This document shows, piece after piece, positions 1-64,000 of a stretch of 64,000 nt of DNA. Position 1 is the first letter of the stretch. Each line of letters opens with the position of its first letter. The translations under genes were made by a program, and so were the position numbers. The notes below the pieces were generated by a model. That model was given only the letters and a program-made list of their open reading frames with translations, was not told the DNA's origin and made no database searches. Source of the DNA: Salinarchaeum sp. IM2453 (lineage in GTDB: Archaea > Halobacteriota > Halobacteria > Halobacteriales > Salinarchaeaceae); assembly GCF_019693215.1 (NCBI RefSeq), contig NZ_CP081183.1, positions 2,421,226 through 2,485,225 on the forward strand. The letters are read 5' to 3'.

Positions 1-98
1 CGGAAATGTCCCCATGGTCCCCTAACAGTAAGTGAAAGACACTGCTTTGGCCGTGTAGGCACATCATCTGGCGATGCCGGGTCCGGTGTCGCGTTCAT
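1..98 (-). CDS. cas5: Cas5 (type I-B), N-terminal fragment cut by window edge
   Basis: Cas5 is the Cascade subunit that holds the 5' handle of the crRNA. Only the first 32 codons lie in the window. The ATG (96-98) sits 2 nt after the cas7 stop, so the two genes are almost certainly co-transcribed and coupled. Translation of the minus strand gives a short linker followed by CLSLTVRGPWGHFR, the typical first beta strand and glycine/histidine turn of Cas5. The remainder lies to the left of position 1. The family call rests on this motif and on gene order. Confidence 0.85.
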   Translation of the reverse strand, partial: MNATPDPASPDDVPTRPKQCLSLTVRGPWGHF

Positions 99-100
99 TG

Positions 101-1168
101 TTACGCGTCCGCGAGAGTTTCGGGGTATTCGTCGTACACGTTGATACGATCGATAGACGCATCTCCGAGTATGTCCTCAAGCGTCTCGTAGAGGAGTTCG
201 GGGCCGCCGATATCACCCTGGTAGGAGAACTCCATAGAGTTGCTGGCGACAACACGGACACGCTTGATATGCTCGCTGGCAGCAGCAAGTCGATCGACGA
301 ACGCATCGATCTCAATAGCTAGATCTCGGATGTTTCGGAGCTCTTCGGCCGGTTTAGATACGTCGTCGTCGATTGTTAGATCCTTGTCGATCCCACCGAT
401 ATGGAAACTCTCTTCAGCGTACTCAACCCGACAGTACAGTCGCGGTTCTTGTCCAACTTTGCTCCGACTAATCGTTTGGTTTTTGATCGCCCGCCAGCAG
501 AGCGTATCGAGCCGTTCAACATCTCCATGTGTCAACTTTGTATCAGCAGCTCCATGTTCGTCAACAAGACCGTGGAACCTGATGAGCCCATACTGGATCC
601 GGTGGTCATCAAGATCGAATCCACCCTGTTCTTTACCTTCTTGAGTTGCGATGACGCTTGTTAAACTGTTGTACTCCTCATTTTCATTAACTGGATGTAT
701 CGTTTTTCCAGGTGAAAACTGAACAGGACCAGTGAAGTTATCCGGCAGATAATCCTCATACTCATCAGCGTCAGTAGCCATCGTGGCCCCGAAGTAGCGG
801 ACATCAGCGCTATTCTCTAGGAACATCCCAAAGATGGCATCACGAAATTGTTCAGCTTCATCTTCGTCGTCAAGATTATAATCGTCAGGATCAATCTCCT
901 TTATCCGATCTTCGAGCAGTTGTTCACGGGTGTACTGATTCCCTTCTTCTTGCACATTACGAATGTAGACGCCGTGTCCGTCATCATCAAGCTGATCACG
1001 CAAATACCGTTTCAGGCGGACATCGGTAACAATCGCCTGCTGAGTTTGTGGGTCGATACGTGGCCGATTGGCCCCACTTAGTGGGTTGCCGTTCGGGTTC
1101 GCGTCAACGGCGTCGTACAGAAAAACTATTTCAGAGCGGTTCTGGACGGTGTCAGTAGTTTCAGTCAT
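101..1168 (-). CDS. cas7: Cas7/Csh2, type I-B Cascade backbone subunit
   Basis: Cas7 polymerises along the crRNA spacer to form the backbone of the surveillance complex. The 355-residue protein has the usual length of haloarchaeal Csh2. It begins after a short acidic leader with SEIVFLYDAVDANPNGNP, the RRM-fold first strand and the Asn/Pro-rich loop typical of the family, followed by RPRIDPQTQQAIVTDVRLKR, another Csh2 hallmark. Its ATG is 2 nt after the cas8b stop and its stop is 2 nt before cas5, so it is the third gene of a cas6-cas8b-cas7-cas5 operon read leftwards. No damage is visible, so the interference module looks intact as far as the window shows. Confidence 0.95.
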   Translation of the reverse strand: MTETTDTVQNRSEIVFLYDAVDANPNGNPLSGANRPRIDPQTQQAIVTDVRLKRYLRDQLDDDGHGVYIRNVQEEGNQYTREQLLEDRIKEIDPDDYNLDDEDEAEQFRDAIFGMFLENSADVRYFGATMATDADEYEDYLPDNFTGPVQFSPGKTIHPVNENEEYNSLTSVIATQEGKEQGGFDLDDHRIQYGLIRFHGLVDEHGAADTKLTHGDVERLDTLCWRAIKNQTISRSKVGQEPRLYCRVEYAEESFHIGGIDKDLTIDDDVSKPAEELRNIRDLAIEIDAFVDRLAAASEHIKRVRVVASNSMEFSYQGDIGGPELLYETLEDILGDASIDRINVYDEYPETLADA

Positions 1169-1170
1169 TG

Positions 1171-3282
1171 TTAGATATTCTCCTTAGTATTGGTTTTGAG
1201 TTGATCCCAGTCAGGATGATCGTTCATGCCATACGTCACGCCAAGTGCGTAGTAGAACCGGAGATCGTCAGTTCCGATTTCCCAGCTATCGGGGTCTGGC
1301 TGCAAGATCGTCTCCCGAAGCTGATCGACAACGTGTTCGAACAGCGTGATCGTACGATCTTCATTCCGGGTGTAGGTGATAGTCGTTCCAATAGCTTCTT
1401 GCGTGATCTTCTTTATTCGAGCTCCAGTGATCGATTTTACTGGGTACTGATCGATTAGTGTTGTCGACCGATCTTCGCTGTAGTTCTGGTACGCGCCAAC
1501 TTCTCCAATAAGAACGCCAAGTAAGAACGCACCACGGCGTTGGTCATTAATCGGTGCTTCCGGATCGTGAGCGAGTGCGGGGGTATCCTCGATAAAGGTT
1601 TCAAGCTTCTCGGCGGATGTATTGCCCCCGTCCGCAAGAATGTCTTCAGCTGTTTGCATACTGTATTCCTCATAGTCTGGTTCCTGTGTGATCGGTTCTT
1701 TACCGGTGTCAGCCGTCGAGAGTAAATCAAGTTCTTCATCAGCCAGCGCACACAGTTGTGCAAACTGGCTGGCAACGCGCCACGAAGGGAACTTGTCGAT
1801 GTTTTCATCATTTTCATCGGCGTCAATTCGATCGACATACTCCTTAAGCAACGTCTCGACGGCAATCGATCCACCACTCAGTACAGAAACAAGTGCCTTG
1901 ATCCGGGGGTCATCAGCACTGGCATCTGTATCGTCGCGGTCAACGAATGTCTGGCTGAAGTACCATCCCGTCGAGACAGATCTGAGCCTGTTATCATTTT
2001 TTGTCAATAAATCCCATGAGTCGTTTGTTGGCATCGGGGCACTCCAATCCGTTTGAGAGTTGTAAGCTGACGAATTTTCGATAATATTCTCGTGCCGCTT
2101 CGCAAGACTCAATGGGTATAGTAACCGGCCATTCAACGTCTCGCCGAACACATCATACCGAGACATCTGGTGTGGCATCACTGCTGACACATAAAACCGT
2201 AATTCATGTTCCCGATCGAATTTGAACTCCCTATAAGCCCGCTCGACTGGCGTCATATCCTCTTCGGTGGTTGCGGCCCTGTAGAGTAGGTCGTACAGTT
2301 GCCGTGCATGATCAGCTTGGGGTTCTCCCCGGAAATAGGGGAGGTAATAGACCTTAGCGCCGAAAGTCCGATAAGTACACGCTTCAACAAAAGGATCTGC
2401 GTTCATCACCGTCACAGCCGCGTCCTCAGAAATCGGATGCGTTCGCCAAGCTTCCTCGATATCCAAGCCTGGGAATTTCTCCCGTTGCTTACCCAAAAAG
2501 TAGTTTTGTGGATCTTCAGCTGTTCCTACAACTCTCGATATTTGTCCGGTGACAATATCTGTCGCTTCGCCGGAGGAATTGTTTGCTTTGTTTTTCGTGA
2601 CGAGCTTCGAGAGTTTCCGCTGACGCATTGCCTCCATGAAACCATCAATTTCCCCGGGCCAGCGGTATCCCTCATCAACGGCTGTTTTCACCTGCACTGT
2701 GAGCAGTGCCGTCGTAGATTCACCCCCGAGGGCGGTTTTGACTCCTTCTTCGATTTGAACCAGTAGGTCTTCATCTTTGCCTACTGTGGCTAGTCCATTA
2801 ATTACCCATCCTTCATCGTGTTCCTCGGCGACTGTCTGCACCACATCGTCAGTTGGCCACTTGGTTAACCGCTCTTTCGCATAGCGAGCGAGCTTCTCCG
2901 GGCCACTGTTTCGTCCGGCCTGGTGAGTGACGCTATGATCGATTCCACGAGCTGGTGGATACTTACAGTGTGCAGCTTTTTCAACTAGATTGTCACTGTA
3001 TCGAGTCACCCAGACTGGGCCACGCTCGTCATCAGCAAGCGATGGCTCTTCACCGCTGAGATCCACTCGAACAACAATCAGGCTGTCCTCGGTATCGACA
3101 ATATCGTCTGCCGCATCGGGGGTGAGATACGGCGCATACTTTCCACCTCCAAGTGTCCCAAGCGTGTACAACTTACCATAGAAGAATTGGATGCTTCGGA
3201 GCGTTGACACTGGAGAGTTAGGCAGCTCTGCCGACAGTTCTTCGTCGTCGTATTTCTCGCGAAACTCCTCAGGCGAAAGCAT
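1171..3282 (-). CDS. cas8b: Cas8b/Csh1, type I-B Cascade large subunit
   Basis: Cas8b is the large subunit that recognises the PAM and recruits Cas3. The 703-residue length matches haloarchaeal Cas8b (about 700-720). The position between cas6 and cas7 and the N-terminal segment with LRSIQFFYGKLYTLGTLGGG support the call. The family is poorly conserved, so the identification leans on size and operon position more than on catalytic motifs. Its start overlaps the 3' end of cas6 by 14 nt and its stop is 2 nt before cas7, indicating translational coupling. No HNH or other nuclease motif is visible. Confidence 0.9.
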   Translation of the reverse strand: MLSPEEFREKYDDEELSAELPNSPVSTLRSIQFFYGKLYTLGTLGGGKYAPYLTPDAADDIVDTEDSLIVVRVDLSGEEPSLADDERGPVWVTRYSDNLVEKAAHCKYPPARGIDHSVTHQAGRNSGPEKLARYAKERLTKWPTDDVVQTVAEEHDEGWVINGLATVGKDEDLLVQIEEGVKTALGGESTTALLTVQVKTAVDEGYRWPGEIDGFMEAMRQRKLSKLVTKNKANNSSGEATDIVTGQISRVVGTAEDPQNYFLGKQREKFPGLDIEEAWRTHPISEDAAVTVMNADPFVEACTYRTFGAKVYYLPYFRGEPQADHARQLYDLLYRAATTEEDMTPVERAYREFKFDREHELRFYVSAVMPHQMSRYDVFGETLNGRLLYPLSLAKRHENIIENSSAYNSQTDWSAPMPTNDSWDLLTKNDNRLRSVSTGWYFSQTFVDRDDTDASADDPRIKALVSVLSGGSIAVETLLKEYVDRIDADENDENIDKFPSWRVASQFAQLCALADEELDLLSTADTGKEPITQEPDYEEYSMQTAEDILADGGNTSAEKLETFIEDTPALAHDPEAPINDQRRGAFLLGVLIGEVGAYQNYSEDRSTTLIDQYPVKSITGARIKKITQEAIGTTITYTRNEDRTITLFEHVVDQLRETILQPDPDSWEIGTDDLRFYYALGVTYGMNDHPDWDQLKTNTKENI

Positions 3283-4081
3283 CTGTCCCCTCCAGATCTG
3301 ATTCGCCCGGACTAGTCTTCTCGGTGATATTGCAGAATCCGAATCCTATCGAATTCCGTTCGCCGATTCCGACATCCAGAGCAAGGTTAAGATGTCTCCG
3401 ATGTTCGTCATCACGAACGGTATAATCAAACCGCCACTTACTCGCCATCCATGTCTCTTTCATACCTGTTGTCGGTGTGACCGGCAGGGCAAATGTCTTG
3501 ATCAACTCGTAGCCATCGAACAACTGCCCGCTAACGTCAGATGGTCCGGGCAAATAGTCCGGACAGTAGAGCTCATGCTTTTTATCCAGATTTGCGTGGA
3601 TCTGATTTTTGAACGGTTCCATTGTGTGTTCGGGCCGCCAGAACTCTGCCTGATCATGATCGATGTCAAGATCGTACTCATCGAAGCGCCACGGAGGAAT
3701 CCGGACGACAATTCCCGTTCCGGTTTCAATCGTCCCGGTCGTTCCTGGCTCACCAACGTCAGGCGACAACGGAGTTATTCTCTCAACTGTGAACGGCATC
3801 TCCCCAATATTCAACTCAGGATCGTCTTTCAGATCAGCTGCGATGTGGGCGAGTAATTCTTCCTCAGGGGAGGCGACGATCAGGTTTCGCTCGTCTCCTT
3901 CCTCCATGTTTCTTGGAGGGAAGGGGTTTGAATACGTAAACGGCATCGGCTGGTTCTCGTCATGAAGACCGCCGTACTCTGATTCGTCAAGCGCATTCCA
4001 GATTCGACCCTGTAACTTATGGTGATATGCATTATCGTATGCGGCATCGTGCCGCGCCTGTAAGCGCACAAGAATCCGCAT
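3269..4081 (-). CDS. cas6: Cas6 CRISPR repeat endoribonuclease
   Basis: Cas6 cuts the pre-crRNA inside each repeat and leaves an 8-nt 5' handle. The 270-residue protein starts MRILVRLQARHDAAYDNAYH, giving the first ferredoxin-fold strand and a histidine-rich helix (His20, His21) where candidate general acid/base residues lie. Near the C-terminus GIGERNSIGFGFCNI is the glycine-rich loop that contacts RNA in RAMP proteins. It is the first gene of the cas operon. A TATA-like element lies about 45 bp upstream of its ATG. The array it would process is immediately upstream and transcribed in the same direction. Confidence 0.93.
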   Translation of the reverse strand: MRILVRLQARHDAAYDNAYHHKLQGRIWNALDESEYGGLHDENQPMPFTYSNPFPPRNMEEGDERNLIVASPEEELLAHIAADLKDDPELNIGEMPFTVERITPLSPDVGEPGTTGTIETGTGIVVRIPPWRFDEYDLDIDHDQAEFWRPEHTMEPFKNQIHANLDKKHELYCPDYLPGPSDVSGQLFDGYELIKTFALPVTPTTGMKETWMASKWRFDYTVRDDEHRRHLNLALDVGIGERNSIGFGFCNITEKTSPGESDLEGTDAFA

Positions 4082-4120
4082 GTTCTATCTTGCCTCGTAT
4101 GACTGGCTTATTGCCATCAT

Positions 4121-4130
4121 TTGATATATC
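4121..4130 (-). promoter_or_regulatory. TATA-like box of the cas operon
   Basis: On the minus strand the sequence TGATATATCAA lies about 45 bp before the cas6 ATG, the expected place for an archaeal TATA box preceding a short leader. It sits between cas6 and the decayed end of the CRISPR array. No transcript data support it. Confidence 0.4.
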
Positions 4131-4287
4131 AATGTAATAGGTTAAAAACTTCAATGTACCAAGGTGAAAGTATAATACAAGTATCCATTAGATTCATCTT
4201 CACCCGCCGTCGCTGGACCGATATTATAAGCTTTCCAAACGGTGAAAGTTTTGCCAGTTGCCGTCGCTATCTCAAAGCCAAACATCG

Positions 4288-4316
4288 TTCTAAACGCACA
4301 AATACTCCTCTGAAAC
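4288..4316 (-). repeat. strongly decayed CRISPR repeat at array trailer end
   Basis: This 29-nt stretch matches the array repeat at 18 of 29 positions and ends with the intact CTCTGAAAC-type terminus (as written on +). It is separated from the next decayed repeat (4354-4382) by exactly 37 nt, the usual spacer length here. The preserved spacing is what supports the call; sequence identity alone would not. Confidence 0.6.
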
Positions 4317-4353
4317 TTGCACACGCCGCTGTAAACGAAGCCATGCCCAGATG

Positions 4354-4382
4354 CTTCATGCCCACAAATGTTCATCTGAAAC
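4354..4382 (-). repeat. decayed CRISPR repeat at array trailer end
   Basis: The sequence matches the array repeat at 24 of 29 positions and is followed by a 37-nt spacer-sized gap (4383-4419) before the first recognisable repeat. It therefore represents an older, mutated repeat unit beyond the present array end. Confidence 0.8.
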
Positions 4383-4419
4383 ACCCCATCCATTCGTCGG
4401 GGTCCGACCACAAAACGGG

Positions 4420-5767
4420 ACTTCAACCCCACAAGGATCCGTCTGAAACAATCATGCCAATCCAGACCAACACGACGCGATCAGCACTTCAACCCCACAA
4501 GGGTCCATCTGAAACAAAAGCCTAACCATGAACGCTCGAACACATATCTCGACTTCAACCCCACAAGGGTCCATCTGAAACGCAGAGCAGTATATTGGTG
4601 TTCGTGGCACACTAGAACACTTCAACCCCACAAGGGTCCATCTGAAACTGATGATGACCGGGAGGAAATGACCTTCTCTGACGGAACTTCAACCCCACAA
4701 GGGTCCATCTGAAACACTGTATGGCTTCACTTTCGATGAAATGCGCTCTGGTACTTCAACCCCACAAGGGTCCATCTGAAACCATCTGTTGACTGGAGTT
4801 CGTCATCGACCATCAATCCACTTCAACCCCACAAGGGTCCATCTGAAACCGTCTGGACGTGGGCCAGCTCCTCCCCGTCGCCGTCACTTCAACCCCACAA
4901 GGGTCCATCTGAAACGGGATCTGACCCCGGTGGTTAATCCCGGTGATGAGACTTCAACCCCACAAGGGTCCATCTGAAACGACGGTTGTGCCGACTTGCT
5001 GACCTCGACATTCCCACTTCAACCCCACAAGGGTCCATCTGAAACCAATTAACACAGCAACAAGGTAACTATGAAATGACTTCAACCCCACAAGGGTCCA
5101 TCTGAAACACAGACTGTATCATCTCATTGGTGGCTGTGGACGTACTTCAACCCCACAAGGGTCCATCTGAAACGCGACCACGCGCTTGAGCTATCGCAAC
5201 GGCTCGCGCACTTCAACCCCACAAGGGTCCATCTGAAACTTGTCTCAGGGAATGAGGAAGAGATGCCAAACAAGTGACTTCAACCCCACAAGGGTCCATC
5301 TGAAACGGATTTAGAAAATAGCTACATGGAGAGTTATTCTAAACTTCAACCCCACAAGGGTCCATCTGAAACCGGGGCGTCGCTGAAGTTGATCCGGGCG
5401 TTCCGCGAGACTTCAACCCCACAAGGGTCCATCTGAAACTGGATGGTTGCTACTGTAGCCAGTCCTGTCGCAAGACTTCAACCCCACAAGGGTCCATCTG
5501 AAACGCAGTCACTCCGGTTTGCAGACTATAACCGAGACACACTTCAACCCCACAAGGGTCCATCTGAAACTTGGCAGTGAAACCATCTCGCAATTCCTTT
5601 TTCCCACTTCAACCCCACAAGGGTCCATCTGAAACGGTTCAAAGACCGGTTCGAAGATCAGCGCGACCACAAAACTTCAACCCCACAAGGGTCCATCTGA
5701 AACCCGCGCTGACGTTGAGATGTTGATGACGCAGCTTACTTCAACCCCACAAGGGTCCATCTGAAAC
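4420..5767 (-). CRISPR. CRISPR array, 21 repeats and 20 spacers, type I-B
   Basis: The 30-nt repeat, read on the transcribed minus strand, runs from GTTTCAGATGGACCC to TGTGGGGTTGAAGT. Repeats start on + at 4420, 4486, 4552, 4619, 4686, 4753, 4820, 4886, 4951, 5016, 5079, 5144, 5210, 5277, 5343, 5410, 5475, 5541, 5606, 5674 and 5738. All are identical except the first (4420-4449), which has two changes. Spacers are 33-38 nt, mostly 35-37, and all look different. The orientation is inferred from similarity to haloarchaeal I-B repeats, whose crRNA handle is ATTGAAGC; here the last eight bases would be GTTGAAGT. Degenerate repeats at the left end fit a trailer there and a leader at the right. The array and cas operon therefore run in the same direction. 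Confidence 0.97.
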
Positions 5768-5955
5768 CATGCCCAGATCACGGGCTATAGCTATTCTATT
5801 TCCCGGTTGGAATAAAGTCTTTTCGTCGACCTCTAATAGACCTCAAACCCCCGGGGGTCGATGAATCAGCCTACGTCTCGTCGCCTCAACTACCACCTTT
5901 GCTCTGCTTGGAACACTATTACAACAACAAAGTAAGAATTAGCTAGTTGAAAGAA
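5768..5955 (-). promoter_or_regulatory. CRISPR leader region
   Basis: This non-coding stretch abuts the perfectly conserved last repeat, opposite the end where repeats decay, so it should contain the array promoter and the integration-guiding sequence. It contains the perfect palindrome acccccgggggt at 5847-5858, embedded in a segment (5840-5868) resembling the CRISPR repeat. No clear TATA box could be fixed by eye. Confidence 0.6.
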
Positions 5956-6114
5956 ATGGGCACCGAAATAATATACCATAGTTTTGGTGACAATGATGAA
6001 TTACCTCCGTCTCAGCGAATAGTTGAGGAACTGTCCGCCAGTGAATCTCTGTCTATCGCATGTTATATTAATTTAGACATCCCCCAAAACCTCATAGAGA
6101 ACGCCGAGGCTTGA
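5956..6114 (+). CDS. small ORF, possible remnant of a HalOD1-like domain
   Basis: This 52-codon reading frame starts with ATG and encodes MGTEIIYHSFGDNDELPPSQ followed by RIVEELSASESLSIACYI. The pattern of a short acidic start, a helix with VVEE-like residues and a later hydrophobic strand recalls the HalOD1 output domain of haloarchaea, but the usual DLPPL-type motif is not in its place. It may be a fragment rather than a working gene. The following 350 bp up to the integrase hold no convincing gene. Confidence 0.25.
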   Translation: MGTEIIYHSFGDNDELPPSQRIVEELSASESLSIACYINLDIPQNLIENAEA

Positions 6115-6465
6115 GAGCTTACGGACTTTCATACAGATCACCAGCCAATGGTAACCTGAACAATTCGGGACAGATTGGTTAGATACTCCACAAGTTGACG
6201 ATCGGCATTCTGTAGCCGGTGCTGCATCCCTATCGGTGTGAAATGCTACCGCCCGTTCTCAGTCTTAATACTAACCCGAGACGGCGAAGCGTTCGAAAAT
6301 CAACTACCCTGTGAACGGTTCTATGATGCCTTGAGATAGATACTAAATGTAGTGTCCGGGAACCATGGGAAAGTCGGTCAAAATCAGCCCGATTTCAGTG
6401 CTGATCAAGGGCTGAACCCTGCCTAATCGACACGTTTTTGTCCGGTTGACCAGTTTCCGGTCACG

Positions 6466-7047
6466 ATGAATTTACAGGAACACAAGAATAGTAGCGACAT
6501 GATGGTCTGGTTGTCTACGGACGAGCTGAAGCAACTGGTCGACTGTCCCGATGACGTACAACGCCAACTGGCACTGAAGCTCGGAGGATACTGTGGGCTC
6601 CGAAGTGCTGAAGTAGTTAACGTCAAACCAGCACATGTTCGAGATACCCAAATCGGTAAAGTGCTTGAAGTGCCGGCAGGCAAGGGTGACAAGTATCGGG
6701 AAACACCAATCCCCGATGGATTAGCTGGACAGATCCGGACCATCGGCCAGTACGAAGGTGAAGAGACGATTGTGGTGGGGACCGAAAGCACGCGAACGCT
6801 CCGACGCTGGATCAACACTGCTGCCAATGAGTTGGCCGAACAAACGGAGAACAACCGCTGGGAATTTCTCTCATTTCACGATCTCCGTCGAACGTGGGCG
6901 ACACTACTGGCATCAGCTGACGTTGATCCAATGGTTGCAATTGAGTGGGGTGGGTGGAATGATCTCCAGACGTTTCTTGATCACTACCAAGGTAAACACT
7001 CTCCCGAAGCGCAGCAGCGAGAGCGAAATAAAGTACGTTGGTTATAA
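6466..7047 (+). CDS. small tyrosine recombinase / integrase
   Basis: The 193-residue protein consists almost only of the catalytic domain of a phage-type tyrosine recombinase, the class that cuts and rejoins att sites. Visible catalytic residues are Arg46 in GLRSAEV, Lys73/Lys76 in the beta-hairpin, His138 and Arg141 in HDLRRTWAT, Trp164 in GGWNDLQ and the nucleophile Tyr174 in LDHY. The N-terminal SAM-like core-binding domain is missing, as in many short haloarchaeal integrases, so it may be complete. It lies at one end of a block of plasmid/virus-like genes that ends at a tRNA-Pro gene, which suggests an integrated element; no att duplicate could be found by eye. Confidence 0.85.
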   Translation: MNLQEHKNSSDMMVWLSTDELKQLVDCPDDVQRQLALKLGGYCGLRSAEVVNVKPAHVRDTQIGKVLEVPAGKGDKYRETPIPDGLAGQIRTIGQYEGEETIVVGTESTRTLRRWINTAANELAEQTENNRWEFLSFHDLRRTWATLLASADVDPMVAIEWGGWNDLQTFLDHYQGKHSPEAQQRERNKVRWL

Positions 7048-7352
7048 CTATCAGAGTCATTGTCGACTGCACTTGATTACCCTTTGTTCTTGTATTTACC
7101 TCCGTTTCATTTGTTTCATGTGGAGTCTGCGAAGCAGACTCCTGTATTTGTTTAGTTGTTTCCTTAGAAACACTCCCTAAGGGGGGCTTTCCCAGATCCT
7201 GAAAATACTGTCTGGAGACAGCCACAATATCTACTAAACAGATTGTAATGTTGGATTCAAAGCAATAGAATTAGGCAGAAATCTACCTATTTAGCGGTAA
7301 TAATTTCAGGAAAATAGAGTGAATGATAGTGATGCCTCTGGCCAGTCACCCG
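7048..7352. other. AT-rich intergenic region without recognisable gene
   Basis: About 300 bp lie between the convergent integrase and the large winged-helix gene. I see T-rich stretches and a short inverted repeat (gtctgcgaagcagac, 7125-7139) that could act as terminators, but no gene. Confidence 0.4.
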
Positions 7353-9206
7353 CTACCAGATCTGGAAGCCACCAACTTTGATTGCGTCACCGTGCTTGGC
7401 ACCTGCGACGATCTCCTGCTCCTTGCCGCGCCGATCGGTGAACTTGACGGCCGTCTTTCGCAGCTCCTGGAGAATACCGTTATCAGTTTCCAGCGCTGCC
7501 AGCCCTCCGGCTCGTAAAATCCGCGTAATCTCGTCTTTTGTTCCTTGGACGTTCAGAACCAACTCCGTCCATCCCTCAGCATGCTGCATCGAGCCGACAC
7601 CAGGAGACTCCTGTGGCGTTAGATCACGCATCGACCCAACGTAGGTTTTAATCCACTTAGCGAATGGCGAGCCTTCTGGAGCGTGAATGGCATTATTAAC
7701 AATATCTTCAGCAGTTTGACCGACCTTGTCAGACCAGTTTGCAATTGCTGTGTAAAAGTCCTGAATACGGTCTTTGATATACTCATCAGCAAGCCCGATC
7801 TTCCCGTCGACTTGCTCAATAATGGTATCAATTTTCTCAATAGCTCGGTAAACCGTCGACTTCGATACATCTGCCGCTTCTGCTAGCTTTTCATAATGCA
7901 TCTGGCCGCCGTCTGATAACGTCTTTACAACACGTTCCTCACTGTCGCTGAGATCAGCCTGCGCCAGCTGCAGCGTCGCGATGTTCTCTTCATGTTCTTG
8001 GACTTGCTCCATTGGATCCGCCAAGAGGTCAAGATCTTCGTCGCGATCATTCTCCTGTGGATCAAAATAGGCATCTCCAACAAACGACTCGTTTGCTGGA
8101 TCTAAGTTGACATCCGCCCACTGCAGACAATTGAGCAGTGTTTCCTCAAGTTGTTTCTTCAGCTGGTCGACGTCTTCCCAACTAACGTATTCATCAGTAT
8201 ACTCATTATCGGTCGTATACTGCAGTTCTAACTTTGGATGTGCAGTCGACTCTCGCGTTGCTTTTTCTGGATTCTTCATATGATAGGACTTCAAACGCAT
8301 CCCAGCCATTCTTCCAGGAATGAGTTTGCTCCAAGAGCTCTGACAGAGCGTCACGGCATTGTAATGACCCATGATTTCTTCGTTATTCCATTTAAATTGG
8401 CCTCTCGATCCCTTGCGAGAACGACCAAATGCAGTCAGTCGGTCCAGAAGCTTTCCAGCACCGACAATTTTCTCTTCACTAATTTCACGGAGCAACCGGA
8501 CGTAGACTGCAAACGAGTAGACCCGGCTCCACTCGTGAATCTTTCTAGGAGCGAAGTAATGCTGCTGCAATCCAAGCCGATCGGCGACTGCCCTGATCAG
8601 CGTCGTGATTTCATCGACACGAATATTTGAGGAATTCACTTGAACACGAATTCCGTACGGGAGATCTTCGGGCATGCTCTGGATCCGGGAGCCGTCTGGT
8701 TTTGTGGCATCAGGCACAGAAGGCCGGAACTGTAGTGTCGCCTTCCGTGTTTTTTCTTCGGCCATGTCATCATCGGCGTAGATGGCTATTTGATACTCGT
8801 CGTATGTATCGTATCCCTCGCCTTCTGCTGCAATGCCACCACTCCAATATGCTTTCTTTGAGTCGTTGATAATCCAGTCATCACCGCAGACATCCTTCAT
8901 CCAGATTTCATCTTCCTCGTCGTACCAGTACTCGAAGTACTCATCATTAAACTGCCGACGAAGACCATGATAGGGACTTAACTCGTCTTCTGGATCTGCA
9001 AAGAGGAGATGAGCTCGAAATTCGTGAGTTTGTGTGCCAGTCAATTCGCGGTCTTCGAGGTGTTTTTCTATCGACTGCTCGCGAAGGCCATCATGATCGA
9101 TATCGATCTCCTCGTCGTCAAGTTTTTCCTGTTGTTTCTCTTCGTATTCTTCGCGTTTGTCTTCGATAGCAGCGTCGTACTGCTCCCAGAACTCGTCGGT
9201 ACTCAT
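7353..9206 (-). CDS. large element-borne protein with winged-helix domain (DUF7845-like)
   Basis: The 617-residue protein is of the type found on haloarchaeal integrated elements and plasmids; its biochemical role is unknown. Around two thirds of the way along, DSEERVVKTLSDGGQMHYEK continues into a clear winged helix (KLAEAADVSKSTVYRAIEKI), so it probably binds DNA. The N-terminal half is acidic, with a lysine/glutamate-rich helix. I chose the internal ATG at 9206 rather than the upstream frame extension because it overlaps the preceding stop as ATGA, the same coupling as at the next gene junction. A replication or regulatory role is inference from context. The DUF assignment is from memory of the family pattern. 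Confidence 0.6.
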   Translation of the reverse strand: MSTDEFWEQYDAAIEDKREEYEEKQQEKLDDEEIDIDHDGLREQSIEKHLEDRELTGTQTHEFRAHLLFADPEDELSPYHGLRRQFNDEYFEYWYDEEDEIWMKDVCGDDWIINDSKKAYWSGGIAAEGEGYDTYDEYQIAIYADDDMAEEKTRKATLQFRPSVPDATKPDGSRIQSMPEDLPYGIRVQVNSSNIRVDEITTLIRAVADRLGLQQHYFAPRKIHEWSRVYSFAVYVRLLREISEEKIVGAGKLLDRLTAFGRSRKGSRGQFKWNNEEIMGHYNAVTLCQSSWSKLIPGRMAGMRLKSYHMKNPEKATRESTAHPKLELQYTTDNEYTDEYVSWEDVDQLKKQLEETLLNCLQWADVNLDPANESFVGDAYFDPQENDRDEDLDLLADPMEQVQEHEENIATLQLAQADLSDSEERVVKTLSDGGQMHYEKLAEAADVSKSTVYRAIEKIDTIIEQVDGKIGLADEYIKDRIQDFYTAIANWSDKVGQTAEDIVNNAIHAPEGSPFAKWIKTYVGSMRDLTPQESPGVGSMQHAEGWTELVLNVQGTKDEITRILRAGGLAALETDNGILQELRKTAVKFTDRRGKEQEIVAGAKHGDAIKVGGFQIW

Positions 9207-9643
9207 CGGTTCACCTCCGATGGTTCGATAAATTGAGACCAAGCAAACTGCTTAAACGGCGCTCGATCTTCGACAATCACCCACGCATCAATCATCTCAT
9301 CAACGACTGCAGCAGGTACAAGCCGCATCGCCAATGGCTCGATCTCGTGCGGAGGCGCGACCGTGAATAGATACCAACCGCCTTTCTCGAGCAATGCCTC
9401 GTGTTGTTGTTCTCGAAGATAGAACCGGCCACAACGGTCGCCTGAAATAACAACGGCAGCAGACTTAATCTCGATTTCAGTATCGCAGTCAACGTCGAGG
9501 TCTTGGAACGTCTCAATATCGTGGACCGCTGCCGTCGTAATTGCGTCCCAGTGGTCTGCAGTAGTATGCGTGAGTTCTGGGACCTTTTGGATGATTGCGC
9601 CCTCGACAGCGCTACCTCGTTGCTTTGGACTGCGCGAACTCAC
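9203..9643 (-). CDS. PD-(D/E)XK nuclease-like protein of the integrated element
   Basis: The 146-residue protein shows the layout of a Holliday-junction-resolvase-like nuclease: RGSAVEGAI with a conserved early glutamate, then TEIEIKSAAVV with an E-x-K-type motif, then GRFYLREQQHEALLEKGGWYLF, the strand-helix-strand seen after the active site in such enzymes. It overlaps both neighbours by 4 nt (ATGA), so it is the third gene of a four-gene minus-strand operon. A nuclease function is inferred from this pattern only. Confidence 0.55.
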   Translation of the reverse strand: MSSRSPKQRGSAVEGAIIQKVPELTHTTADHWDAITTAAVHDIETFQDLDVDCDTEIEIKSAAVVISGDRCGRFYLREQQHEALLEKGGWYLFTVAPPHEIEPLAMRLVPAAVVDEMIDAWVIVEDRAPFKQFAWSQFIEPSEVNR

Positions 9644-10122
9644 GCAGTCTCACCTCCACAGGTTACCTCTTGGACGTTCCGCGTTAGATGATCGCAGTTA
9701 GGGCAATGGTAGCCGTGTTTACGGTCTTCGACAGTTGTGTTGCAGGTGCCACACAAATACTCGGAGTCGTTTTCTTCTTGATCGTCCCGATCGGGCACAG
9801 TCCGTCGAGGCTGGCTGGCCATTCGCTCGTCTCGTTCTCCATGCTCTTCCAGGAACTCACGGCGTTCCTCGATCCATGCAAGAACCGTAACCCGAGGCCC
9901 GCGGTCAAGTCTTCGCTCAACTTCCTCCCATGTGTCAAGGACATCGAAGTAGTCAATCCCGCGAATGCGGGCCCGCGCCTGTAGCAGCGGACTGTGTCGA
10001 TCAGTGCTGGGAGGAACCAGTGGTTTGTCAAGAGCTTCCGCTGGGTCTTCCCCGAGCTCTTTGTGAATCTCCCGACGCCACGCAGGCTTCTCTTCGGTAA
10101 GCGACGTTGTCCGCTTATACAT
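9640..10122 (-). CDS. zinc-ribbon protein of the integrated element
   Basis: The 160-residue hypothetical protein has a charged N-terminal two-thirds, probably helical, and a C-terminal zinc ribbon with C-x2-C (YLCGTCNT) and C-x2-C (YHCPNCDH). The ATG at 10122 is preferred over two upstream GTG codons because a GGAGGTGG ribosome-binding-like sequence lies just before it. Its stop overlaps the next start by 4 nt. No specific function is recognisable; such ribbons usually bind nucleic acid or partner proteins. Confidence 0.6.
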   Translation of the reverse strand: MYKRTTSLTEEKPAWRREIHKELGEDPAEALDKPLVPPSTDRHSPLLQARARIRGIDYFDVLDTWEEVERRLDRGPRVTVLAWIEERREFLEEHGERDERMASQPRRTVPDRDDQEENDSEYLCGTCNTTVEDRKHGYHCPNCDHLTRNVQEVTCGGETA

Positions 10123-10702
10123 CGCCACCACCTCTTAATCCGCCATCAGTCGCTACCGGCTGTCCGCTATCAGAAGCGCCATCTGATGTAGAAAGCAGAA
10201 CTGGGTGATCGAACGATCCAGCAGGTCGATCAATCAGTATTACTTTCGTTTGCTCCTGAACGAGGGTTTCGATGGTCTCTGAAATTCCACTCTCAGTTGG
10301 TTGGCAGGATGTCTGCCTTGGCTCCTGCTCGGGAATTGGCTCAGGTTCAAACGTAACACACCGACAGGTATCGTTTGGACAGGTGAAGTGGCCTTTTTCA
10401 TCTGACCGTTTAGCTACCGCTTGACAATTGGGACAGGTAGCAACAACTCTGTGGGTGCCACCGTCAGTAACTGGGCCTTTACCATAGTCGATGTGGTCGT
10501 CATCGACTCGATATCCACGGTTGCGATTAGGGTGGTCTTTTGGATCAGGCAGGTTGATCTCTTTACCAGCTGCTGAACCCTTTTGGAGGCGATTTTTGCA
10601 ATCACAGGCAGGACAGCGATGAACTGTATCATTCTGATCCCCGAAGACTCGTCCATAATGTTCGGAAACCTGTGCCCCGCAGTGTTGGCACTGCGAGGTC
10701 AT
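10115..10702 (-). CDS. double zinc-ribbon protein, first gene of the element operon
   Basis: The 195-residue protein has two pairs of cysteine knuckles near the N-terminus (CQHCGAQ and CPACDCK) and another set in the middle (CPNCQ and CPND, with a following C-R-C). The C-terminal third has low complexity. It begins close to the tRNA-Pro gene and overlaps the following gene by a few bases, so it likely leads the operon of four genes. Function unknown; nucleic acid binding is plausible. Confidence 0.55.
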   Translation of the reverse strand: MTSQCQHCGAQVSEHYGRVFGDQNDTVHRCPACDCKNRLQKGSAAGKEINLPDPKDHPNRNRGYRVDDDHIDYGKGPVTDGGTHRVVATCPNCQAVAKRSDEKGHFTCPNDTCRCVTFEPEPIPEQEPRQTSCQPTESGISETIETLVQEQTKVILIDRPAGSFDHPVLLSTSDGASDSGQPVATDGGLRGGGDV

Positions 10703-10798
10703 CGGCGATCACCCGTTATTTTCAATAGCAATGAAGAAGAAATTTGACGGTATGGCCCGTCTACACCCCCCGTCAATGATCGATGAAAGACTGGGAGA

Positions 10799-10869
10799 TG
10801 GGACCGCCGAGAATTGAACTCGGGTCCAACGCACCCCATGCGCTGAGGATACCACTACCCCACGGTCCC
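10799..10869 (-). tRNA. tRNA-Pro (GGG)
   Basis: A 71-nt cloverleaf can be drawn on the minus strand. The acceptor stem pairs GGGACCG with CGGTCCC, and the D-arm contains GGGTAGTGGTATCC. The anticodon stem AGCGC/GCGTT carries the loop ATGGGGT, with anticodon GGG. The T-arm contains GTTCAAT between paired CGAG and CTCGG. CCA is not encoded. Its 3' end faces the integrated element, the usual integration side. Confidence 0.95.
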
Positions 10870-10925
10870 GCATGTGCAACCAGACACGGCCCTCAATTAA
10901 GCGCTTCGTTTGCTCCTTTATCGAG

Positions 10926-11342
10926 TCATTTGTTGTTGAATAGCCGTCGATGTTCGACACGGATACAGCGATCTTGTACTACCGTAATCCCATGTTCTCG
11001 AGCCCGGTCTGCCGCCTCGTCGTGCTCAATGCCCTGTTGTAGCCACAATACACATACATCGTCCCGATCAAGCACTGCATCTACAATCTGAGGGATTTCA
11101 TTAGGAGGGCGAAAAACGTTAACGATGTCAATTGATTCCTCGACATTTGCAAGAGAGTCGTATGCTGGTTTTCCTAGAACTTCGTCGACTGTTGGATTGA
11201 TTGGAATAATTTCAAAGCCGTTCGCCATCATGTACTTCGGTACAGTTCGTGCAGCCTTCCCCGGAGTGGTTGAGCAGCCAACCACAGCGATAGTATCGAG
11301 TGAGAGGATTTCTCGCAGTTGCGCGCTACTTTCGTGTGTCAT
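10926..11342 (-). CDS. CoA-binding domain protein (YccU-type)
   Basis: The 138-residue protein is a single Rossmann-like CoA-binding domain related to bacterial YccU and to the N-terminal part of succinyl-CoA synthetase alpha. It shows IAVVGCSTTPGKAARTVPKY, then GFEIIPINPTVDEVLGKPAY, then DIVNVFRPPNEIPQIVDAV and a WLQQGI strand, all in family order. I chose the ATG at 11342, which leaves a normal N-terminus; the frame extends ten codons further upstream without domain content. It is monocistronic. Confidence 0.85.
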   Translation of the reverse strand: MTHESSAQLREILSLDTIAVVGCSTTPGKAARTVPKYMMANGFEIIPINPTVDEVLGKPAYDSLANVEESIDIVNVFRPPNEIPQIVDAVLDRDDVCVLWLQQGIEHDEAADRAREHGITVVQDRCIRVEHRRLFNNK

Positions 11343-11445
11343 ACATGGACTCCACATAATGAGATAAAACACGATACTCTTGAATATTCCGTGACACTGC
11401 TTCTAAGATGGTAAATCAATACTATCAATGATGGCAATCATGGGT

Positions 11446-11549
11446 CTACAGAGAAAGCAAACAGAGTGCCTCGGGGTCGCTCGAAAATCGAAGAGTTCCA
11501 TGATAACGAGATGTTTTGCGTCTCGAAATACTTGACCCTAAGGTACTCC
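11446..11549. repeat. palindromic element copy (family A, IS200/IS605-like)
   Basis: The copy begins acagagaaagcaaacagagtg, then cctcggggtc, an inner hairpin-forming region, and the imperfect closing arm gaccctaagg. The same arrangement recurs at 17688-17800 in opposite orientation, at 31694-31862, and as shorter hairpins elsewhere in the window. It has no coding capacity. Confidence 0.6.
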
Positions 11550-11669
11550 ACTCAAGAGGTATTTTTGAGTTATTGGCGTATCCGAAGACTATTTGAAGAA
11601 AATAATAGCTTCTCGCCATCAACGAACAGGACATGCAACAGGGAAAAGCAAGAGATGAACGTCACGAAT

Positions 11670-12302
11670 TCACCGAGTTGGAAGTCCGGAACTACGGACG
11701 GTTTTCTTACCATCTTGCTCATCAACCTCAATCATACCATCGAAGAGCTGCTTGAGTGTATTCACTTCCTGCTCATCATGTGTTGTAGGATCAATGACAT
11801 AAATTCCTAACGCGTCAGCACTCGAAATTCGGCCGGTGAATACGTGGAGAAATCGAAAAACCGTCTGTAGATCAGAGTACATAAGTAATGTTGAAATTGA
11901 GTGCAGCAAGACTCGATTGCGTTTAATTCCCTGATTTTCATAGAAATCTTCCAGTAATTCGGAGAGATTGATTCCAATTCCGGTCATATCAACAGGAGAA
12001 GATGCGTATTTGATATGCCGCGTATCTTCAGTATTACTCATCCCCTGCTGTCGACTTACGCAGTCGACTACTGCGACAGGAACATCATCAACAGATCGAT
12101 TGATTCGATCCTCGTATTTTGAAAGCGTCTTCTTGGAATTATCTTTTGTTGTAACAATGATTGCCCCTTCATCATTGCGGGTTCCTTGGGCAAGAATGTC
12201 ATATGCAAGAGATTGTTTGCCGGTCATAGGTGGGCCAGATATGAGAATATTCGACCCTGGCGCGATAACCGTATCCTCAAGCACATCTCCGATATCGTAC
12301 AT
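11670..12302 (-). CDS. RecA-superfamily ATPase, KaiC/RadA-like haloarchaeal protein
   Basis: The 210-residue protein has a P-loop, ISGPPMTGKQS, a few residues after its start, followed by the alternating strands of a RecA fold (GAIIVTTKD, VAVVDCVS, RVLLHSISTLLMY). It resembles the single-domain KaiC-like proteins (DUF7504-type) numerous in haloarchaea and often tied to signalling or gene regulation. The second Walker motif is weak. I use the ATG at 12302, since the preceding six codons add nothing. Its C-terminus lies next to a family A repeat. Confidence 0.65.
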   Translation of the reverse strand: MYDIGDVLEDTVIAPGSNILISGPPMTGKQSLAYDILAQGTRNDEGAIIVTTKDNSKKTLSKYEDRINRSVDDVPVAVVDCVSRQQGMSNTEDTRHIKYASSPVDMTGIGINLSELLEDFYENQGIKRNRVLLHSISTLLMYSDLQTVFRFLHVFTGRISSADALGIYVIDPTTHDEQEVNTLKQLFDGMIEVDEQDGKKTVRSSGLPTR

Positions 12303-12461
12303 AAATACTATACCCCACATCCCTTCGCTGGGTTGGCTCTACGTAGAAGTACTTTTGATGGGCACATAGTATTTTTGATCCATTGGACGGCATGCTCGCA
12401 CATTTTCTCCGACATAAGTACATTATATCTGCGCATAATGAGCGTATCGCTTTTGTCTGTT

Positions 12462-13301
12462 TTATGAAAGCACAACGGTGAGTCTGCCAACAATGAATGC
12501 TACTGCGGCAGCAAACATTGCGTACTTCATGTATATTTGTCCGATGGTTGGATCGTCATAACTCCGATAGCCAGCATATCCGAGCAAAGCGACAGCTGGA
12601 ACCAGCACAACTAGATAGCCGATCTCCAATGCACCCTGTAGATACGGCATTGGACTCGCAAGAATAGCTATTGCAAGCAATCCGTTGCTAAGGTGTATTG
12701 CCTTTCGTTCACCGATTGCCATCGGGAGCGTGTAGAGATCCTCTTCACGATCCCCTTCGATATCTTCAACATCTTTTACGATCTCACGAGAAAGCGTCGC
12801 AAGTGCAGCGAGTAAGAACAATGCACCGACTGTCCAGTTGATCTGACCGATAGCCCCCGCCCCAAAGAGAAAAGTGCTTCCCCCAAGCCCGGCGACAATA
12901 ACGTTTCCAGCACCTGGTAATCCTTTAAATACTGAGGTATATGTGAGTAGTGCAATAAGATTGATGCCCGCAATAATGAGTGCTGGTAGCGGCAGCGTTA
13001 GGGCTAACAGAACAGCAATAATCATTAGCGCAATGCTGAATACCAGCGCTTGTGTCGGTGATACTGCACCACGAGGAATTGGACGATCGGGTGCATTGAT
13101 CTCATCAATCTCACGATCAAAGTAGTCGTTGACTCCATTTCCTGCACCGGTGGCCAGTACTGTTGCGCCAACCGCTGCTCCGACGGCAGCGATATCCGCT
13201 GGAACACCAGCGGCAACAAATGCGCCAATGAACGTCAGTACGCCAGCAACAAGCGCATTCACTGGACGTGTAATCTCGACCAGCCCGCGAATAGTCTCCA
13301 T
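12462..13301 (-). CDS. geranylgeranylglycerol-phosphate geranylgeranyltransferase (UbiA family)
   Basis: This membrane prenyltransferase adds the second geranylgeranyl chain to make the archaeal core lipid DGGGP. The 279-residue protein has the two aspartate-rich Mg-diphosphate motifs: GNGVNDYFDREID and KDVEDIEGDREED. Between and after them are about eight to nine hydrophobic segments, and the early ITRPVNALVAG segment is typical of the DGGGP synthase branch. Length and motif order match the family. It seems to stand alone. Confidence 0.88.
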   Translation of the reverse strand: METIRGLVEITRPVNALVAGVLTFIGAFVAAGVPADIAAVGAAVGATVLATGAGNGVNDYFDREIDEINAPDRPIPRGAVSPTQALVFSIALMIIAVLLALTLPLPALIIAGINLIALLTYTSVFKGLPGAGNVIVAGLGGSTFLFGAGAIGQINWTVGALFLLAALATLSREIVKDVEDIEGDREEDLYTLPMAIGERKAIHLSNGLLAIAILASPMPYLQGALEIGYLVVLVPAVALLGYAGYRSYDDPTIGQIYMKYAMFAAAVAFIVGRLTVVLS

Positions 13302-13535
13302 GTGTCTGGTAGGAATGCCCTCGGAGTAAAAAGCGACCGATTTGTTTTGCTGAATGTAAACACGTGATAAAGCATGGTGTACTGCTCCGGAGGTAATCCC
13401 CGAGACAGTTTGCCTGCTATCTCTGTAGGCGAGAATAGCTGATACTGAGACACTACGTTGATGCTATCAAAGAGGCCTGGGCTACGTTATGTATGAGTCT
13501 GCTAATCGAAACCAGACGTAGCGTTGAATCAGCAC

Positions 13536-13543
13536 GTTTAAAC
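13536..13543 (+). promoter_or_regulatory. TATA-like box of tRNA-Arg
   Basis: The sequence gtttaaac lies about 26 bp before the first base of the tRNA, the expected archaeal TATA distance if transcription starts at or near the mature 5' end. Confidence 0.4.
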
Positions 13544-13568
13544 CAATCCCCTGTTACTTTACATATGC

Positions 13569-13643
13569 GGGCGCTTAGCTCAGCTTGGACAGAGCGAGTG
13601 GCTTCGGACCACTAGGTCGCGGGTTCAAATCCTGCAGCGCCCA
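13569..13643 (+). tRNA. tRNA-Arg (TCG)
   Basis: The 75-nt cloverleaf has acceptor stem GGGCGCT/AGCGCCC and a D-arm GCTC/GAGC. The anticodon stem AGTGG/CCACT carries the loop CTTCGGA, with anticodon TCG, and the T-arm is GCGGG/CCTGC with loop TTCAAAT. CCA is not encoded. The last 15 bases (13629-13643) recur at 14649-14663, so the gene has served as an integration site. Confidence 0.95.
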
Positions 13644-13884
13644 TCCAGCGAACACTTCTTTCGGATTCACTGTACGGCGCTCCGATTGTACCCTGTATCT
13701 CGTCTGAACCCGTCAGATCCAGTGGTCCGTTTTGAGGACGAAGCCCCATTACGACGACGGGATACGTTGCTGCACGAACGCAAGGTGTTTGCTTTCGTCC
13801 GATAGCTGATGAGGCGAGTGGTATCCACGAGAATTCGCGTACAGCCAAACAGGTGGCCATTCAGAAAATTAATCGGCCATTGAG

Positions 13885-14301
13885 CTAGCGTGTGTCGAAC
13901 AAGTCAATCACATCACTTGTCGAGTACGTCTCAACCAGATCCTGCTCCACGAAGTCGGAATCATCGCTCCAGATGGCCGCATCGCAGGCAATCGCGCAAG
14001 CCAGATAGAGCACATCGTCCGGATCGGTGTCCCCAATTGCTCTGTCCGCACTCTCGATGGCTGGATAAAACTCGCTGGCGGGGACAACATCGATATACTG
14101 GAATAAAAGATTGATGAACTGTGCCACTCGATCCGGTTCCATCCCGGATTTCTCGACGATCAGGTCCTGATAGTTCTCGATTTCGTCATGGACGAATGCG
14201 GGTGTCAACAGGTCTGGTTCGAGCGTGACGATGAGTTCTCGCGTTTTCGAATCAGCAATGAGTGCGGAGATGACGACATTGGCGTCGATGACTAGCTTCA
14301 T
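13885..14301 (-). CDS. PIN-domain ribonuclease toxin
   Basis: The 138-residue protein is a PIN-domain RNase of the VapC-like toxins, which cleave RNA when not held by their antitoxin. It starts MKLVIDANVVISALI with the first catalytic aspartate (Asp6), has a glutamate in FVHDEIENYQD, and ends with TDPDDVLYLACAI and IWSDDSDF, which supply the remaining acidic residues. The antitoxin gene lies 9 bp upstream, in the same operon. Both lie between the tRNA-Arg att repeats, so a role in stabilising that small island is plausible. Confidence 0.82.
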   Translation of the reverse strand: MKLVIDANVVISALIADSKTRELIVTLEPDLLTPAFVHDEIENYQDLIVEKSGMEPDRVAQFINLLFQYIDVVPASEFYPAIESADRAIGDTDPDDVLYLACAIACDAAIWSDDSDFVEQDLVETYSTSDVIDLFDTR

Positions 14302-14310
14302 TTGTTGTCT

Positions 14311-14541
14311 CTACGCTGATTTCTCGTCAACGCGCTTGCGTCCGCTCTCGTTGATTTTCTGAGCAATCTCCTCCACATCGCTCTCTGTGAGTTCGCTCTC
14401 ATTAGTGAGTTCTTCCATCACTTCTAGGGTCTCAATCTTCTCTTGGATGGCCTGCCGCGTGACCTCACTCCAGTTGATTTCCGGATGCTTTTCCATGCGC
14501 TCTTTGAGGTCGTTATCCACGTTGACGGTAATGCTCGGCAT
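14311..14541 (-). CDS. RHH-type antitoxin partner of PIN toxin
   Basis: The 76-residue protein starts MPSITVNVDNDLKERM, a ribbon-helix-helix strand and first helix, then INWSEVTRQAIQEKIE, the second helix. The acidic C-terminus would fold onto the toxin. The ATG at 14541 is used because the strand begins there; six upstream codons in frame are unlikely to be translated. It precedes the toxin gene by 9 bp, the normal antitoxin-first order. Confidence 0.78.
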   Translation of the reverse strand: MPSITVNVDNDLKERMEKHPEINWSEVTRQAIQEKIETLEVMEELTNESELTESDVEEIAQKINESGRKRVDEKSA

Positions 14542-14648
14542 ACAGAAATCTATGAGCACACAGATTACTGTACTTTTCGGTGTATCTCAAATCCCTCCAA
14601 TTCGAACGCCCCACGCCTCGGAGTTGATTCGTTCGACAGTCAATCCGG

Positions 14649-14663
14649 ATCCTGCAGCGCCCA
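14649..14663. repeat. att-like copy of tRNA-Arg 3' end
   Basis: The sequence atcctgcagcgccca is identical to the last 15 bases of the tRNA-Arg gene including the discriminator base. It marks the far end of the small island. Confidence 0.7.
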
Positions 14664-14737
14664 CTTAGCCTCATGTTGCTCCGGATACGCAAGATGGCGT
14701 AGGAGTTTTTTTGAAATTTTGGGTGGAAAGGGGTAGA

Positions 14738-14925
14738 GTTTCAGGTTCGCAGTCTGGTCGGCATGACCAGACCGCTGGCGGGGTCGTCCGAAAATCAAAG
14801 ATTTTCGTGATGACGAGACTCTTCGATTCTCGAACCACCAAGCCGCCGTCTCCGATCCCGGCATGTGATTCAGCGGTACCGGGCTGATCGGAATCCACAA
14901 CCAGCGGCCCGAAGGGATGCAAGAG
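14738..14925. repeat. family B repeat element (degenerate)
   Basis: The block has the order tcaggttcgcagtctggtcg, catgaccagac, then a hairpin around aaaatcaaagattttcgtgatgac, then ggaatccacaaccagcgg. The same order is found at 48690-48850, 52204-52400 and 54996-55230. It is non-coding and fills most of the 500-bp gap between two toxin-antitoxin pairs. It resembles palindromic remnants of IS200/IS605-type elements in haloarchaea. Confidence 0.6.
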
Positions 14926-15066
14926 CGTAGCGAGCCGTTCCTCGACACAGATCGACTGACGGTCCAGCTGGTCAGCAACGAAGATATCTTCTTGTTCAAG
15001 ACGATCGCAGGCCGCGACGACGACATCGAGGACATGAATATGCTCGTGCAAACCGGCCTCGATTAC

Positions 15067-15450
15067 CTATCTCGATGTGGTATCTTCGAGCGAGATCCGG
15101 TCATCAGTAACATCGTCAAACGACTTATCGGATGAGATGATCGGATCACCGTTAGCGTAGGCGACGTGATAGGCATCAAAGGCGGTGAGACCATGCTGCT
15201 CCATGTAGTCTGCTGCCTGAAACAAAACTCTTTCATCTTCGGGCACAGACGCGATTTCGAGGGCATAGCTGAGCGCCTCCACCCTATCGAATTCGAATCG
15301 ATCTGAGATCATCAGCAACTCCAGCAGTGTCCTTCGCGAGGTGTAAATCTCGCCGGCGTTTTCCCTTGCGATCGTCTCTGCTCGTTCTTGGAGCCAGTCG
15401 TCGTCCTTTACGAGTGCGATGAAAAAATCCGTGTCAGCGTAGATCATCAA
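15067..15450 (-). CDS. vapC: VapC-type PIN-domain toxin
   Basis: The 127-residue PIN-domain RNase begins MMIYADTDFFIALVKDD (Asp6 and Asp8 in the first strand), carries a conserved glutamate in TSRRTLLELLMI and ends with TAFDAYHVAYANGDPIISSDKSF, the usual final acidic cluster. Its ATG overlaps the antitoxin stop by 4 nt. It is a second toxin-antitoxin module, outside the 1-kb att island, and of a different PIN subgroup from the first. Confidence 0.88.
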   Translation of the reverse strand: MMIYADTDFFIALVKDDDWLQERAETIARENAGEIYTSRRTLLELLMISDRFEFDRVEALSYALEIASVPEDERVLFQAADYMEQHGLTAFDAYHVAYANGDPIISSDKSFDDVTDDRISLEDTTSR

Positions 15451-15707
15451 TGCTCCGGCTCAGCAACTTCCTCGATGGCATCCTTACGAGCAGCGTTGCG
15501 TGCTTCTTGTTTAATCTCCGCGATAGATTTTCCTTCGAAGGCATCGCCAACGGCGTCACGGAGTCCTTCTATTGGATCTTCTTTCAGGGGGATCAACTCA
15601 ACCCGATCGTTGAGTTCGACGATGCGATAGCGATCTCCGTACTTTTCGCGGATCTCGTGTGGTATGACGATTCGTCCACGACCGTCAGCCTCGGCTGTTT
15701 TGCTCAT
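15447..15707 (-). CDS. vapB: AbrB/SpoVT-type antitoxin
   Basis: The 86-residue protein begins MSKTAEADGRGRIVIPHEIR, the swapped-hairpin AbrB motif that binds DNA, followed by YRIVELNDRVELIPL. The C-terminal half is a charged helix that would bind the toxin. I chose the internal ATG at 15707 because the AbrB fold starts there; the frame extends 14 codons further upstream but those lack conserved content. It overlaps the toxin start by 4 nt. Confidence 0.85.
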   Translation of the reverse strand: MSKTAEADGRGRIVIPHEIREKYGDRYRIVELNDRVELIPLKEDPIEGLRDAVGDAFEGKSIAEIKQEARNAARKDAIEEVAEPEH

Positions 15708-15789
15708 GATGCTATTATCTAATTTGGGAGGATATAAAAACCTTCCCACGTATCAGTTTTAGTTCCCCAGAGTTCATGTCTGTCAACAA

Positions 15790-15849
15790 CTCGATCCGGT
15801 TTCGTCCCGGATTTCTCGACGATCAGGTCCTGATGTTCTCGATTTCCGG
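15790..15849 (-). pseudogene. fragment of a PIN-toxin gene
   Basis: About 60 bp closely match 14127-14187, the middle of the PIN toxin gene (segment EIENYQDLIVEKSG), with a one-base deletion that destroys the frame. Nothing of the rest of the gene remains. It abuts the 5' end of the broken ATPase gene and so marks a recombination junction. Confidence 0.65.
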
Positions 15850-17191
15850 ATGGGAACGAGTAAGATGGACAAAGATACGGCGGACGAGTTCGGGACTAGC
15901 CTTCGGGACCGCGGCGCAACCGTCGAAGACCACAGCATCACCGCGCCGCTGAGTGCGTACACCAATCAGGTCAAGGAATCGACCGCCATCCCGACGATGT
16001 CAGTTCTTCCAGAGGCTGAGCAGGTCGTGATCGGTGAAGACGACGAGATGATTCTCGTTGCCACTGACGAACCCACACCAGAGGTTCTGGACCACTGTCT
16101 TGAAACGATCGAGGACTACATCGAGACTGTCAAGAACCACGGACATATCCAGTCGGAGACCGCAGTGATGGCGCAGATGTACGAGGCGTTCCTCTACAGG
16201 TTCTGGGGCCCCGTTCGCCAACCAGTACGCGGAGGCGATGTCGTCGCCATCGCGGACGCTTGAAAACGTCTTGCAGCACCTCTACATCGAAGGCAAAAGC
16301 GACGCCAGGAAGGACAAGCTCACCGAGTACATCCTTCGACTCATCTCTGACAACACCGTTATCTCAGGGATAGACGCAGACGAGGTCGGGGTTAAAGAGG
16401 TACGCGGTATCCGCGAGTGGGACACGTGCTTCCCGTACGCCATCATCGATGCAGAGAAGGAGAAGATTCAGCGGTGGAGCCCAATTCGGAACTACTGGGG
16501 CGACTGGACACCGACCAGCGTCGATCAGCCATGCTTGATCTTCACAACGAACGACGCGCTTCCGAAGTCGGAGTTCCGAAATCGGATGAAGATTCTGAGT
16601 ATGGACGTTTCGTTCCCGTCTAACCCGGAGGATCCGGGGTTCCGCGAGGCACAAGAAGATCTCGCGGAGGTGCTGGAACGGCAAAACCCGATCTTCAGTT
16701 ACATCGCTCGTCGGATGCTCACCGAACAGCCATGGACTGACGGCAATGGTACGGTAGAGGACGTTCGCCGTATCTTCCGAAAATTCTACGAGGAAGCCGA
16801 CCGACTCCAGCCAGAATACTTCCCCGCTGAGGAACCGGCAGAGAAAACATACGACACGGGACGGATCAAGTGGCAGCGAGACATTCGGGGCGGTCGTGTC
16901 ACGTTCAAGTCTGAACCAGATGCCATCACAGCTGAATTCGACCGCGAAGAGTACGAGGTGTACGACTACGAAAAACGTTTGCCCAAGCGGTTCATGTCTG
17001 AGAGGTCCTCCACAAGTGTCTACATCGGCGCACCAGAGGAATTCGCCGAGTGGATCGGATACTCCGTTGACGAGTTACTAAATGGTGCTACTGAGACGAA
17101 CACTGATGTCTCCCAGCAGAATAGAGGATCGAGAGACGGCGAGGCTAAGGCTGAATCAACCGGCTTCCTCACACGATTGCTTGGCAGGTGA
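15850..17191 (+). pseudogene. frameshifted, 5'-truncated ATPase-like gene
   Basis: Two reading frames (15850-16263 and 16238-17191) form one coding sequence interrupted by a one-base insertion in the run tggggcccc near 16205. Dropping one G joins ETAVMAQMYEAFLYRFW to APFANQYAEAMSSPSRTLEN without interruption. The second part has LYIEGKSDARKDKL, which looks like a P-loop region whose expected GK is replaced by RK. It also has PYAIIDAEKE, a possible Walker B, and CLIFTTNDALPK, like the sensor/motif C of superfamily-3-type ATPases. The 5' end is lost at the junction with the PIN fragment. The original protein was probably larger. Its function is not recognised; the ATPase reading is inference. 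Confidence 0.6.
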
Positions 17192-17330
17192 CCGATCCTA
17201 TAGTTACCGGTATAATTGCGGTTGTGACGCGAAGGTACCAATCGTGAGCTGACCACAGTTCCTCGATGGCTTCGTCGATACAGTAAACACAATGCATTCA
17301 GCGAGTGAATTCATGAATCATCGACCGACA

Positions 17331-17803
17331 TTCTCTCTTGGTGAAGTACCTCGGGGGCAAGCCCCGAGGCTTCCGTGTTTGGGTCTGCACCGCACTGCAC
17401 CGGCAACGGAATTCAATTCCTCCCGACCTTCCCTGACGGGTCGGCTGGAATTCACACCCGAACACTCGATATGTCCGTGGGAGTCGGCGGCTCCACCACC
17501 ACCCGACAACTCCCGTCTCACGCCCAATGGACGGTGTTGAGAGGCGTCGCAGTTCCAATCCAACGACCAGCGAAGGAATTGAGGTCTTCCACTCCATACT
17601 TTGAGAGGTCGTTTTCTGGCCGTTGTCTGTGTATTACCACTCGAAATACGTAAATTTGTGTAAGATCGTGACGGCATTCATCCTCGGGGTCAAGTGGTTC
17701 GAGACGCAAAGCGTCTCGTCATCATGGAAATCTCCGATTTCCAAACAACCCCGAGGCACTCTGCCTAATTCTCTGGTAGATTTCTCGAATCTAGCAGTCG
17801 AGA
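17331..17803. mobile_element. decayed IS200/IS605-like (family A) element
   Basis: The left end is a hairpin, gtacctcgggggcaagccccgaggc (17344-17368). The right part (17688-17800) is a long palindromic block from cctcggggtcaag to ccccgaggcactctgcc, with an inner agacgcaaagcgtct hairpin. The sequence between is GC-richer than its surroundings and has no intact gene. The block is the reverse of the copy at 11446-11549. Haloquadratum genomes are known to hold palindrome-associated transposable elements of this kind; no transposase is present here. Confidence 0.55.
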
Positions 17804-17870
17804 GGCTACTTCCTGGATTATCCATTTGCCCCGTGCTATGCATTCTTTTCAGTGACTGTTTGGCAGAGTG

Positions 17871-18782
17871 TTAATCTGCTGTTAGCGTATTATATGCCTC
17901 ATCAACTGCGGTCCGTCCGAACCCGATTTTTGTGTTGTTTTGACTTGGTTCTTCGACATCGGGGTCCTCAATTCCTGCTCCTGTCTCAAAGAGACTGCTT
18001 TTGACCTCTTCCCGGTCCAGATTTCTTGAGAGATTAAATGTGATGGAAAATGTGCTTGACCGCTGACCTGTGTTTGTAACAAGCACTGAAACGTCAAACT
18101 CTTGTTCGGTGGTGATGGTCGCGGTGGATCCTTGCCCGTCGATATCTAAGTTTGAAAGGAGAGCTGTCGCTTCCCCTGTGTCAACTTCAACATCGGCAAC
18201 AATCTTAATTTCGCCCTCTACCAGCAGCTCATCTTGGTTAGCATTGACTGTTTCTGCGTTTGTGATAGAACTACCAGCGCCGGTATCAATGAGCAGGCCA
18301 ACGTCAATACACTGGCCTAACTCAAGTTCGACAGGCTCAAACTGATCAACACCTGCAGCCTCGGTAATAGATGTGATGCCAGTGTCATCTGTGCTTGTTC
18401 CCGATCCAGCATAGAAAACAACTTCACTATCGCCAGTATCGAGATTAGTAGCATCAATGAATAAGGCAGTACCTTCTTTGCCTTGATTGCATACGTTGAT
18501 CAGGCTATCAAAGAACGTTAACGAGTTTGAATTGACTCCCTCCCCACTGTTTGGATTCTCATCGATATCGATTTCAATATGTCCGTTGTCATCTTTCTCT
18601 ACATAATTATCTCCATTTGGTGAGTCGCCCGGTGAGAGCCCAAGATACGCGTTCTCATCGTCTACGACCTGAACGTTTGCTACTCTGTGTGATTCAACTT
18701 GTGTGAATGCTCCAGAACCAACAATTGTAGCTCCACCAATAGTTGCACTGCCTGTACCTATCAAGAACTTGCGCCGTTTCAT
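17871..18782 (-). CDS. Tat-exported protein, DUF1102-like
   Basis: The 303-residue secreted or surface protein begins MKRRKFLIGTGSATIGGATI, a twin-arginine type signal with a hydrophobic core, followed by GSGAFTQVESHRVANVQV and an AYLGLSP segment typical of DUF1102-type haloarchaeal proteins. The mature part is acidic and probably all-beta, with a late segment FDVSVLVTNTGQRSSTFSIT. The ATG at 18782 is chosen because the Tat motif starts there; the frame extends 23 codons upstream without meaning. Function unknown. It is divergent from the subtilase gene. Confidence 0.7.
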   Translation of the reverse strand: MKRRKFLIGTGSATIGGATIVGSGAFTQVESHRVANVQVVDDENAYLGLSPGDSPNGDNYVEKDDNGHIEIDIDENPNSGEGVNSNSLTFFDSLINVCNQGKEGTALFIDATNLDTGDSEVVFYAGSGTSTDDTGITSITEAAGVDQFEPVELELGQCIDVGLLIDTGAGSSITNAETVNANQDELLVEGEIKIVADVEVDTGEATALLSNLDIDGQGSTATITTEQEFDVSVLVTNTGQRSSTFSITFNLSRNLDREEVKSSLFETGAGIEDPDVEEPSQNNTKIGFGRTAVDEAYNTLTAD

Positions 18783-18939
18783 AATTATGGGTTTTTTATT
18801 CTGGAAACTCTCCCTCAGAGATCCATACCAGTATAAAATACTTAGTACCACTTCTGTAATTGCTGATTATAAGCGGATAACCAGTCCATACTGTGCGTTT
18901 CTCCTACTGACGGGGAGATCAATGTTGAGACAACCAGCG

Positions 18940-18949
18940 CTTAATTAAG
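18940..18949 (+). promoter_or_regulatory. TATA-like palindrome before subtilase gene
   Basis: cttaattaag, a perfect 10-bp palindrome, lies 27 bp before the ATG of the protease gene. It could serve as the TATA box of a nearly leaderless transcript or as an operator. It is one of very few ordered elements in this divergent intergenic gap. Confidence 0.35.
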
Positions 18950-18975
18950 TGGACAAAGTGTCTATCTGATCAACG

Positions 18976-21147
18976 ATGAGCAAAGAAGGCGAACGTTCTT
19001 CGATTGGTGTCTCAGTCGAGCGAAAGCTTCCTGACCCCATAGAAACCCAAGTCACCGAGCGGATGCGTTTGCAAGTACATACGGAGCCAGATTCACAGGA
19101 TGCTGCAATTGCAGCCATTCAGAATGCTGGGGGAAAAGTGCTGGCTAGTTACGACACGCTGGTAATAGCAGACGTACCTGTAGCCAACATCAGAGAGATG
19201 GCGGGGTCAGATGCGATCCGGCTGGTAAACGAGTTTGTTTCTCCGGAACCACACGGTAATCCAAAGCCTAATATTAGGCATACAGATGTCGATCTCAAAA
19301 TACAGGAAAGCAGCATACCAGAAAGAAATAATCTTCCCCAAACCGAAGGACGAGAAATTATCGGTGCAGATGTGCTTCAGGAACAAGGGATAACTGGGGC
19401 AGGAACGACAGTAGCAGTGCTTGATGTTGCTCCATTTAATGTTGACAATGAACAGTATTCTGAACAAGTCATCGCAACGATCGGGGCTGAAGAGGGGGAC
19501 TCTCTTTTTGATTTTGCTTATCGACAACCTGGCGGACATGGAGACGCCTGTGCGGATATTCTTTCGGTGATTGCTCCCGATGCAGAGCTTATTCTTGTAG
19601 ACCACAGGCTCCTAGATGGTGGAGTGATAGAAGCCTTGGATATCCTCGAAACTGAGTTCCCCGAGGTGGATGTAGTGAGCTATTCAGTTGGTTTTCTTCC
19701 AGATTTTCGCATTGATGGACTGGATCCAATTAGTCTTCGAATAGCTGAGTTCACAGAGAACACAAATGCCGTTTTCGTCAATTCTGCTGGCAACTCCGCT
19801 GCAGTAGAAGAGGCATTCTTGTTCGATCCCGAGTTGGGTCCGATTTCACTACCACAGGAGAATGGTGACGCATATGACTCAAAAGGGGATGCTGTGTTCA
19901 ATGAAAATAATCTTCTGGAATTTGATGCTAATTTTACGGAGAACTTGGATTTCCCTACACGACTACCAGTCGAGACGTTTGCTGACGTGACATCAACCGC
20001 AGCTAATGGGTCAACAAGTAATATCGGCTGGATAATTGTTCACTGGGACGCGGAACCGGAAATTGACGATCAGGTATATGAAGCACGGGTATATCAAACT
20101 CCAGAAGCAGATAACCCAGTTGAGACTTCCCGAACTGCCAATCCCTGGGAAACAATTGTTGTCAGATCCGAGTGGTTCGAAGGTGAAACAACAGTCACCA
20201 TGGATGTTGAGGAAGATACATGGGTCGTCAAGGAGGTTGTCGGAGAGGCAGATATTGCGCCAACAAATGAGCCCAATCCCAGGTTGAGTTTTCCAGACGG
20301 GCAGCGGATTACAATCAGAAACGAGGCGTGGGATGAACATCCACTTGAATTTCAGGATAGAAACGGAGAAACACTACTGAGTCAAGAAACGGAAGGTAGG
20401 CTCGAAACTGTTGATCTCATTGACTGGCAGCAAGACAATGAAGAGGTAGCGTTCACCATTACCAGTGACCTCTCAGCTGAGCTTGCTAGTTATGTCTCCA
20501 CCAAGGACGAAGGAAGAATAGCCGGATCTGCAGAGTCTGCACAAGCACTTCCCATATATGTCGAAGTTGAAGAAATCGATGCTGATGAGAATCACCATTT
20601 CGATGTCTGGGGGCAGTTCGATAATGTCAATATTCCGACCCCATTTGCGACTGATGAGCGAACTGTAGGAATTCCGGCCCTGAGCCAGGACTCAAGTCTG
20701 CTATCAGTTGGTGCTGTTCAGGCGGTTGACTTAGGTGATGCTGAAGGACAGGCAAACACGGCTTTTAACCTGACAAGCGGCGAGTTGAAAAGCTATTCTT
20801 CACAGGGCCCCACACAAGATGGCCGACGTGGTATCGATCTAGCTGGCCCTTCAAATGTATCAACAAACGCACGTGGTGCTGTAGACAAAATCCCGCTTGG
20901 GGCTTTAGCCTTTAACGGGACTTCGGCTGCTGCCCCACACATTGCTGGGGCTGCTTCATTGCTATATCAGGCTGCCTCTGAGACACTCTTCACCCAGGAG
21001 ACGGAAAGTGAGCTACTTTCTCCCGGTGAAGCTGATGAGGTAACTGCCACAGTTGGTGCAGAGGTAATAACAAGTCCAGGTGAGTATGTGATCAATGTAA
21101 TCACTAACGACGATGAGATCCAGGGCCATTTGACAGTTAACGAGTAA
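18976..21147 (+). CDS. subtilase (S8) with inserted cupredoxin-like domain
   Basis: This 723-residue serine protease of the subtilisin family has catalytic Asp150 (TVAVLDVAP), His188 (GGHGDACAD) and Ser650 (FNGTSAAAPHIAG), with oxyanion Asn273 (NSAGNSA). The Asp and His motifs deviate from the usual DTG and HGTHVAG. About 375 residues separate Asn273 and Ser650, far more than in simple subtilisins. In this insert, residues about 435-520 resemble the blue-copper domain of haloarchaeal exported proteins: HPLEFQDRNGETLLSQ, IDWQ, VAFTITSDLSAELASY. The usual C-x2-H-x2-M ligand motif is replaced by S-T-K-D-E-G-R, so copper should not bind. No Sec or Tat signal is visible, which points to cytoplasmic action or an atypical export route. 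Confidence 0.85.
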   Translation: MSKEGERSSIGVSVERKLPDPIETQVTERMRLQVHTEPDSQDAAIAAIQNAGGKVLASYDTLVIADVPVANIREMAGSDAIRLVNEFVSPEPHGNPKPNIRHTDVDLKIQESSIPERNNLPQTEGREIIGADVLQEQGITGAGTTVAVLDVAPFNVDNEQYSEQVIATIGAEEGDSLFDFAYRQPGGHGDACADILSVIAPDAELILVDHRLLDGGVIEALDILETEFPEVDVVSYSVGFLPDFRIDGLDPISLRIAEFTENTNAVFVNSAGNSAAVEEAFLFDPELGPISLPQENGDAYDSKGDAVFNENNLLEFDANFTENLDFPTRLPVETFADVTSTAANGSTSNIGWIIVHWDAEPEIDDQVYEARVYQTPEADNPVETSRTANPWETIVVRSEWFEGETTVTMDVEEDTWVVKEVVGEADIAPTNEPNPRLSFPDGQRITIRNEAWDEHPLEFQDRNGETLLSQETEGRLETVDLIDWQQDNEEVAFTITSDLSAELASYVSTKDEGRIAGSAESAQALPIYVEVEEIDADENHHFDVWGQFDNVNIPTPFATDERTVGIPALSQDSSLLSVGAVQAVDLGDAEGQANTAFNLTSGELKSYSSQGPTQDGRRGIDLAGPSNVSTNARGAVDKIPLGALAFNGTSAAAPHIAGAASLLYQAASETLFTQETESELLSPGEADEVTATVGAEVITSPGEYVINVITNDDEIQGHLTVNE

Positions 21148-21231
21148 TAGCCTACAATTAACTCTTGTCTCAAAACAAATACGACGAGAGAGTAGATAGC
21201 TACTCTCAATAGGTATTTTGCTGACTCAAAT

Positions 21232-22617
21232 CTAGACGAATAAGAAAAACATGGCAGCAAGTAAGATTAGTGTCACTGCCGCAACCCCTGTTTTGTTGAT
21301 GCTGAGTTTCTCAACGATGCCTTTCTCTGCAACTTCGTTCTCATATTGTTGACGAGTTTCTTCGGATCTGAAGTGCTTTTTTGCTCCAACAAAACGATCA
21401 CCAACCGAGCACTCAACACAGACGGGGTCTCCAGTCACCTCATCGTGACGCATGTGTCGCTCAGCAACGATTGTTTTACACTCTGGACAGAAAGCATAGG
21501 TCGGACTACCAAGCGACTCTCGAATTGCAGTTGCAGCTGCTGGAATGGTGTCGATTCCACCTCTCCCTTCTTCGGCAAACCTGCATTTTTCGATTGTATT
21601 ATCCATAATCCACGCATCATCGTCGGTGGCAAACCAGTCAATCGCATATGTTCGTCTGTTCATTTTGATGCTTGCGTCTACCCTGGAAACGTAGAATGGT
21701 TGCAACATCTCGACAGTAACATCATCAGCCGAGGGAACGCATTCTTTGCTATAGGTCTGATTGTTGTCTCCAGTGTATGTTACCGTTTCAGTCAACCGGT
21801 CTACTTCCTGTTGTTTGACCCACTCTCGAAACTCTTGATCCGTCCCCTCAAACCGACGCCGGTTAATATTATCCACAACATCTTCATATCGGTCTTCATT
21901 TATTTCGTGAATGTCCGAGTTTAGCTCATATTCAGAGACGATCTCATTGAGCTCATCAGGAAGTCCTTTGAGATTTGAGCTTGTCCCGTCGATAACAAAC
22001 TGATTTGTATCATTAACCGTATGGATGACACCAGCGCCTGTCTCAAATACTCGGGTCGTATTTGTCACAACGGCATTCACCGGGTGAAGTGAAATCGTGG
22101 TAAATGGCTCAGGGACATCATCAGGGGATAGGTACTTGATCCGGTCAATTGCTTTGTAAAATTCATCTAATAGATCCTGAGAATGTGGCGGCTGTAACAC
22201 ATTGTCTGTAACAATTTCTACGCGGCCATTGTAGAGGTCCATCCCAACGTTGTCTGCGACTTCTCGGAGTCGCTGCCCATCGAAAATCTCAATTCCGACC
22301 TTCTCAGCATATTTGATTGCTGGATTTGTTAACCGACCAGTTGTAGCAATCATTCCTCGCTTCGGGCCATCATAGTCGTATGTGCGAACTGCTGAGTCGA
22401 GTTTCTGTATAACTGGTCGGCCCACAGTATCCGTGTGCTTGCACTCGACCACAACTGCCGTGTTTTGTCCGTTAGATGATGAATCGATCATCGTGATGTC
22501 CCGGCCCTTGTCAGCAGTTCGACGTGATCTCTCAACATCTTCGTATCCAAGGTTTCTGAAAACATTACACATCACCTCTTCAAATTCGAACCCGCCGACT
22601 TCATCGAGTATTGGCAT
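21232..22617 (-). CDS. Mrr-type restriction endonuclease with zinc ribbon and C-terminal membrane anchor
   Basis: The 461-residue protein begins with an Mrr_cat nuclease domain. GGFEFEEVMCNVFRNLGYED is followed by DKGRDI (Asp40), VVVECKH (Glu58, Lys60) and a later Gln71, the PD-(D/E)XK site of enzymes that cut modified or foreign DNA. The middle is unassigned. Residues around 374-400 form a zinc ribbon (FCPECK and CVECS), and the last 20 residues are one hydrophobic helix. A tail-anchored nuclease is unusual. It is convergent with the subtilase gene, 84 bp apart. No methyltransferase is near. Confidence 0.85.
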   Translation of the reverse strand: MPILDEVGGFEFEEVMCNVFRNLGYEDVERSRRTADKGRDITMIDSSSNGQNTAVVVECKHTDTVGRPVIQKLDSAVRTYDYDGPKRGMIATTGRLTNPAIKYAEKVGIEIFDGQRLREVADNVGMDLYNGRVEIVTDNVLQPPHSQDLLDEFYKAIDRIKYLSPDDVPEPFTTISLHPVNAVVTNTTRVFETGAGVIHTVNDTNQFVIDGTSSNLKGLPDELNEIVSEYELNSDIHEINEDRYEDVVDNINRRRFEGTDQEFREWVKQQEVDRLTETVTYTGDNNQTYSKECVPSADDVTVEMLQPFYVSRVDASIKMNRRTYAIDWFATDDDAWIMDNTIEKCRFAEEGRGGIDTIPAAATAIRESLGSPTYAFCPECKTIVAERHMRHDEVTGDPVCVECSVGDRFVGAKKHFRSEETRQQYENEVAEKGIVEKLSINKTGVAAVTLILLAAMFFLFV

Positions 22618-22687
22618 GTATTATTCTATGATTCTGCGTCTGGTATAAAATGGTTGACTATTCAGTTGAACGAAATCCTCTTGGTAA

Positions 22688-23548
22688 ATGTTCATCGGAA
22701 ACCATGGTCTTTTCCGGAGTCAGTGTTCTTTATCCAGAATAGCTCATAAGACGCTTACTTTGTCAGTTTCGTTTGGAATCACGGCGGTTAGCCTCATGGC
22801 ACTGCTGTTCTTCTTTGCAGCAATTGTCGAAGGGAGTTCTGGGTTTGGCTTTCCAGTTATCAGTACAGTTACTCTCGCATTGTTTATTGACCTGCAGCTT
22901 GCAGTTATCCTTGCGATTCCTGGGATCGTTGCTGCGAATATCAAACTCGCTCGCAGTCTTTCTCCCCGACAAAAGGAGGAAGCTGCGACACGCTTCTGGC
23001 CACTGATCGGATCAATATTAGTATTCTCCGTGCTTGGACTATTCGTGATTGATGATATTCCAGTCAATGCGATTGAGTTTGGGCTCGGGATAATTACGCT
23101 TGGATTTGCAATTTATAAACAGCCCTTCTTTGAGATTCCTATCAGCGATGAGCCATCTGACAATCCTCCATTTGGGGGAACTGGATCGATGATTGTACTG
23201 GGCGGAATATTCGGGCTCATCTTTGGGATGACAAACGTCGGAGTGCAAATTGTTGCGTACCTGAAAACGCGTCCACTAAGCCACTTGTTTTTTATTGGAG
23301 TTGTTGGAATCGTATTCTTCGGGGTGAACATTATTCGATTTATTGGGGCAGCTGTAGGAGGTCTATATCCAACGTTGACAGTTATCGGCATTGCCCTATT
23401 ATTGATGATTCCTGCATACATTGGTGCGCTTATTGGAATCCGATACGGTCGTCAACTGTCACTATATCGAATCCGAGCACTCGTTGCAGTTGTGTTGACG
23501 ATCGTTTCACTGCGTCTCATTGGTTTTCCAATACTTCAGTTTATCTGA
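22688..23548 (+). CDS. TauE/SafE-family sulfite/anion exporter
   Basis: This is a membrane exporter with about eight hydrophobic segments in two related halves. The first half contains FAAIVEGSSGFGFPVISTV and the second GGIFGLIFGMTNVGVQIVAY, the repeated glycine-rich signatures of the family. The substrate is not predictable. The true start may be a later codon: TTG at 22760 or ATG at 22796, because the first 36 codons are hydrophilic and look non-coding. A TATA-like tctttatcc lies just before 22760. It is monocistronic. Confidence 0.75.
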   Translation: MFIGNHGLFRSQCSLSRIAHKTLTLSVSFGITAVSLMALLFFFAAIVEGSSGFGFPVISTVTLALFIDLQLAVILAIPGIVAANIKLARSLSPRQKEEAATRFWPLIGSILVFSVLGLFVIDDIPVNAIEFGLGIITLGFAIYKQPFFEIPISDEPSDNPPFGGTGSMIVLGGIFGLIFGMTNVGVQIVAYLKTRPLSHLFFIGVVGIVFFGVNIIRFIGAAVGGLYPTLTVIGIALLLMIPAYIGALIGIRYGRQLSLYRIRALVAVVLTIVSLRLIGFPILQFI

Positions 23549-23827
23549 GTAACTTCATCGATTACTGCCGCACTAAAAACAATAATTAAGCAACCAGCCG
23601 ATGTGCAGTGACTAGCGTAGTTGCGCTGATTGTCATACGAGGAATCACTATTGGAGGGCAGCGTATGATAGGCTGTCTATCCTACGGGCTTTGGAAACTC
23701 ATTGTTGTCATTGTCCCCCTTCTACAGGCGGAGCAGGCCGAGTGCCTCAGGGCTTGACAAAAGGTGGCTTACAATACTGACTAAAGATTACGTCTTGCTA
23801 TCGCTAAGCTAACCAGATACCCGGGTA
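23549..23827. other. intergenic region with weak family A remnant
   Basis: I see only a short gagtgcctcagggcttgac segment (23740-23758) that resembles the family A hairpin arm. No gene is apparent before the small membrane ORF. Confidence 0.3.
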
Positions 23828-23986
23828 CTATATAATCAGAAGATAAATAGCACCAGTCACGATCAGGAGTGCTAATCCATAAACTGCCACACTGACAATA
23901 AACGATGCGATTCTAAACGGCAGCAGAATAAGTTTTAGAGGGAGCGTTATGATCGTCCAAAGTACGCTGATAAGCTTTCCAATCAT
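23828..23986 (-). CDS. 52-residue membrane micro-protein
   Basis: ATG at 23986 opens a frame encoding MIGKLISVLWTIITLPLKLI, then two hydrophobic stretches ending LALLIVTGAIYLLII and TAG. The protein is almost entirely hydrophobic with a few lysines and arginines at predicted membrane borders, giving two helices. Many haloarchaea have such small membrane proteins of unknown role. Base composition and the absence of stop codons over 52 codons with consistent hydrophobicity support it. Confidence 0.55.
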   Translation of the reverse strand: MIGKLISVLWTIITLPLKLILLPFRIASFIVSVAVYGLALLIVTGAIYLLII

Positions 23987-24111
23987 ATTTACATGTTATT
24001 TGGCTAGCCTCATCAGCTTTGGTGCATTTCAACATAGTTGTTCAGGGATACAGCCAGTGTTATCATAACTATATGATGGTTATTATTCTCAAACAACCAA
24101 ATTGCTGGTCT

Positions 24112-24810
24112 TCACTCTGGTGTTGGGGTTAGTCGTGTTGCTGTTGCCTTCCATGATAGTGTTACGTCACACCCTTTAGCTAAATTAAGTCGATTTGTGC
24201 TCTCCGCTGTGATCATGGCTTGAAATGTGATGCTCTCAACATCAATCTCTACTGTATGCACTGTCTCGCCTTCCTGAATCGCTGTAACAGTTCCAGATAG
24301 ACGATTTCTTGCACTTGTTGTATTAGGGTTTGGATCTGCGACCGGATCAAAAACAGTTAGTGAATCTGCTCCCACCCGAACCTGAACGGCATCACCAATA
24401 TTTACGCCATCGTGTAGCCCGCGTACGGTGCCGAGATCTGTTCTTACATCTGCCAATTCGCCAGAGATTGATGATACTGTCCCCTCAAGAACTGTTTCAG
24501 GAACTTGTGCGGTTGCAGTGAGGGCTGCCTGCAGTCGTTCATATTGATTTAGCAATTGTGTAGCTGTGTCAGTTAACTTGCTCCCGCCCCCGTCTTTTCC
24601 ACCACGCTGTCGTTTGACGAGCTTGCCAAATACGTCTTCAAGCTCGTCAATTCGAGAGAGTTCACGTGCCCGTGACCGCCCGAGATTTGTCGATGCCTTA
24701 GCTATTGATCCGGTCTGGTCTATTTCCTTGAGTAATATAGCATCCCGCTTGTCGAATTCAATCCCCTTCCGCACAAGCGTGGCACTTCCCTGTCCGCTTA
24801 TTTGTTCCAT
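24112..24810 (-). CDS. ModE-like oxyanion-responsive regulator with TOBE domain
   Basis: The 232-residue protein pairs an N-terminal LysR/ModE-type winged helix (FDKRDAILLKEIDQTGSIAKA, then RARELSRIDELEDVFG and KRQRGGKDGGGSKLTDTA) with C-terminal TOBE domains (residues about 105-230, such as LSGTVTAIQEGETVHTVEID). ModE proteins bind molybdate or tungstate through TOBE and control transport genes. It is directly downstream of the tungstate ABC operon in the same direction, with a 26-bp gap, so it probably regulates that operon. Confidence 0.85.
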   Translation of the reverse strand: MEQISGQGSATLVRKGIEFDKRDAILLKEIDQTGSIAKASTNLGRSRARELSRIDELEDVFGKLVKRQRGGKDGGGSKLTDTATQLLNQYERLQAALTATAQVPETVLEGTVSSISGELADVRTDLGTVRGLHDGVNIGDAVQVRVGADSLTVFDPVADPNPNTTSARNRLSGTVTAIQEGETVHTVEIDVESITFQAMITAESTNRLNLAKGCDVTLSWKATATRLTPTPE

Positions 24811-24836
24811 TGTTAGAACCTATTTGTTGGCTAAAC

Positions 24837-25646
24837 TTAATATACAAGCTCTCCATCAATGAACTTGCGTGCTCGAGGGTCATTGGGGTTCGTAAAGACA
24901 CGCTCAGTGGGACCAGTTTCGATAAGTTGCCCCTCAAGCATTACTGCGACCCGATCAGCAATGCGCTTTGCTTGATTCATGTCATGTGTAGCAATTGCAA
25001 CACCCATTCCGCGCGTACGTGCGGTATTGATTGCATCTTCGATCACGGCAGTATTTCTTGGATCTAGATCTGAGGTAGGCTCATCAAGAAGTAGAAAGTC
25101 AGGATCATATGCAAGTGCACGAGCAAATGCCACCCGCTGAGCTTCCCCGCCTGAGAGTGATTCAGCTGATCGGGTCTCTGCGTTTGCAAGACCAACAATA
25201 TTGAGTGCCTCAGTAACCTCGTGACTAGTCTTCTCGCCGGTCATTCGCGAAACCCATCGTCTAAGCCGATCACGCCAGCTCTGTCGAATATGCCGTCCAT
25301 AGTTCACATTCCGACGAACAGTTGTATCAAAGAGATTTGGTTCTTGAAACACCATCCCAATACGCCGTCTAACCCTGAGCCGTTCACGTTTCGATAGCTC
25401 CCACACGTTGGTGTTATCTATTTTAACTGATCCTGTGTCTGGACGATGAAAACATGCCAAAAGTCGTAGGAGGGTTGTCTTTCCGGTTCCAGAAGGACCG
25501 ATAACTGCTACTGTTTTCCCTGGCTCAATGGTGAGGGTTACGTCATTAAGGACATCAGAATCACCGAAACCACAACGAACATTTTCGACTCCAAGTCCAT
25601 CAGCTATCGTTCGTTTGTTGTTTTGACGCTGCTGTTGTTGGATCAT
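24837..25646 (-). CDS. tupC: tungstate ABC transporter ATP-binding protein
   Basis: The 269-residue ABC ATPase has Walker [11 protein letters not shown]-loop VFQEPNLF, signature [15 protein letters not shown], Walker [14 protein letters not shown] and a switch histidine in ATHDMNQA. It overlaps the permease gene by 4 nt. Function as the motor for tungstate uptake is inferred from the TupA-like binding protein in the operon, as the ATPase alone is not substrate-specific. Confidence 0.88.
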
Positions 25647-26371
25647 GTACGACCACCGCCCAGTCGGAGAACGATACCATTGATTATCAGCACAAGTATC
25701 ACAAGCACCGCACCGAGGATCATTGCTAGCTCAAAGCGACCTTGTCTGGCCTCAAGCTGGATTGCAGTAGTTAACGTTCGTGTCACGGAGGTCCCATCAG
25801 CACGCACAATGTTGCCACCGACGATGAGAACTGATCCAACTTCGCTAATTGCCCTTCCCAGTCCAGCTAAAATCCCAGTCGCTATGCCATAACGGGCTTC
25901 TTTGATCGTTGCCAGTGCAACATCAAGACGTGTTCCCCCCATCGCATACGCAGCATCTCGAACACCATCGTCAACGCTGGTGACAGCAGCAAGACTAATG
26001 CCAGTGATAACCGGAGCAGCTAAAATAATCTGCGATAAGATCATTGCCTCTTTTGTAAACATCAGATCAAATGTCCCGAGCGGTCCTTGGTTTGAGACGG
26101 CAAACAATACAATGAGACCAACAACCACACTTGGGAATCCCATCCCTGTGTTAATGACAGCAACGACAAGCTGCTTACCATGGAAATCTGAAAAACCAAC
26201 GAACATTGCAATTGGTAAGCTCACAAGGGTGCTAATCAGGACAGCGGTAAGGCTCACGTACAATGAAACGTAGATAATACTTTGAATGTAGTTCCAGTCA
26301 AATGGGAAATTGATAAACAACGGCGTAATGTGTCCTACGATAGGGACGACCTGTGGCACTGTTTCAATCAT
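25643..26371 (-). CDS. tupB: tungstate ABC transporter permease
   Basis: The 242-residue membrane protein has five to six hydrophobic helices and the EAA-type cytoplasmic loop ([23 protein letters not shown]) that docks to the ATPase. The segment [13 protein letters not shown] near the middle is characteristic of TupB/WtpB-type permeases. It overlaps the ATPase gene by 4 nt and starts 6 bp after the tupA stop. Confidence 0.88.
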
Positions 26372-26377
26372 GTGTGA

Positions 26378-27292
26378 TCATTCTTCGTCTGGCTTCCATT
26401 CTTTGGGAACATATTGCTGGAATTTCGGCTGCTCTGAAATTGATTCTGGAAAAAACAGTCGCTCGCCATCAACCGTATATTCCTCAATAATCTCTTGACC
26501 CTTCGGGGATGTGATAAATCCGATGTACGACATTGCGAGGTCGTACTTGACGTCCTTGTGGAGAGTGGGATTTACAGCGACGATACCATACGGGTTTGCA
26601 AGGATGTCTGGACCATTTTCAATTGGGCCTTCAACATGAATTGAAAGGGTGTCAAGCTCAGACCGCTGCGATAAGTAAGTTCCTCGATCAGACAGTGTAT
26701 ATCCAGAGTCAATATGCGCTTGATTTAGTGCTTCCCCCATTCCGCTTCCAATCTCACGGTACCATTCGCCGCCGCGTTTACCTTGACTTTTGTCCCAGAT
26801 TTCACATTCCTTTGTATGTGTTCCAGAATTATCGCCACGTGAAATAAAGATAGCTTTATTCTCAGCGATCTCCTCAAATGCTTTCGTCACTTGATTCATA
26901 TCATGTATGCCGGCCGGATCGTCTTCTGGGCCGACAACAATGAAGTCATTAAACATAAGATCACGACGATTAACCCCATCCCCGTCTTTGAGAAACTTAT
27001 CCTCAAGCGAGCGGGCATGGACCATCACAACATCTACGTCACCTGACCGTGCGGTTTCAAGTGCTTGGCCAGTTCCTTGCGGAATAGCATCAACTGTGGT
27101 GCCGAATCGCTCCGCAAATGCAGCATTCAGCTCATGCAATAGCCCCGTGTTGTATGTGCTTGTTGTTGTAGAAAGAGTAAGTGTCTGGTCAAGAATTTCG
27201 GCGTCACTTTCTTCGCCACCCCCGATGCAGCCTGCCATTGTTGCTGTTATCCCGCCAGCAGTGGTGGCGAGAAACTGGCGCCGTTGAATCAT
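26378..27292 (-). CDS. tupA: tungstate-binding lipoprotein
   Basis: The 304-residue precursor begins [22 protein letters not shown], a Tat signal (RRQFL) with a lipobox cysteine, so the mature protein should be a membrane-anchored lipoprotein. The binding signature [16 protein letters not shown] and the later [13 protein letters not shown] are typical of TupA, which selects tungstate over molybdate. I chose the ATG at 27292, where the Tat signal begins. It is the first gene of tupA-tupB-tupC with the ModE-like regulator last. Confidence 0.9.
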
Positions 27293-27595
27293 TAATGATA
27301 CAATGGTTTTACACAGCACTACTTACCATTTTCGGAGGATGAGTAACAACGTCTACTTAATATTCAGGGATGAATAACCAATATTGTAAACACCACGGCA
27401 TACGGGCTGGGTAGGCAGTTTGCTCACTACTTCGAGGTCAAAGCCCTGTGATATTCGGCTCAATCGCGTATAAAAGCTGTAACTGTTACAGATTGACTTC
27501 TTCCACACGGCTAAAGCTGATGGGCCATTCGCCTTGGACTTCTGTAAGTTCCCATAGTGAAGTAGCGTCCGACGAGAGAGAAGGATGGAGTTAGT
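27293..27595. other. promoter region of tup operon with perfect inverted repeat
   Basis: The gap holds an AT-rich stretch about 65-75 bp upstream of tupA that may be its promoter, and the perfect inverted repeat ctgtaac-t-gttacag at 27477-27491. The latter, about 185 bp upstream of tupA, could be an operator or part of an element remnant; the following 100 bp look like element debris. Confidence 0.35.
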
Positions 27596-30301
27596 TTACT
27601 CTGGAATGGATTGCTCTCTTCTCCACCGCTTGTGCAGTTCTGCAACTACCACTACGGTGGGTGCAATCAGCAGAATTCGGGCCCACGTCTCAGCCCTGAT
27701 TGGCTCGACTCCGAGTAGGAGTTGGGTCGGGGCAGCGTGAATAACAATTAAGTGCACTACTAACGCTGTGATTGTTCCTACAAGAAGAAGTGGATTTGAG
27801 AAGGGACTTTTCTTAAAAATTGAGCGTGTTTCGGATCGAGCCGTACCAAGAAACAATGCCATTGAAACAACCATCACTGTAAGAGTCGCTGTCTGGGCGT
27901 ATCCGAGCGTAGCCCCTCCTGTAAACACATACCAAAAGACAGCAACAGCAAGAACTGCAAGCCATATCCCGACGATAACAGTTCTCTCAAGGATTTCTCT
28001 CGAAAGTACTCCGGCATCAGGCTGGAGAGGAGGCCGCTCATACTGCTCTTGCTCTCCAGGCTCGAATGCCATCGCAACATCTTGAATACCGTTATTGACA
28101 ACATTTAGCCACAACGCCTGTGCCGGAAGCAAAAGCAATGGAAAAAGACCAACATCATCTCGAGGAAGTACGCCTACGATAGCGAGCAGAAATGCCGCAA
28201 GGATTGCTAGTACAAGTGCAACACCGGTTGCAAGAAGGAACATCGTTGCTTTACGAATATTAGAGAATACAGTGCGGCCCTCCTCAACAGCAGCGTAGAT
28301 TGTAGCAAAATTATCATCGGTAAGGACCATCTCACTTGCTTCTTTTGCAACATCTGTTCCGGTAATTCCCATTGCTGCGCCAATGTGTGCTGCTTTTAGT
28401 GCCGGGGCATCATTCACGCCATCTCCGGTGACTGCTACGGTCTCCCCATCCGCCTGAAGTAACGTAACGATCCGGTGCTTTTGCGCGGGACTGATACGGG
28501 CAAAAACGGCTGTATCTCTGAGACGCGCAGTTAGTTCTTGATCAGAGAGTTGGGACACTTCCTCTCCTGTAAGGACTTTATCTGACTTAATTCCAACCCG
28601 TTCTGAAATTGCCTGTGCTGTTTTCGCATGGTCACCAGTAATCATCTTAACATCAATGCCAGCACGGTAACACGAGTCGATTGCCTCTGATACCCCTGAT
28701 CGGGGTGGATCAATCATTCCTGCAAGTCCAAGAAATGTTAGTCCTTTGGGTTGTTCAGTGTTTGTTACATCCCCTTTAGCCCGAGCCATCCCGATAACAC
28801 GCAGTCCGTCACCAGCAAGCTCTTCTGCCTTTGTAAGTACCTCCTTGGAATTAAGCGAGGATTCTCCGCTTGATGTCAGCATTGTATCACACATTCCGAT
28901 AACCCGCTCAGGGGCACCCTTAACATATGTAACCACATCATCCTCCACTCGATGTGCAGACGCAGTGTATTGGCGGTCTGATTCAAATGGTATATAGCTG
29001 ATTTGTGGATACCTCTGTGTCAATTCATGTTGCTTGAGACCTGCCTTTCGACCGGCAACAAGCAGTGCAGTTTCTGTAGGATCACCTACTGGATCGAATG
29101 ACCCGTCGTCCTGTTCCTCAAGCGAGGCTTCATTTGCTAGCGTGGCAGCAAGTAGAGTTTCATACGCCGGTGTCCCCTGCTTTATTGTAATCTCTGTCTC
29201 ATTACAGAAGAATTCACTTTCCCCTGAGCTGTCTCCATTAGTCACGTTGATAAGATTACCAGCAGTCCACAGCTGCTGAACCGTCATGCTATTTTCAGTA
29301 ATCGTTCCGGTTTTATCCGAAACAATAACACTACAGGATCCGAGCGTTTCAACCGCTGGAAGTCGTCGGATAATAGCGTTACGCCCAGCCATTCGGCGGA
29401 CACTGACCGCCAGTGCTACCGTCATTACGACTGGCAAGCCTTCTGGTATCGCTGAAACTGCTGTAGCGACGGCAAGTAAGAATACATCTGCAACCGGTAT
29501 ACCCTGCCAGAATCCAATCCCGAATAGGAGAACAGCAATGACAAGAATAGCAACGCTGATCCGATTAGCAAACCGATGCATTCGTGTTTGGAGAGGTGTT
29601 GCGACACGCTCGGTTTCACGAACTTTTCCCGCAATTGTTCCAATCTGGGTCTCTGCACCAGTTGCCACCACGACCCCAACACCGCGCCCTGAAGCAACTG
29701 AAGTCCCCATGTAAGCCATATTCTCTCGGTCAGCGACTGTGTATTCTGATTTGATAGGATCTATCGACCGAGAGACAGGAACTGACTCACCGGTTAACAC
29801 CGCAGTATTGAGATGTAGTTCATTTGCTGCAATCAGGCGAAGGTCTGCTGGAACAATATCGCCCGATTCCAGTAACACAATGTCCCCAGGGACCAATTCC
29901 GTGCTATCTACTTCGGTTACGTCGCCGTCTCTACGGACCCGTGCTTTCGGTGAAATGAGCGATGCCAAGGCTGCCATCGCGTTTTCTGCTCGATATTCCT
30001 GAATGAACCCAATGACGGCGTTGATAACAAGCACGAGCCCGATGACAGCTGCATCAGCATAGTGATCGATTATGATTGTGATGATAAAGGCGATAATCAA
30101 AATGTAAATGAGGGGGCTAGTGAACTGATGGAGAAGAATTTTAATAAGGCTAATCTCTTCACCTTCACCAATGGTATTCGGTCCATATTGTTCAAGACGT
30201 TGTGTTGCCTTCTCACTGCTTAACCCGTCTTGAGTTGACTCGATTTCATCGAGTGTTTCATCAACAGTTGCAGCATGCCATTTGGTCTCACCCATTCCCA
30301 T
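27596..30301 (-). CDS. P2-type cation-transporting ATPase
   Basis: This 901-residue P-type ATPase is a single-chain pump driven by aspartyl phosphorylation. It shows the actuator motif TGES (170-173), M4 ion-site motif PEGLP (286-290), phosphorylated Asp329 in DKTGT, KGAPE in the nucleotide domain and TGDGVNDAPA at the hinge. M6 carries LWLNVVNNGIQD, a member of the calcium/sodium-type P2 branch; the ion cannot be fixed from sequence. The gene starts MGMG, so the first or third codon may be the true start. Ten membrane helices are expected and plausible. It is monocistronic. Confidence 0.9.
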   Translation of the reverse strand: MGMGETKWHAATVDETLDEIESTQDGLSSEKATQRLEQYGPNTIGEGEEISLIKILLHQFTSPLIYILIIAFIITIIIDHYADAAVIGLVLVINAVIGFIQEYRAENAMAALASLISPKARVRRDGDVTEVDSTELVPGDIVLLESGDIVPADLRLIAANELHLNTAVLTGESVPVSRSIDPIKSEYTVADRENMAYMGTSVASGRGVGVVVATGAETQIGTIAGKVRETERVATPLQTRMHRFANRISVAILVIAVLLFGIGFWQGIPVADVFLLAVATAVSAIPEGLPVVMTVALAVSVRRMAGRNAIIRRLPAVETLGSCSVIVSDKTGTITENSMTVQQLWTAGNLINVTNGDSSGESEFFCNETEITIKQGTPAYETLLAATLANEASLEEQDDGSFDPVGDPTETALLVAGRKAGLKQHELTQRYPQISYIPFESDRQYTASAHRVEDDVVTYVKGAPERVIGMCDTMLTSSGESSLNSKEVLTKAEELAGDGLRVIGMARAKGDVTNTEQPKGLTFLGLAGMIDPPRSGVSEAIDSCYRAGIDVKMITGDHAKTAQAISERVGIKSDKVLTGEEVSQLSDQELTARLRDTAVFARISPAQKHRIVTLLQADGETVAVTGDGVNDAPALKAAHIGAAMGITGTDVAKEASEMVLTDDNFATIYAAVEEGRTVFSNIRKATMFLLATGVALVLAILAAFLLAIVGVLPRDDVGLFPLLLLPAQALWLNVVNNGIQDVAMAFEPGEQEQYERPPLQPDAGVLSREILERTVIVGIWLAVLAVAVFWYVFTGGATLGYAQTATLTVMVVSMALFLGTARSETRSIFKKSPFSNPLLLVGTITALVVHLIVIHAAPTQLLLGVEPIRAETWARILLIAPTVVVVAELHKRWRREQSIPE

Positions 30302-30348
30302 ACATTAATTACAAAAAAGTAACTAAAAGTCTATGGTTCCTTTATCTC

Positions 30349-30418
30349 TTACAGGCTAAGTCCCTGCCATACTCGCCCCTGCCGTTCATTCATTGAGAAC
30401 GGGAACGTAGCCTGGAGA
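30349..30418. repeat. family D repeat
   Basis: The block runs from caggctaagtccctgcc to cattgagaacgggaacgtagcctg. The latter arm recurs at 31862-31890 and 58625-58641, and a related arm at 47085-47140. It is non-coding and probably an IS-element end remnant. Confidence 0.5.
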
Positions 30419-30527
30419 TGTTGAAAATAACAGCACACATAAATATGATAATTTTTAACATATATTAGATTAGCGTAGCAGTAATAACCTCATTCAGAGA
30501 CAGACAAACACTAACTCAAGAATAAAT

Positions 30528-31295
30528 ATGCCTTTACAATCGCTTGGTCAGCTAGCAGCGGTTTTGCTGGGGTTGGTTCTTTGTTTGATTGTATCAAAGC
30601 AGAACCGTCGTACATACTTCGCGTTCTTGTTCATATTAGTTTACGTTATAGCTCATGTAGCAAACAGATTATCTCAATTTTTTAACGTATATTCGGTATT
30701 AGATCTTGGATTATCCTATAACTGGATAGGTCATCTGTTAATGATCTTGGTGGTACTACTCTTTCTGTGGTACGGTCCATTATCAGCAAAAGATATAGGT
30801 CTGACATTAGACCAACGCTCTGATACCGTCGTATCTGCTGTAATTGCAACGCTTGGCGTTATTATATTTAAGGGTAGTATAGCAGTTTCAGTTAACGGGG
30901 GACCTACCTATGATGGACCTCCATTTGACAGTGTAGCAGCAGAAGAGTTGCTTTTTCAGACGATCATGGCACCAGTAGCACAAGAGTTGCTATATACAGG
31001 AGTATTACTTTCGTTACTGATAGTTGCATTAGGGGAGCAAAAAGAAGACCAGACATTTAGTTGGAATCACGTAATTGTGTTAGCTATTGCGCTCACTGCA
31101 TTTAGCCATGGTATAAGATTCGGACTTATCTATGATGGAGGATTTCAGTTCACTGTCGAATCATTTCTCTTTCCATTTATCGGGAAACTAGTGTACGCTT
31201 GGTTGCGACTCTCCACTGGTAGCTTGCTATTCCCGGTCATAGCATTTAGTCTAAGTAACTTAGCCACGTGGGCGCTCCCATATCTACTATCCTGA
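30528..31295 (+). CDS. CPBP-family membrane protein with altered active site
   Basis: The 255-residue polytopic protein resembles CAAX protease/bacteriocin-processing (CPBP) intramembrane peptidases, with about seven hydrophobic helices and the motif order of the family. The first motif normally reads EExxxR; here it is QELLYTG (after MAPVA), so the first glutamate and the arginine are gone. The second motif is present as FSHGIRFG. Such changes suggest loss of protease activity or a regulatory role. The gene is more AT-rich than its surroundings and is flanked by element remnants. Confidence 0.65.
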   Translation: MPLQSLGQLAAVLLGLVLCLIVSKQNRRTYFAFLFILVYVIAHVANRLSQFFNVYSVLDLGLSYNWIGHLLMILVVLLFLWYGPLSAKDIGLTLDQRSDTVVSAVIATLGVIIFKGSIAVSVNGGPTYDGPPFDSVAAEELLFQTIMAPVAQELLYTGVLLSLLIVALGEQKEDQTFSWNHVIVLAIALTAFSHGIRFGLIYDGGFQFTVESFLFPFIGKLVYAWLRLSTGSLLFPVIAFSLSNLATWALPYLLS

Positions 31296-31459
31296 AAGTA
31301 CACGTTTTTAGCTACGACAGATAGCAACAGCCATGCTTGTTGACAGCCTTGTGATTAAGTAGTTCGAGAAACCTCATCTCTCGCCATCAGGGAAGACACA
31401 GCTTCTATACGACTTGAAGCTCGTCGGGAGACTTCTACTCTATCCAGAGTGAACTATCC

Positions 31460-31895
31460 TGTCTACTCACGTACCGCTGAGGGAAGAGATTCTTGATTCC
31501 ACGACGCACTTTGTGGACACAACCACAGTGTCCACAGAGAACGCAGTCTCCACAGGCGTCGATTCGGCCATGTCCTGCCCTACCTGCTGGTGACGGAAGC
31601 ATGGAGTCCGACCATAGGTATGATTCCGTTCGAAGTCAGCTGCATGAGTAGAATCCGTCACAGTGTACAATTTGGCTTGGCACCATGTATGAATAGTTCA
31701 CAGAGAAAGCAGGCAGATTGCCTCGGGGTCGTCGAAAAACCTTTGATTTTCGTGATCACGAGAATTTCCGATTCTCGAACGACTTGCCCCCGAGACACTT
31801 CACAGAAATTCAAGGCGGAAGCATCAGGGCTTGACCCCAAGGTACTTTATCCACGTGTTACTCCTTGAGAACAGGAACGTAGCCTGCAAAACTTA
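31460..31895. mobile_element. composite remnant: TnpB C-terminus plus family A and D ends
   Basis: On the minus strand 31467-31670 encodes QQVGQDMAESTPVETAFSVD and a following VSTKCVVESR, matching the C-terminal tail of haloarchaeal IS1341-type TnpB. It is followed at 31694-31862 by a family A palindromic block (acagagaaagcaggcagattg, cctcggggtcgt, then gcccccgagac and gggcttgaccccaagg) and at 31862-31890 by a family D arm. No complete gene remains. The RNA-guided nuclease part of TnpB is absent. Confidence 0.6.
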
Positions 31896-31924
31896 ATTGT
31901 AGTAAAGTATATACTAGAATTATA

Positions 31925-32653
31925 ATGCTTTCAGGAAAAACTGCAATCGTCACCGGGGGGTCGGCTGGCATTGGAAAAGCTATTGCGGCAGAGTTTATCG
32001 ATCAAGGTGCTTCCGTTGTTATCGCGAGTCGAACGAAAGAAACAGGAAAAAAGACGGCTAACGAGCTCGGCTGTTCGTTTGTTCAGTGTGATGTCTCTTC
32101 GTACGAAGCAGTGGAATCATTAGTTGAACAGACAGTGGATGAACACGGTGGATTAGACATTTTAGTAAACAACGCCGGGATAGGAATAACGGGAACCGTC
32201 GAGAGCACAACGCTCGAAGACTGGCACAAACTGATGGAAATAAACCTGAATGGGGTCGTGTATGGAACGAGGGTTGCGATGCCACATCTTCTGGAGTCCT
32301 CGGGGAATGTGCTTAATGTTGCCTCGGTGTTTGGACTTGTTGGTGGGCCTCAAGCAGCAGCGTATGCTACTGCTAAAGGCGCAGTTGTCAATTTTACCAG
32401 AACTACTGCTGTTGACTATGCGGAAGAAGGTGTTCGTGTCAACAGTATCTGTCCAGGATTTGTGACAACAGAGATGACAAAGTCGGGATTAGAAGACGAG
32501 TCATTTTATGAGTTCGTTCTCAATCAGACACCGATTAACCGGATTGCTAAGCCAGAAGAAATCGCTGAACCGGCAGCCTTCCTTGTATCAGAAAAAGCCT
32601 CCTATATCACTGGAGTTAATCTGCCAATTGACGGAGGATGGACAACCCACTGA
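31925..32653 (+). CDS. short-chain dehydrogenase/reductase, FabG-like
   Basis: The 242-residue classical SDR uses NAD(P)H for reduction or oxidation of a carbonyl/hydroxyl. It has the cofactor motif TGGSAGIGKA (10-19), NNAG (82-85), catalytic Ser134, Tyr147 and Lys151 in YATAK, and the C-terminal GVNLPIDGGWTTH. These are the residues of a 3-oxoacyl-ACP reductase-like enzyme, but the substrate is open; haloarchaea have many paralogues. It stands between an element remnant and the MCM/nuclease gene. Confidence 0.9.
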   Translation: MLSGKTAIVTGGSAGIGKAIAAEFIDQGASVVIASRTKETGKKTANELGCSFVQCDVSSYEAVESLVEQTVDEHGGLDILVNNAGIGITGTVESTTLEDWHKLMEINLNGVVYGTRVAMPHLLESSGNVLNVASVFGLVGGPQAAAYATAKGAVVNFTRTTAVDYAEEGVRVNSICPGFVTTEMTKSGLEDESFYEFVLNQTPINRIAKPEEIAEPAAFLVSEKASYITGVNLPIDGGWTTH

Positions 32654-32726
32654 CACAGGAGACTATAGATTGCTCAGACACAATCATACACAAACGCTTT
32701 ACTGGAACTGATGATTATCTTCTATT

Positions 32727-34313
32727 ATGTCTGCTGAAGACGACACAGATTTAATTGACTCATTTCGATCTCTCTATCAAGAATATTATGATGAACAAAT
32801 AAGAACGCTTGCTGACAAGCACCCAGATCGACGATCGCTGTATGTCGACTGGCACGATATCGAAGAGTTTGACGCAGAAATTGCTGAGGGGTATGTTAAT
32901 AATCCAGATCAATATCGGCAACGCGCTGAAAAGGCTCTTCAGTTATTTGGACATTCGGTTGAGGCAGATCTTGAACAGGCGAATGTTCGACTGCAAAACC
33001 CTCCAGAGCGGACAGAAATCAACATTCGTGAGATTCAATCGGATGACAAAAGTAAGCTAATTACAACACGCGGAATCGTGCGTGAGGCAACAGAGGTCCG
33101 GACCATATTACAGCACGCTGCGTTTGAATGCCAGCGCTGTGGGACGCTAACGTACGTTGACCAACATAATAACGCACCACAGAAGCCATATGAGTGTCGT
33201 GGCTGTGAACAACAAGGGCCATTCGTGCTAGTCGAAGATGAATCCGAGTTCGTTGACTCACGACGGTTTACAATCGCCGAGGATCCCAATACACTGCCTG
33301 AGGATGCGAAAATAGGGATAATTGATGTTTCCCTTGAAGATGACATTGTAGACGAAGCAAACGCTGGGGACGTGATTCAGCTCACTGGAGTGATTCATCT
33401 TGAGCAAACGGAGAAAGATGGAATGCCGGTGTTTGAGCCATATGTCGAAGCTCACTCAGTGGACAGACTAACCGATGCATCTGAACGAGAGATGCTTTCG
33501 ATGCCGCCAAATAATATTCCAGACCCTGACATAGAAGTGTACGTCGGCACGGCAGTACAGGTCGAAGCAACGACATCCAAGGAACTACACCCCCCATTCG
33601 ATGAAGCAGCAACAAAAGTGAAGTTGGTCACACCATTTGTAGAGGCTCTTGGATGGAATATAGTGGATAATAACTATGTTCAGCTCGGGTACACGACTGA
33701 CCGGACAGACAAGAAAGCTGACTATGCGCTTTTTAGCGGCGGGAGAGAGCCACCAGATGTAATAATCGAAGTGGAGGAATTTGGAGAGCCCCTTGATTCT
33801 GGAAGTAGGCATTCAGATCGAGAATATTCAGAGCCAAAAAGACGACTCTTCGAAAAGCTCCAGGTATTTTCAGCTGAATGGGGAGTGCTTACTGATGGGT
33901 TTGAGTTTCGAGTATTCCGAAACAGGAGAGACAACATTGACGATATAGCATCATTCGGCATGAATGACCTACCAAATAGCGTTATTGAGCATTTGCAACC
34001 ATCGAATCTCCTTGACACGACGCTTGATGGAGTTGACGAGGCGCTTACAAAAAAGCCTCCGGAGAACACAGAACCGCAGGCGACAAGTGGAAGAGTCATA
34101 CAAACGGGGAAAGATGAAACCAGCAATAAAATACGAGATATTATTCGATCAAAACAAGATTCATTCCCAAATGGAGTTCCAGTCGAGAAAGCAGTTGATT
34201 ATGGGAGTTGGAAAACTGAGGCAAGTCGAAAAGAAGTTCGAGAGTATATCGAGCGACTCAAAAAAAGGGGCAGCGTTTACGAGCCAGCAGATGGCCGTCT
34301 GAGGGTGCCATAG
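32727..34313 (+). CDS. MCM N-terminal/C-terminal domains fused to HsdR_N-like nuclease domain
   Basis: The 528-residue protein combines parts not usually found together. Residues about 1-255 match the MCM N-terminal DNA-binding region: helical bundle, TTRGIVREATEVR OB-fold, and a zinc finger with Cys135, Cys138, Cys157 and Cys160. The AAA+ motor that should follow is missing. Instead residues about 295-400 look like the type I restriction HsdR N-terminal nuclease fold (KVKLVTPFVEALGW, ADYALF, DVIIEVEEF with Asp344, Glu348, Glu350; then QVFSAEWGVLTDG). The lysine of the E-x-K is a glutamate. Residues about 455-528 match the MCM C-terminal winged helix. It likely binds DNA like MCM and may cut or regulate it. 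Confidence 0.75.
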   Translation: MSAEDDTDLIDSFRSLYQEYYDEQIRTLADKHPDRRSLYVDWHDIEEFDAEIAEGYVNNPDQYRQRAEKALQLFGHSVEADLEQANVRLQNPPERTEINIREIQSDDKSKLITTRGIVREATEVRTILQHAAFECQRCGTLTYVDQHNNAPQKPYECRGCEQQGPFVLVEDESEFVDSRRFTIAEDPNTLPEDAKIGIIDVSLEDDIVDEANAGDVIQLTGVIHLEQTEKDGMPVFEPYVEAHSVDRLTDASEREMLSMPPNNIPDPDIEVYVGTAVQVEATTSKELHPPFDEAATKVKLVTPFVEALGWNIVDNNYVQLGYTTDRTDKKADYALFSGGREPPDVIIEVEEFGEPLDSGSRHSDREYSEPKRRLFEKLQVFSAEWGVLTDGFEFRVFRNRRDNIDDIASFGMNDLPNSVIEHLQPSNLLDTTLDGVDEALTKKPPENTEPQATSGRVIQTGKDETSNKIRDIIRSKQDSFPNGVPVEKAVDYGSWKTEASRKEVREYIERLKKRGSVYEPADGRLRVP

Positions 34314-34376
34314 TTTGGTCTGAACATAGGTTCAAATTTTATAGCATTTGCTACATTTCTGGACTAGCGATTACTG

Positions 34377-34943
34377 TTAGCGTTCACGTACATATTCTTC
34401 CGGATCTCTGACGTCAGTGTTTCCAAAGTCATCATCACGGTCATCAAGAAGATTCTCAAGGCGTCGCTCAAACTCAATTTCATCAATCTCTCCTCTAGCA
34501 TATCGTTGCTTGAGCGTGTCGACGGGATCATCTTCTGTATCGGAGCTGGTGGTTGCTTCCGGAGATCGGCCACGTGATCTATCAGCAGGCTCGACAGAAT
34601 GATTTTCTTCGTTGTAATGACCACCGAGAAACCCACCAAGGGCACCGGCACCGCCAATGATTGCCACAAAAAACATGTACGGTAAGACAGCCATCGTCAG
34701 TGCTCCTCCCATTCCAGCGCCTACACTAAATCCAGCCAGAAGTGCAAGCGGGACAAGTGCAAGTGGAATAATAGCACCTGCGATTCCTCCGATCTTTGCT
34801 CCTTCATGTGCGTTGGCGCGGCTGATATATGCCGCAACTGCACCGCCGATTAGCGGGGCTAGAATGTTGACTACCGGGATGACGGCCGCAACCAACATCG
34901 CGGCAATAGCGATCCCAACAGTGGGCCAGAAGTCGTATTCCAT
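34377..34943 (-). CDS. membrane protein with C-terminal SHOCT domain
   Basis: The 188-residue protein has four or so hydrophobic helices (glycine/alanine-rich, as in DUF5518-type haloarchaeal proteins), then a charged linker, then DPVDTLKQRYARGEIDEIEFERRL, a SHOCT motif common at the C-terminus of archaeal and bacterial membrane proteins. Function unknown. It is convergent with the MCM/nuclease gene. Confidence 0.75.
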   Translation of the reverse strand: MEYDFWPTVGIAIAAMLVAAVIPVVNILAPLIGGAVAAYISRANAHEGAKIGGIAGAIIPLALVPLALLAGFSVGAGMGGALTMAVLPYMFFVAIIGGAGALGGFLGGHYNEENHSVEPADRSRGRSPEATTSSDTEDDPVDTLKQRYARGEIDEIEFERRLENLLDDRDDDFGNTDVRDPEEYVRER

Positions 34944-35128
34944 GATATAGATTTAATACGGGAGCCAGCAATAAACCGGTTCTGCTGAAGAACCTGATAG
35001 AATCGCTTGTTAGACAACACTAATAGATTATATCAACAATTGCTCGCGACATAGCTAACTTCTCTGCGCCCATGCTATAATGTAGTTACGGTACCTGCTG
35101 TTGGTACACCTGAGAAAGAAATATCAAA

Positions 35129-36916
35129 ATGACAACAAACCGAGACTCATCCAAGCAAGACTACATTGCTGTTATTGACCAAGATAAGGTAACAGAAGAA
35201 GTCAAAGATATTGCAGTGAAATATGATCCACTAAACCGATCAGGACATGAAGGATTTCATGTCACCGAAGATGGGAAATTACACATTGATGATGCACTGG
35301 TCATGGCGGAACACAGACTAATCGAGAAAAAGATCCCAAATGACGCGATAAAGATTATTCCATTACCGACCGCAACAGGAGAACTTGCACATCAGTATGG
35401 AGAAAATGGGTTTCGCTTGTACAATCTTCCTGCACCAGAAGACGGAAGCGTAATTGGGTTACTCGGCCGGAATGGGATTGGAAAAAGTACTGCATTACAA
35501 ATCTTATCTGGCAACCAGATTCCGAACTTCGGGAACACAGAGCAGGCGTCCAGCTGGGAGGAAGCAATCAATACCTTTCGAGGAACCACACTGCAAAACC
35601 ATCTTGAGTCACTGCAGAATGGAGAGATCACAACAGCATATAAGCCACAGCAGATCACGAACTTCCGAAGTGAAGAATCAAGAACCGTTGCAGATGTGAT
35701 GTCTGAACCCACACTTGCTTCTGCTTCACTTCTTGAAATGCTTGACTTATCGGGGCTAGAAGACCGACAAATACGTAATCTGTCAGGAGGGGAATTACAG
35801 CGACTCGCTATCGCGGTGACACTACTCTCAGAGGCAGACTTATACATATTTGACGAGCCGTCATCATTCCTTGATATTGAGCAGCGGTTAATTGTTGGCC
35901 GAGCCATTCGGGAGTGGACTGCTTCGAACGATGCTGCAGCGATGGTCGTTGAGCACGACTTAGCGATGCTTGATTTACTGGCGGATAGTATTCATGTCGT
36001 TTATGGCGAACCTAGTGGATTTGGTGTAATCTCACAGCGACTGTCGACTCGAGAAGGAATTAACCAGTTTTTAGAAGGAAGATTACAGCAGGAGAACGTA
36101 CAGATCCGACAGCGACGTATCGAGTTTCCAGCGCCGGGGGAAAGATCAGTTCCACAGGAGGCAAAACTACTGGGATATCCAACATTGACGCACCAATATG
36201 ATTCGTTCTCATTATCAGTTAACCCCGGAGAGATCCACGCTGGGGAATCACTTGGGATCATCGGAGCAAACGCGTTAGGAAAAACAACATTTGCAAAGCT
36301 ACTTGCTGGAGCTATCGATCCACAGCAGGCAGCAATTCCTGAGGACGTTACCGTATCATACAAACCGCAGTATCTATCTGCGGATAACAAAGAAACAGTA
36401 CAGACACGACTTAGACAAGCCACAGACATTACATCTCAGCGATTTATTACTCAGATTCGTGACCCGTTTGAACTTGAAGAATTATATGATAGGCATCTTG
36501 ATACACTATCAGGCGGAGAGCTACAACGGGTTGGCATTGCGTTGTGCTTCGCTCGAGATGCAGATGTATACGTTCTCGATGAGCCGTCAGCGTTTCTCGA
36601 TGTTGACCGCCGAGCGGCATTTGCAAAGCAAATTCGACGGTTTGCACGGCGACGAAGCAAAGCTGTACTCGTTATTGACCATGATCTGCTGTTGATAAAT
36701 CACATTGCTGATCGGCTTATCGTGTTTGAAGGAACATCTGGAGAAAATGGAGTCGCTAGCTCGCCACAATCTGTTCAATCAGGGATGAATCAATTCCTTT
36801 CATCGATTGGAATTACATTTCGGCGAGATGAGCGAACAGACAGACCTCGTGTTAACAAACCAGACAGTAAACTCGATAGAGAGCAGAAACGTAACAACGA
36901 GTACTATTCTACCTAA
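35129..36916 (+). CDS. ABCE1/RLI homologue lacking all Fe-S cysteines
   Basis: ABCE1 splits ribosomes and has two ABC ATPase halves behind a double [4Fe-4S] domain. This 595-residue protein keeps the layout: the first Walker A GRNGIGKST at 113-121 and signature LSGGELQRLAIA, hinge GINQFLEGRLQQENVQIR, second Walker A GANALGKTTF near 379, second LSGGELQRVGIA, and the terminal RPRVNKPDSKLDREQK. The Fe-S region is recognisable (IAVIDQDKV, KYDPLNRSG, KKIPNDAIKIIPLP) but contains no cysteine; all eight ligands are replaced. It is thus probably a paralogue with changed or lost ribosome function. A canonical copy is presumed elsewhere, which the window cannot show. Confidence 0.88.
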   Translation: MTTNRDSSKQDYIAVIDQDKVTEEVKDIAVKYDPLNRSGHEGFHVTEDGKLHIDDALVMAEHRLIEKKIPNDAIKIIPLPTATGELAHQYGENGFRLYNLPAPEDGSVIGLLGRNGIGKSTALQILSGNQIPNFGNTEQASSWEEAINTFRGTTLQNHLESLQNGEITTAYKPQQITNFRSEESRTVADVMSEPTLASASLLEMLDLSGLEDRQIRNLSGGELQRLAIAVTLLSEADLYIFDEPSSFLDIEQRLIVGRAIREWTASNDAAAMVVEHDLAMLDLLADSIHVVYGEPSGFGVISQRLSTREGINQFLEGRLQQENVQIRQRRIEFPAPGERSVPQEAKLLGYPTLTHQYDSFSLSVNPGEIHAGESLGIIGANALGKTTFAKLLAGAIDPQQAAIPEDVTVSYKPQYLSADNKETVQTRLRQATDITSQRFITQIRDPFELEELYDRHLDTLSGGELQRVGIALCFARDADVYVLDEPSAFLDVDRRAAFAKQIRRFARRRSKAVLVIDHDLLLINHIADRLIVFEGTSGENGVASSPQSVQSGMNQFLSSIGITFRRDERTDRPRVNKPDSKLDREQKRNNEYYST

Positions 36917-36928
36917 GATCCGGATGGA

Positions 36929-37063
36929 TCACTGATGTTGATCAGAGAGAGTTGTCTTTGCACTGCCACAGTTTGGGCACTTTGTAAACTCATAGGTTCC
37001 ATATGGATTTTCGACATCAACCTCAAAGAGATGATCGCACTCATGGCACTGATATTTGATCAT
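36929..37063 (-). CDS. 44-residue zinc-ribbon micro-protein
   Basis: ATG at 37063 opens MIKYQCHECDHLFEVDVENP, continuing with YGTYEFTKCPNCGSAK, giving C-x2-C and CPxCG knuckles. Such CPxCG-type zinc micro-proteins are frequent in haloarchaea and act in several regulatory roles. It is 42 bp from the stop of the truncated helicase and on the same strand. The paired cysteine knuckles over a short, stop-free frame support it. Confidence 0.65.
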   Translation of the reverse strand: MIKYQCHECDHLFEVDVENPYGTYEFTKCPNCGSAKTTLSDQHQ

Positions 37064-37105
37064 GGACAAAACTTGTTCTGAGTTACAATATATGTTGTTA
37101 CAACG

Positions 37106-37873
37106 CTACACAGGGAGAAATGCCGGGTCAACCTCCCGCAGTCGATTCGTATCGCGGAGATAGGAGAATAGTTCCGCGTAGTGATCCACTGATTCAGCCT
37201 GTTCCGACGCCTCTCGCAGCGTTGCCCAGTCCCCGATAAGAGCACATAGGCGCTGTGCTCGGGTCATTGCAACATTTAAACGACGTGGTCCGTCACTCGG
37301 TCTGGCAAGAAAGCCAATCTCCCCATCAGCATTGCTTCGGACAAATGAAATAAGAATAACTGTCCGTTCGCTTCCTTGGAAAGCATCAATCGTGTCTACC
37401 GTTATTGAATTGTGAGCGTCAATCTGATCGGCATCTGCCAATATGTCTTGAATATGTGTCGCTTGAGCTGCATATGGTGTGATGACGCCAATCTCTTTTG
37501 CTGGGATCCCATCATCACGAATTCTGCTGACAAGCGTAGCAACCAAGCTTGCCTCTTCAGAGTTGATAAACGAGGTTCCGGCGGGCTGCTCGGTACCACC
37601 AATGTTGTACCCAACTATTGGCTCTCGATCTGCGATAGACTGTATACTGACACCTGTCTGAAGCGATCGATCGTAAAATTCCCGATTCGGGAAGTATGAG
37701 ATATCCCGGTGCATGCGGTATTGTGTTCGCAACTGAAGTCCAATATCCTCGAATACACCACCGTCAGTATAGATGTGTTCAAATAGCGATAGTCCGGTGC
37801 TTGTTGCTGGTGGAGATTCTGTCTTGCTGAATGGCGGGAGCTGTTGATGATCACCAGCCAAGATTATCCACAT
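37106..37873 (-). pseudogene. truncated DNA2/UPF1-type superfamily 1 helicase
   Basis: Only the second RecA domain remains: ILAGDHQQLPPF (motif III), LRTQYRMH (motif IV), VITPYAAQ, TVDTIDAFQGSERTVILISFVRS split across motif V, and RRLNVAMTRAQR (motif VI). The Walker A and most of the first domain are absent. The same frame meets a TAG stop 6 bp upstream of its first methionine. A complete SF1 helicase would need at least 300 more residues, so it cannot act as a helicase. Upstream sequence (37852-38043) holds a second coding remnant in a different frame. Confidence 0.75.
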
Positions 37874-38043
37874 GGGCTAATGACTCATACTGACCGGCAA
37901 ATCGGTAGACGGTTTCAAGCGAAAAATCAATTGGATCGGCGTCTATGAGATCCATTTTACTTGGCGCTGCCAGTGTAGCATCCGCTAAACTAAATTCATG
38001 AATCGCACTTTCCAAGATTAGTGTCACGTCTGCAATTAGTAGG
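37852..38043 (-). pseudogene. coding remnant upstream of truncated helicase
   Basis: In another minus-strand frame, the sequence reads ADVTLILESAIHEFSLADAT and then LAAPSKMDLIDADPIDFSLE and VYRFAGQYESLAH before a stop. It looks protein-like and has no start codon in sight. It may be the inner part of the same helicase shifted by indels or another gene. The rest of the gap to 38174 holds nothing I can name. Confidence 0.35.
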
Positions 38044-38174
38044 TGGAAAAACCATCCTAATAAAACACTTGTATGTTATCCGGTATGGAGGGAGGAACGA
38101 GGTCCAACCGAAATAAATAGTGCGGTTGCAGCCAACAACACACTAAAGATGACATCCCCATTACATAGTGAAAC

Positions 38175-38510
38175 ATGAAAGAGGAGGTTGTCACGTGGCC
38201 GATGGTGGGCTTGTATCTTGCACTTGGTGTTGACTCTATGGTTTTATCCGGTATTCTTTCAATCACTGGGCTCGCTTCGTGGACAATCACTGCTATGCAA
38301 GTCATTGTTGTCCACGCAGTGTTTATTGGCTATGCCGGATATCGGTGGAGACAGCGACAGAAAAAACGACGACAGAGTTGGGGATGGATGTCAGATACTG
38401 TAGCAGAAGCCCAATGGCAATACGCAAACGGGAAAATTACTGAGTCAGAGCTCAGACAGATTCGTGAACAAGCGGGGGAACCTTCAAGAAATATATCTGA
38501 AGAGAAGTAA
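38175..38510 (+). CDS. small membrane protein with SHOCT-like tail
   Basis: The 111-residue protein has two hydrophobic helices (LYLALGVDSMVLSGIL and MQVIVVHAVFIGYAGY), a basic loop (RWRQRQKKRRQSWGW) and a C-terminal AQWQYANGKITESELRQI, which fits the SHOCT pattern. Unknown function. Confidence 0.65.
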   Translation: MKEEVVTWPMVGLYLALGVDSMVLSGILSITGLASWTITAMQVIVVHAVFIGYAGYRWRQRQKKRRQSWGWMSDTVAEAQWQYANGKITESELRQIREQAGEPSRNISEEK

Positions 38511-38765
38511 ACTTACCCCGCTCTACTCCGCTCGGGTTGCGCCCTCGCTTTGTTGGGGGCGGGGCTTTCTGCCTTTCGGGCAGGGTTCTGGTTCCACGAC
38601 GGCACTGTCCCGTGCTGGGACAGGCTCACAGCGGTGTTAGTCTCCACAGGCGTTGCTTTGGATTGTCCCAACCCTACTCGATGATGATGGGAGATAGAGT
38701 CTGACCGTGGGTATGATCCCACTCGAAGCCAGCCTCATGAGTAAAGTCCGTCACAATTTCACACC
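38511..38765. mobile_element. remnant of an IS1341-type TnpB gene (C-terminal tail)
   Basis: On the minus strand VGLGQSKATPVETNTAVSLS, then HGTVPSWNQNPARKAESPAP, matches the low-complexity C-terminal tail of haloarchaeal TnpB proteins. The rest of the gene and the IS ends are missing or decayed. The related tail at 31467-31670 is a different subgroup. Confidence 0.5.
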
Positions 38766-38802
38766 CCTGCAGGGACGATTTCTAATATCGGACTACGAAT
38801 GA

Positions 38803-40095
38803 TTATGGCCACAGCCCCCGCATGTCATGAGCTTTCGCCACACGTGATAGGGCTAATTTGTATGTTGCATCCCGCCACGTCATAGATTTATTCTCATCAT
38901 AATGATCACAAACATCGGCCCATGCGTTTATCATCGCTTCATCTAGCTTTTCATGAACTTTTTCCAGTGACCAAGGTTTACGGTTGATATTTTGTAACCA
39001 TTCAAAATAACTAACTGTCACGCCTCCAGCATTCGCAAGGATATCCGGGATCACCGCAATGTCGCGCTCCTCGAGAATACGATCAGCCCCCGTTGTTGTC
39101 GGTCCATTTGCTCCCTCAATCACTATATCGGCCTGAATATTGTCTGCATTCTGTTCTGTTATCACATTGCCCACTGCCGCTGGAATAAGCAGATCAACAT
39201 CGAGACTGAACAGGCTACTGTTTGAGATGATATCACTCGCGTATGCGGTTACTGCATTTGGCTCTTCATTGTATGAAGGAATCGTTGCTGGATCAATCCC
39301 ATCAGGATCATACGCTGCTCCGTTGATATCGCTGACAGCAACGATTGTTGCTCCCCATTCGTCAAGTAGACGGGCTGCATTGGCTCCCACACTGCCGTAT
39401 CCTTGGATAGCAATTGTTGTTCTATCCAGTGGTTGATCGTAATATTCACAGACAGCTCGCGTAACGAGTGCCACACTCCTTCCTGGAGCAGCTGCTCGGC
39501 CCCGGCTACCGCCAAGCACTGTTGGTTTTCCGGTTACAATTCCTGGTGTTGTCTCTCCTTTGTCTTGGGAATATGCGTCCATGAACCATGCCATCGTCTG
39601 TGCGTCTGTTCCCATGTCTGGTCCGGGGACATCCTGCATTGGACCGATTACATCGTGAATTTCATTTGCAAACCGACGAGTAATGCGTTCTTTCTCTCGC
39701 CGGCTACATTTTGCTGGATCAACCTGTATACCACCTTTTGCACCACCGAAAGGCAGGTCCATAACGGCGCACTTCCAGGTCATCCACATGGCAAGCCCAG
39801 CAGATTCTTCACGATCGGTATCTGGATGATAACGTAATCCTCCTTTATACGGGCCTCGGACGTCGGTATGTTGTGCTCGAAAGCCAGTGTAGGTTTTCAC
39901 ACTTCCGTCGTCCATCTCTACAGGGACTTTTACCTCATGTATCTTCGATGGATGGTATAACTGCTCTAAGATATGCTCATCAACATCAAGGTGCTGTGCT
40001 GCACGCTTAAACTGATATCGTGCTGTCTGCAATGCTGATTCATGAGCACTGCCGCTACCTTGATCAGGCACTTTGTTTTGAGAATCTATTGACAT
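38803..40095 (-). CDS. gdh: glutamate dehydrogenase (Glu/Leu/Phe/Val dehydrogenase)
   Basis: The enzyme interconverts glutamate with 2-oxoglutarate and ammonia using NAD(P). The 430-residue protein has the substrate lysines in [11 protein letters not shown] and [27 protein letters not shown], and the nucleotide-binding [13 protein letters not shown]. It ends [15 protein letters not shown], typical of haloarchaeal members. Length is complete. Upstream and divergent from NhaC is a zinc micro-protein on the same strand as this gene. Confidence 0.93.
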
Positions 40096-40101
40096 AAATT
40101 G

Positions 40102-40245
40102 CTATTCGAGTGGGACAGTTTGATTTCGTGTTGGGCTATTGCACTTTGGACAGGTGCCTGGATGGGTTTCAGCAATCATAATGTGTCCACATCGAAAGCA
40201 CTCGTATCTGACTGCATCGTTTTGCCGGTACTCAATATCAAACAT
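40102..40245 (-). CDS. 47-residue rubrerythrin-like zinc micro-protein (DUF7129-type)
   Basis: ATG at 40245 encodes MFDIEYRQNDAVRYECFRCG, then HIMIAETHPGTCPKCNSPTR, with two C-x2-C knuckles in the order of the small rubrerythrin-like zinc proteins common in haloarchaea. It precedes gdh by 6 bp in the same direction, so it may be the first gene of that transcript. Confidence 0.7.
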   Translation of the reverse strand: MFDIEYRQNDAVRYECFRCGHIMIAETHPGTCPKCNSPTRNQTVPLE

Positions 40246-40321
40246 GGCGTAGCAGTATGTATGACTGTATTCGAATTATAAATTGGACAACATTTTCGCA
40301 TATTGAATATTTGAGATAAAT

Positions 40322-40343
40322 TTATAACGATCATTTGTTATAA
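40322..40343. promoter_or_regulatory. inverted repeat in divergent promoter region before nhaC
   Basis: The arms ttataac (40322-40328) and gttataa (40337-40343) are perfectly inverted with an 8-bp spacer. They lie about 110 bp before nhaC and 75 bp before the zinc micro-protein. The site may be an operator or two overlapping TATA boxes. Confidence 0.3.
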
Positions 40344-40452
40344 TAATTGAATAGAGATTACAGCAACATTATTAGCAATCAAGATTGGTATGATGCTTTT
40401 TTGCAACGACTTTAGATATCAAACTTATGTGTGAATTCACATAGTAGGAGAT

Positions 40453-42027
40453 ATGTCTGATTTTGGGGCACTGTCGGTCCTGCCGCCGCTTATCGCGGTG
40501 ATACTTGCAATTGTTACTCGCAAAGCAGTGCTGTCTCTGTTTTTGGGTGTATGGTCAGGTGCAATCATATATACTGGAAGTGTAGGAATCAGTCAAACAT
40601 TTGACTGGATAATCGGCGCTATTGCCGATGATTTCCATGCACAGATTATTGTGTTCACGCTGTTGCTTGGTTCCGGGACAGCGCTGATCTGGAGAATGGG
40701 AGGATCATATGCCGTTCGGTCATGGGCACTAAAGCGACTGGACAACAAACGAAAGGTCGGACTTGCCACATGGATCCTTGGAATTGCGATGTTTTTCGAT
40801 GATTACGCGAATACAGCAATTGTCGGAAGTACAATGAAAGATGTCTCAGATGAGTTGCGCATTTCCCGTGAAAAACTATCGTATATTGTTGATTCAACAG
40901 CAGCACCGATTGCAACGTTATTTATCTCGTCATGGGTTGCGTTCCAGCTCGGGATGATTGAAGACGGATATGAGGAGGCAGGTGTTAGCGATCCTCCGGG
41001 CGCTGTAGAGGTATTCATCCAGTCAATCCCGTTCAACATGTATGCAATCCTTGCATTGGTCATGGTTGGAATCATTGTCATTTCAGGCCGTGATTATGGA
41101 GAAATGTTAACAGCAGAAAAACGGGCGTCAACAACCGGAAAAGTAAATCGAGATGATGCTCGTCCAATGCAGGATGTTTCAGCAGAGTTAGGAGATCCAT
41201 ACGCGGACACGCCACGGCTTCTCGCATTTGTCGTTCCAATTGTTGTGCTTATTGTTGTGACAATTGGATCAGCACTATGGACAGGATACGAACCTGGTGC
41301 ATCAGCTACGGATATGGTTATTGAAGCGGACTATGCAATCGCTCTCGTCTTCGGTTCGTTTGCGATGGTCGTATCCAGCTTTGTGATTGGGTTTGTGTAT
41401 GATATATTATCGCTTGATGAGAGTGTGGATACAACCATTGCCGGCTTCGGAATTATGCTTACTGCGGTGTCAATTCTTGTGCTTGCTTGGTCGATTGGAA
41501 GTGTTGTAAGTGCTCTCGGAACGGGAGACTATATTGCTGGCTTTGCAGAAGGGACGGTACCAGCGGAATTACTGCCTGTAATTGTGTTTTTGCTTGCTGG
41601 TGCTATTGCATTTTCAACTGGAAGTGCTTGGAGCACGATGGGAATCGTAACGCCGATTGCGATCCCTGTTGCATGGAGCCTAACCGGAGACCATACAATG
41701 GTCGCTGCGATGATCGGTACAATCTTCTCTGGATCTGTGTTCGGGGACCACTCTTCACCTATCTCAGACACCTCAGTGATGTCTGCTACATTTACTGGGG
41801 CAGATCTGATTGATCACGTCCGAACACAGATTTACTATGCATTTACCGTTGGTTTTGTAGTCAGTTTCCTGTTGATCATGTGGGGGTATACAGAAGTTAC
41901 ACCGCTTCTTTTGCTACCAGTCGGTGTAGTGATGCTTGCTGTGCTTGTTTATGTTCTCTCAGGATACGATAGTTACCGACGGGGGATCAGCCCAGAACAA
42001 GAATACACTGAATTCTCTGAAGATTAG
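40453..42027 (+). CDS. nhaC: NhaC-type Na+/H+ antiporter
   Basis: This 524-residue membrane antiporter has about twelve hydrophobic segments. Diagnostic stretches are FFDDYANTAIVGSTMKDVSD, STAAPIATLFISSWVAFQLG and the GDHSSPISDTSVMSATFTGA region, all in family order. It exports sodium in exchange for protons or transports a related amino-acid/cation. The acidic C-terminal tail is short. It stands alone with the divergent gdh transcript. Confidence 0.9.
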   Translation: MSDFGALSVLPPLIAVILAIVTRKAVLSLFLGVWSGAIIYTGSVGISQTFDWIIGAIADDFHAQIIVFTLLLGSGTALIWRMGGSYAVRSWALKRLDNKRKVGLATWILGIAMFFDDYANTAIVGSTMKDVSDELRISREKLSYIVDSTAAPIATLFISSWVAFQLGMIEDGYEEAGVSDPPGAVEVFIQSIPFNMYAILALVMVGIIVISGRDYGEMLTAEKRASTTGKVNRDDARPMQDVSAELGDPYADTPRLLAFVVPIVVLIVVTIGSALWTGYEPGASATDMVIEADYAIALVFGSFAMVVSSFVIGFVYDILSLDESVDTTIAGFGIMLTAVSILVLAWSIGSVVSALGTGDYIAGFAEGTVPAELLPVIVFLLAGAIAFSTGSAWSTMGIVTPIAIPVAWSLTGDHTMVAAMIGTIFSGSVFGDHSSPISDTSVMSATFTGADLIDHVRTQIYYAFTVGFVVSFLLIMWGYTEVTPLLLLPVGVVMLAVLVYVLSGYDSYRRGISPEQEYTEFSED

Positions 42028-42135
42028 GAAACCAGTTGTATCGGATCAAAACGATATCGCAATCCTGTTGCGGTATTTCTACATATATATTCCTTTTGCA
42101 GGAGAGTTTATGCCGTTCTAACCCTTGTATAATCC

Positions 42136-43929
42136 ATGGGTTTTCTAGCTGATCAAGCAGGAATTAGCGGTGACACACCCGAATACACGCAAATTGATAT
42201 CGGCGTTCTTATTATTGGAGCCGGTGCAGCAGGCGCCAGAACAGCAATTGAATTATCACAACAAGGTGTTGAAGACCTCCTTGTAATTGGAAAGCGGAGT
42301 CATGGCGATGCGCATACAACGTGGGCCCGAGGAGGCGTCAACGGAGCACTCGGAACACACGATCCCGAGGATGACTGGACAATTCACGCAGCAGACACAC
42401 TGAATGAAGGACATTTTATCAATGATTCAGATAAGGTCGAGGCAGTCGCAAAGCAAATGCCCGACCGACTCCGAGAGCTTGATGAGTGGGGGATGGAGTT
42501 TTCTCGGACAGAAGATGGAAATATAGATCAGCGATACTTTGGTGCTCAGTCATTTAGACGGACAGCGTTTGCAGGCGATCATACAGGCGAGTCAATGCTC
42601 AACACGCTAGTTGAGCGAGCACAGGATCTCAACGTGCCATATCGTGAGAACGTAATGATTACGAAGCTATTGACTGACGCAAATCAAATTTACGGGGCCG
42701 TCGGATTTGACATGGATACTGGTGATTTCCTTCTGTTCAACACAGGAGCTATCGTGCTTGCTGCTGGTGGATATTCAGCAATCTATAATCGACATAGCTC
42801 ACGAGATGACGAGAATAACGGTGACGGACCTGCGTTAGCGTATGATGCAGGTGCCTCATTGATGGATATGGAATTTGTCCAGTTCCATCCGACTGGCATG
42901 GCAGTTGATGAAACTGATTCTGAATGGAGTCAATGGAGTGGACGACTTGTTACTGAAGCGGTACGTGGCGAAGGAGGAAGACTGTATAATGCCAATGGGG
43001 AGCGGTTTATGGAGCGATACTCACCAAAACAGATGGAACTCGATGCCCGAGATGTTGTTGCCCGAGCTATTGCTAAAGAAATTGAAGAGGGAAGAGGCAC
43101 TGAAAATGGAGGTGTCTATCTCGATATCTCACACAAGGAAGAGGAATTTATTCAGGAGCGTCTTCCAAGAATGTACGAACGGTTCGCCTCATTGGGTGTT
43201 AATTTAGCTAAGGAGCCTGTCGAGGTTGCCCCAACATCCCATTATGGAATGGGGGGTGTAGTTGTCGATAATAGCGGTGAGACTGAAATCGATGGTCTCT
43301 ACGCAATTGGTGAGACGATGGCAGGTGTACACGGAGCCAACCGACTTGGAGGAAATTCTCTTGCAGAAACACTTGCTTTTGGCACAATCACAGGAGCTCA
43401 TCTCGCTGAAAATGAACCAACCCCCGGGATAGTACCCTCAGAGATTCGACAGTCCGAAGCGAAGTCACACTTCAATGAACTGAATACACTCGCTGATCAA
43501 TCTGGACAGCATTCTGTGATGGATGTCTACGAAGAGATTCAAGAAGCGATGTGGGAACACGGCGGATTGCTCAGGGAAGGTGAATCAATTGAACGTGGAC
43601 TCTCAAAGCTATCTGCAATCGAAGAGAAATTCGGACAGATGGATATTGGAAAAATAACGAGTCGAACATTTGAATTTGCTGTCGATGTCGCATTTATGCT
43701 GACAAGCGCAAAGGCGGTACTAATAAGCGCACAAGAACGAACAGAATCTCGAGGAGCACACCACCGACTCGACTACACAGATACTGCCCCTAAATGGCAG
43801 CAGAATATCTGTATCCAACAGGAAAATGGCGGAATGCAGGTAGACACATCCTCCGTGTCACCTCCAAGTAAGTCGGTACAAGAAGCGCTTGATGCTGGCT
43901 ACGAACTAGACTACCATCAACTGGAGTAA
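42136..43929 (+). CDS. FAD-dependent fumarate reductase/succinate dehydrogenase-type flavoprotein
   Basis: The 597-residue protein has an FAD-binding fold (VLIIGAGAAGARTAIELSQQ), the active-site loop HTTWARGGVNGALG, the capping-domain FVQFHPTG and EAVRGEGG, the catalytic Arg region DARDVVARA and the FAD-proximal SHYGMGGV and GGNSLAE. The short WARGG in place of the usual AAQGG is unusual for SdhA and fits related haloarchaeal paralogues. No iron-sulfur or membrane-anchor subunit genes are near, so it may be a soluble oxidase/reductase (L-aspartate-oxidase-like) rather than complex II. Confidence 0.8.
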   Translation: MGFLADQAGISGDTPEYTQIDIGVLIIGAGAAGARTAIELSQQGVEDLLVIGKRSHGDAHTTWARGGVNGALGTHDPEDDWTIHAADTLNEGHFINDSDKVEAVAKQMPDRLRELDEWGMEFSRTEDGNIDQRYFGAQSFRRTAFAGDHTGESMLNTLVERAQDLNVPYRENVMITKLLTDANQIYGAVGFDMDTGDFLLFNTGAIVLAAGGYSAIYNRHSSRDDENNGDGPALAYDAGASLMDMEFVQFHPTGMAVDETDSEWSQWSGRLVTEAVRGEGGRLYNANGERFMERYSPKQMELDARDVVARAIAKEIEEGRGTENGGVYLDISHKEEEFIQERLPRMYERFASLGVNLAKEPVEVAPTSHYGMGGVVVDNSGETEIDGLYAIGETMAGVHGANRLGGNSLAETLAFGTITGAHLAENEPTPGIVPSEIRQSEAKSHFNELNTLADQSGQHSVMDVYEEIQEAMWEHGGLLREGESIERGLSKLSAIEEKFGQMDIGKITSRTFEFAVDVAFMLTSAKAVLISAQERTESRGAHHRLDYTDTAPKWQQNICIQQENGGMQVDTSSVSPPSKSVQEALDAGYELDYHQLE

Positions 43930-43958
43930 CAGAGAGATACAAACCTCAGATATAACTA

Positions 43959-44303
43959 TTATGAGTCTCTGATCGCGTAACTACTGTGTTCTTCTTTTCC
44001 TGCAAGCACAATTAATGTTGTAATCGGCTCCCGGATATCAAAGAAATCGTGTTCAGTGCCTCGCTCCACAAAGACCATATCTCCTGCTTTGACGTCATGT
44101 ACTGTGTCGCCAACTCGAATTTTCCCTTCCCCTTCTATGATGTAGTATATTTCGTCTTCTGTATGAGGATTGCGAAGTTCTGTAGTGTCTCCCGGGTACT
44201 TCCCGATCTCGACTGTCATTGAGTCCCGGTCAACGATCACCTCATGCTCACGTTCTCCATCCGCCATCTCCAATGCAAGTTCCAATACAGATTCGTGTAC
44301 CAT
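43959..44303 (-). CDS. cupin-domain protein
   Basis: The 114-residue single-domain cupin carries metal-binding motif 1 (HTEDEIYYIIEGEGKIRVGD) and motif 2 (GDMVFVERGTEHDFFD), with histidines and a glutamate in the proper places. Function is not specific. It is convergent with the flavoprotein gene. Confidence 0.85.
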   Translation of the reverse strand: MVHESVLELALEMADGEREHEVIVDRDSMTVEIGKYPGDTTELRNPHTEDEIYYIIEGEGKIRVGDTVHDVKAGDMVFVERGTEHDFFDIREPITTLIVLAGKEEHSSYAIRDS

Positions 44304-44547
44304 GGTAACATCTAGCTTTGGATTGTACTGCGTGAATAAATATTCAGTGCATATCTTACGGAAAAGTAACCATATGTGGTTTCGTCTGTCTCGCTCGTTA
44401 ACAAATATATGAATTATAGAGTCAGCAGAGGAGGACTTACGATTTCAGACGTTATGAGGGAGTCAAACCTTGTGATGTCGCTTATTCGAATACTCCTTCC
44501 CTGAGTCACTCACGAATGCACGGGAAAAGCACATTACTCTTCACCTC

Positions 44548-45117
44548 ATGAATACACCCATGCAAGAGAATAGCTCACAATTATTTTCGGCAACGATGTT
44601 TGGAGTTGCGCTTATCATCATTGGGCTAGGGACCTATATTGGTCTATCAGTCCTTGCCTTTGCAGGAGCATTTATTGGCATGTTCCTCGCCAGTCTTGTG
44701 TTTGGACTTGCTGTCAAAGGCCGGCCTATTGTAGAGGGAGCAACTGCTGCTGGTGTATCCAAGCTGGCGCTTCTTCTTTCTGGTGGAGTGATTGGAAATT
44801 CGATTGGAGGAGCAGCTGTGGCAATTAGCTCTGTATCGCCGACAACGTTACTTATATCGGTTCTACTGGGCGTTGCTGTTGGAGCGTTTGGTACACACTT
44901 TGGAGATGATCTGCGGGAAGGACTAACCACGCCAGTTGAGGAAGCTTCAGCAGGGACACCAGTTGACAGAGGACCGAACACCCATCCAGAAGTACGCTCA
45001 GCAAATCAAGAGACAACATCCGCTGAGTCTGGATCGAATAAAACGCCACGCAGCTCAGAAGCAACCAATGACAATGAGCAGGAGTTATCGGACGACGTTG
45101 AACTAAACACAAATTAA
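44548..45117 (+). CDS. membrane protein with acidic tail
   Basis: The 189-residue protein has three to four hydrophobic, glycine-rich helices (residues 12-125) followed by a Ser/Thr/Glu-rich disordered tail. It resembles DUF456/DUF5518-like haloarchaeal membrane proteins. No specific function. Confidence 0.65.
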   Translation: MNTPMQENSSQLFSATMFGVALIIIGLGTYIGLSVLAFAGAFIGMFLASLVFGLAVKGRPIVEGATAAGVSKLALLLSGGVIGNSIGGAAVAISSVSPTTLLISVLLGVAVGAFGTHFGDDLREGLTTPVEEASAGTPVDRGPNTHPEVRSANQETTSAESGSNKTPRSSEATNDNEQELSDDVELNTN

Positions 45118-45181
45118 CCTGCTAACGGCCGTTACAGTAGGCAGCTACAAGTTTATACTTCTCCACGACTATTGTGATCAT

Positions 45182-46366
45182 ATGCCAAGTAGGAAGTTCT
45201 CAAGGCGGGATTTGCTGAAAAGCGCTGGCGTTGGCGTTGTTGGATTAGGTGTCGGTGCGGCAATTTACGAGCGAATGAACCGATACATTATCGGTACAAA
45301 ATCCAATGATGCAGTTTCGGCGATCTCGACGATGTCGGAGAGTAGTCCTCTAACAATTGATCTGACGGATCACACATCGTTGCAGTTGGTAAGTGGAACG
45401 TTCTCCGATGCCCGTCTTGAGACACTACTTTCTCGCCGTGATGTTGACTTTGCACAACCTGACCGATACTTAGACATGCCGCCTGTCGATGTTGAGGAAA
45501 CACCAGAGGATCAAACTGTTCCATGGGGCATCGACCGAATTGGAGCTCCAGCCGTTCATGAGTCAGGAGAGTCCGGATCCGGAATTGAGGTAGGTGTAAT
45601 CGATAGTGGGATTAACAATACTCATCCAGATCTTGAGGAAAACATAGCGGACCCATCAGATGAGGAGAACCACAATGCATGGTCGTCATGCGGGGGCGGA
45701 GACTGTGAATACCCGTGGACTGACGACAGCGGCCATGGAACGCATGTTTCAGGAACGATCGCTGCGGAAGAAAGTTCGGAGGGCGTCCTTGGAGTTGCTC
45801 CGGACGCGACACTCCACGCTCTGAAAGTATGCAATTCCTCTGGCCGATGCCGGACATCTGCGATTGCGGAAGCAATTCGGCATTCAGCTGATCAGGGTTG
45901 GGATGTAATTAACCTCAGTCTGGGGTCACCACGATCAGCTCCAGCTCTTGAGGCAGCGGGTGAATACGCGCTTGAGGCTGGTGTATTACCTATTGCTGCA
46001 GCTGGTAATCGTGGTCGAAGCGATTCAATTGGCTATCCTGCTGCATATGATGAGTTTGTCGCAGTTACTGCAACAACCGAGAACGACAGCCTGGCTGGGT
46101 TTTCCAGCAGGGGCCCAGAAGCGGATATCGCAGCACCGGGAGCAGAAGTCTATTCCGCTGATCTGGATGGATATAGTACACAGAGCGGAACATCAATGGC
46201 AGCACCGCACGTCACGGGGGCGGCCGCTCACGTAATCAATAACACTGAGTCTGTTGATGAAGCACGGCAACAGTTGTTGTCAAGCGCTGAGGACATTGGA
46301 TTAGACGATAACGAGCAAGGTGCTGGACTCGTTGATGTTGCGGCCGCTTTGGAGGTACCACGGTAA
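45182..46366 (+). CDS. Tat-exported subtilase (halolysin-like)
   Basis: The 394-residue extracellular serine protease of family S8 has a Tat signal SRRDLLKSAGVGVVGLG. It is followed by an inhibitor-type prodomain (to about residue 110) and the catalytic core with Asp141 (VGVIDSGINNTHPD), His185 (DSGHGTHVSG) and Ser338 (SGTSMAAPHV). There are two cysteines (SSCGGGDCEYP) and a pair further on (VCNSSGRCR), which may form disulfides. In contrast to the other S8 protein in this window it looks canonical. It lacks the C-terminal extension of classical halolysins. Confidence 0.92.
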   Translation: MPSRKFSRRDLLKSAGVGVVGLGVGAAIYERMNRYIIGTKSNDAVSAISTMSESSPLTIDLTDHTSLQLVSGTFSDARLETLLSRRDVDFAQPDRYLDMPPVDVEETPEDQTVPWGIDRIGAPAVHESGESGSGIEVGVIDSGINNTHPDLEENIADPSDEENHNAWSSCGGGDCEYPWTDDSGHGTHVSGTIAAEESSEGVLGVAPDATLHALKVCNSSGRCRTSAIAEAIRHSADQGWDVINLSLGSPRSAPALEAAGEYALEAGVLPIAAAGNRGRSDSIGYPAAYDEFVAVTATTENDSLAGFSSRGPEADIAAPGAEVYSADLDGYSTQSGTSMAAPHVTGAAAHVINNTESVDEARQQLLSSAEDIGLDDNEQGAGLVDVAAALEVPR

Positions 46367-46373
46367 CATAAAG

Positions 46374-46415
46374 TGAAGTACCTCGGGGTCAGGCCCCGAG
46401 GCACTCTGTCTATAT
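46374..46415. repeat. family A hairpin
   Basis: gtacctcggggtcaggccccgaggc forms a strong hairpin just after the subtilase stop, followed by actctgtc, the arm that also closes other family A copies. It may serve as a terminator. Confidence 0.55.
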
Positions 46416-46522
46416 CTTTGTAGATCTCAATCTTCCGTATATTGATTTTCTCACAGGATAATCTGAGCACCAAGTGTCTATGTTGTCGCCAAGATTTTGC
46501 CTAATCAGCACAATGTACTCGT

Positions 46523-46948
46523 ATGGCAGACTCACATTGGAAAACGTTTACAATTGACGCTAGCCAGAGTAGTCCTGAATGGTTCAATCACGGGGATACA
46601 CATGCTCACGCGGAGCTTGCTGTATCTCAGGAGGATATCAAGGACCTAAGTGACGGTGAAGTAAGCAATGTCAATGGTGTCGATTTTTCGACTGACTGCT
46701 TGCTGTATATCGCTAGTGTTGGTCCTGATGCTGGATGTGATAATCTCGTGGTTGATGATGTTACAACGGAAGGAGAGCGGCTAACGGTAGATGCACACGT
46801 CGAGTGCGAAGCTGGTATGGTCGCGCAGGTGATTACCTATCCGGCAACATTCCTTCATGTTGAGGATGCAAATATCGACCAAGCAACTGTATCAGTGACC
46901 GACGGCTGGCAGGACACACACACTATCACGATAACACCAGATAACTAA
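46523..46948 (+). CDS. hypothetical acidic protein
   Basis: The 141-residue acidic protein starts MADSHWKTFTIDASQ. Alternating hydrophobic residues suggest a beta-sandwich; there is no signal peptide or recognisable motif. Upstream of it is a family A hairpin, and downstream is a family D repeat. I do not recognise the family. Confidence 0.55.
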   Translation: MADSHWKTFTIDASQSSPEWFNHGDTHAHAELAVSQEDIKDLSDGEVSNVNGVDFSTDCLLYIASVGPDAGCDNLVVDDVTTEGERLTVDAHVECEAGMVAQVITYPATFLHVEDANIDQATVSVTDGWQDTHTITITPDN

Positions 46949-47079
46949 ATTGACTGGACTGCTTCTGCGACTGTTCGATTTCCTCCCACAAATAAATCCA
47001 AGAGATTTGACTCAGTATCAACGTAAGTATCCTGTAGGTGGTAATTTTTAGCTCTATATTTGCGATTTAGCTGAATGCA

Positions 47080-47140
47080 GGCGCTAAGCCCCGTGCTCAA
47101 GGAGCGACCAACGGCGGCGAGTAGCCAGGGATAGTTCACA
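47080..47140. repeat. family D repeat arm
   Basis: The stretch caggcgctaagccccgtgct, then caaggagcgaccaacggcgg, matches the inverse of 58590-58650. It is an IS end remnant typical of IS1341-type elements. Confidence 0.5.
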
Positions 47141-47223
47141 AAGGTCAGGGGTTGACTATGAGAGGATCACGGTAAGCTTCATTACCATGGAATACTTTGT
47201 TGTATTGTAACACGGTGGTTGTT

Positions 47224-47382
47224 ATGAATTGGCTGATCAAAGCAATACTCAAAGCGGCCGCGGGTAAAGTAGCAAAAGAAGTCGTTATGGAACTCATTAA
47301 GCGGTTGAAAAAGGCAGTTCGTGAACAGAATGCACAAATAACGCTATCGTCCAGTCAGCAGTCTGGGACGAGTAGCGCCTAA
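47224..47382 (+). CDS. 52-residue amphipathic small protein
   Basis: ATG at 47224 encodes MNWLIKAILKAAAGKVAKEV, continuing VMELIKRLKKAVREQ. It is an amphipathic, lysine-rich helical stretch with a Ser/Gln-rich tail. The positive charge contrasts with the acidic haloarchaeal norm. An upstream extension of nine codons is less likely. The frame could be a small membrane-active peptide; the gene call is tentative. Confidence 0.4.
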   Translation: MNWLIKAILKAAAGKVAKEVVMELIKRLKKAVREQNAQITLSSSQQSGTSSA

Positions 47383-47573
47383 GCTGGCTGTACGACATGT
47401 CTCCTGCGCACTGTACTTTCCAAACCATGAGCCACGGCTGAACTGTATGTCTAACATTATTCCATAGGCCAGTCTGTGGCATTCGCTCCGCTATTATTAT
47501 AACAATTCTAATTGGACAGCGAGAGTATTAAGCTCCACCAACGGTGGGACGAGGAACTCGCGCTACTTTTCAT

Positions 47574-48521
47574 TCAGAACTCACTGTCTAACTTGTCATC
47601 AAGCATCCCTGCAATCTTATCGACGCGGTCAAAGCCGGAAGTTCCGGACAGAAGCGGGATTTGATAAATAGCTGGAGCAAACTCTGATTCAGCAATGCTA
47701 ATCTGCTCTTGTTGGTCCTGATATCGGGGCCAACAGGTCGAACAATCAGGGGATGCGTCTTGTAAAACACGATTCATGATTACACAACCGACTGAAATTT
47801 CATCTTCATCTAGCTGTGATAATAATCGTCTTGTTTCTGCGATTGCCATTGACTCAGGGAGCGTTACAGCTCGAAATTCTGTCCGATCACCATTTCGTAA
47901 TCTGTCACCAACATTTTCGGTGATGGATTCAAGCCGATCAACCCGATCACTATAGGTAATTGAGTTATCTTCTCTTCCGAAGAGTTTTCCAACGGTTCCT
48001 GCCACCGATGTTAGTCGGCCACGAAGCGAAAGAAGTCGTCCGAGTGTCGTGTTCATCACATCTGGTAGATTCAATAGTCGTAGTGTATGGCCGGTCGGTG
48101 CTGTATCAAAAATTACGACTTCATATTCAGGATGGTCATCGTACTCGACAAATAGATCAAGAACTGCAACTTCATCGGCACCTGGAATTAACCCGCGCTC
48201 GGTGATTGCGTCAATATCCCTATCTTGGACATCAACTCCTAGCGATTTGACATCGTTCAGTATTTGATTAAAGTCATCTCCATATCGTTCTCGAAACCGG
48301 TGCTTTGGGTCAATCTCAATCGCATCAAGTAATGGGTTTGACTTGATCTGTGTCGGTGTATCGTCAACATCCGTGTCCAGCGCATCAGAAAGGCTGTGGG
48401 CTGGATCCGTGCTAATAACTAGTGTCTTATAACCGTTGTTGGAAGCAAGCAATCCAGTCGCCCCTGCCATTGTACTCTTGCCTACTCCCCCTTTTCCTCC
48501 GTATAAAACAAATTGTGTCAT
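47574..48521 (-). CDS. Get3/ArsA-family ATPase
   Basis: The 315-residue soluble ATPase is of the kind that guides tail-anchored proteins to membranes or energises arsenite pumps. It shows the P-loop VLYGGKGGVGKST (5-17), switch I STDPAHSLSDAL, switch II FDTAPTGHTLRLLNLP and the zinc-like CSTCWPRYQDQ motif that links the Get3 dimer. The ATG at 48521 is preferred because the P-loop strand begins right after it. A tail-anchored substrate, the Mrr-type nuclease, lies in the same window, but no direct link is implied. Confidence 0.88.
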   Translation of the reverse strand: MTQFVLYGGKGGVGKSTMAGATGLLASNNGYKTLVISTDPAHSLSDALDTDVDDTPTQIKSNPLLDAIEIDPKHRFRERYGDDFNQILNDVKSLGVDVQDRDIDAITERGLIPGADEVAVLDLFVEYDDHPEYEVVIFDTAPTGHTLRLLNLPDVMNTTLGRLLSLRGRLTSVAGTVGKLFGREDNSITYSDRVDRLESITENVGDRLRNGDRTEFRAVTLPESMAIAETRRLLSQLDEDEISVGCVIMNRVLQDASPDCSTCWPRYQDQQEQISIAESEFAPAIYQIPLLSGTSGFDRVDKIAGMLDDKLDSEF

Positions 48522-48654
48522 GAGTAAATTGTATACCGAGTACAAATACAACGGTCTATAGCTTCATGACAACTGCGGTAGGAGCAACCTATGTCAGCGT
48601 ATAACACAAAATCATATAGACGGCTGACCGCTAATAGAGAATCTGTTCATTTAT

Positions 48655-48960
48655 TTCCATCCACGGCTAAAAATCGGCAGGAATCCCCCGGTACTGCACC
48701 GCTTGGTTGGAAGGATCAGAGTTGCAGTCGGTTCGACATAACCAGACCACTGGCGAAGTCAAGCCGCCATCTTCGACCTCGACATAGAATGCAAAGGTAT
48801 CGTGTGTGTCGGAATCCACGGCCAGCGGCTCAACCGGGAATTTCTTCAGATGTAGTGTGGCCCAAATCCCAATATTGTCCGGGGTCTTGGGCAGTTGAGC
48901 CGCATGGAGACAGCTATGCCTACGTCTCAGTTACGAACAACACTCTAGATTGACGACCTC
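48655..48960. repeat. family B repeat element
   Basis: Starting with cacggctaaaaatcggcagg and gtactgcaccgcttggttgg, followed by gttgcagtcggttcgac, ataaccagaccac and ggaatccacggccagcgg, it shows the family B order. It is flanked by other low-complexity sequence. No gene lies between Get3 and the TRIC-type channel. Confidence 0.55.
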
Positions 48961-49098
48961 ATGTTGGTCGGATCCTAATTGTCGACTTCATTCACACTCC
49001 TGAACAAATGAAATTTCGCCTCCTACCGCTGTAAATCGTGCGTATGCGCAGATCAGGTTTCAAATATTACGATATATGCCTTTGACGTCAAATGAGTA

Positions 49099-49755
49099 CT
49101 AGGCTCGTAGTCGTTCCAAATCTTGTGCTGTAGGGAGACTCCAGCCATATGAGACTGCGATCAACCGAGTCATGACTGTTATCGTCGCGCATGCAGCCGC
49201 AGCCATTCCTTCAAGACCCCCAACCGGACCGACCAGCCAATATGAAATTCCTCCTAGGACAGCACAACTCGCATAAAAGTCTTCAAACAGAATGAACGGA
49301 GAGCGGTCAAGAAGGATGTCAGCAAATGCTCCGCCCCCAGCAGCATTAATCATTGCAACTGCGATAATTCCGAGCGCAGAGATCCCGGCTTCGGTCGCGA
49401 CAATTGCACCAGTTGTTGCGAACGCAGCAAGCCCGATTGCATCGGAAATAACCGTAACTGGATGACGCTCTGGTGAAGACAAAGCGATGCTCAATAAGAT
49501 TGCAAGAAGAATACCAAGTAGACCTAAGCCAATCTCAATCGGTGATTGGAGTGCTAACGGAACTCGCATGACAAGAAGATCACGAGTCACACCGCCTGCA
49601 AACGCCATTGCTAACCCAACAATAGCAATGCCAAACAGGTCAAACTCTTCATCAATACCCTTTGAAGCCCCTACGAATGCGAATGCGACCAGCCCGATGG
49701 TATTCATAACGGCGAATGGATCACCAAGTAACACCGTGGCAACATCTTGAGACAC
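49099..49755 (-). CDS. TRIC-type cation channel (UPF0126)
   Basis: The 218-residue protein has seven hydrophobic helices in two halves with the repeated GLVAFAFVGASKG and GLAAFATTGAIVA patterns and the GGVTRDLLV and GGGAFADILL motifs of the TRIC/YicG family, which conducts monovalent cations. It lies 86 bp downstream of the TrkA-C gene pair, in the same direction, and may be co-regulated with them. Confidence 0.88.
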   Translation of the reverse strand: MSQDVATVLLGDPFAVMNTIGLVAFAFVGASKGIDEEFDLFGIAIVGLAMAFAGGVTRDLLVMRVPLALQSPIEIGLGLLGILLAILLSIALSSPERHPVTVISDAIGLAAFATTGAIVATEAGISALGIIAVAMINAAGGGAFADILLDRSPFILFEDFYASCAVLGGISYWLVGPVGGLEGMAAAACATITVMTRLIAVSYGWSLPTAQDLERLRA

Positions 49756-49841
49756 TGCCTCAGGCTATGGAAAACGTGCGTTTTAGCATTTCGTATTAGG
49801 AACAGAGCGCCGGTCGACATGTTCGACGAATAAAAGAGAAT

Positions 49842-50963
49842 TCAGGAAAGCTGTTTAGCCTGCCGAAGTAAATCGGGGCTAGCAATCAGATACAAGGTAT
49901 CTTGAGCTTGAATTAGCCGGGAAGTGTCTGGGAGAACCGTCGTTGTTCCATCTTCTGAGCGAATTGCAATCGTTGTCCCAGTTAACGCTGAAACTGGCTG
50001 ACCGATTAGCGTACTTTCTTCGGTTATCGTCACCTTTTCCATTGTCTCTGGTGCAGATCGGAGGAGGGAGGCAAATTCGCGGTCTGCGGATGAACCATCA
50101 GGAAGTGTAGCCAGCCGATACTGATTGGTTGCTGACAGAGCATTGACTGCACTGGAATCAACAGCAAGTGTTACAACGTCTCCGTGTTTCCCACGGAATT
50201 CACCATCTGTAACAACCGTTGGACTGTCTGTCACATCCCAGACTTGTACAGTATCGCCAGTACTTGCGGCAGCAGGAGGGTCTGCACGAATTGCAACTGC
50301 CACGGTTCCCGGAGCAAGTGTCGGTCCAAGGCCAGATGTTCGTCCGCCGACAGCTAGATATTCAACAGATCCGTCGGTCGTTAGTTCAATATCGACGTGC
50401 CCGACAGAATAATCCGTTTTGATTCGCTCTATGATTCGGGTTTTGAGCTCAGTCGTGGTGATCGGACGTGGGAGCAATAGGACAGTGTCTGAGATTTCTG
50501 CTTTGACTTCCTCAGAAACCGTATCATATCCTGAGATGTCATCGATTTCTTTTGGAAGGCGAACGCGAAGAATTCGTCCCTTTGATCGAACAAGTTCACC
50601 AACATTTCCGTCAATATTCGGAAGATGAGCCATGTCTACGATGTTGACTCCAATCCGATCACCGAGTCGACGTCCAAGATCCGCGCCGATGCCTCCAGCA
50701 GCAAAGGACAGCAGGGTTAATACTGCCGGCTGGAGTCCAACAGCAATGTCTGTTCCGCCAATGGCTAATCCAAGTGTGGCTGTCGTATTGAGCCAGAGGG
50801 CCACGGCACTTAATCCAAGTAAAACAGCAATACCCTCTGGGAGAGGCATGCCAGAATACCACCTGAATAAACTGGCTGCAACTGCTCCGACAACGGTACT
50901 GAGTACTCCGAGTCCGAGGATTCGAACTGCACCATCAAGTACAAGTTCAACATTTTCAATCAT
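49842..50963 (-). CDS. membrane protein with TrkA-C domain (second of pair)
   Basis: The 373-residue protein starts with three to four hydrophobic helices (residues 10-95), then a basic linker, a middle domain without clear motif, and a C-terminal TrkA-C (RCK_C) domain (KVTITEESTLIGQPVSALTG, then IAIRSEDGTTTVLPD). The RCK_N domain and a potassium filter are both absent. Its ATG overlaps the stop of the upstream paralogue by 4 nt. Likely a potassium-transport regulator with a ligand-sensing tail. Confidence 0.7.
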   Translation of the reverse strand: MIENVELVLDGAVRILGLGVLSTVVGAVAASLFRWYSGMPLPEGIAVLLGLSAVALWLNTTATLGLAIGGTDIAVGLQPAVLTLLSFAAGGIGADLGRRLGDRIGVNIVDMAHLPNIDGNVGELVRSKGRILRVRLPKEIDDISGYDTVSEEVKAEISDTVLLLPRPITTTELKTRIIERIKTDYSVGHVDIELTTDGSVEYLAVGGRTSGLGPTLAPGTVAVAIRADPPAAASTGDTVQVWDVTDSPTVVTDGEFRGKHGDVVTLAVDSSAVNALSATNQYRLATLPDGSSADREFASLLRSAPETMEKVTITEESTLIGQPVSALTGTTIAIRSEDGTTTVLPDTSRLIQAQDTLYLIASPDLLRQAKQLS

Positions 50964-52165
50964 TGAATAGTCCCCCCAGTGATTACGGTTTCAAAGTCCT
51001 GAAGCTGTGATTGAGACCCGACAGCAAAGAGTTCATCTCCAGCAGAGAGGATAATTTCACCATCGGTGGCAAATTCCCATCCTTTTCGTGCTGTTTGTCT
51101 GGATCCAGTCTGGCGGAATGCTACAATAGCAATACCATGTTCGTCGCGTATCTTTGGAAGAGATATTGACCGTCCATCAAACGTACTTTCTTTGCGAATC
51201 GTAAGTTTTTGGAACTGGTTCCCAGCTTCACGCAATACAGACAAGACCTCAAACTCACGTCGGACACCCTGTGAAGGAATTGCTACTCGAACATCATTCG
51301 CTTCAAGCAATGAGCTTACCCGATTCTCGTGAACAACAACAGTTAGACGGGATTGCCCCTGCTGATCAGTCAGGTTCAGACGTTCTCTTTCGGTATCCAC
51401 ATCAGGAGTACGAGCAGATTCGCCAACACTGATTACCTTTCCGCTGATCGTTTGTGAAGGAGTCTTCAAAATAGCTCGATCACCGCGTGAGACACCATCT
51501 GGAATAAGTCCAGTTATCGATACGGCCCGACGATTGTGAGGAACAAGCTGTGAAAGACTTCCTAGTGGAGGAGCAACTGTGAGATGTGCATTCCCTTGCT
51601 CATCGACTGAAGCGGAAATGTCAGTTAGTTCATGTTCAACTTTTAGTCGGTCTTCTAATCGTGCCTCCAATTCCGGAATTGGAAGATCAGCAGGCAGTGT
51701 AACTGCTTCTTCCTGTAGCTTCGTGCGAAGTTCATCGTTAACCGGCGGATATCCTTCCATGTCGGTCACAGACACTGGCCGAATTGTAACTTCGCCAAAC
51801 CCACCTACAACACGGATTACATCTGCAGAAAGTGTTTGACGTCGAATTGATCGAAGCGAGAATCTACGAGGAAGTTCAGCGCCAAGCTTGTCTCCTTGGC
51901 TATGTGCATAAATAGCAAGCATCATTACAATCAAGATTGCCACGATGAACCGTGGAGCACGTGCGACACTCTCATCAAGAAGTCCCATAAGGCCACCGTT
52001 AACACCAGCAACAGCAGCGGCGAGAACAATTACTGCAAATGCCGGTATTGATACTCCTGTTGCATATCGAAATAGGAATCCAAGAAACCCAGCAATAAAC
52101 GCAGGAATAATCCCAGCAAGGAGACCCAAATATACACCTAATAACACCTCCGTCGTGAGGCTCAT
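50960..52165 (-). CDS. membrane protein with TrkA-C domain (first of pair)
   Basis: The 401-residue protein has three hydrophobic helices (residues 5-95), an arginine-rich linker, a mid-region with three beta-rich parts, and a C-terminal TrkA-C domain (KLTIRKESTFDGRSISLPKI, then AGDELFAVGSQSQLQDFETV). It is a paralogue of its downstream neighbour with identical layout and 4-nt overlap. No TGYGD or other selectivity filter exists. The two may form a hetero-oligomer. Confidence 0.7.
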   Translation of the reverse strand: MSLTTEVLLGVYLGLLAGIIPAFIAGFLGFLFRYATGVSIPAFAVIVLAAAVAGVNGGLMGLLDESVARAPRFIVAILIVMMLAIYAHSQGDKLGAELPRRFSLRSIRRQTLSADVIRVVGGFGEVTIRPVSVTDMEGYPPVNDELRTKLQEEAVTLPADLPIPELEARLEDRLKVEHELTDISASVDEQGNAHLTVAPPLGSLSQLVPHNRRAVSITGLIPDGVSRGDRAILKTPSQTISGKVISVGESARTPDVDTERERLNLTDQQGQSRLTVVVHENRVSSLLEANDVRVAIPSQGVRREFEVLSVLREAGNQFQKLTIRKESTFDGRSISLPKIRDEHGIAIVAFRQTGSRQTARKGWEFATDGEIILSAGDELFAVGSQSQLQDFETVITGGTIQ

Positions 52166-52203
52166 AATAAAGAATTATTGCTATTATACATACGGTTGTT
52201 GGG

Positions 52204-52575
52204 TATTGACCTACTCCCCCCGTGAGCGGGGTGGGATTCCCACGGCATCACACCGCCTAGTTGGCAGTTTCAGGTTCGCAGTCTCGTTGACATGACCAGA
52301 TTACTAGCAGGACAAAGCTGCTGTTTGTGATCCTGGCATGGTATTCAGCGGTACCGTGGTTTGTCGGAATCCACAGCCAGCGGTCCGAAGGTAGACAAAC
52401 CCCCGATATCATCCGTTCAACAGGGCGGCGAAACCGCCTCGGTGTGGCCATGTCTACGATCCGATTGAATACAAGACTTCAGGACGGCTTAACCCCGTGG
52501 AGAGATTCTCAGTTGGTGGCTTCATCCACCCCACCCGTAAACGGGTGAGTGTTCGCCTCGATACCGCCGTAAAGC
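52204..52575. mobile_element. family B element, complete-looking
   Basis: The left end has cccccgtgagcggggtgggattcccacggcatc, followed by cagtctcgttgacatgacc and ggaatccacagccagcgg. The right end has ccaccccacccgtaaacgggtgagtg. Ends of this type flank IS1341/IS605 group elements; here they enclose no gene. The related copies are at 54996-55330, 48655-48960 and 14738-14925. Confidence 0.6.
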
Positions 52576-52649
52576 GGTTGATGAATCAGACCCCCGGCGT
52601 TTAAACTTGTGGTAATCAACGCAAAATTAATAACTAAACATTATAAATT

Positions 52650-53060
52650 AAAATTGATATTTGGTTCTACGTTAGTGACGATGGACCGACGAGGATGCCA
52701 CTGGAACAACTGGAACCTCTTGATGTCAACGACAAGACGGAGCAAGCTATCGAAGACTAGCACTACTGGCTCAACCGCTGATCGTCCTTCGCCAGCGGGA
52801 ATCCCTGCGTGGGTCGTATCGGAACACACAATCTGGCGGGTACCGGAGCCCCCAATATGCTCAACAGTCTCCCTAACCGACCAATCTCTAAGACGGAGGC
52901 TGACACGCTCCCTACTGGGGAAGAGGTAGAGGTAGTGTTTCCACCGACGTCCGAAAGTATCACCGAGGACACCGACGGAGAACTGCGAATTCACGATCTG
53001 CTAGTGTTCACTGGCAAGCGAGTTGTAGCGATTGCATACTTCGAAGCTGAGACTGAGTGA
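52650..53060 (+). pseudogene. decayed hypothetical gene with in-frame stops
   Basis: One frame reads KIDIWFYVSDDGPTRMPLEQ, then LEPLDVNDKTEQAIED, a TAG (52758), HYWLNR, a TGA (52779), and continues to 53060 with MLNSLPNRPISKTEADTLPT and GEEVEVVFPP. The sequence on both sides of the stops has protein-like acidic composition. It is probably a broken gene; its family is not recognised. An 83-codon frame from 52809 is its intact 3' part. Confidence 0.45.
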
Positions 53061-53194
53061 ACAGTTATTGCCGATCTGGATAACCTGTAGCTGAAATAGG
53101 CTCCTCTCTTCTCTTTTTCTCACGTCAAGAAAGAAATCCTTCTTTCCATAATCGTGATTTCCAAAATCCAAAGTTCTAATGTAGCGCGGATTCG

Positions 53195-54580
53195 ATGACC
53201 CATATGACACAGTTCGTTGATCGGGAGTACGAACTTGATCACCTGACGGGCTGTTATGAGTCCGATTCCGCCGAGTTCGTCGTCATCTACGGCCGCCGCC
53301 GCCTCGGGAAGAGTGAACTCGTCCGTCAGTCCATCTCTGACCGAGACGACGCCATCTACTACCAGGCAGTCGAATCGACCGCACAGAACCAGCTGGAACA
53401 GTTCGTCGACGCTGCCACTGCGCAGTTCCCATCGATACAGAACGTCCGACGTGACTGGGAAGTGGTCCTCGAATCTCTCGGCGAAGAAGACGCGATCGTC
53501 ATCATCGACGAGTTCCCGTTTCTCATCGAGGAAGACGACTCACTCCCATCACGAATTCAGCGCGTCTGGGATCTGCACCTACAAAACACCGAGACGACGC
53601 TCGTCCTCGTCGGTTCCTCGATTAGCGTTATGGAGAACAAGGTTCTCTCCGGAAGCGCTCCGCTGTACGGACGCCGAACGGCGACGTTCGATCTCGAGCC
53701 ACTCTCATTAACTGATTCTCGGCACTTCTTCCCGGGCTACGACCCCGAAACTACGGTCACAGCGTGGTCAATCTACGGTGGGACGCCGTACTACCTGCAG
53801 ACAATCGATCCTGATCGGTCACTGGCAGCGAACGTCCAACAGTCGATTCTCTCGGAACGTGGGTTACTGTACTCAGAGCCGGAGTTTCTGCTCCGGACTG
53901 AACTCCGCCAGCCCAACACGTATTTCAGTATACTCCGGGCGCTTGCTCACGGCCGGCGAACACCGAACGAGATCGCGGGGATGGCCGGTGTCGAGTCACA
54001 GTCGCTCAGTACGTATCTGCAGAAACTCCGTCGACTCCGTCTCGTCGAACGACATATTCCGGTGACAGAGTCGCCAACAGCATCGAAACGAGGTCGGTAT
54101 CGAATCGCTGCACCACTCTTTCGCTTCTGGTTCCGATTCGTCCATGGAAACCAAGATCAACTTCGCATCCTTGGAGATGACGCGTACGAAGAGCTCGTCG
54201 CCCCTGAACTCGCGGATTACGTGAGCCCGCTTTTCGAACGGCTGTGTCAGCGGGCGCTCCGAACACTCATCGACCGGCAGTTCCGTGATGTTGGTCAGTG
54301 GTGGTTCAAAGAACACGAACTAGACGTACTCGGGCTTACCGATGAGGGCCTCGTTGCTGGTGAGTGCAAGTTCACGTCATCGCCCGTGAGCGAGGGCGTG
54401 CTCTCCGATCTCGAAAGAACCACAGCAGAAGTTCAGTGGTCTGGGTCACCCGCGAACGCAGAACCGCTCTACGTATTCTTCAGTCGCTCTGGATACACAG
54501 ACGATCTTACCGATGTCGCAGACTCTCGGGACGATGTTCGCCTCTTTGGCCTGAGCGACCTCGTTGACCAACACAAGTAA
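53195..54580 (+). CDS. archaeal P-loop ATPase with winged helix and DUF234 nuclease-like domain
   Basis: The 461-residue protein belongs to the archaeal ATPase/DUF234 family. It begins FVDREYELDHL, then P-loop VIYGRRRLGKSEL, Walker B AIVIIDEFPFLI, and sensor LVLVGSSISVM. The middle is a winged helix (AHGRRTPNEIAGMAG). The C-terminal DUF234 part ends with WWFKEHELDVLGLTDEGLVA and GECKF, the E-x-K-type nuclease-like motif. The region is clearly GC-richer than its surroundings and its codon use differs, pointing to transfer. Start may be ATG at 53195 or 53204. It is flanked by broken genes and family B elements. Confidence 0.85.
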   Translation: MTHMTQFVDREYELDHLTGCYESDSAEFVVIYGRRRLGKSELVRQSISDRDDAIYYQAVESTAQNQLEQFVDAATAQFPSIQNVRRDWEVVLESLGEEDAIVIIDEFPFLIEEDDSLPSRIQRVWDLHLQNTETTLVLVGSSISVMENKVLSGSAPLYGRRTATFDLEPLSLTDSRHFFPGYDPETTVTAWSIYGGTPYYLQTIDPDRSLAANVQQSILSERGLLYSEPEFLLRTELRQPNTYFSILRALAHGRRTPNEIAGMAGVESQSLSTYLQKLRRLRLVERHIPVTESPTASKRGRYRIAAPLFRFWFRFVHGNQDQLRILGDDAYEELVAPELADYVSPLFERLCQRALRTLIDRQFRDVGQWWFKEHELDVLGLTDEGLVAGECKFTSSPVSEGVLSDLERTTAEVQWSGSPANAEPLYVFFSRSGYTDDLTDVADSRDDVRLFGLSDLVDQHK

Positions 54581-54601
54581 ACAAACTTGAGGAGAAGAGC
54601 T

Positions 54602-54960
54602 TTATCGGCGTCGAATCGTGCCGTCTTCAATCTTGAGCAGATTCACACTTCGCGGTTCTTCTTCGCTGAGACTACAGCGTTCGGTCGATCCAGCTTACCA
54701 AACCGGAACGCTGTCGACGACATCCTCCTCCGGCTTGTGGTAGTCCCCGAGGGCAAGCGCATCCAAGTCAATCCCGACGCGATCGAGCACTTCTTCAGCT
54801 GAGTGGTCGGCCATGAAATCATCCGAGTCGGGAATCGGCGGCGCGAGCAACTGGTGCATACAGAGAAGCGTAAACGTGTCCGAGTCCTCGGTGTCACACG
54901 CTCTTCCCGTTTCCGAGGAACACGAGGTGAATACTAATGTCCACGACAGGGCCTTCGACG
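54602..54960 (-). pseudogene. fragment of a metallophosphoesterase (Mre11-like) gene with nonsense codon
   Basis: The minus strand reads DTFTLLCMHQLLAPPIPDSD, then a segment ending DALALGDYHKPEED and SVPVW, TAA (TGG-TAA-GCT, where TGG-TAT-GCT would give WYA), then AGSTERCSLSEEEPRSVNLL and KIEDGTIRRR. This matches the middle of the calcineurin-like phosphoesterases, with the LGDYH motif and the GSTER motif that follows. The N-terminal metal-binding part is lost and a stop interrupts the remainder. Confidence 0.65.
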
Positions 54961-54995
54961 CCCGGCGGCTGTCCGTTCTGTGGTGCCGACTTGAC

Positions 54996-55330
54996 CTTCT
55001 TCCACCCATAACGGGGTGGGACTCCCACGGCACCACACCGTTGGGTTGGGAGTTTTAGGTATGCAGTCTCGTCGACATGACCAGATTACTGCAGGGTCGT
55101 TCGAAACTCTTTGATTTTCGTGATGACAAGAATCTTCGATTCTCGAACCACCAAGCCGCCGTCTCTGATCCCGGCATGGGATTCAGCGTTACCGTATTTG
55201 TCGGTATCCACAGTCAGCGGTCCAAAGGGGAGGCCTTCAGACGTAGCGTGGGGCGAATCCCGATGTTATCCGGTTACGATGGCGGAAAAGCCGCCTTGGC
55301 ACAGTCATATCTCCGCCTTATCTAATCCGG
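54996..55330. mobile_element. family B element next to MCP gene
   Basis: It carries cataacggggtgggactcccacgg, gcagtctcgtcgacatgacc, the inner gtcgttcgaaactctttgattttcg hairpin and ggtatccacagtcagcgg. Its right end reaches the stop codon of the transducer gene (55322), so its insertion may have set that gene's 3' end. Confidence 0.6.
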
Positions 55331-56557
55331 CTGAGCTGTGTAGGCTGGTTGTTGTTCTTCAGATATGCTGTTTGAATTATCTATCAAGTTTTGTACGTCT
55401 TGGGTGTCGTATTCCCAGATATAGCCTTCAAGTGCCTCAACTTCGTTATGTTCATCAAATACAGCCCTTCCCTGTTCACGGACTTTCTTCACGATGTCAT
55501 CCGAGGTCTGAATTCGGTAAATAATATCATAGCTGTCACGCTCTTCCACTGCGGCATCAACAGCCTGCTGAACAGCTTCCTGATCATTCGGATGGATTAT
55601 ATCTTCTCCAAGTGAAATGCGGCCCTCAATCAACGCTTCAGGTGGATAGCCAGTGAGTGATTCAGTGTTTGCAGATGCGAACAATGTCGGCCAGCCTGGT
55701 TCGTTTTCAAGCCGGTATGCCATTCCTTCAAGACCATTGATAAACTCACTTGCGTGGGTTGCAATTTCAACCTGCCTGCCAGCTAACTCTTTACTTGTCG
55801 TCATACGCTGATCGACAGATTCAGACTGATCATACAGATCATCCGTGCGTTGTGCAAGACGGTCAATGCTTTCAGCTTGGGAATCGTTTGCCTCTGCGAT
55901 TTCTGCTGCCCCTTCGGCAGCAGCGTCAATGCTTTCGGCAAGGTCCTCAAAGGCATCACGAGCGTCGGTAATACGCTTGCTATTTTTTCGCACCGAGTCA
56001 CGGGTTGCTTCAGCTGCGTTTAAACCGGTCTCGGTGCTACTTTGTAACGCATTGATAGCAGATCGGATCTCATCAGCATGATTGCTTGTTTCTTCTGCCA
56101 ATTCCTTAATCTCATCAGCAACAACGGTAAATCCTTCAGCACCAGAATCAACGCGAGCCGCTTCGATGTTTGCATTCAGCGCAAGCAGATTTGTTTGGTC
56201 AGCAATGTCCGCGATGAGATCTGTGACCTCATCAATACGATCCATCTGCTCTCCAATGCTTTCCATCGCTTCAACTAACTGTCCGACATCGTCTTCCATC
56301 ACATCACTTGCATCGGTTGCCTCTTGAGCCGTAGACACCCCTCTGTCAGCAATCTCAGCTGCCTCCTCGGCAGCCTGAGCTGCCTGCGTTGCTCCAGCAG
56401 CGACCTCTTCCATTGTTGCTCCGACGTCTTCGATTTCTCCACTAATTTCCTCAGCAAGTTGCAATTGCTGATCAGCGGTTTCCGCAGTTTCACGAATATG
56501 CTCAGCGATTTCTTGTGAGTGAGTGATTAGTTGTCGTAGTTCGTCGGTTTGGCTCAT
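55322..56557 (-). CDS. soluble methyl-accepting transducer with C-terminal PAS domain
   Basis: The 411-residue protein signals to the CheA/CheW complex. It has the MCP coiled coil first (residues about 1-250), with the hairpin tip DLIADIADQTNLLALNANIEAARVD split around the conserved EAAR and the typical GFTVVADEIKELAEET. A PAS domain follows (LFASANTESLTGYPPEAL, IHPNDQEAVQQAV, then EGYIWEYDTQDVQNLIDNS). There is no membrane helix. The order is inverted compared with the usual PAS-MCP. The C-terminal end lies at the edge of a family B element. Confidence 0.85.
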   Translation of the reverse strand: MSQTDELRQLITHSQEIAEHIRETAETADQQLQLAEEISGEIEDVGATMEEVAAGATQAAQAAEEAAEIADRGVSTAQEATDASDVMEDDVGQLVEAMESIGEQMDRIDEVTDLIADIADQTNLLALNANIEAARVDSGAEGFTVVADEIKELAEETSNHADEIRSAINALQSSTETGLNAAEATRDSVRKNSKRITDARDAFEDLAESIDAAAEGAAEIAEANDSQAESIDRLAQRTDDLYDQSESVDQRMTTSKELAGRQVEIATHASEFINGLEGMAYRLENEPGWPTLFASANTESLTGYPPEALIEGRISLGEDIIHPNDQEAVQQAVDAAVEERDSYDIIYRIQTSDDIVKKVREQGRAVFDEHNEVEALEGYIWEYDTQDVQNLIDNSNSISEEQQPAYTAQPD

Positions 56558-56589
56558 GCTAGAGATATAGTTTATAAAACCAAGTTACT

Positions 56590-57045
56590 TTGGGTTCTAC
56601 TTGAAGTGCTCTACCTCGCTCAATGGTAATCTGCACTTCCTACGCTGCTGATTTAGCTAATCACAGACAGATTCTCTTCATAGAGTCTCAAGCCAGATAT
56701 CAGGGAACTTGCCTCCGTGGGAGGAACCCGACACTTGCTGACGCAAACACCGAGGTCAAGCCTTGAGATGGTTGCCTTGTACCGCCTCTATACTCGAAGT
56801 TACAGATTCTCAGCGGAACGGATCCGAGCAGTCATACACAACTCCGTGCACTGGACAAACGATTTTGCAGTGCTGTTTTCGAACCTGTCGATCGCACTGT
56901 GGACATCCTATGCTGTTCATTAGTTGGACAAGTGTCTGCACTATTGACCGAGCAATTATAAGCGGTTCTCCGAAACAAAACGTCTGCTGTACAGGCGGTC
57001 AAGGCGACTGTACCGAGGCTTGCCCCCGAGGCAGTTGACATCCTC
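56590..57045. mobile_element. decayed element debris with family A hairpin
   Basis: The gap contains tgtaccgaggcttgcccccgaggcagttgac (57010-57040), a family A arm, plus unordered GC-richer sequence. Short reading frames here have no recognisable content. Confidence 0.4.
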
Positions 57046-57172
57046 AGTCCGGTTAACATACATGTTAATAAGCAAATGAATGGCAGAGTTTCCGTGCTAT
57101 GCCCTTACAGTGTTCATTACAATTGCTACCGGACGGGACGAATAATGTAGTTTGAGGTACTAGCTGGTCATT

Positions 57173-58078
57173 GTGAAGAACAGGATCATTAAGACGCTTC
57201 GACAGCCAGAGTATACAGGCGAAAACCGTTGTGAGCCATGTACGATAGCTAACATCGGCATTGCAGCAGTTGTGTCAGGTGTCATTGCCCGACGGTCAAA
57301 GCCAGCTGCGTTGGTCGCGTTCGCTGGATCAGTGGTACTGATATACCTACGAGGATATCTGATTCCAAAAACACCGGAACTAACCAAGCAATATCTCCCA
57401 GCACCGATCCTTCGACTCTTTGGGAAAGACCCGTATCCAGATATGCAGTCTGGTATTCAAACTACTCCAACCCAACCACAAGAAGAGAATACGGAAGGGC
57501 AGTCAACTCCGAGCCGTGAAGGTGATGAAGGTGAACAAATCCTTGTCAAAGAGATGGACAAAGAGACATATTTCCGAGAAATCGGAGTCATAGAGGAGTG
57601 CGAAGATATCAATGACCTGTGTCTCACTGAAGAATTTAACACGGAATGGATAAATAAGATGGAGGCAACTGATGCAGACACGATAACCAGTGCTGATATT
57701 ATCAACACAATGGGCATTGATGACGAACCGGTTGGTGAATTTGAGTTGATCTCCGATGGTGATGCCTATAGACTACAGCGAGAAGAGCGAATTATTGGAC
57801 AGTGGCCTTCGGCCGCTGCAATGCTTGCAGACGTTACAGGTGCTCAAGTACTTGATGACTGGCATCCATCTTGGACACGCATAGACGCAGCACAAAAGGG
57901 AGAACTCCTTAATGGACTCCGATTATTCTTGGAGACATGCCCAACCACCGGTGGTAACATCGTTGCTGGTGAAGAAGTCGTTGAGTCGTGCTGCCACTCC
58001 TATGAAGTAATTGCCATCTCATGCGAAGAGACAGGGGAGCGAATATTTGAGCATCCCGTGAGTGGAATTGACAAGTAG
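57173..58078 (+). CDS. membrane-anchored hypothetical protein
   Basis: The 301-residue protein starts with GTG. Two hydrophobic stretches lie near the N-terminus (residues 26-60), between which sits ARRSKPAALVAFAGSVVLIY. The rest is acidic and soluble. Near the C-terminus is VVESCCHSYEVIAISCEETG, with paired cysteines that might bind metal or form disulfides. A region at residues 200-230 looks like a small domain. No family recognised. Confidence 0.6.
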   Translation: MKNRIIKTLRQPEYTGENRCEPCTIANIGIAAVVSGVIARRSKPAALVAFAGSVVLIYLRGYLIPKTPELTKQYLPAPILRLFGKDPYPDMQSGIQTTPTQPQEENTEGQSTPSREGDEGEQILVKEMDKETYFREIGVIEECEDINDLCLTEEFNTEWINKMEATDADTITSADIINTMGIDDEPVGEFELISDGDAYRLQREERIIGQWPSAAAMLADVTGAQVLDDWHPSWTRIDAAQKGELLNGLRLFLETCPTTGGNIVAGEEVVESCCHSYEVIAISCEETGERIFEHPVSGIDK

Positions 58079-58164
58079 TCTCCTTAGATATCCAAGTTTT
58101 ATATTCATTATCGTATATGTTGCCAAAACAATAATATAGCTTGTAGTGTTAGATATTAACTGTC

Positions 58165-58572
58165 ATGAATTACAATGAGTTCATCGGTCAAGTTCAGCAT
58201 CGATTAGAACTTCCTGGCCCAGGGCAGGCAGTTAGAGCAACCCGGGCAGTGCTGACGACGCTTGGAGAGCGACTACACGAAGGGGAAGCAACGGATTTAG
58301 CTTCGCCACTACCGATGGAGATTGACCGGTTTTTGAACACCGCTGAGTCAGGACAACGATTCGACTACACTGAGTTTTTAGAACGGGTTAGTGAACGAGG
58401 GAACGTTGATAAGTCGACGGCCAATCGACAAGCACAAGAAGTTCTTGGCGTTGTGTCAGAGGTTGTGCCACCAGGGAACATTGAAAAGGCAAGAAATCAG
58501 CTCCCAGAAGACTATGAACGATTGTTCGAACTCACTGATATCGAAGCCGATGACATCGAAGAGGATGCCTAA
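58165..58572 (+). CDS. DUF2267 protein
   Basis: The 135-residue protein starts MNYNEFIGQVQHRLELPGPG, the DUF2267 signature, followed by RATRAVLTTLGERLHEGEAT and LPMEIDRFL. It is complete and acidic. DUF2267 proteins are predicted helical; function unknown. It lies just before a family D repeat and pit. Confidence 0.85.
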   Translation: MNYNEFIGQVQHRLELPGPGQAVRATRAVLTTLGERLHEGEATDLASPLPMEIDRFLNTAESGQRFDYTEFLERVSERGNVDKSTANRQAQEVLGVVSEVVPPGNIEKARNQLPEDYERLFELTDIEADDIEEDA

Positions 58573-58584
58573 GCGTCAATTGTT

Positions 58585-58650
58585 GAACTACTCCTACCTA
58601 CTTGCCGCCGTTGGCGACTCCTTGGGGATGGGAACGTAGCCTGTAAAAGT
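58585..58650. repeat. family D repeat arm
   Basis: The sequence cttgccgccgttggcgactcc, then ttggggatgggaacgtagcctg, is the inverse of the copy at 47080-47140. It overlaps nothing coding. Confidence 0.5.
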
Positions 58651-58719
58651 TAACTGCTTATTGGATACGCAAATACTGTATGGATTGACTTTTGATAGCC
58701 GCGGTAATATAGTGTTGAT

Positions 58720-59906
58720 GTGGAAGGAATATTACTTGTCATTGGATTTGTTGTTGCCATCTTTGTAGGCTATAATATCGGAGGGGCAACAACAGGCCCA
58801 GCATTTGGTCCAGCGGTCGGGGCCGGGGTTATCTCAAAGACCGTTGCCGCCGCACTGATGTCGATATTTTTCTTTGTGGGAGCATGGACAATCGGAACAC
58901 GAGTTGTTGAGACGCTTGGATCTGATATTGTTGGTGGTGCGGATGTATTTACGCTGCAAACGGCAGCAATTGTACTGTTGTTTATTGGAATTGCACTGTC
59001 ATTGGCAATTACTTTGGTGTACCAGCATCGACGTCAATGACTGCAGTAGGAGCAATCGCTGCACTCGGAGCGGCCTCTGGTGAACTTAATTGGGAGGTAA
59101 TGGGTGAAATTCTTATCTGGTGGATTGTTGCCCCAATTATTGGGTTTTGGGTCTCTGGTGTGATTGGTCGGTACTTTTACTCGCATATCAACCAGTGGAT
59201 TGCATTACAGCAAAGTGACGGTCCTCTCGTTGAGATTGACCGGTCTGGAAAAATACCCCGGATCAACCGCGGACCAGGAACGACTGACAAGGAATTGTAT
59301 GGCGCAGGGATTGTCGTGCTGATTGGCTGTCTGATGGCTTTCTCTTCGGGAACATCAAATATCGCCAATGCAATCGCACCACTGTATGGAGCCGGAGCTG
59401 GCGGAGTGAGTATGGCGACACTCGTCATTATTGGGTCCCTTGCGGTGACTATTGGAGCATTTACAATTGCTCGTCGGACAATGGAGACGCTGGGGAACGA
59501 TATTACGGATTTGCCGTTAACAGCAGCGATTGTGGTAGCAACCGTTGCATCGATTTTGACAACGGGGCTGTCTGCAATCGGTATTCCGGCTTCATTTGTG
59601 ATTATTGCAACAATGTCGATTATCGGCCTTGGCTGGGGACGAGCAACCCGATCAGCAGAGTCGTTACAAGAGACTGTTAAGAGTGATACAGATGCTGGTG
59701 TCTCTGTCGGTGCACTAGCGGCCGATGAACCAGGTGAAGAAATGCCGGAAATCGGAGAAGAAGATCCTGAAGAACTTCCTGGGAGAGCAGACCTGTTCGA
59801 CCCTGGAACAACTGCACGAGTTATTGTCATGCAAAATATTGTGCCGGTAATCTCAACCGTTGGTGCGTATCTAACATTTGTATTCGTTCCTGTCGGCGGA
59901 ATTTGA
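58720..59906 (+). pseudogene. pit: PiT-type phosphate permease interrupted by frameshift
   Basis: The gene encodes an inorganic-phosphate/cation symporter of the PiT family. The first frame (GTG at 58720 to 59040) has the N-terminal motif GGATTGPAFGPAVGAGVISK. The second (59037-59906) has FSSGTSNIANAIAPLYG. A conserved GVPASTS loop is in neither frame. One missing G in actttggtgtacc (59011-59023) explains it: actttgggtgtacc would read TLGVPASTSMTAVGAIAALG through both. A full product of about 395 residues would result. Either a recent pseudogene or a sequencing error. Confidence 0.8.
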
Positions 59907-59968
59907 GTTAATTATAATATACCGTGTCCACAATTTTAGTATGAGGATTAAATGCACAAACGTAAACC

Positions 59969-60139
59969 ATGAAGGTGCGAAACGCCGACGTGGTTTTATA
60001 TATTTTTGTTGTCGGACTACTGGCATCTGAGATTATTTTTGAGATGTCAGATCGGCTTCCCGGAGATTGGTTTTATTTTATACTGGGGATGTCACTGTTC
60101 ATCAGCTCGATTGTGTTGTTCGTTAATCGGGCACATTGA
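59969..60139 (+). CDS. 56-residue membrane micro-protein
   Basis: ATG at 59969 encodes MKVRNADVVLYIFVVGLLAS, then EIIFEMSDRLPGDWFYFILG and MSLFISSIVLFVNRAH. Two hydrophobic helices joined by an acidic turn. It lies 62 bp after pit and may be co-transcribed. Function unknown. Confidence 0.5.
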   Translation: MKVRNADVVLYIFVVGLLASEIIFEMSDRLPGDWFYFILGMSLFISSIVLFVNRAH

Positions 60140-60189
60140 TCGGAGTAGTATTTAGAGAATTGCCTTTGTTGGATTTGCTCATTGCTCTA

Positions 60190-61704
60190 TTATTGGAGAA
60201 GATCAGTAATTGCTGGACTAAGCAGTGTTTCGATCCATCCAGACAACACACCGATTGAGATTGCAAGCAATGCCGCAATTACTATACCAATAACCATCTT
60301 GCGGGAAACGGGTTTCATTGGGACGGTTGGGCCATCAAAGTCCACAAAGTATACTCGATTGATAAATGGAAGAACATATGCAAGGGTCGACAAGGTGCTC
60401 ACAATAACAAGAAACGCAACTATACTCAGCCCTTCAGCGATAGCTCCGGTCGCAATGTACCACTTTCCGATGAAACCAACAGTTGGTGGGAGTCCGATCA
60501 TAGCAATTCCTAAGATACCAAACGTCAACGCAGAAGCCGGCATTCTATCAGCGAGTCCAGCATACTCTGTCATTGTTCTGGCCCCATACTGTAATGCAAA
60601 CATTCCAGCCACTAGACAGAGTGCACCCTTGATAATACCATGCCCGAAAATGTGCAAGATGGCTCCAAATACTGCTCGTTCGTTGGCAATTACCAGGCCA
60701 GTCATTACAAGTCCAACCTGTGAAATCGTTGAATAGGCCAATAGAAGCTTCATTTTCTCCTGTAGTAGGGCAAAAAGGTTTCCAGCCAACATCGTCACAA
60801 TAGCGGTAATAAGCAGTACTGTTGTCAGCGTGGCATTCACCTCAAGGAATTCTGCGCCAAAAATGGTGTATGCAACACGGGTAAACGCATAAATCCCTAC
60901 TGCTGGAACAACACCCGAAACTAATGCACTAACCGCATCTGGTGCATCAGCGTGGGCACGAGCAAGCCACGTATGGACCGGAAACAGGGCAATGTTAACA
61001 CCCAATCCAACGAACATTAGGATAAATACTGTTACTGTGTACGGATCTTGGTATCCAACTGAGCTGATCGCCTCAGCTGCTGACCCGAAGCTGAATGATC
61101 CTGCAGTTCGAACCAAGAGTAAGACACCGAACAGATAGATTGTTGCTCCAATTGCACCCATGACAACGAGTTTAAAAGCAGCATATGTTGCCCCTCGCCG
61201 CTTTCCGGCGTCAACAAGAATGCCGGTGGCAATGCTTACACCAAGGATGAAGAGATAGATCATAAACAAATCGCCAATGACCGCAACGCCAATGACACAG
61301 GCGACAAGAAAAAGATAGGCCATATAAAAGAGAGAACCACGTGGACCAACCGTTCGTGTATACACCAAAATCCCGACAGCTAGTAAGACATCCAGAAAGA
61401 TCACAACTGCAGAGAATGCATCAGCACTGATGATGACTGGAGGAGTAAGCATGCTCGGGTCAATGCTATACTCAATTGGTCCATGTACGACAATTACGGT
61501 AGTCAGTACTACAGATAATACAAAGGTCACCGTCGTCGTAATGGCTGCAATCGGCCATCCAATTCGAGAGAGGTGTTTTGTTGACGACAGTCTCGCAAGT
61601 AACCCAATAAGTAGTGAGCCAAACAATGGAATAACAAGGACGGCTAATGCGAGAGATTCTGGTCCGATCATTTCCACTTCAAGCTGAGATATTGTTGAAT
61701 ACAT
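60190..61704 (-). CDS. Mrp/complex I-like antiporter subunit (MrpD/NuoN-type)
   Basis: The 504-residue polytopic protein of the proton-translocating membrane-subunit family has about fourteen hydrophobic helices. Family landmarks are HTWLARAHADAPDAVSALVSG, with the conserved lysine/histidine-flanked helix broken before it, and LLLAYSTISQVGLVMTGL. It is the third of three such genes. It starts 2 bp after its upstream neighbour's stop, so it is co-translated. An alternative start is Met12. It probably forms part of a multisubunit Na+/H+ antiporter. Confidence 0.85.
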   Translation of the reverse strand: MYSTISQLEVEMIGPESLALAVLVIPLFGSLLIGLLARLSSTKHLSRIGWPIAAITTTVTFVLSVVLTTVIVVHGPIEYSIDPSMLTPPVIISADAFSAVVIFLDVLLAVGILVYTRTVGPRGSLFYMAYLFLVACVIGVAVIGDLFMIYLFILGVSIATGILVDAGKRRGATYAAFKLVVMGAIGATIYLFGVLLLVRTAGSFSFGSAAEAISSVGYQDPYTVTVFILMFVGLGVNIALFPVHTWLARAHADAPDAVSALVSGVVPAVGIYAFTRVAYTIFGAEFLEVNATLTTVLLITAIVTMLAGNLFALLQEKMKLLLAYSTISQVGLVMTGLVIANERAVFGAILHIFGHGIIKGALCLVAGMFALQYGARTMTEYAGLADRMPASALTFGILGIAMIGLPPTVGFIGKWYIATGAIAEGLSIVAFLVIVSTLSTLAYVLPFINRVYFVDFDGPTVPMKPVSRKMVIGIVIAALLAISIGVLSGWIETLLSPAITDLLQ

Positions 61705-61706
61705 TG

Positions 61707-63467
61707 TTATGTGATCAATATTCCAAACACCAGCCCTGTGATGAGTACTGCCAACACAACAGCAATGCTCATGCCTAACCCAATCCGGAGTCCGGTCGTT
61801 CCTGGCACCTCATATTTGCGGCTATGATACTTCGTTGCTAACGGTTCTGGCAACGCCCGTTCGATTGTCTGTGTTGGATTCCGAACCAACAAAACACATC
61901 TCCATGAAAGCTCAGAGACAGTGGCATCTATATTCTGAAACGCGGTCTTAACCGTTCCTGTAATCCATTGCATACCGTAAAATGTCGCCGGATCACGCAC
62001 TCGATTTATGTCAATACCGCCGCTGAAATTCTGAATGATTGACTTTCCAGCAACAAAGAGGAATAATCCAACACCAGCGAGTATGGCTGTTTCAGCAATT
62101 CCGTCGAACGTGTAAATAGCTACATCGATCGATTCGGCATGTGGCAAGATTGAAAATAGTAGCTCATACCAAATTCCAAAAAGAACACAAATTCCAGCGA
62201 TGACAATCATGACACTGGACCGTATGGATGGGATCGATTCGGTTTGCTGTGGTTCGCCGGACAGAAATGCATAATATCCAAATTTGATAAAGGAGAGAAA
62301 TGTACCAACAGCTCCGATTGTAAGAAGGAGCCATACACCGGTAAGATCAGCACTTGACGCCGCATCTAACACTAGTTTTTTGCTCACGTATCCGTTGAAG
62401 CCAGGAACAGCGGTAATTGATAACGCAGCTATGACGAATGTAGCCAGCAGTATGATCGATTGGGCGCCAAGCGCACCGAATTTATCCAGTTTCTCTTTAC
62501 CTGTTTGAAGCACAATCGCACCAGCAACCATGAACAGCAATCCTTTGAACAATACATTGTTCAATAGATGTGCAAACCCACCGGCAATACCAAGACTAGT
62601 TCCAATACCAACGCCAGCAAGCATGTACCCAATTTGTGCTTGTATATGGTAAGCGAGGAGACGGCGCATGTCTTTCTGTGCCACAGCATAAGTAGCTCCA
62701 AATACAGCCATGATACCGCCAATATATGCAATTAGCACATTACCGTCCGGAAACGCACGATAGGTTGCATACACTGCTGCTTTTGTTGTATATGCGGATA
62801 GAAAAACTGAGGTAGCAACGTGTGGGCGCGAATATGCATCCGGTAGCCAAATATGAAATCCAATTATCGCGGCATTAATCAAAATCCCGACTGCGACGAG
62901 AATAGTGGCAAAACCTTCTGTAATTCCGTCACCAGTAAAATGGAATGTTTCTGGCGTGATTCCAACAGTAGCTCCGTGGGCAGCCAGTCCAATCAAAAGT
63001 AGCGATCCACCGACTGCATGCACGACAGCGTATCGAAACCCAGATCGTACAGCATCTCCTTTAGATAGCCAGATAAGAACGGTGCTGGCGATTGCCATCA
63101 TTTCCCAGCCAATCGCTAGAGAAACCCAGTCGCCAGACAGAACCGTAAATAGACTGCCACTGACATAACACAGTGCAACGAGTAAGTGTGTTCTCCCAAC
63201 ATCAGTTGACATTGCATATCCAACCGCTGCGACGCCAAATCCAGCGAATGTTACGCCCATCAGTCGTGTGACATCGTTAATTTCGACGACAAGCTCAAAC
63301 CCGACAAACGAAACGAGTTCATACATACCAGATGGAACAACCGCAATATACAGAAACACTCCAGTGAGTCCGGCCAAGCCAACAACATAGCTAAGCCGTC
63401 GAGGTAACCGCCACGCAAAAAATCCAAGCGCAACAATAACGAAGGCCGGGTGGATCAGCTCAATCAT
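61707..63467 (-). CDS. Mrp/complex I-like antiporter subunit (MrpD-type)
   Basis: The 586-residue membrane protein of the same family as its neighbours has VSLAIGWEMMAIASTVLIWL, a conserved glutamate helix, and HIWLPDAYSRPHVATSVFLS, KAAVYATYRAF, and LLAYHIQAQIGYMLAGVGIG, typical of the MrpA/MrpD subgroup. The C-terminal extension after about residue 480 adds two or so helices. It overlaps the preceding gene's stop by 4 nt. Confidence 0.87.
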   Translation of the reverse strand: MIELIHPAFVIVALGFFAWRLPRRLSYVVGLAGLTGVFLYIAVVPSGMYELVSFVGFELVVEINDVTRLMGVTFAGFGVAAVGYAMSTDVGRTHLLVALCYVSGSLFTVLSGDWVSLAIGWEMMAIASTVLIWLSKGDAVRSGFRYAVVHAVGGSLLLIGLAAHGATVGITPETFHFTGDGITEGFATILVAVGILINAAIIGFHIWLPDAYSRPHVATSVFLSAYTTKAAVYATYRAFPDGNVLIAYIGGIMAVFGATYAVAQKDMRRLLAYHIQAQIGYMLAGVGIGTSLGIAGGFAHLLNNVLFKGLLFMVAGAIVLQTGKEKLDKFGALGAQSIILLATFVIAALSITAVPGFNGYVSKKLVLDAASSADLTGVWLLLTIGAVGTFLSFIKFGYYAFLSGEPQQTESIPSIRSSVMIVIAGICVLFGIWYELLFSILPHAESIDVAIYTFDGIAETAILAGVGLFLFVAGKSIIQNFSGGIDINRVRDPATFYGMQWITGTVKTAFQNIDATVSELSWRCVLLVRNPTQTIERALPEPLATKYHSRKYEVPGTTGLRIGLGMSIAVVLAVLITGLVFGILIT

Positions 63468-64000
63468 ATTTGTCCCTCCACAGATTGCTCAATCGCCAAC
63501 ACAGCGATCTCATATATTGATGTTGTATCCGCAAGAAGACCAAACGCAATGACCACTGCTGCAGTGATGGCTGTCGGCCACAGTAAAGTTGCTCTTGTTT
63601 GTTCACCAGTCCATTGAACTGCGTCAGATTTGTTATTTGATGCGAGTGAGATCCCTCCAAATGGTCCATCAAGAAGTGGCTTTGTGTCGTGGTGTTCTGG
63701 AGTTTCAAAGAATGCTGTGTAAACAACCGGCCAGAGATATGCGACCGAAAGAACACCAGCTAAAAAGAATACAACGAGAGCAGGGATACTTTCAGTTCCG
63801 CTTCCAAGCATTAGATTCCATTTGCTGACAAAGCCAGCGAATAGGGGGATTCCAGCGAGACTGAAACTACCGATTGCAAATCCTGTCATTACAATCGGCA
63901 TCTCCCGGGCTACACCTGCCATATTATCAATGTCCTCAAGTCCTCGCTCGGCGTACAATGCCCCAGCACAGAAAAATAGCGTCAGCTTAGCTGCTGCATG
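63464..64000 (-). CDS. Mrp/complex I-like antiporter subunit, C-terminal part
   Basis: The visible 178 codons run off the right edge. HAAAKLTLFFCAGALYAERG, continuing GLEDIDNMAGVAREMPIVMT, is typical of MrpD/NuoL-like subunits (the KLTLFF segment normally contains the loop between helices 11 and 12). The reading frame extends upstream beyond 64000. It overlaps the next gene by 4 nt, forming a run of at least three homologous subunits. Confidence 0.85.
   Translation of the reverse strand, partial: HAAAKLTLFFCAGALYAERGLEDIDNMAGVAREMPIVMTGFAIGSFSLAGIPLFAGFVSKWNLMLGSGTESIPALVVFFLAGVLSVAYLWPVVYTAFFETPEHHDTKPLLDGPFGGISLASNNKSDAVQWTGEQTRATLLWPTAITAAVVIAFGLLADTTSIYEIAVLAIEQSVEGQI

Follow-up and report, generated by a model that had tools for sequence, protein, structure and literature searches.

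The window, by which we mean the whole 64,000-nucleotide stretch of Salinarchaeum sp. IM2453 DNA that was analysed, encodes a 528-amino acid protein in which the N-terminal tier of an MCM helicase is followed by an HsdR_N-type nuclease domain, in the place of the AAA+ motor, and then by an archaeal MCM winged helix. The protein belongs to a rare haloarchaeal fusion family of about ten loci in all. Because the N-tiers of these fusions match the MCMs of their hosts while their nuclease domains group together, the sequences suggest a shared nuclease lineage whose MCM part was either derived anew from the local host's MCM or converted to it again and again.

Architecture of the protein and its nuclease site

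The reading frame begins with ATG and runs uninterrupted for 528 codons. Its features are as follows.

32727..34313, + strand: whole gene, MCM N-tier, HsdR_N-type domain and MCM winged helix (ORF list; Pfam; MCM profile NF040949)
32754..32984, + strand: MCM_N (A-domain), residues 10-86 (Pfam PF14551, 2.7e-8, above cut-off)
33021..33398, + strand: MCM OB domain, residues 99-224 (Pfam PF17207, MCM_OB, 1.5e-24, above cut-off)
33084..33086, + strand: Glu120, the MSSB position equivalent to Pfu R124 (alignment to 4pof; PMC3970758)
33129..33206, + strand: zinc finger Cys135, 138, 157 and 160 (cysteines invariant in alignments A1 and A2)
33270..33320, + strand: Thr182, with loss of the Pfu R186 equivalent, and a degenerate b7-b8 allosteric communication loop (residue comparison; PMC3972481)
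33597..33926, + strand: HsdR_N-type PD-(D/E)XK domain, approximately residues 291-400, in the AAA+ place (weak Pfam match; relatives; family profile)
33720..33722, + strand: motif Asp332, the PD Asp (37/37 relatives; aligned to HsdR 3h1t)
33768..33776, + strand: Glu348-Val-Glu350, the E-x-K motif with Lys changed to Glu (Lys in 37/37 relatives)
33843..33857, + strand: Arg373...Lys377 at the QxxxY position (Gln in 36/37 and Tyr in 37/37 relatives)
34125..34304, + strand: archaeal MCM C-terminal winged helix, residues 467-526 (PF21120, MCM_WH_arc, 1.1e-4, below cut-off)

The initial annotation had read this layout from the sequence, and it is borne out by the profile search, in which MCM_N and MCM_OB match above the cut-off and MCM_WH_arc and HSDR_N below it. 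The four zinc-finger cysteines that it named are invariant in our alignments, the N-tier aligns with solved MCM N-domains (best E = 4.5e-28), and the core MCM closest to the A-domain is that of the host itself. The sub-threshold winged helix likewise finds its best match in the winged helix of its own host. Pfam detects no AAA+ domain in the protein and no match to the MCM P-loop (PF00493), and the replicative MCM of the genome lies elsewhere (C1:1267895), with intact Walker A and B motifs (GDPGTGKS and DELD) and an apparent intein.

Although the HSDR_N match in the window protein is weak (residues 291-336, E = 0.0019, below the cut-off), the assignment of an HsdR_N-like PD-(D/E)XK fold in the place of the motor is firm, because HSDR_N and/or HSDR_N_2 score above the cut-off in every relative scanned (P0005, P0006, P0007, P0001, P0002, L073, L074 and L131) and because a family profile of the nuclease domain, with the window row included, matches 3h1t, a type I HsdR subunit of solved structure (E = 1e-4), an alignment that pairs the motif Asp and the E-A-K motif. 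With an HSDR_N match at this position and no intact AAA+ region, the proposed fusion survives. A single-sequence AlphaFold2 prediction of the whole protein gave a mean pLDDT of 37, with the winged helix the only part modelled, and the nuclease domain predicted from a three-row alignment reached a pLDDT of 50. Foldseek searches with this low-confidence nuclease model yielded no match at E <= 0.001; the weak matches include several restriction-fold nucleases, and the 3h1t HsdR fragment has the highest query TM-score among the matches listed.

We compared the active site with those of 37 relatives, comprising 10 MCM-associated and 27 standalone HsdR_N domains. The catalytic set of D, E-x-K and QxxxY is complete in most of them, with G002 the one relative that lacks the Gln, and incomplete in the window copy, which keeps the invariant Asp332 and Glu348 and carries the substitutions K350E, Q373R and Y377K. 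The active site first proposed (Asp344, Glu348 and Glu350) is therefore right in Glu348 and in the change of lysine to glutamate at position 350, and Asp332 takes the place of Asp344 as the motif Asp. Given the replacement of Lys, Gln and Tyr, the nuclease of the window copy is probably inactive and unlikely to cut DNA, so that the idea of a cutting enzyme in the place of the motor does not suit this copy; nearly all of the relatives, with their near-complete sites, could cut DNA.

Distribution, context and origin of the fusion family

A first survey by profile search found fusions of an MCM N-tier with HsdR_N in 7 of 394 Halobacteria genomes, and family-wide and plasmid searches added a Haloglomus halophilum plasmid, a Haloplanus rubicundus plasmid and G488. 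The four-part architecture with a winged helix is present in the window, G342, G488 and Haloglomus (in the last seen by alignment, not by Pfam), and the other members end after the nuclease. The fusion was absent from the two scanned genomes of the window organism's family, viral-contig scans returned full MCMs or nothing, and a search of a phage collection gave MCM-type matches only, none spanning most of the query. G081 encodes a reciprocal chimera (L040:8733-10646, - strand, contig C4) in which HsdR_N replaces the N-tier and is followed by the MCM AAA+ domain, lid and winged helix, and in which the Walker A region reads DSGTLTT, without the lysine. Wherever MCM parts join this nuclease, the motor is either absent, as in the fusions, or dead, as in the G081 chimera.

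Several partial or divergent MCM genes were seen alongside. A 177-amino acid protein of G169 (L161:15010-15540, + strand, contig C9) carries an archaeal MCM winged helix at its end (4.4e-7 for PF21120, above the cut-off) and directly adjoins a DUF499 defence cluster, representing another motor-less, recruited MCM domain. In G219 an additional, divergent MCM gene, broken off where the contig stops (L041:15-1016, - strand, contig C4), lies about 3.4 kb from the fusion on the same strand, and on a Halorussus pelagicus plasmid an ORF of about 225 amino acids annotated as MCM (L082:3004-3681, + strand) directly precedes the full-length plasmid MCM gene.

Eight fusions come from genomes whose core MCM could be compared. 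In all eight the N-tier most resembles the MCM encoded in the same genome (identity 45.5-77.0%), a match whose resolution reaches the lineage but not the strain (for G169, other members of its genus do equally well), and of the 40,320 permuted pairings only one, the true pairing, reaches the observed similarity sum. Eight separate changes are needed on the N-tier tree, in which branches are long, and a topology with all fusions in one clade is rejected by the AU test (delta lnL 358, p = 2e-5), which rules out for the N-tier a family inherited whole as one clade. Residues private to a host MCM and its fusion are spread along the domain, disfavouring a single recent gene-conversion tract; repeated older gene conversion is possible as the source of the match. 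The winged helix is nearest to that of its own host in three of four cases, the window included (37% versus at most 28% to those of other hosts). By contrast, when the nuclease domains are compared, those of all fusions and of the G081 chimera fall on one side of a branch that separates them from the 27 standalone haloarchaeal HsdR_N domains, with a support of 100/99 (82/99 once two bacterial rows are added), a one-clade result that depends on the HsdR_N proteins sampled. By these comparisons the MCM parts were apparently derived independently in each host, and those of G488 and G169 may have come by way of same-lineage MCMs carried by viruses or plasmids.

The window gene lies 73 bp downstream of an SDR gene and ahead of a SHOCT-like gene and a divergent ABCE1 paralogue. 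This ABCE1/RLI paralogue (35129-36916, + strand) is 45% identical to a second copy in the same genome (C1:890554), and two genomes of the same family each have a single ABCE1/RLI match of about 45%. Further along (37106-37873, - strand) is an apparently truncated gene for the C-terminal half only of a superfamily 1 helicase (AAA_12, 5.4e-48). CRISPR-Cas-like, Mrr-type and toxin-antitoxin-like genes, the first and last recognised by eye, lie 11-30 kb from the chimera; type I CRISPR-Cas effector-like genes (by eye) are found at the window edge (104-3907, - strand), and an Mrr-type restriction endonuclease (Mrr_cat, 1.9e-23; 21235-22617, - strand) about 10 kb from the chimera. No HsdM/HsdS or SF2-type partner genes were recognised by eye among the window ORFs, so that we rejected a place for the gene in a type I restriction-modification system, and a place in an Hma system was rejected because DUF499 is absent from the window genome; nor is there a defence operon around the gene.

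Most of the other members are carried by plasmids or islands, in the company of genes for replication or integration, G342 and the window being the ones set among chromosomal genes. The G241 and Haloplanus members, distant ones that are near-identical to each other, sit between an HmaB-like methylase and an HmaA-like helicase of an Hma/DUF499 cluster; an adjacent DUF499 ATPase, DUF1156 methylase and helicase are present for these two only, and three other DUF499 clusters examined were without the fusion gene. As DUF499 has been reported to be a homologue of Cdc6/Orc1 (PMC7641849), the presence of the fusion in such clusters hints at a possible Orc-like/MCM-like pairing within a defence system. 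The genes beside the G081 chimera resemble, by eye, ParA and Orc1/Cdc6, and a DUF499 cluster begins about 5 kb away.

This plasmid and island setting, the ParA-like and Orc1/Cdc6-like neighbours of the G081 chimera and the frequency of MCMs on mobile elements would all suit a protein that serves the replication or maintenance of plasmids or islands, namely an MCM paralogue from a mobile element that competes with or regulates the host MCM, controlling copy number or origin use and not attacking DNA. We consider this improbable, as an intact nuclease motif in nearly all other members would be needless in a pure regulator, and the window and G342 copies lie among chromosomal genes.

Altered MCM surfaces and a possible docking role

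Core-invariant MCM residues are retained very unevenly in the fusions, at 90% in the zinc finger, 77% in the A-domain and 20% in the b7-b8 loop (permutation p = 1e-5). It is through the b7-b8 allosteric communication loop that the N-tier is coupled to the AAA+ domain, and deletions in this loop were unrecoverable in Haloferax volcanii (PMC3972481). The ssDNA-contacting residues of MCM, the MSSB, include the position of Pfu R124 (PMC3970758), and we mapped the equivalents of R124 and R186 by alignment to 4pof. The R124 equivalent is Lys in 34/34 core MCMs and acidic in 0/6 virus or plasmid MCMs, whereas six of the eight fusions carry Glu or Asp there, another has Ala and the last has Lys; the equivalent of R186 is missing from 6/8. 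In the window protein the allosteric communication loop of the MCM helicase is degenerate and the basic MSSB residues are absent. Because the fusion N-tiers are not one clade, the MSSB charge changes and the decay of the loop look convergent. The earlier argument from the loading of MCM rings at origins may not apply to proteins that have, in most of the family, lost both the MSSB residues and the AAA+-coupling loop, and it is unlikely that the fusion protein works as a ring through which DNA is threaded.

These residues bear on the possibility of a structure- or ssDNA-directed nuclease, in which the N-tier would itself encircle DNA and HsdR_N would cut the threaded or adjacent strand without the host MCM, in repair or general restriction. 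Isolated archaeal MCM N-domains form rings on DNA, the N-tier, OB domain and zinc finger are retained, E-x-K is intact in the relatives and standalone HsdR_N proteins are common in haloarchaea. The acidic residues at the MSSB lysine and the loss of the second MSSB arginine are nevertheless the opposite of what selection for ssDNA binding would give, and such an enzyme would have no obvious reason to track its host's MCM; we give this reading little credence.

The window copy could also be a decaying relic of a chimera without present function. It has lost Lys350, Gln373 and Tyr377, its N-tier has the lowest host-MCM identity of the eight (45.5%), its nuclease domain sits on a very long branch and the two scanned genomes of its family have no fusion. 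Set against this are the intact 528-codon frame, the retention of the four zinc cysteines, Asp332, Glu348 and the winged helix, and an uneven constraint (82% of core-invariant zinc-finger residues kept versus 23% in the coupling loop), and we hold a relic to be unlikely.

From the anatomy and the evolutionary pattern of these sequences we infer docking, a target and a biological role. Because the oligomerisation and interaction surfaces of the host's MCM are kept while the motor, its coupling and the ssDNA contacts are discarded, we favour, with a confidence somewhat short of even, a motor-less MCM mimic with an HsdR-type nuclease that would dock on the host MCM machinery and serve in conflict, the window copy being a decoy or regulator. 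The MCM parts would be docking modules fitted to the host's own MCM or its partners, with MCM N-tiers (via the zinc finger), GINS/Cdc45-like proteins and an Orc/Cdc6-type loader (via the winged helix) as candidate contacts; they would no longer hold ssDNA as MCM does nor couple to a motor, and would deliver the nuclease to origins or forks that depend on MCM. The most likely outcome would be the breaking or stalling of replication of invading or rival replicons, in defence or inter-replicon conflict. Having lost the active-site Lys, Gln and Tyr, the window copy, if active at all, would most likely be an MCM-binding decoy or regulator and not a cutter. A more specific version, in which a nuclease lineage re-arms itself in each host by taking the place of the motor in a copy of that host's MCM, the effector mimicking the replisome and docking to cut or block MCM-driven replication and the window copy being a nuclease-dead decoy, would amount to a new class of conflict protein and is possible but less probable.

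The docking mimic is consistent with the match to the own-genome MCM in 8/8, the rejection of one N-tier clade, the host-private residues spread along the domain, the single nuclease branch, the uneven retention, the acidic MSSB in 6/8, the absent or dead motor and the plasmid, island or Hma/DUF499 context of several members. That the MCM part matches the host favours either regulation of the host MCM or the targeting of MCM-driven replication. Other observations count against the docking mimic: virus and plasmid MCMs that retain AAA+ have a reduced coupling loop too (33%); only two near-identical copies lie in an Hma cluster, three other such clusters lacking the gene; and the window gene has neither a defence operon nor DUF499 in its genome. 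Part of the host match, which is at lineage level, could be due to an MCM donated by a plasmid or virus (G169 and G488), and the match could arise because the fusion recombines easily with the resident mcm gene and not because function requires it.

Comparison with known systems

Like the core haloarchaeal MCM (for example HVO_0220 and G000:C1:1267895), the chimera has an N-tier with a zinc finger and a C-terminal winged helix, but it has no AAA+ motor and its coupling-loop and MSSB residues are mostly lost. With HsdR (3h1t) and the standalone haloarchaeal HsdR_N proteins it shares the PD-(D/E)XK fold with D...E-x-K and QxxxY; it differs in lacking the SF2 motor and HsdM/HsdS and in being fused to MCM, and the window copy is without the Lys, Gln and Tyr. 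The likeness to Hma and other DUF499-centred BREX-related systems (PMC12839542 and PMC7641849) consists in two distant members that lie inside such clusters, whereas the window genome has no DUF499; no MCM N-tier/HsdR_N component is described in those portions of the two papers that were searched for MCM. Since the window protein thus fails as an MCM helicase, as an HsdR and as an Hma component, we file the chimera as new, with the reservation that the statement covers the open literature, in which we found no description of an MCM-HsdR_N fusion, and that subscription papers and preprints are outside its scope; within that literature the initial annotation's remark that no system with an MCM/HsdR_N/winged-helix layout is described holds good.

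If our reading is right, the family represents a mode of targeting that is, as far as we found, undescribed, with a nuclease guided to replicating DNA by a motor-less copy of the host helicase. A host-matched origin that recurs, together with the convergent reversal of charge at the ssDNA site, predicts binding to the host MCM, and the family may illuminate the MCM paralogues that lack AAA+ and the way in which Orc/Cdc6-like DUF499 defence systems engage replication.

Two further groups invite comparison. Outlier haloarchaeal MCMs that consist of the N-terminal domain only (312-315 amino acids) have been described as truncated (PMC3972481); these and the plasmid ORFs with MCM_N only (L082 and L087) resemble the chimera as motor-less N-tiers beside a normal core MCM in haloarchaea, and differ from it in that no nuclease domain has been reported or found in them. 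BrxL of BREX is a phage-defence protein related to the MCM family and containing an OB-fold (PMC12839542); it retains the MCM-family AAA+ ATPase, whereas the chimera has lost AAA+ and bears a nuclease domain.

Follow-up and report, generated by a model that had tools for sequence, protein, structure and literature searches.

The window analysed here is a stretch of 64,000 nucleotides from contig NZ_CP081183.1 of Salinarchaeum sp. IM2453 (positions 2,421,226 to 2,485,225). It contains a plus-strand open reading frame (ORF) with an ATG start, 595 codons and no internal stop, which encodes a homologue of the near-universal ribosome-recycling ATPase ABCE1, or RLI (Table 1). The neighbouring genes encode a P-type ATPase, an Rce1-like protein, a short-chain dehydrogenase, an MCM-N/OB protein, a SHOCT protein and a helicase fragment. 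The MCM-N/OB protein (32727-34313, plus strand, 528 aa) has MCM N-terminal and OB domains, and Pfam detected no MCM AAA+ ATPase domain in it. The helicase fragment (37106-37873, minus strand, 255 aa) had the AAA_12 helicase C-terminal domain as its sole match and resembles a truncated helicase.

Table 1. The gene and its parts, in coordinates of the window.
Feature	Position	Strand	Remarks
Cysteine-free ABCE1/RLI homologue gene	35129..36916	+	595 aa, stop counted in
N-terminal domain, counterpart of the ABCE1 Fe-S domain	35162..35368	+	Residues 12-80, from alignment
NBD1	35372..36088	+	About residues 82-320; Walker A GRNGIGKST, signature LSGGELQR
NBD2	36161..36808	+	About residues 345-560; Walker A GANALGKTT, signature LSGGELQR
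C-terminal hinge-2 region	36815..36913	+	Residues 563-595; TFRRD...RPRVNKPDS...REQK..EYY

The product matched the RLI equivalog model NF009945/PRK13409 with 698 bits over residues 12-594 (cut-off 469). Pfam recognized two ABC_tran domains, and the motifs of both nucleotide-binding domains (NBDs) were intact: Walker B with the catalytic Glu was DEPSSFLD in NBD1 and DEPSAFLD in NBD2, and the H-switches were VEHD and IDHD. The equivalog match, the two complete ATP sites and the hinge-2 anchor residues (R-P-R-x-N and a Ser) place the protein in the ABCE1/RLI family, as the initial annotation, which noted two intact ABC halves, had proposed. Hinge 2 is the ribosome anchor of ABCE1 (PMC7196836). Homology to ABCE1 (3BK7 of P. 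abyssi; 6TMF, the archaeal 30S-ABCE1 complex) extended over the full length, with 45% identity to the P. abyssi protein, and covered the twin NBDs with their catalytic motifs, the hinge-2 motif and several, though not all, ribosome contacts of the N-domain. ABC-F factors (EttA and relatives) are also twin ABC ATPases acting on ribosomes, but the best ABC-F model gave only 174.6 bits (cut-off 380) compared with the RLI score above, and an ABC-F identity was rejected.

The difference from ABCE1 lies in the eight Fe-S cysteines and the Fer4_RLI match, which were missing. The protein has a single cysteine, in NBD2, and none in the N-terminal domain. When it was aligned with P. abyssi ABCE1, the equivalents of Cys1 to Cys8 were V21, V25, A29, D33, V58, H62, I65 and I69, so that the reported loss of all eight ligands held. 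Because of this loss and the absence of Fer4_RLI, we call the protein ABCE1-like and cluster-free, and not a canonical ABCE1. The same cysteines were absent from all haloarchaeal homologues aligned (27 of 27 rows, the window protein counted), with nearly identical replacements. Sequencing error was thus ruled out, since every haloarchaeal homologue read showed the same losses.

The cluster-I cysteines were replaced by the hydrophobic residues V, V, A and I in the haloarchaeal rows. In 15 rows from Nanohaloarchaeota the corresponding residues were I (Cys1), A (Cys2), V (Cys3) and Y (Cys8), and these differing replacements point to a separate, second loss of the cysteines. At two other positions, Cys4 became Asp and Cys6 became His in each of the 49 four-Cys and Cys-free rows. 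This invariance might mean that the N-domain binds a metal other than a cubane cluster, for example through D33 and H62, and is metal-swapped instead of metal-free. We regard such a swap as distinctly improbable: two residues are few ligands, an Asp-His ion pair explains D33 and H62 equally well, and the cluster-I positions are now plain hydrophobic (V/I/L, V/A/I, A/V and I/Y).

The residues reported to touch uS12 or rRNA in ABCE1 (PMC7196836, PMC5105147) were partly conserved. P25, R28, S29, K59 and K60 (S. solfataricus numbering) were kept in the window protein, while the rRNA-contact positions K15 and E19 were altered in the Cys-free rows, the window protein among them. Both ATP sites (Walker A and B, catalytic Glu, signature and H-switch) and the Arg, Asn and Ser of hinge 2 were kept in essentially all Cys-free rows. 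AlphaFold gave the N-domain a beta-alpha-beta-beta-alpha-beta topology at low confidence (pLDDT about 45-75). A fold search with this low-confidence model alone returned weak matches, of which the top ones were ABCE1 and a ferredoxin.

The Salinarchaeum genome (one contig of 2,656,678 bases, 98.6% complete) encoded exactly one further RLI. This is the cysteine-containing ABCE1 that the initial annotation had suggested looking for: it lies at G000:C1:890554-892356 on the minus strand and has all cluster cysteines. The remaining Fer4_RLI match in the genome was a short ORF, which may encode Tsr3, judging from the way it reads. The canonical RLI has the same architecture as the window protein and occupies the same cell, but the two are only 45% identical, belong to different clades and differ in the cysteines. 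They also differ in Walker B of NBD1, DEITPYLD in the canonical RLI versus DEPSSFLD in the window protein. Canonical haloarchaeal RLIs (for example L004) deviated from DEPSSYLD there in 23 of 23 rows, with I/V/L, T/S and P at the deviating positions; the Cys-free copies retain the ancestral form.

Similar proteins were found by tblastn against plasmids. Eight more Cys-free proteins, 52-63% identical to the window protein, were all on haloarchaeal megaplasmids, in Natrinema, Haloarcula (two plasmids of one strain), Haloprofundus, Haladaptatus, Natronococcus and isolate XH8; two other matches, at 44% identity, were canonical RLIs. Scanning the GTDB species genomes revealed further members in Natrialba, Saliphagus, Halosimplex, Haloplanus, Halorubrum, Haloferax, Halomarina and Halocatena, as well as in two Nanohaloarchaeota metagenome-assembled genomes (MAGs) and two Thermoplasmata MAGs from hypersaline sites. 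Haloferax denitrificans ATCC 35960 is one natural carrier of the gene. Two Cys-free RLIs were present in Haloarcula sinaiiensis, one on each of two plasmids, and in Natrinema zhouii, both on a single plasmid (listed as L070/L071 and L067/L082). A profile built on the Cys-free N-domain found the family in 19 of 392 genomes and 13 of 95 genera of the haloarchaeal order. A canonical RLI accompanied the Cys-free copy in each of the 14 genomes checked, from haloarchaea and Thermoplasmata. Among the 271 Thermoplasmatota genomes with an RLI, a second, Cys-free RLI was seen only in the two hypersaline MAGs, a count based on the number and score of matches, with cysteines read for part of the other genomes.

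A patchily distributed second copy could be a decaying pseudogene or a dispensable relic of horizontal transfer. The Haloplanus ruber member (L112, G395:C4:132210-133989) would fit this explanation, as it is split into two overlapping frames and is probably a frameshifted gene. The ORFs were, however, intact almost everywhere, and purifying selection was strong, and strongest in the Cys-free N-domain. The dN/dS of this domain was 0.04-0.15, below that of the remainder of the same gene in six of six pairs, and its identity to the window protein was 72-84% in the first set of homologues versus 52-64% for the whole protein. These values indicate that the domain is maintained and not decaying; decay of the family is scarcely credible.

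In hypersaline Nanohaloarchaeota the Cys-free form was the only RLI found. Within the GTDB phylum of one of the Nanohaloarchaeota MAGs (G400), 22 of the 28 genomes had an RLI, one apiece. The N-domain had no cysteine in 21 of these, and the canonical eight in the remaining one, from G408. The RLI model detected no RLI in the other six genomes (G409-G414), because of either genome incompleteness or true absence. G424, a single contig of 1.05 Mb, had one RLI above the cut-off, which was Cys-free; in the 99.4% of the sequence read, a CxxCxxCxxxCP motif was absent from all ORFs of at least 80 aa. Loss of Fe-S biogenesis was rejected as the cause in this phylum, since G424 has genes for SufC, a cysteine desulfurase and a SufU-like scaffold; it also encodes a protein with an Elp3-like radical-SAM motif. 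A deep-sea vent, non-halophilic order sits deep in the Nanohaloarchaeota phylum, with the halophiles within (PMC9563170). We infer that G408 is a member of that order, and the halophilic/non-halophilic division that we see agrees with the published account (PMC9563170).

The Nanohaloarchaeota RLIs (L104, L105 and that of G424) resemble the window protein in their Cys-free N-domain. L104 and L105 are 56-57% identical to it and share the motif DQDxVTDEVRDIA(V/L)KYDPLNRSG. They differ from it in being the sole RLI found, whereas the window protein is a second copy. ABCE1 was reported to be essential in all archaea examined (PMC5105147), so that the Cys-free protein presumably carries out ribosome recycling in Nanohaloarchaeota.

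An intermediate form was found in two small families of haloarchaea. The only RLI above the cut-off in G011, G026 and G037 of family f10 and in G012 of family f11 (L010, L009, L008 and L007, respectively) retained Cys1, 2, 3 and 8 and had D, V and H in place of Cys4, 5 and 6. A fifth f10 genome, G047 (64% complete), had only a C-terminal RLI fragment. In 2[4Fe-4S] ferredoxins, one cluster is ligated by the first three cysteines of the first motif together with the final cysteine of the second. By analogy, the four-Cys RLI looks like a protein with exactly one cluster retained and is a candidate for a natural one-cluster ABCE1. Contamination during binning is an unlikely source of these genes, as their branching follows the taxonomy of the genomes, with f11 beside f10 and the f10 genera apart. 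Genes flanking the four-Cys RLI were common to G011 and G037, and the GC content of the four-Cys contigs was 57-63% versus 44-47% in nanohaloarchaea.

We examined the origin of these forms with a tree of 76 RLIs built from the ATPase columns only, the N-domain being excluded so that the tree was independent of the cysteine trait. Canonical haloarchaeal RLIs formed one clade (support 100/100). All Cys-free and four-Cys proteins, together with the eight-Cys RLI of G408, formed another lineage (100/99), in which the branch of G408 was long and its position unsure. The haloarchaeal Cys-free proteins fell into two groups within this lineage: clade 1, which includes the window protein (100/100), and clade 2, which was nested with the Nanohaloarchaeota proteins L104 and L105 and a Thermoplasmata copy (100/96). 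The 15 other Nanohaloarchaeota RLIs were sister to the four-Cys forms (100/99). A local duplication of the Salinarchaeum RLI was thereby excluded, as the window protein lies outside the canonical haloarchaeal clade. Its grouping with nanohaloarchaeal-type RLIs makes it a horizontally acquired xenologue. The suggestion of a paralogue or a cluster-free variant was right in that the genome has a canonical RLI and no Fe-S ligand remains, but the protein is not a drifted local duplicate.

A single origin of the Cys-free state was rejected by the AU test (p=0.004). The test did not reject a clade of both haloarchaeal groups with L104/L105 (p=0.17) or a clade of all reduced forms without G408 (p=0.063). 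The simplest story would be that one cluster was lost early and the other later, on at least two occasions, with at least two transfers between nanohaloarchaeal-type lineages and haloarchaea, perhaps toward the latter.

These results are probably best explained, in our moderately confident view, by a functional, Fe-S-independent ribosome-splitting ABCE1 that is of nanohaloarchaeal-type origin, spread horizontally and most likely serves haloarchaea as a backup. Such a form would have arisen stepwise in the nanohaloarchaeal RLI lineage, from eight cysteines through four to none, and would then have been passed, largely on megaplasmids, to haloarchaea that kept their canonical RLI. The twin ATPase would bind terminated or stalled ribosomes together with a release factor or Pelota, close on ATP and split them. 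ABCE1-driven splitting depends on ATP-dependent closure of the NBDs, which drives the N-domain toward uS12 and h44 (PMC5105147, PMC7196836). From the intact ATP sites, hinge 2 and the five conserved contacts we infer that the N-domain may still act as a wedge, held by a hydrophobic core that takes the place of the two former [4Fe-4S] clusters, and presumably folds without metal. Splitting without clusters is thus suggested by the residues kept. Counting against cluster-free function, the cluster cysteines of Rli1 are important for viability in yeast (PMC8153317), and the changes at K15 and E19 count against it as well.

Another explanation is that the haloarchaeal Cys-free RLI descends from a recycling factor but has become an accessory ribosome factor, acting in rescue or hibernation or blocking the canonical RLI. 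The constant company of a canonical RLI in the haloarchaea checked, the occurrence in few genomes and often on plasmids, and the changes at some rRNA-contact positions would all fit such a role. The NBD1 signature in clade 1 was often LSGGERQR instead of LSGGELQR, though the window protein keeps the latter. We nevertheless consider an accessory role unlikely, because both ATP sites are intact and the 56% identical relatives L104 and L105, with the same N-domain motif, occur without another RLI. Hibernation in particular, which the initial annotation had named as one possible role, found no support, given the retained ATPase motifs and hinge-2 residues and the homologues that are the sole RLI of Nanohaloarchaeota.

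A backup would be useful to haloarchaea if it recycled ribosomes whenever Fe-S clusters suffer damage or are in want of supply, for example under NO, oxidants, copper or iron limitation. In yeast, reactive oxygen species (ROS) and copper disrupt the supply of Fe-S clusters to Rli1 (PMC8153317, PMC5654725); by analogy, a cluster-free RLI would keep ribosome recycling going where this supply fails. On some plasmids the Cys-free RLI lay within about 18 kb of a gene for the Fe-S repair protein Ric or of a split DUF542 and hemerythrin pair, and the same regions had genes for DUF2249, truncated hemoglobin, multicopper oxidase, heavy-metal ATPase, redoxin, tellurite resistance and sulfur transfer. 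DUF2249, FrdB, cupin and universal stress genes recurred near several clade-1 copies, many of which are syntenic and so not independent. This neighbourhood, restricted to a subset of related plasmids and absent around the window copy, hints weakly at a stress-backup role; since the neighbours in the window give no such hint, the role stays hypothetical. An extra tryptophan-tRNA ligase gene, whose product has one or two cysteines, lay within 8 kb of the Cys-free RLI in several haloarchaea (L069, L072, L079, L080 and L084) and may be another spare of this kind.

The plasmid location and patchy distribution might also be expected of a resistance or competition gene directed against an inhibitor, toxin or virus that hits canonical ABCE1 or its Fe-S domain. 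Transposases, an integrase and toxin-antitoxin-like PIN/AbrB genes were indeed nearby on some plasmids. No consistent defence or toxin partner adjoined the Cys-free RLI, however, no viral carrier was found in a scan of IMG/VR with two short peptide patterns, and the protein is the sole housekeeping copy in Nanohaloarchaeota. These observations make a resistance gene very improbable, and we prefer the backup for ribosome recycling.

There is a precedent for the loss of a cluster from the information-processing machinery of a halophile. TFE-beta of Haloferax volcanii no longer has an Fe-S cluster that is normally essential, and its complex still forms and works (PMC5861453). TFE-beta is an unrelated protein, however, and unlike the window protein it is single-copy and not mobile. 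In the open-access literature, as distinct from subscription journals and preprints, we found no paper on a cluster-free ABCE1 and none that joins Nanohaloarchaeota and ABCE1.

The view that two clusters are essential to ABCE1 everywhere, from which the initial annotation had started, appears to be contradicted by the Cys-free family. It is tentatively proposed, at close to even chances, that the clusters are dispensable: a whole halophilic archaeal phylum would recycle its ribosomes with a cluster-free ABCE1, two haloarchaeal families with a one-cluster protein as their sole ABCE1, and other haloarchaea would trade a copy on plasmids as an insurance that is proof against Fe-S stress. Database names hide the change. 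PGAP labels the Cys-free proteins 'RLI' with the loss unflagged, so that Fe-S inventories based on names are wrong for these organisms. The family also implies that a core translation factor can pass between a symbiont-type lineage and the group of its hosts. A cluster-free ABCE1 seems to be an experiment that nature has already carried out, and the natural series of eight, four and zero cysteines on a shared ATPase core would provide a direct test of the role of the clusters, whether in lever rigidity, in iron or redox sensing or in the fold alone.
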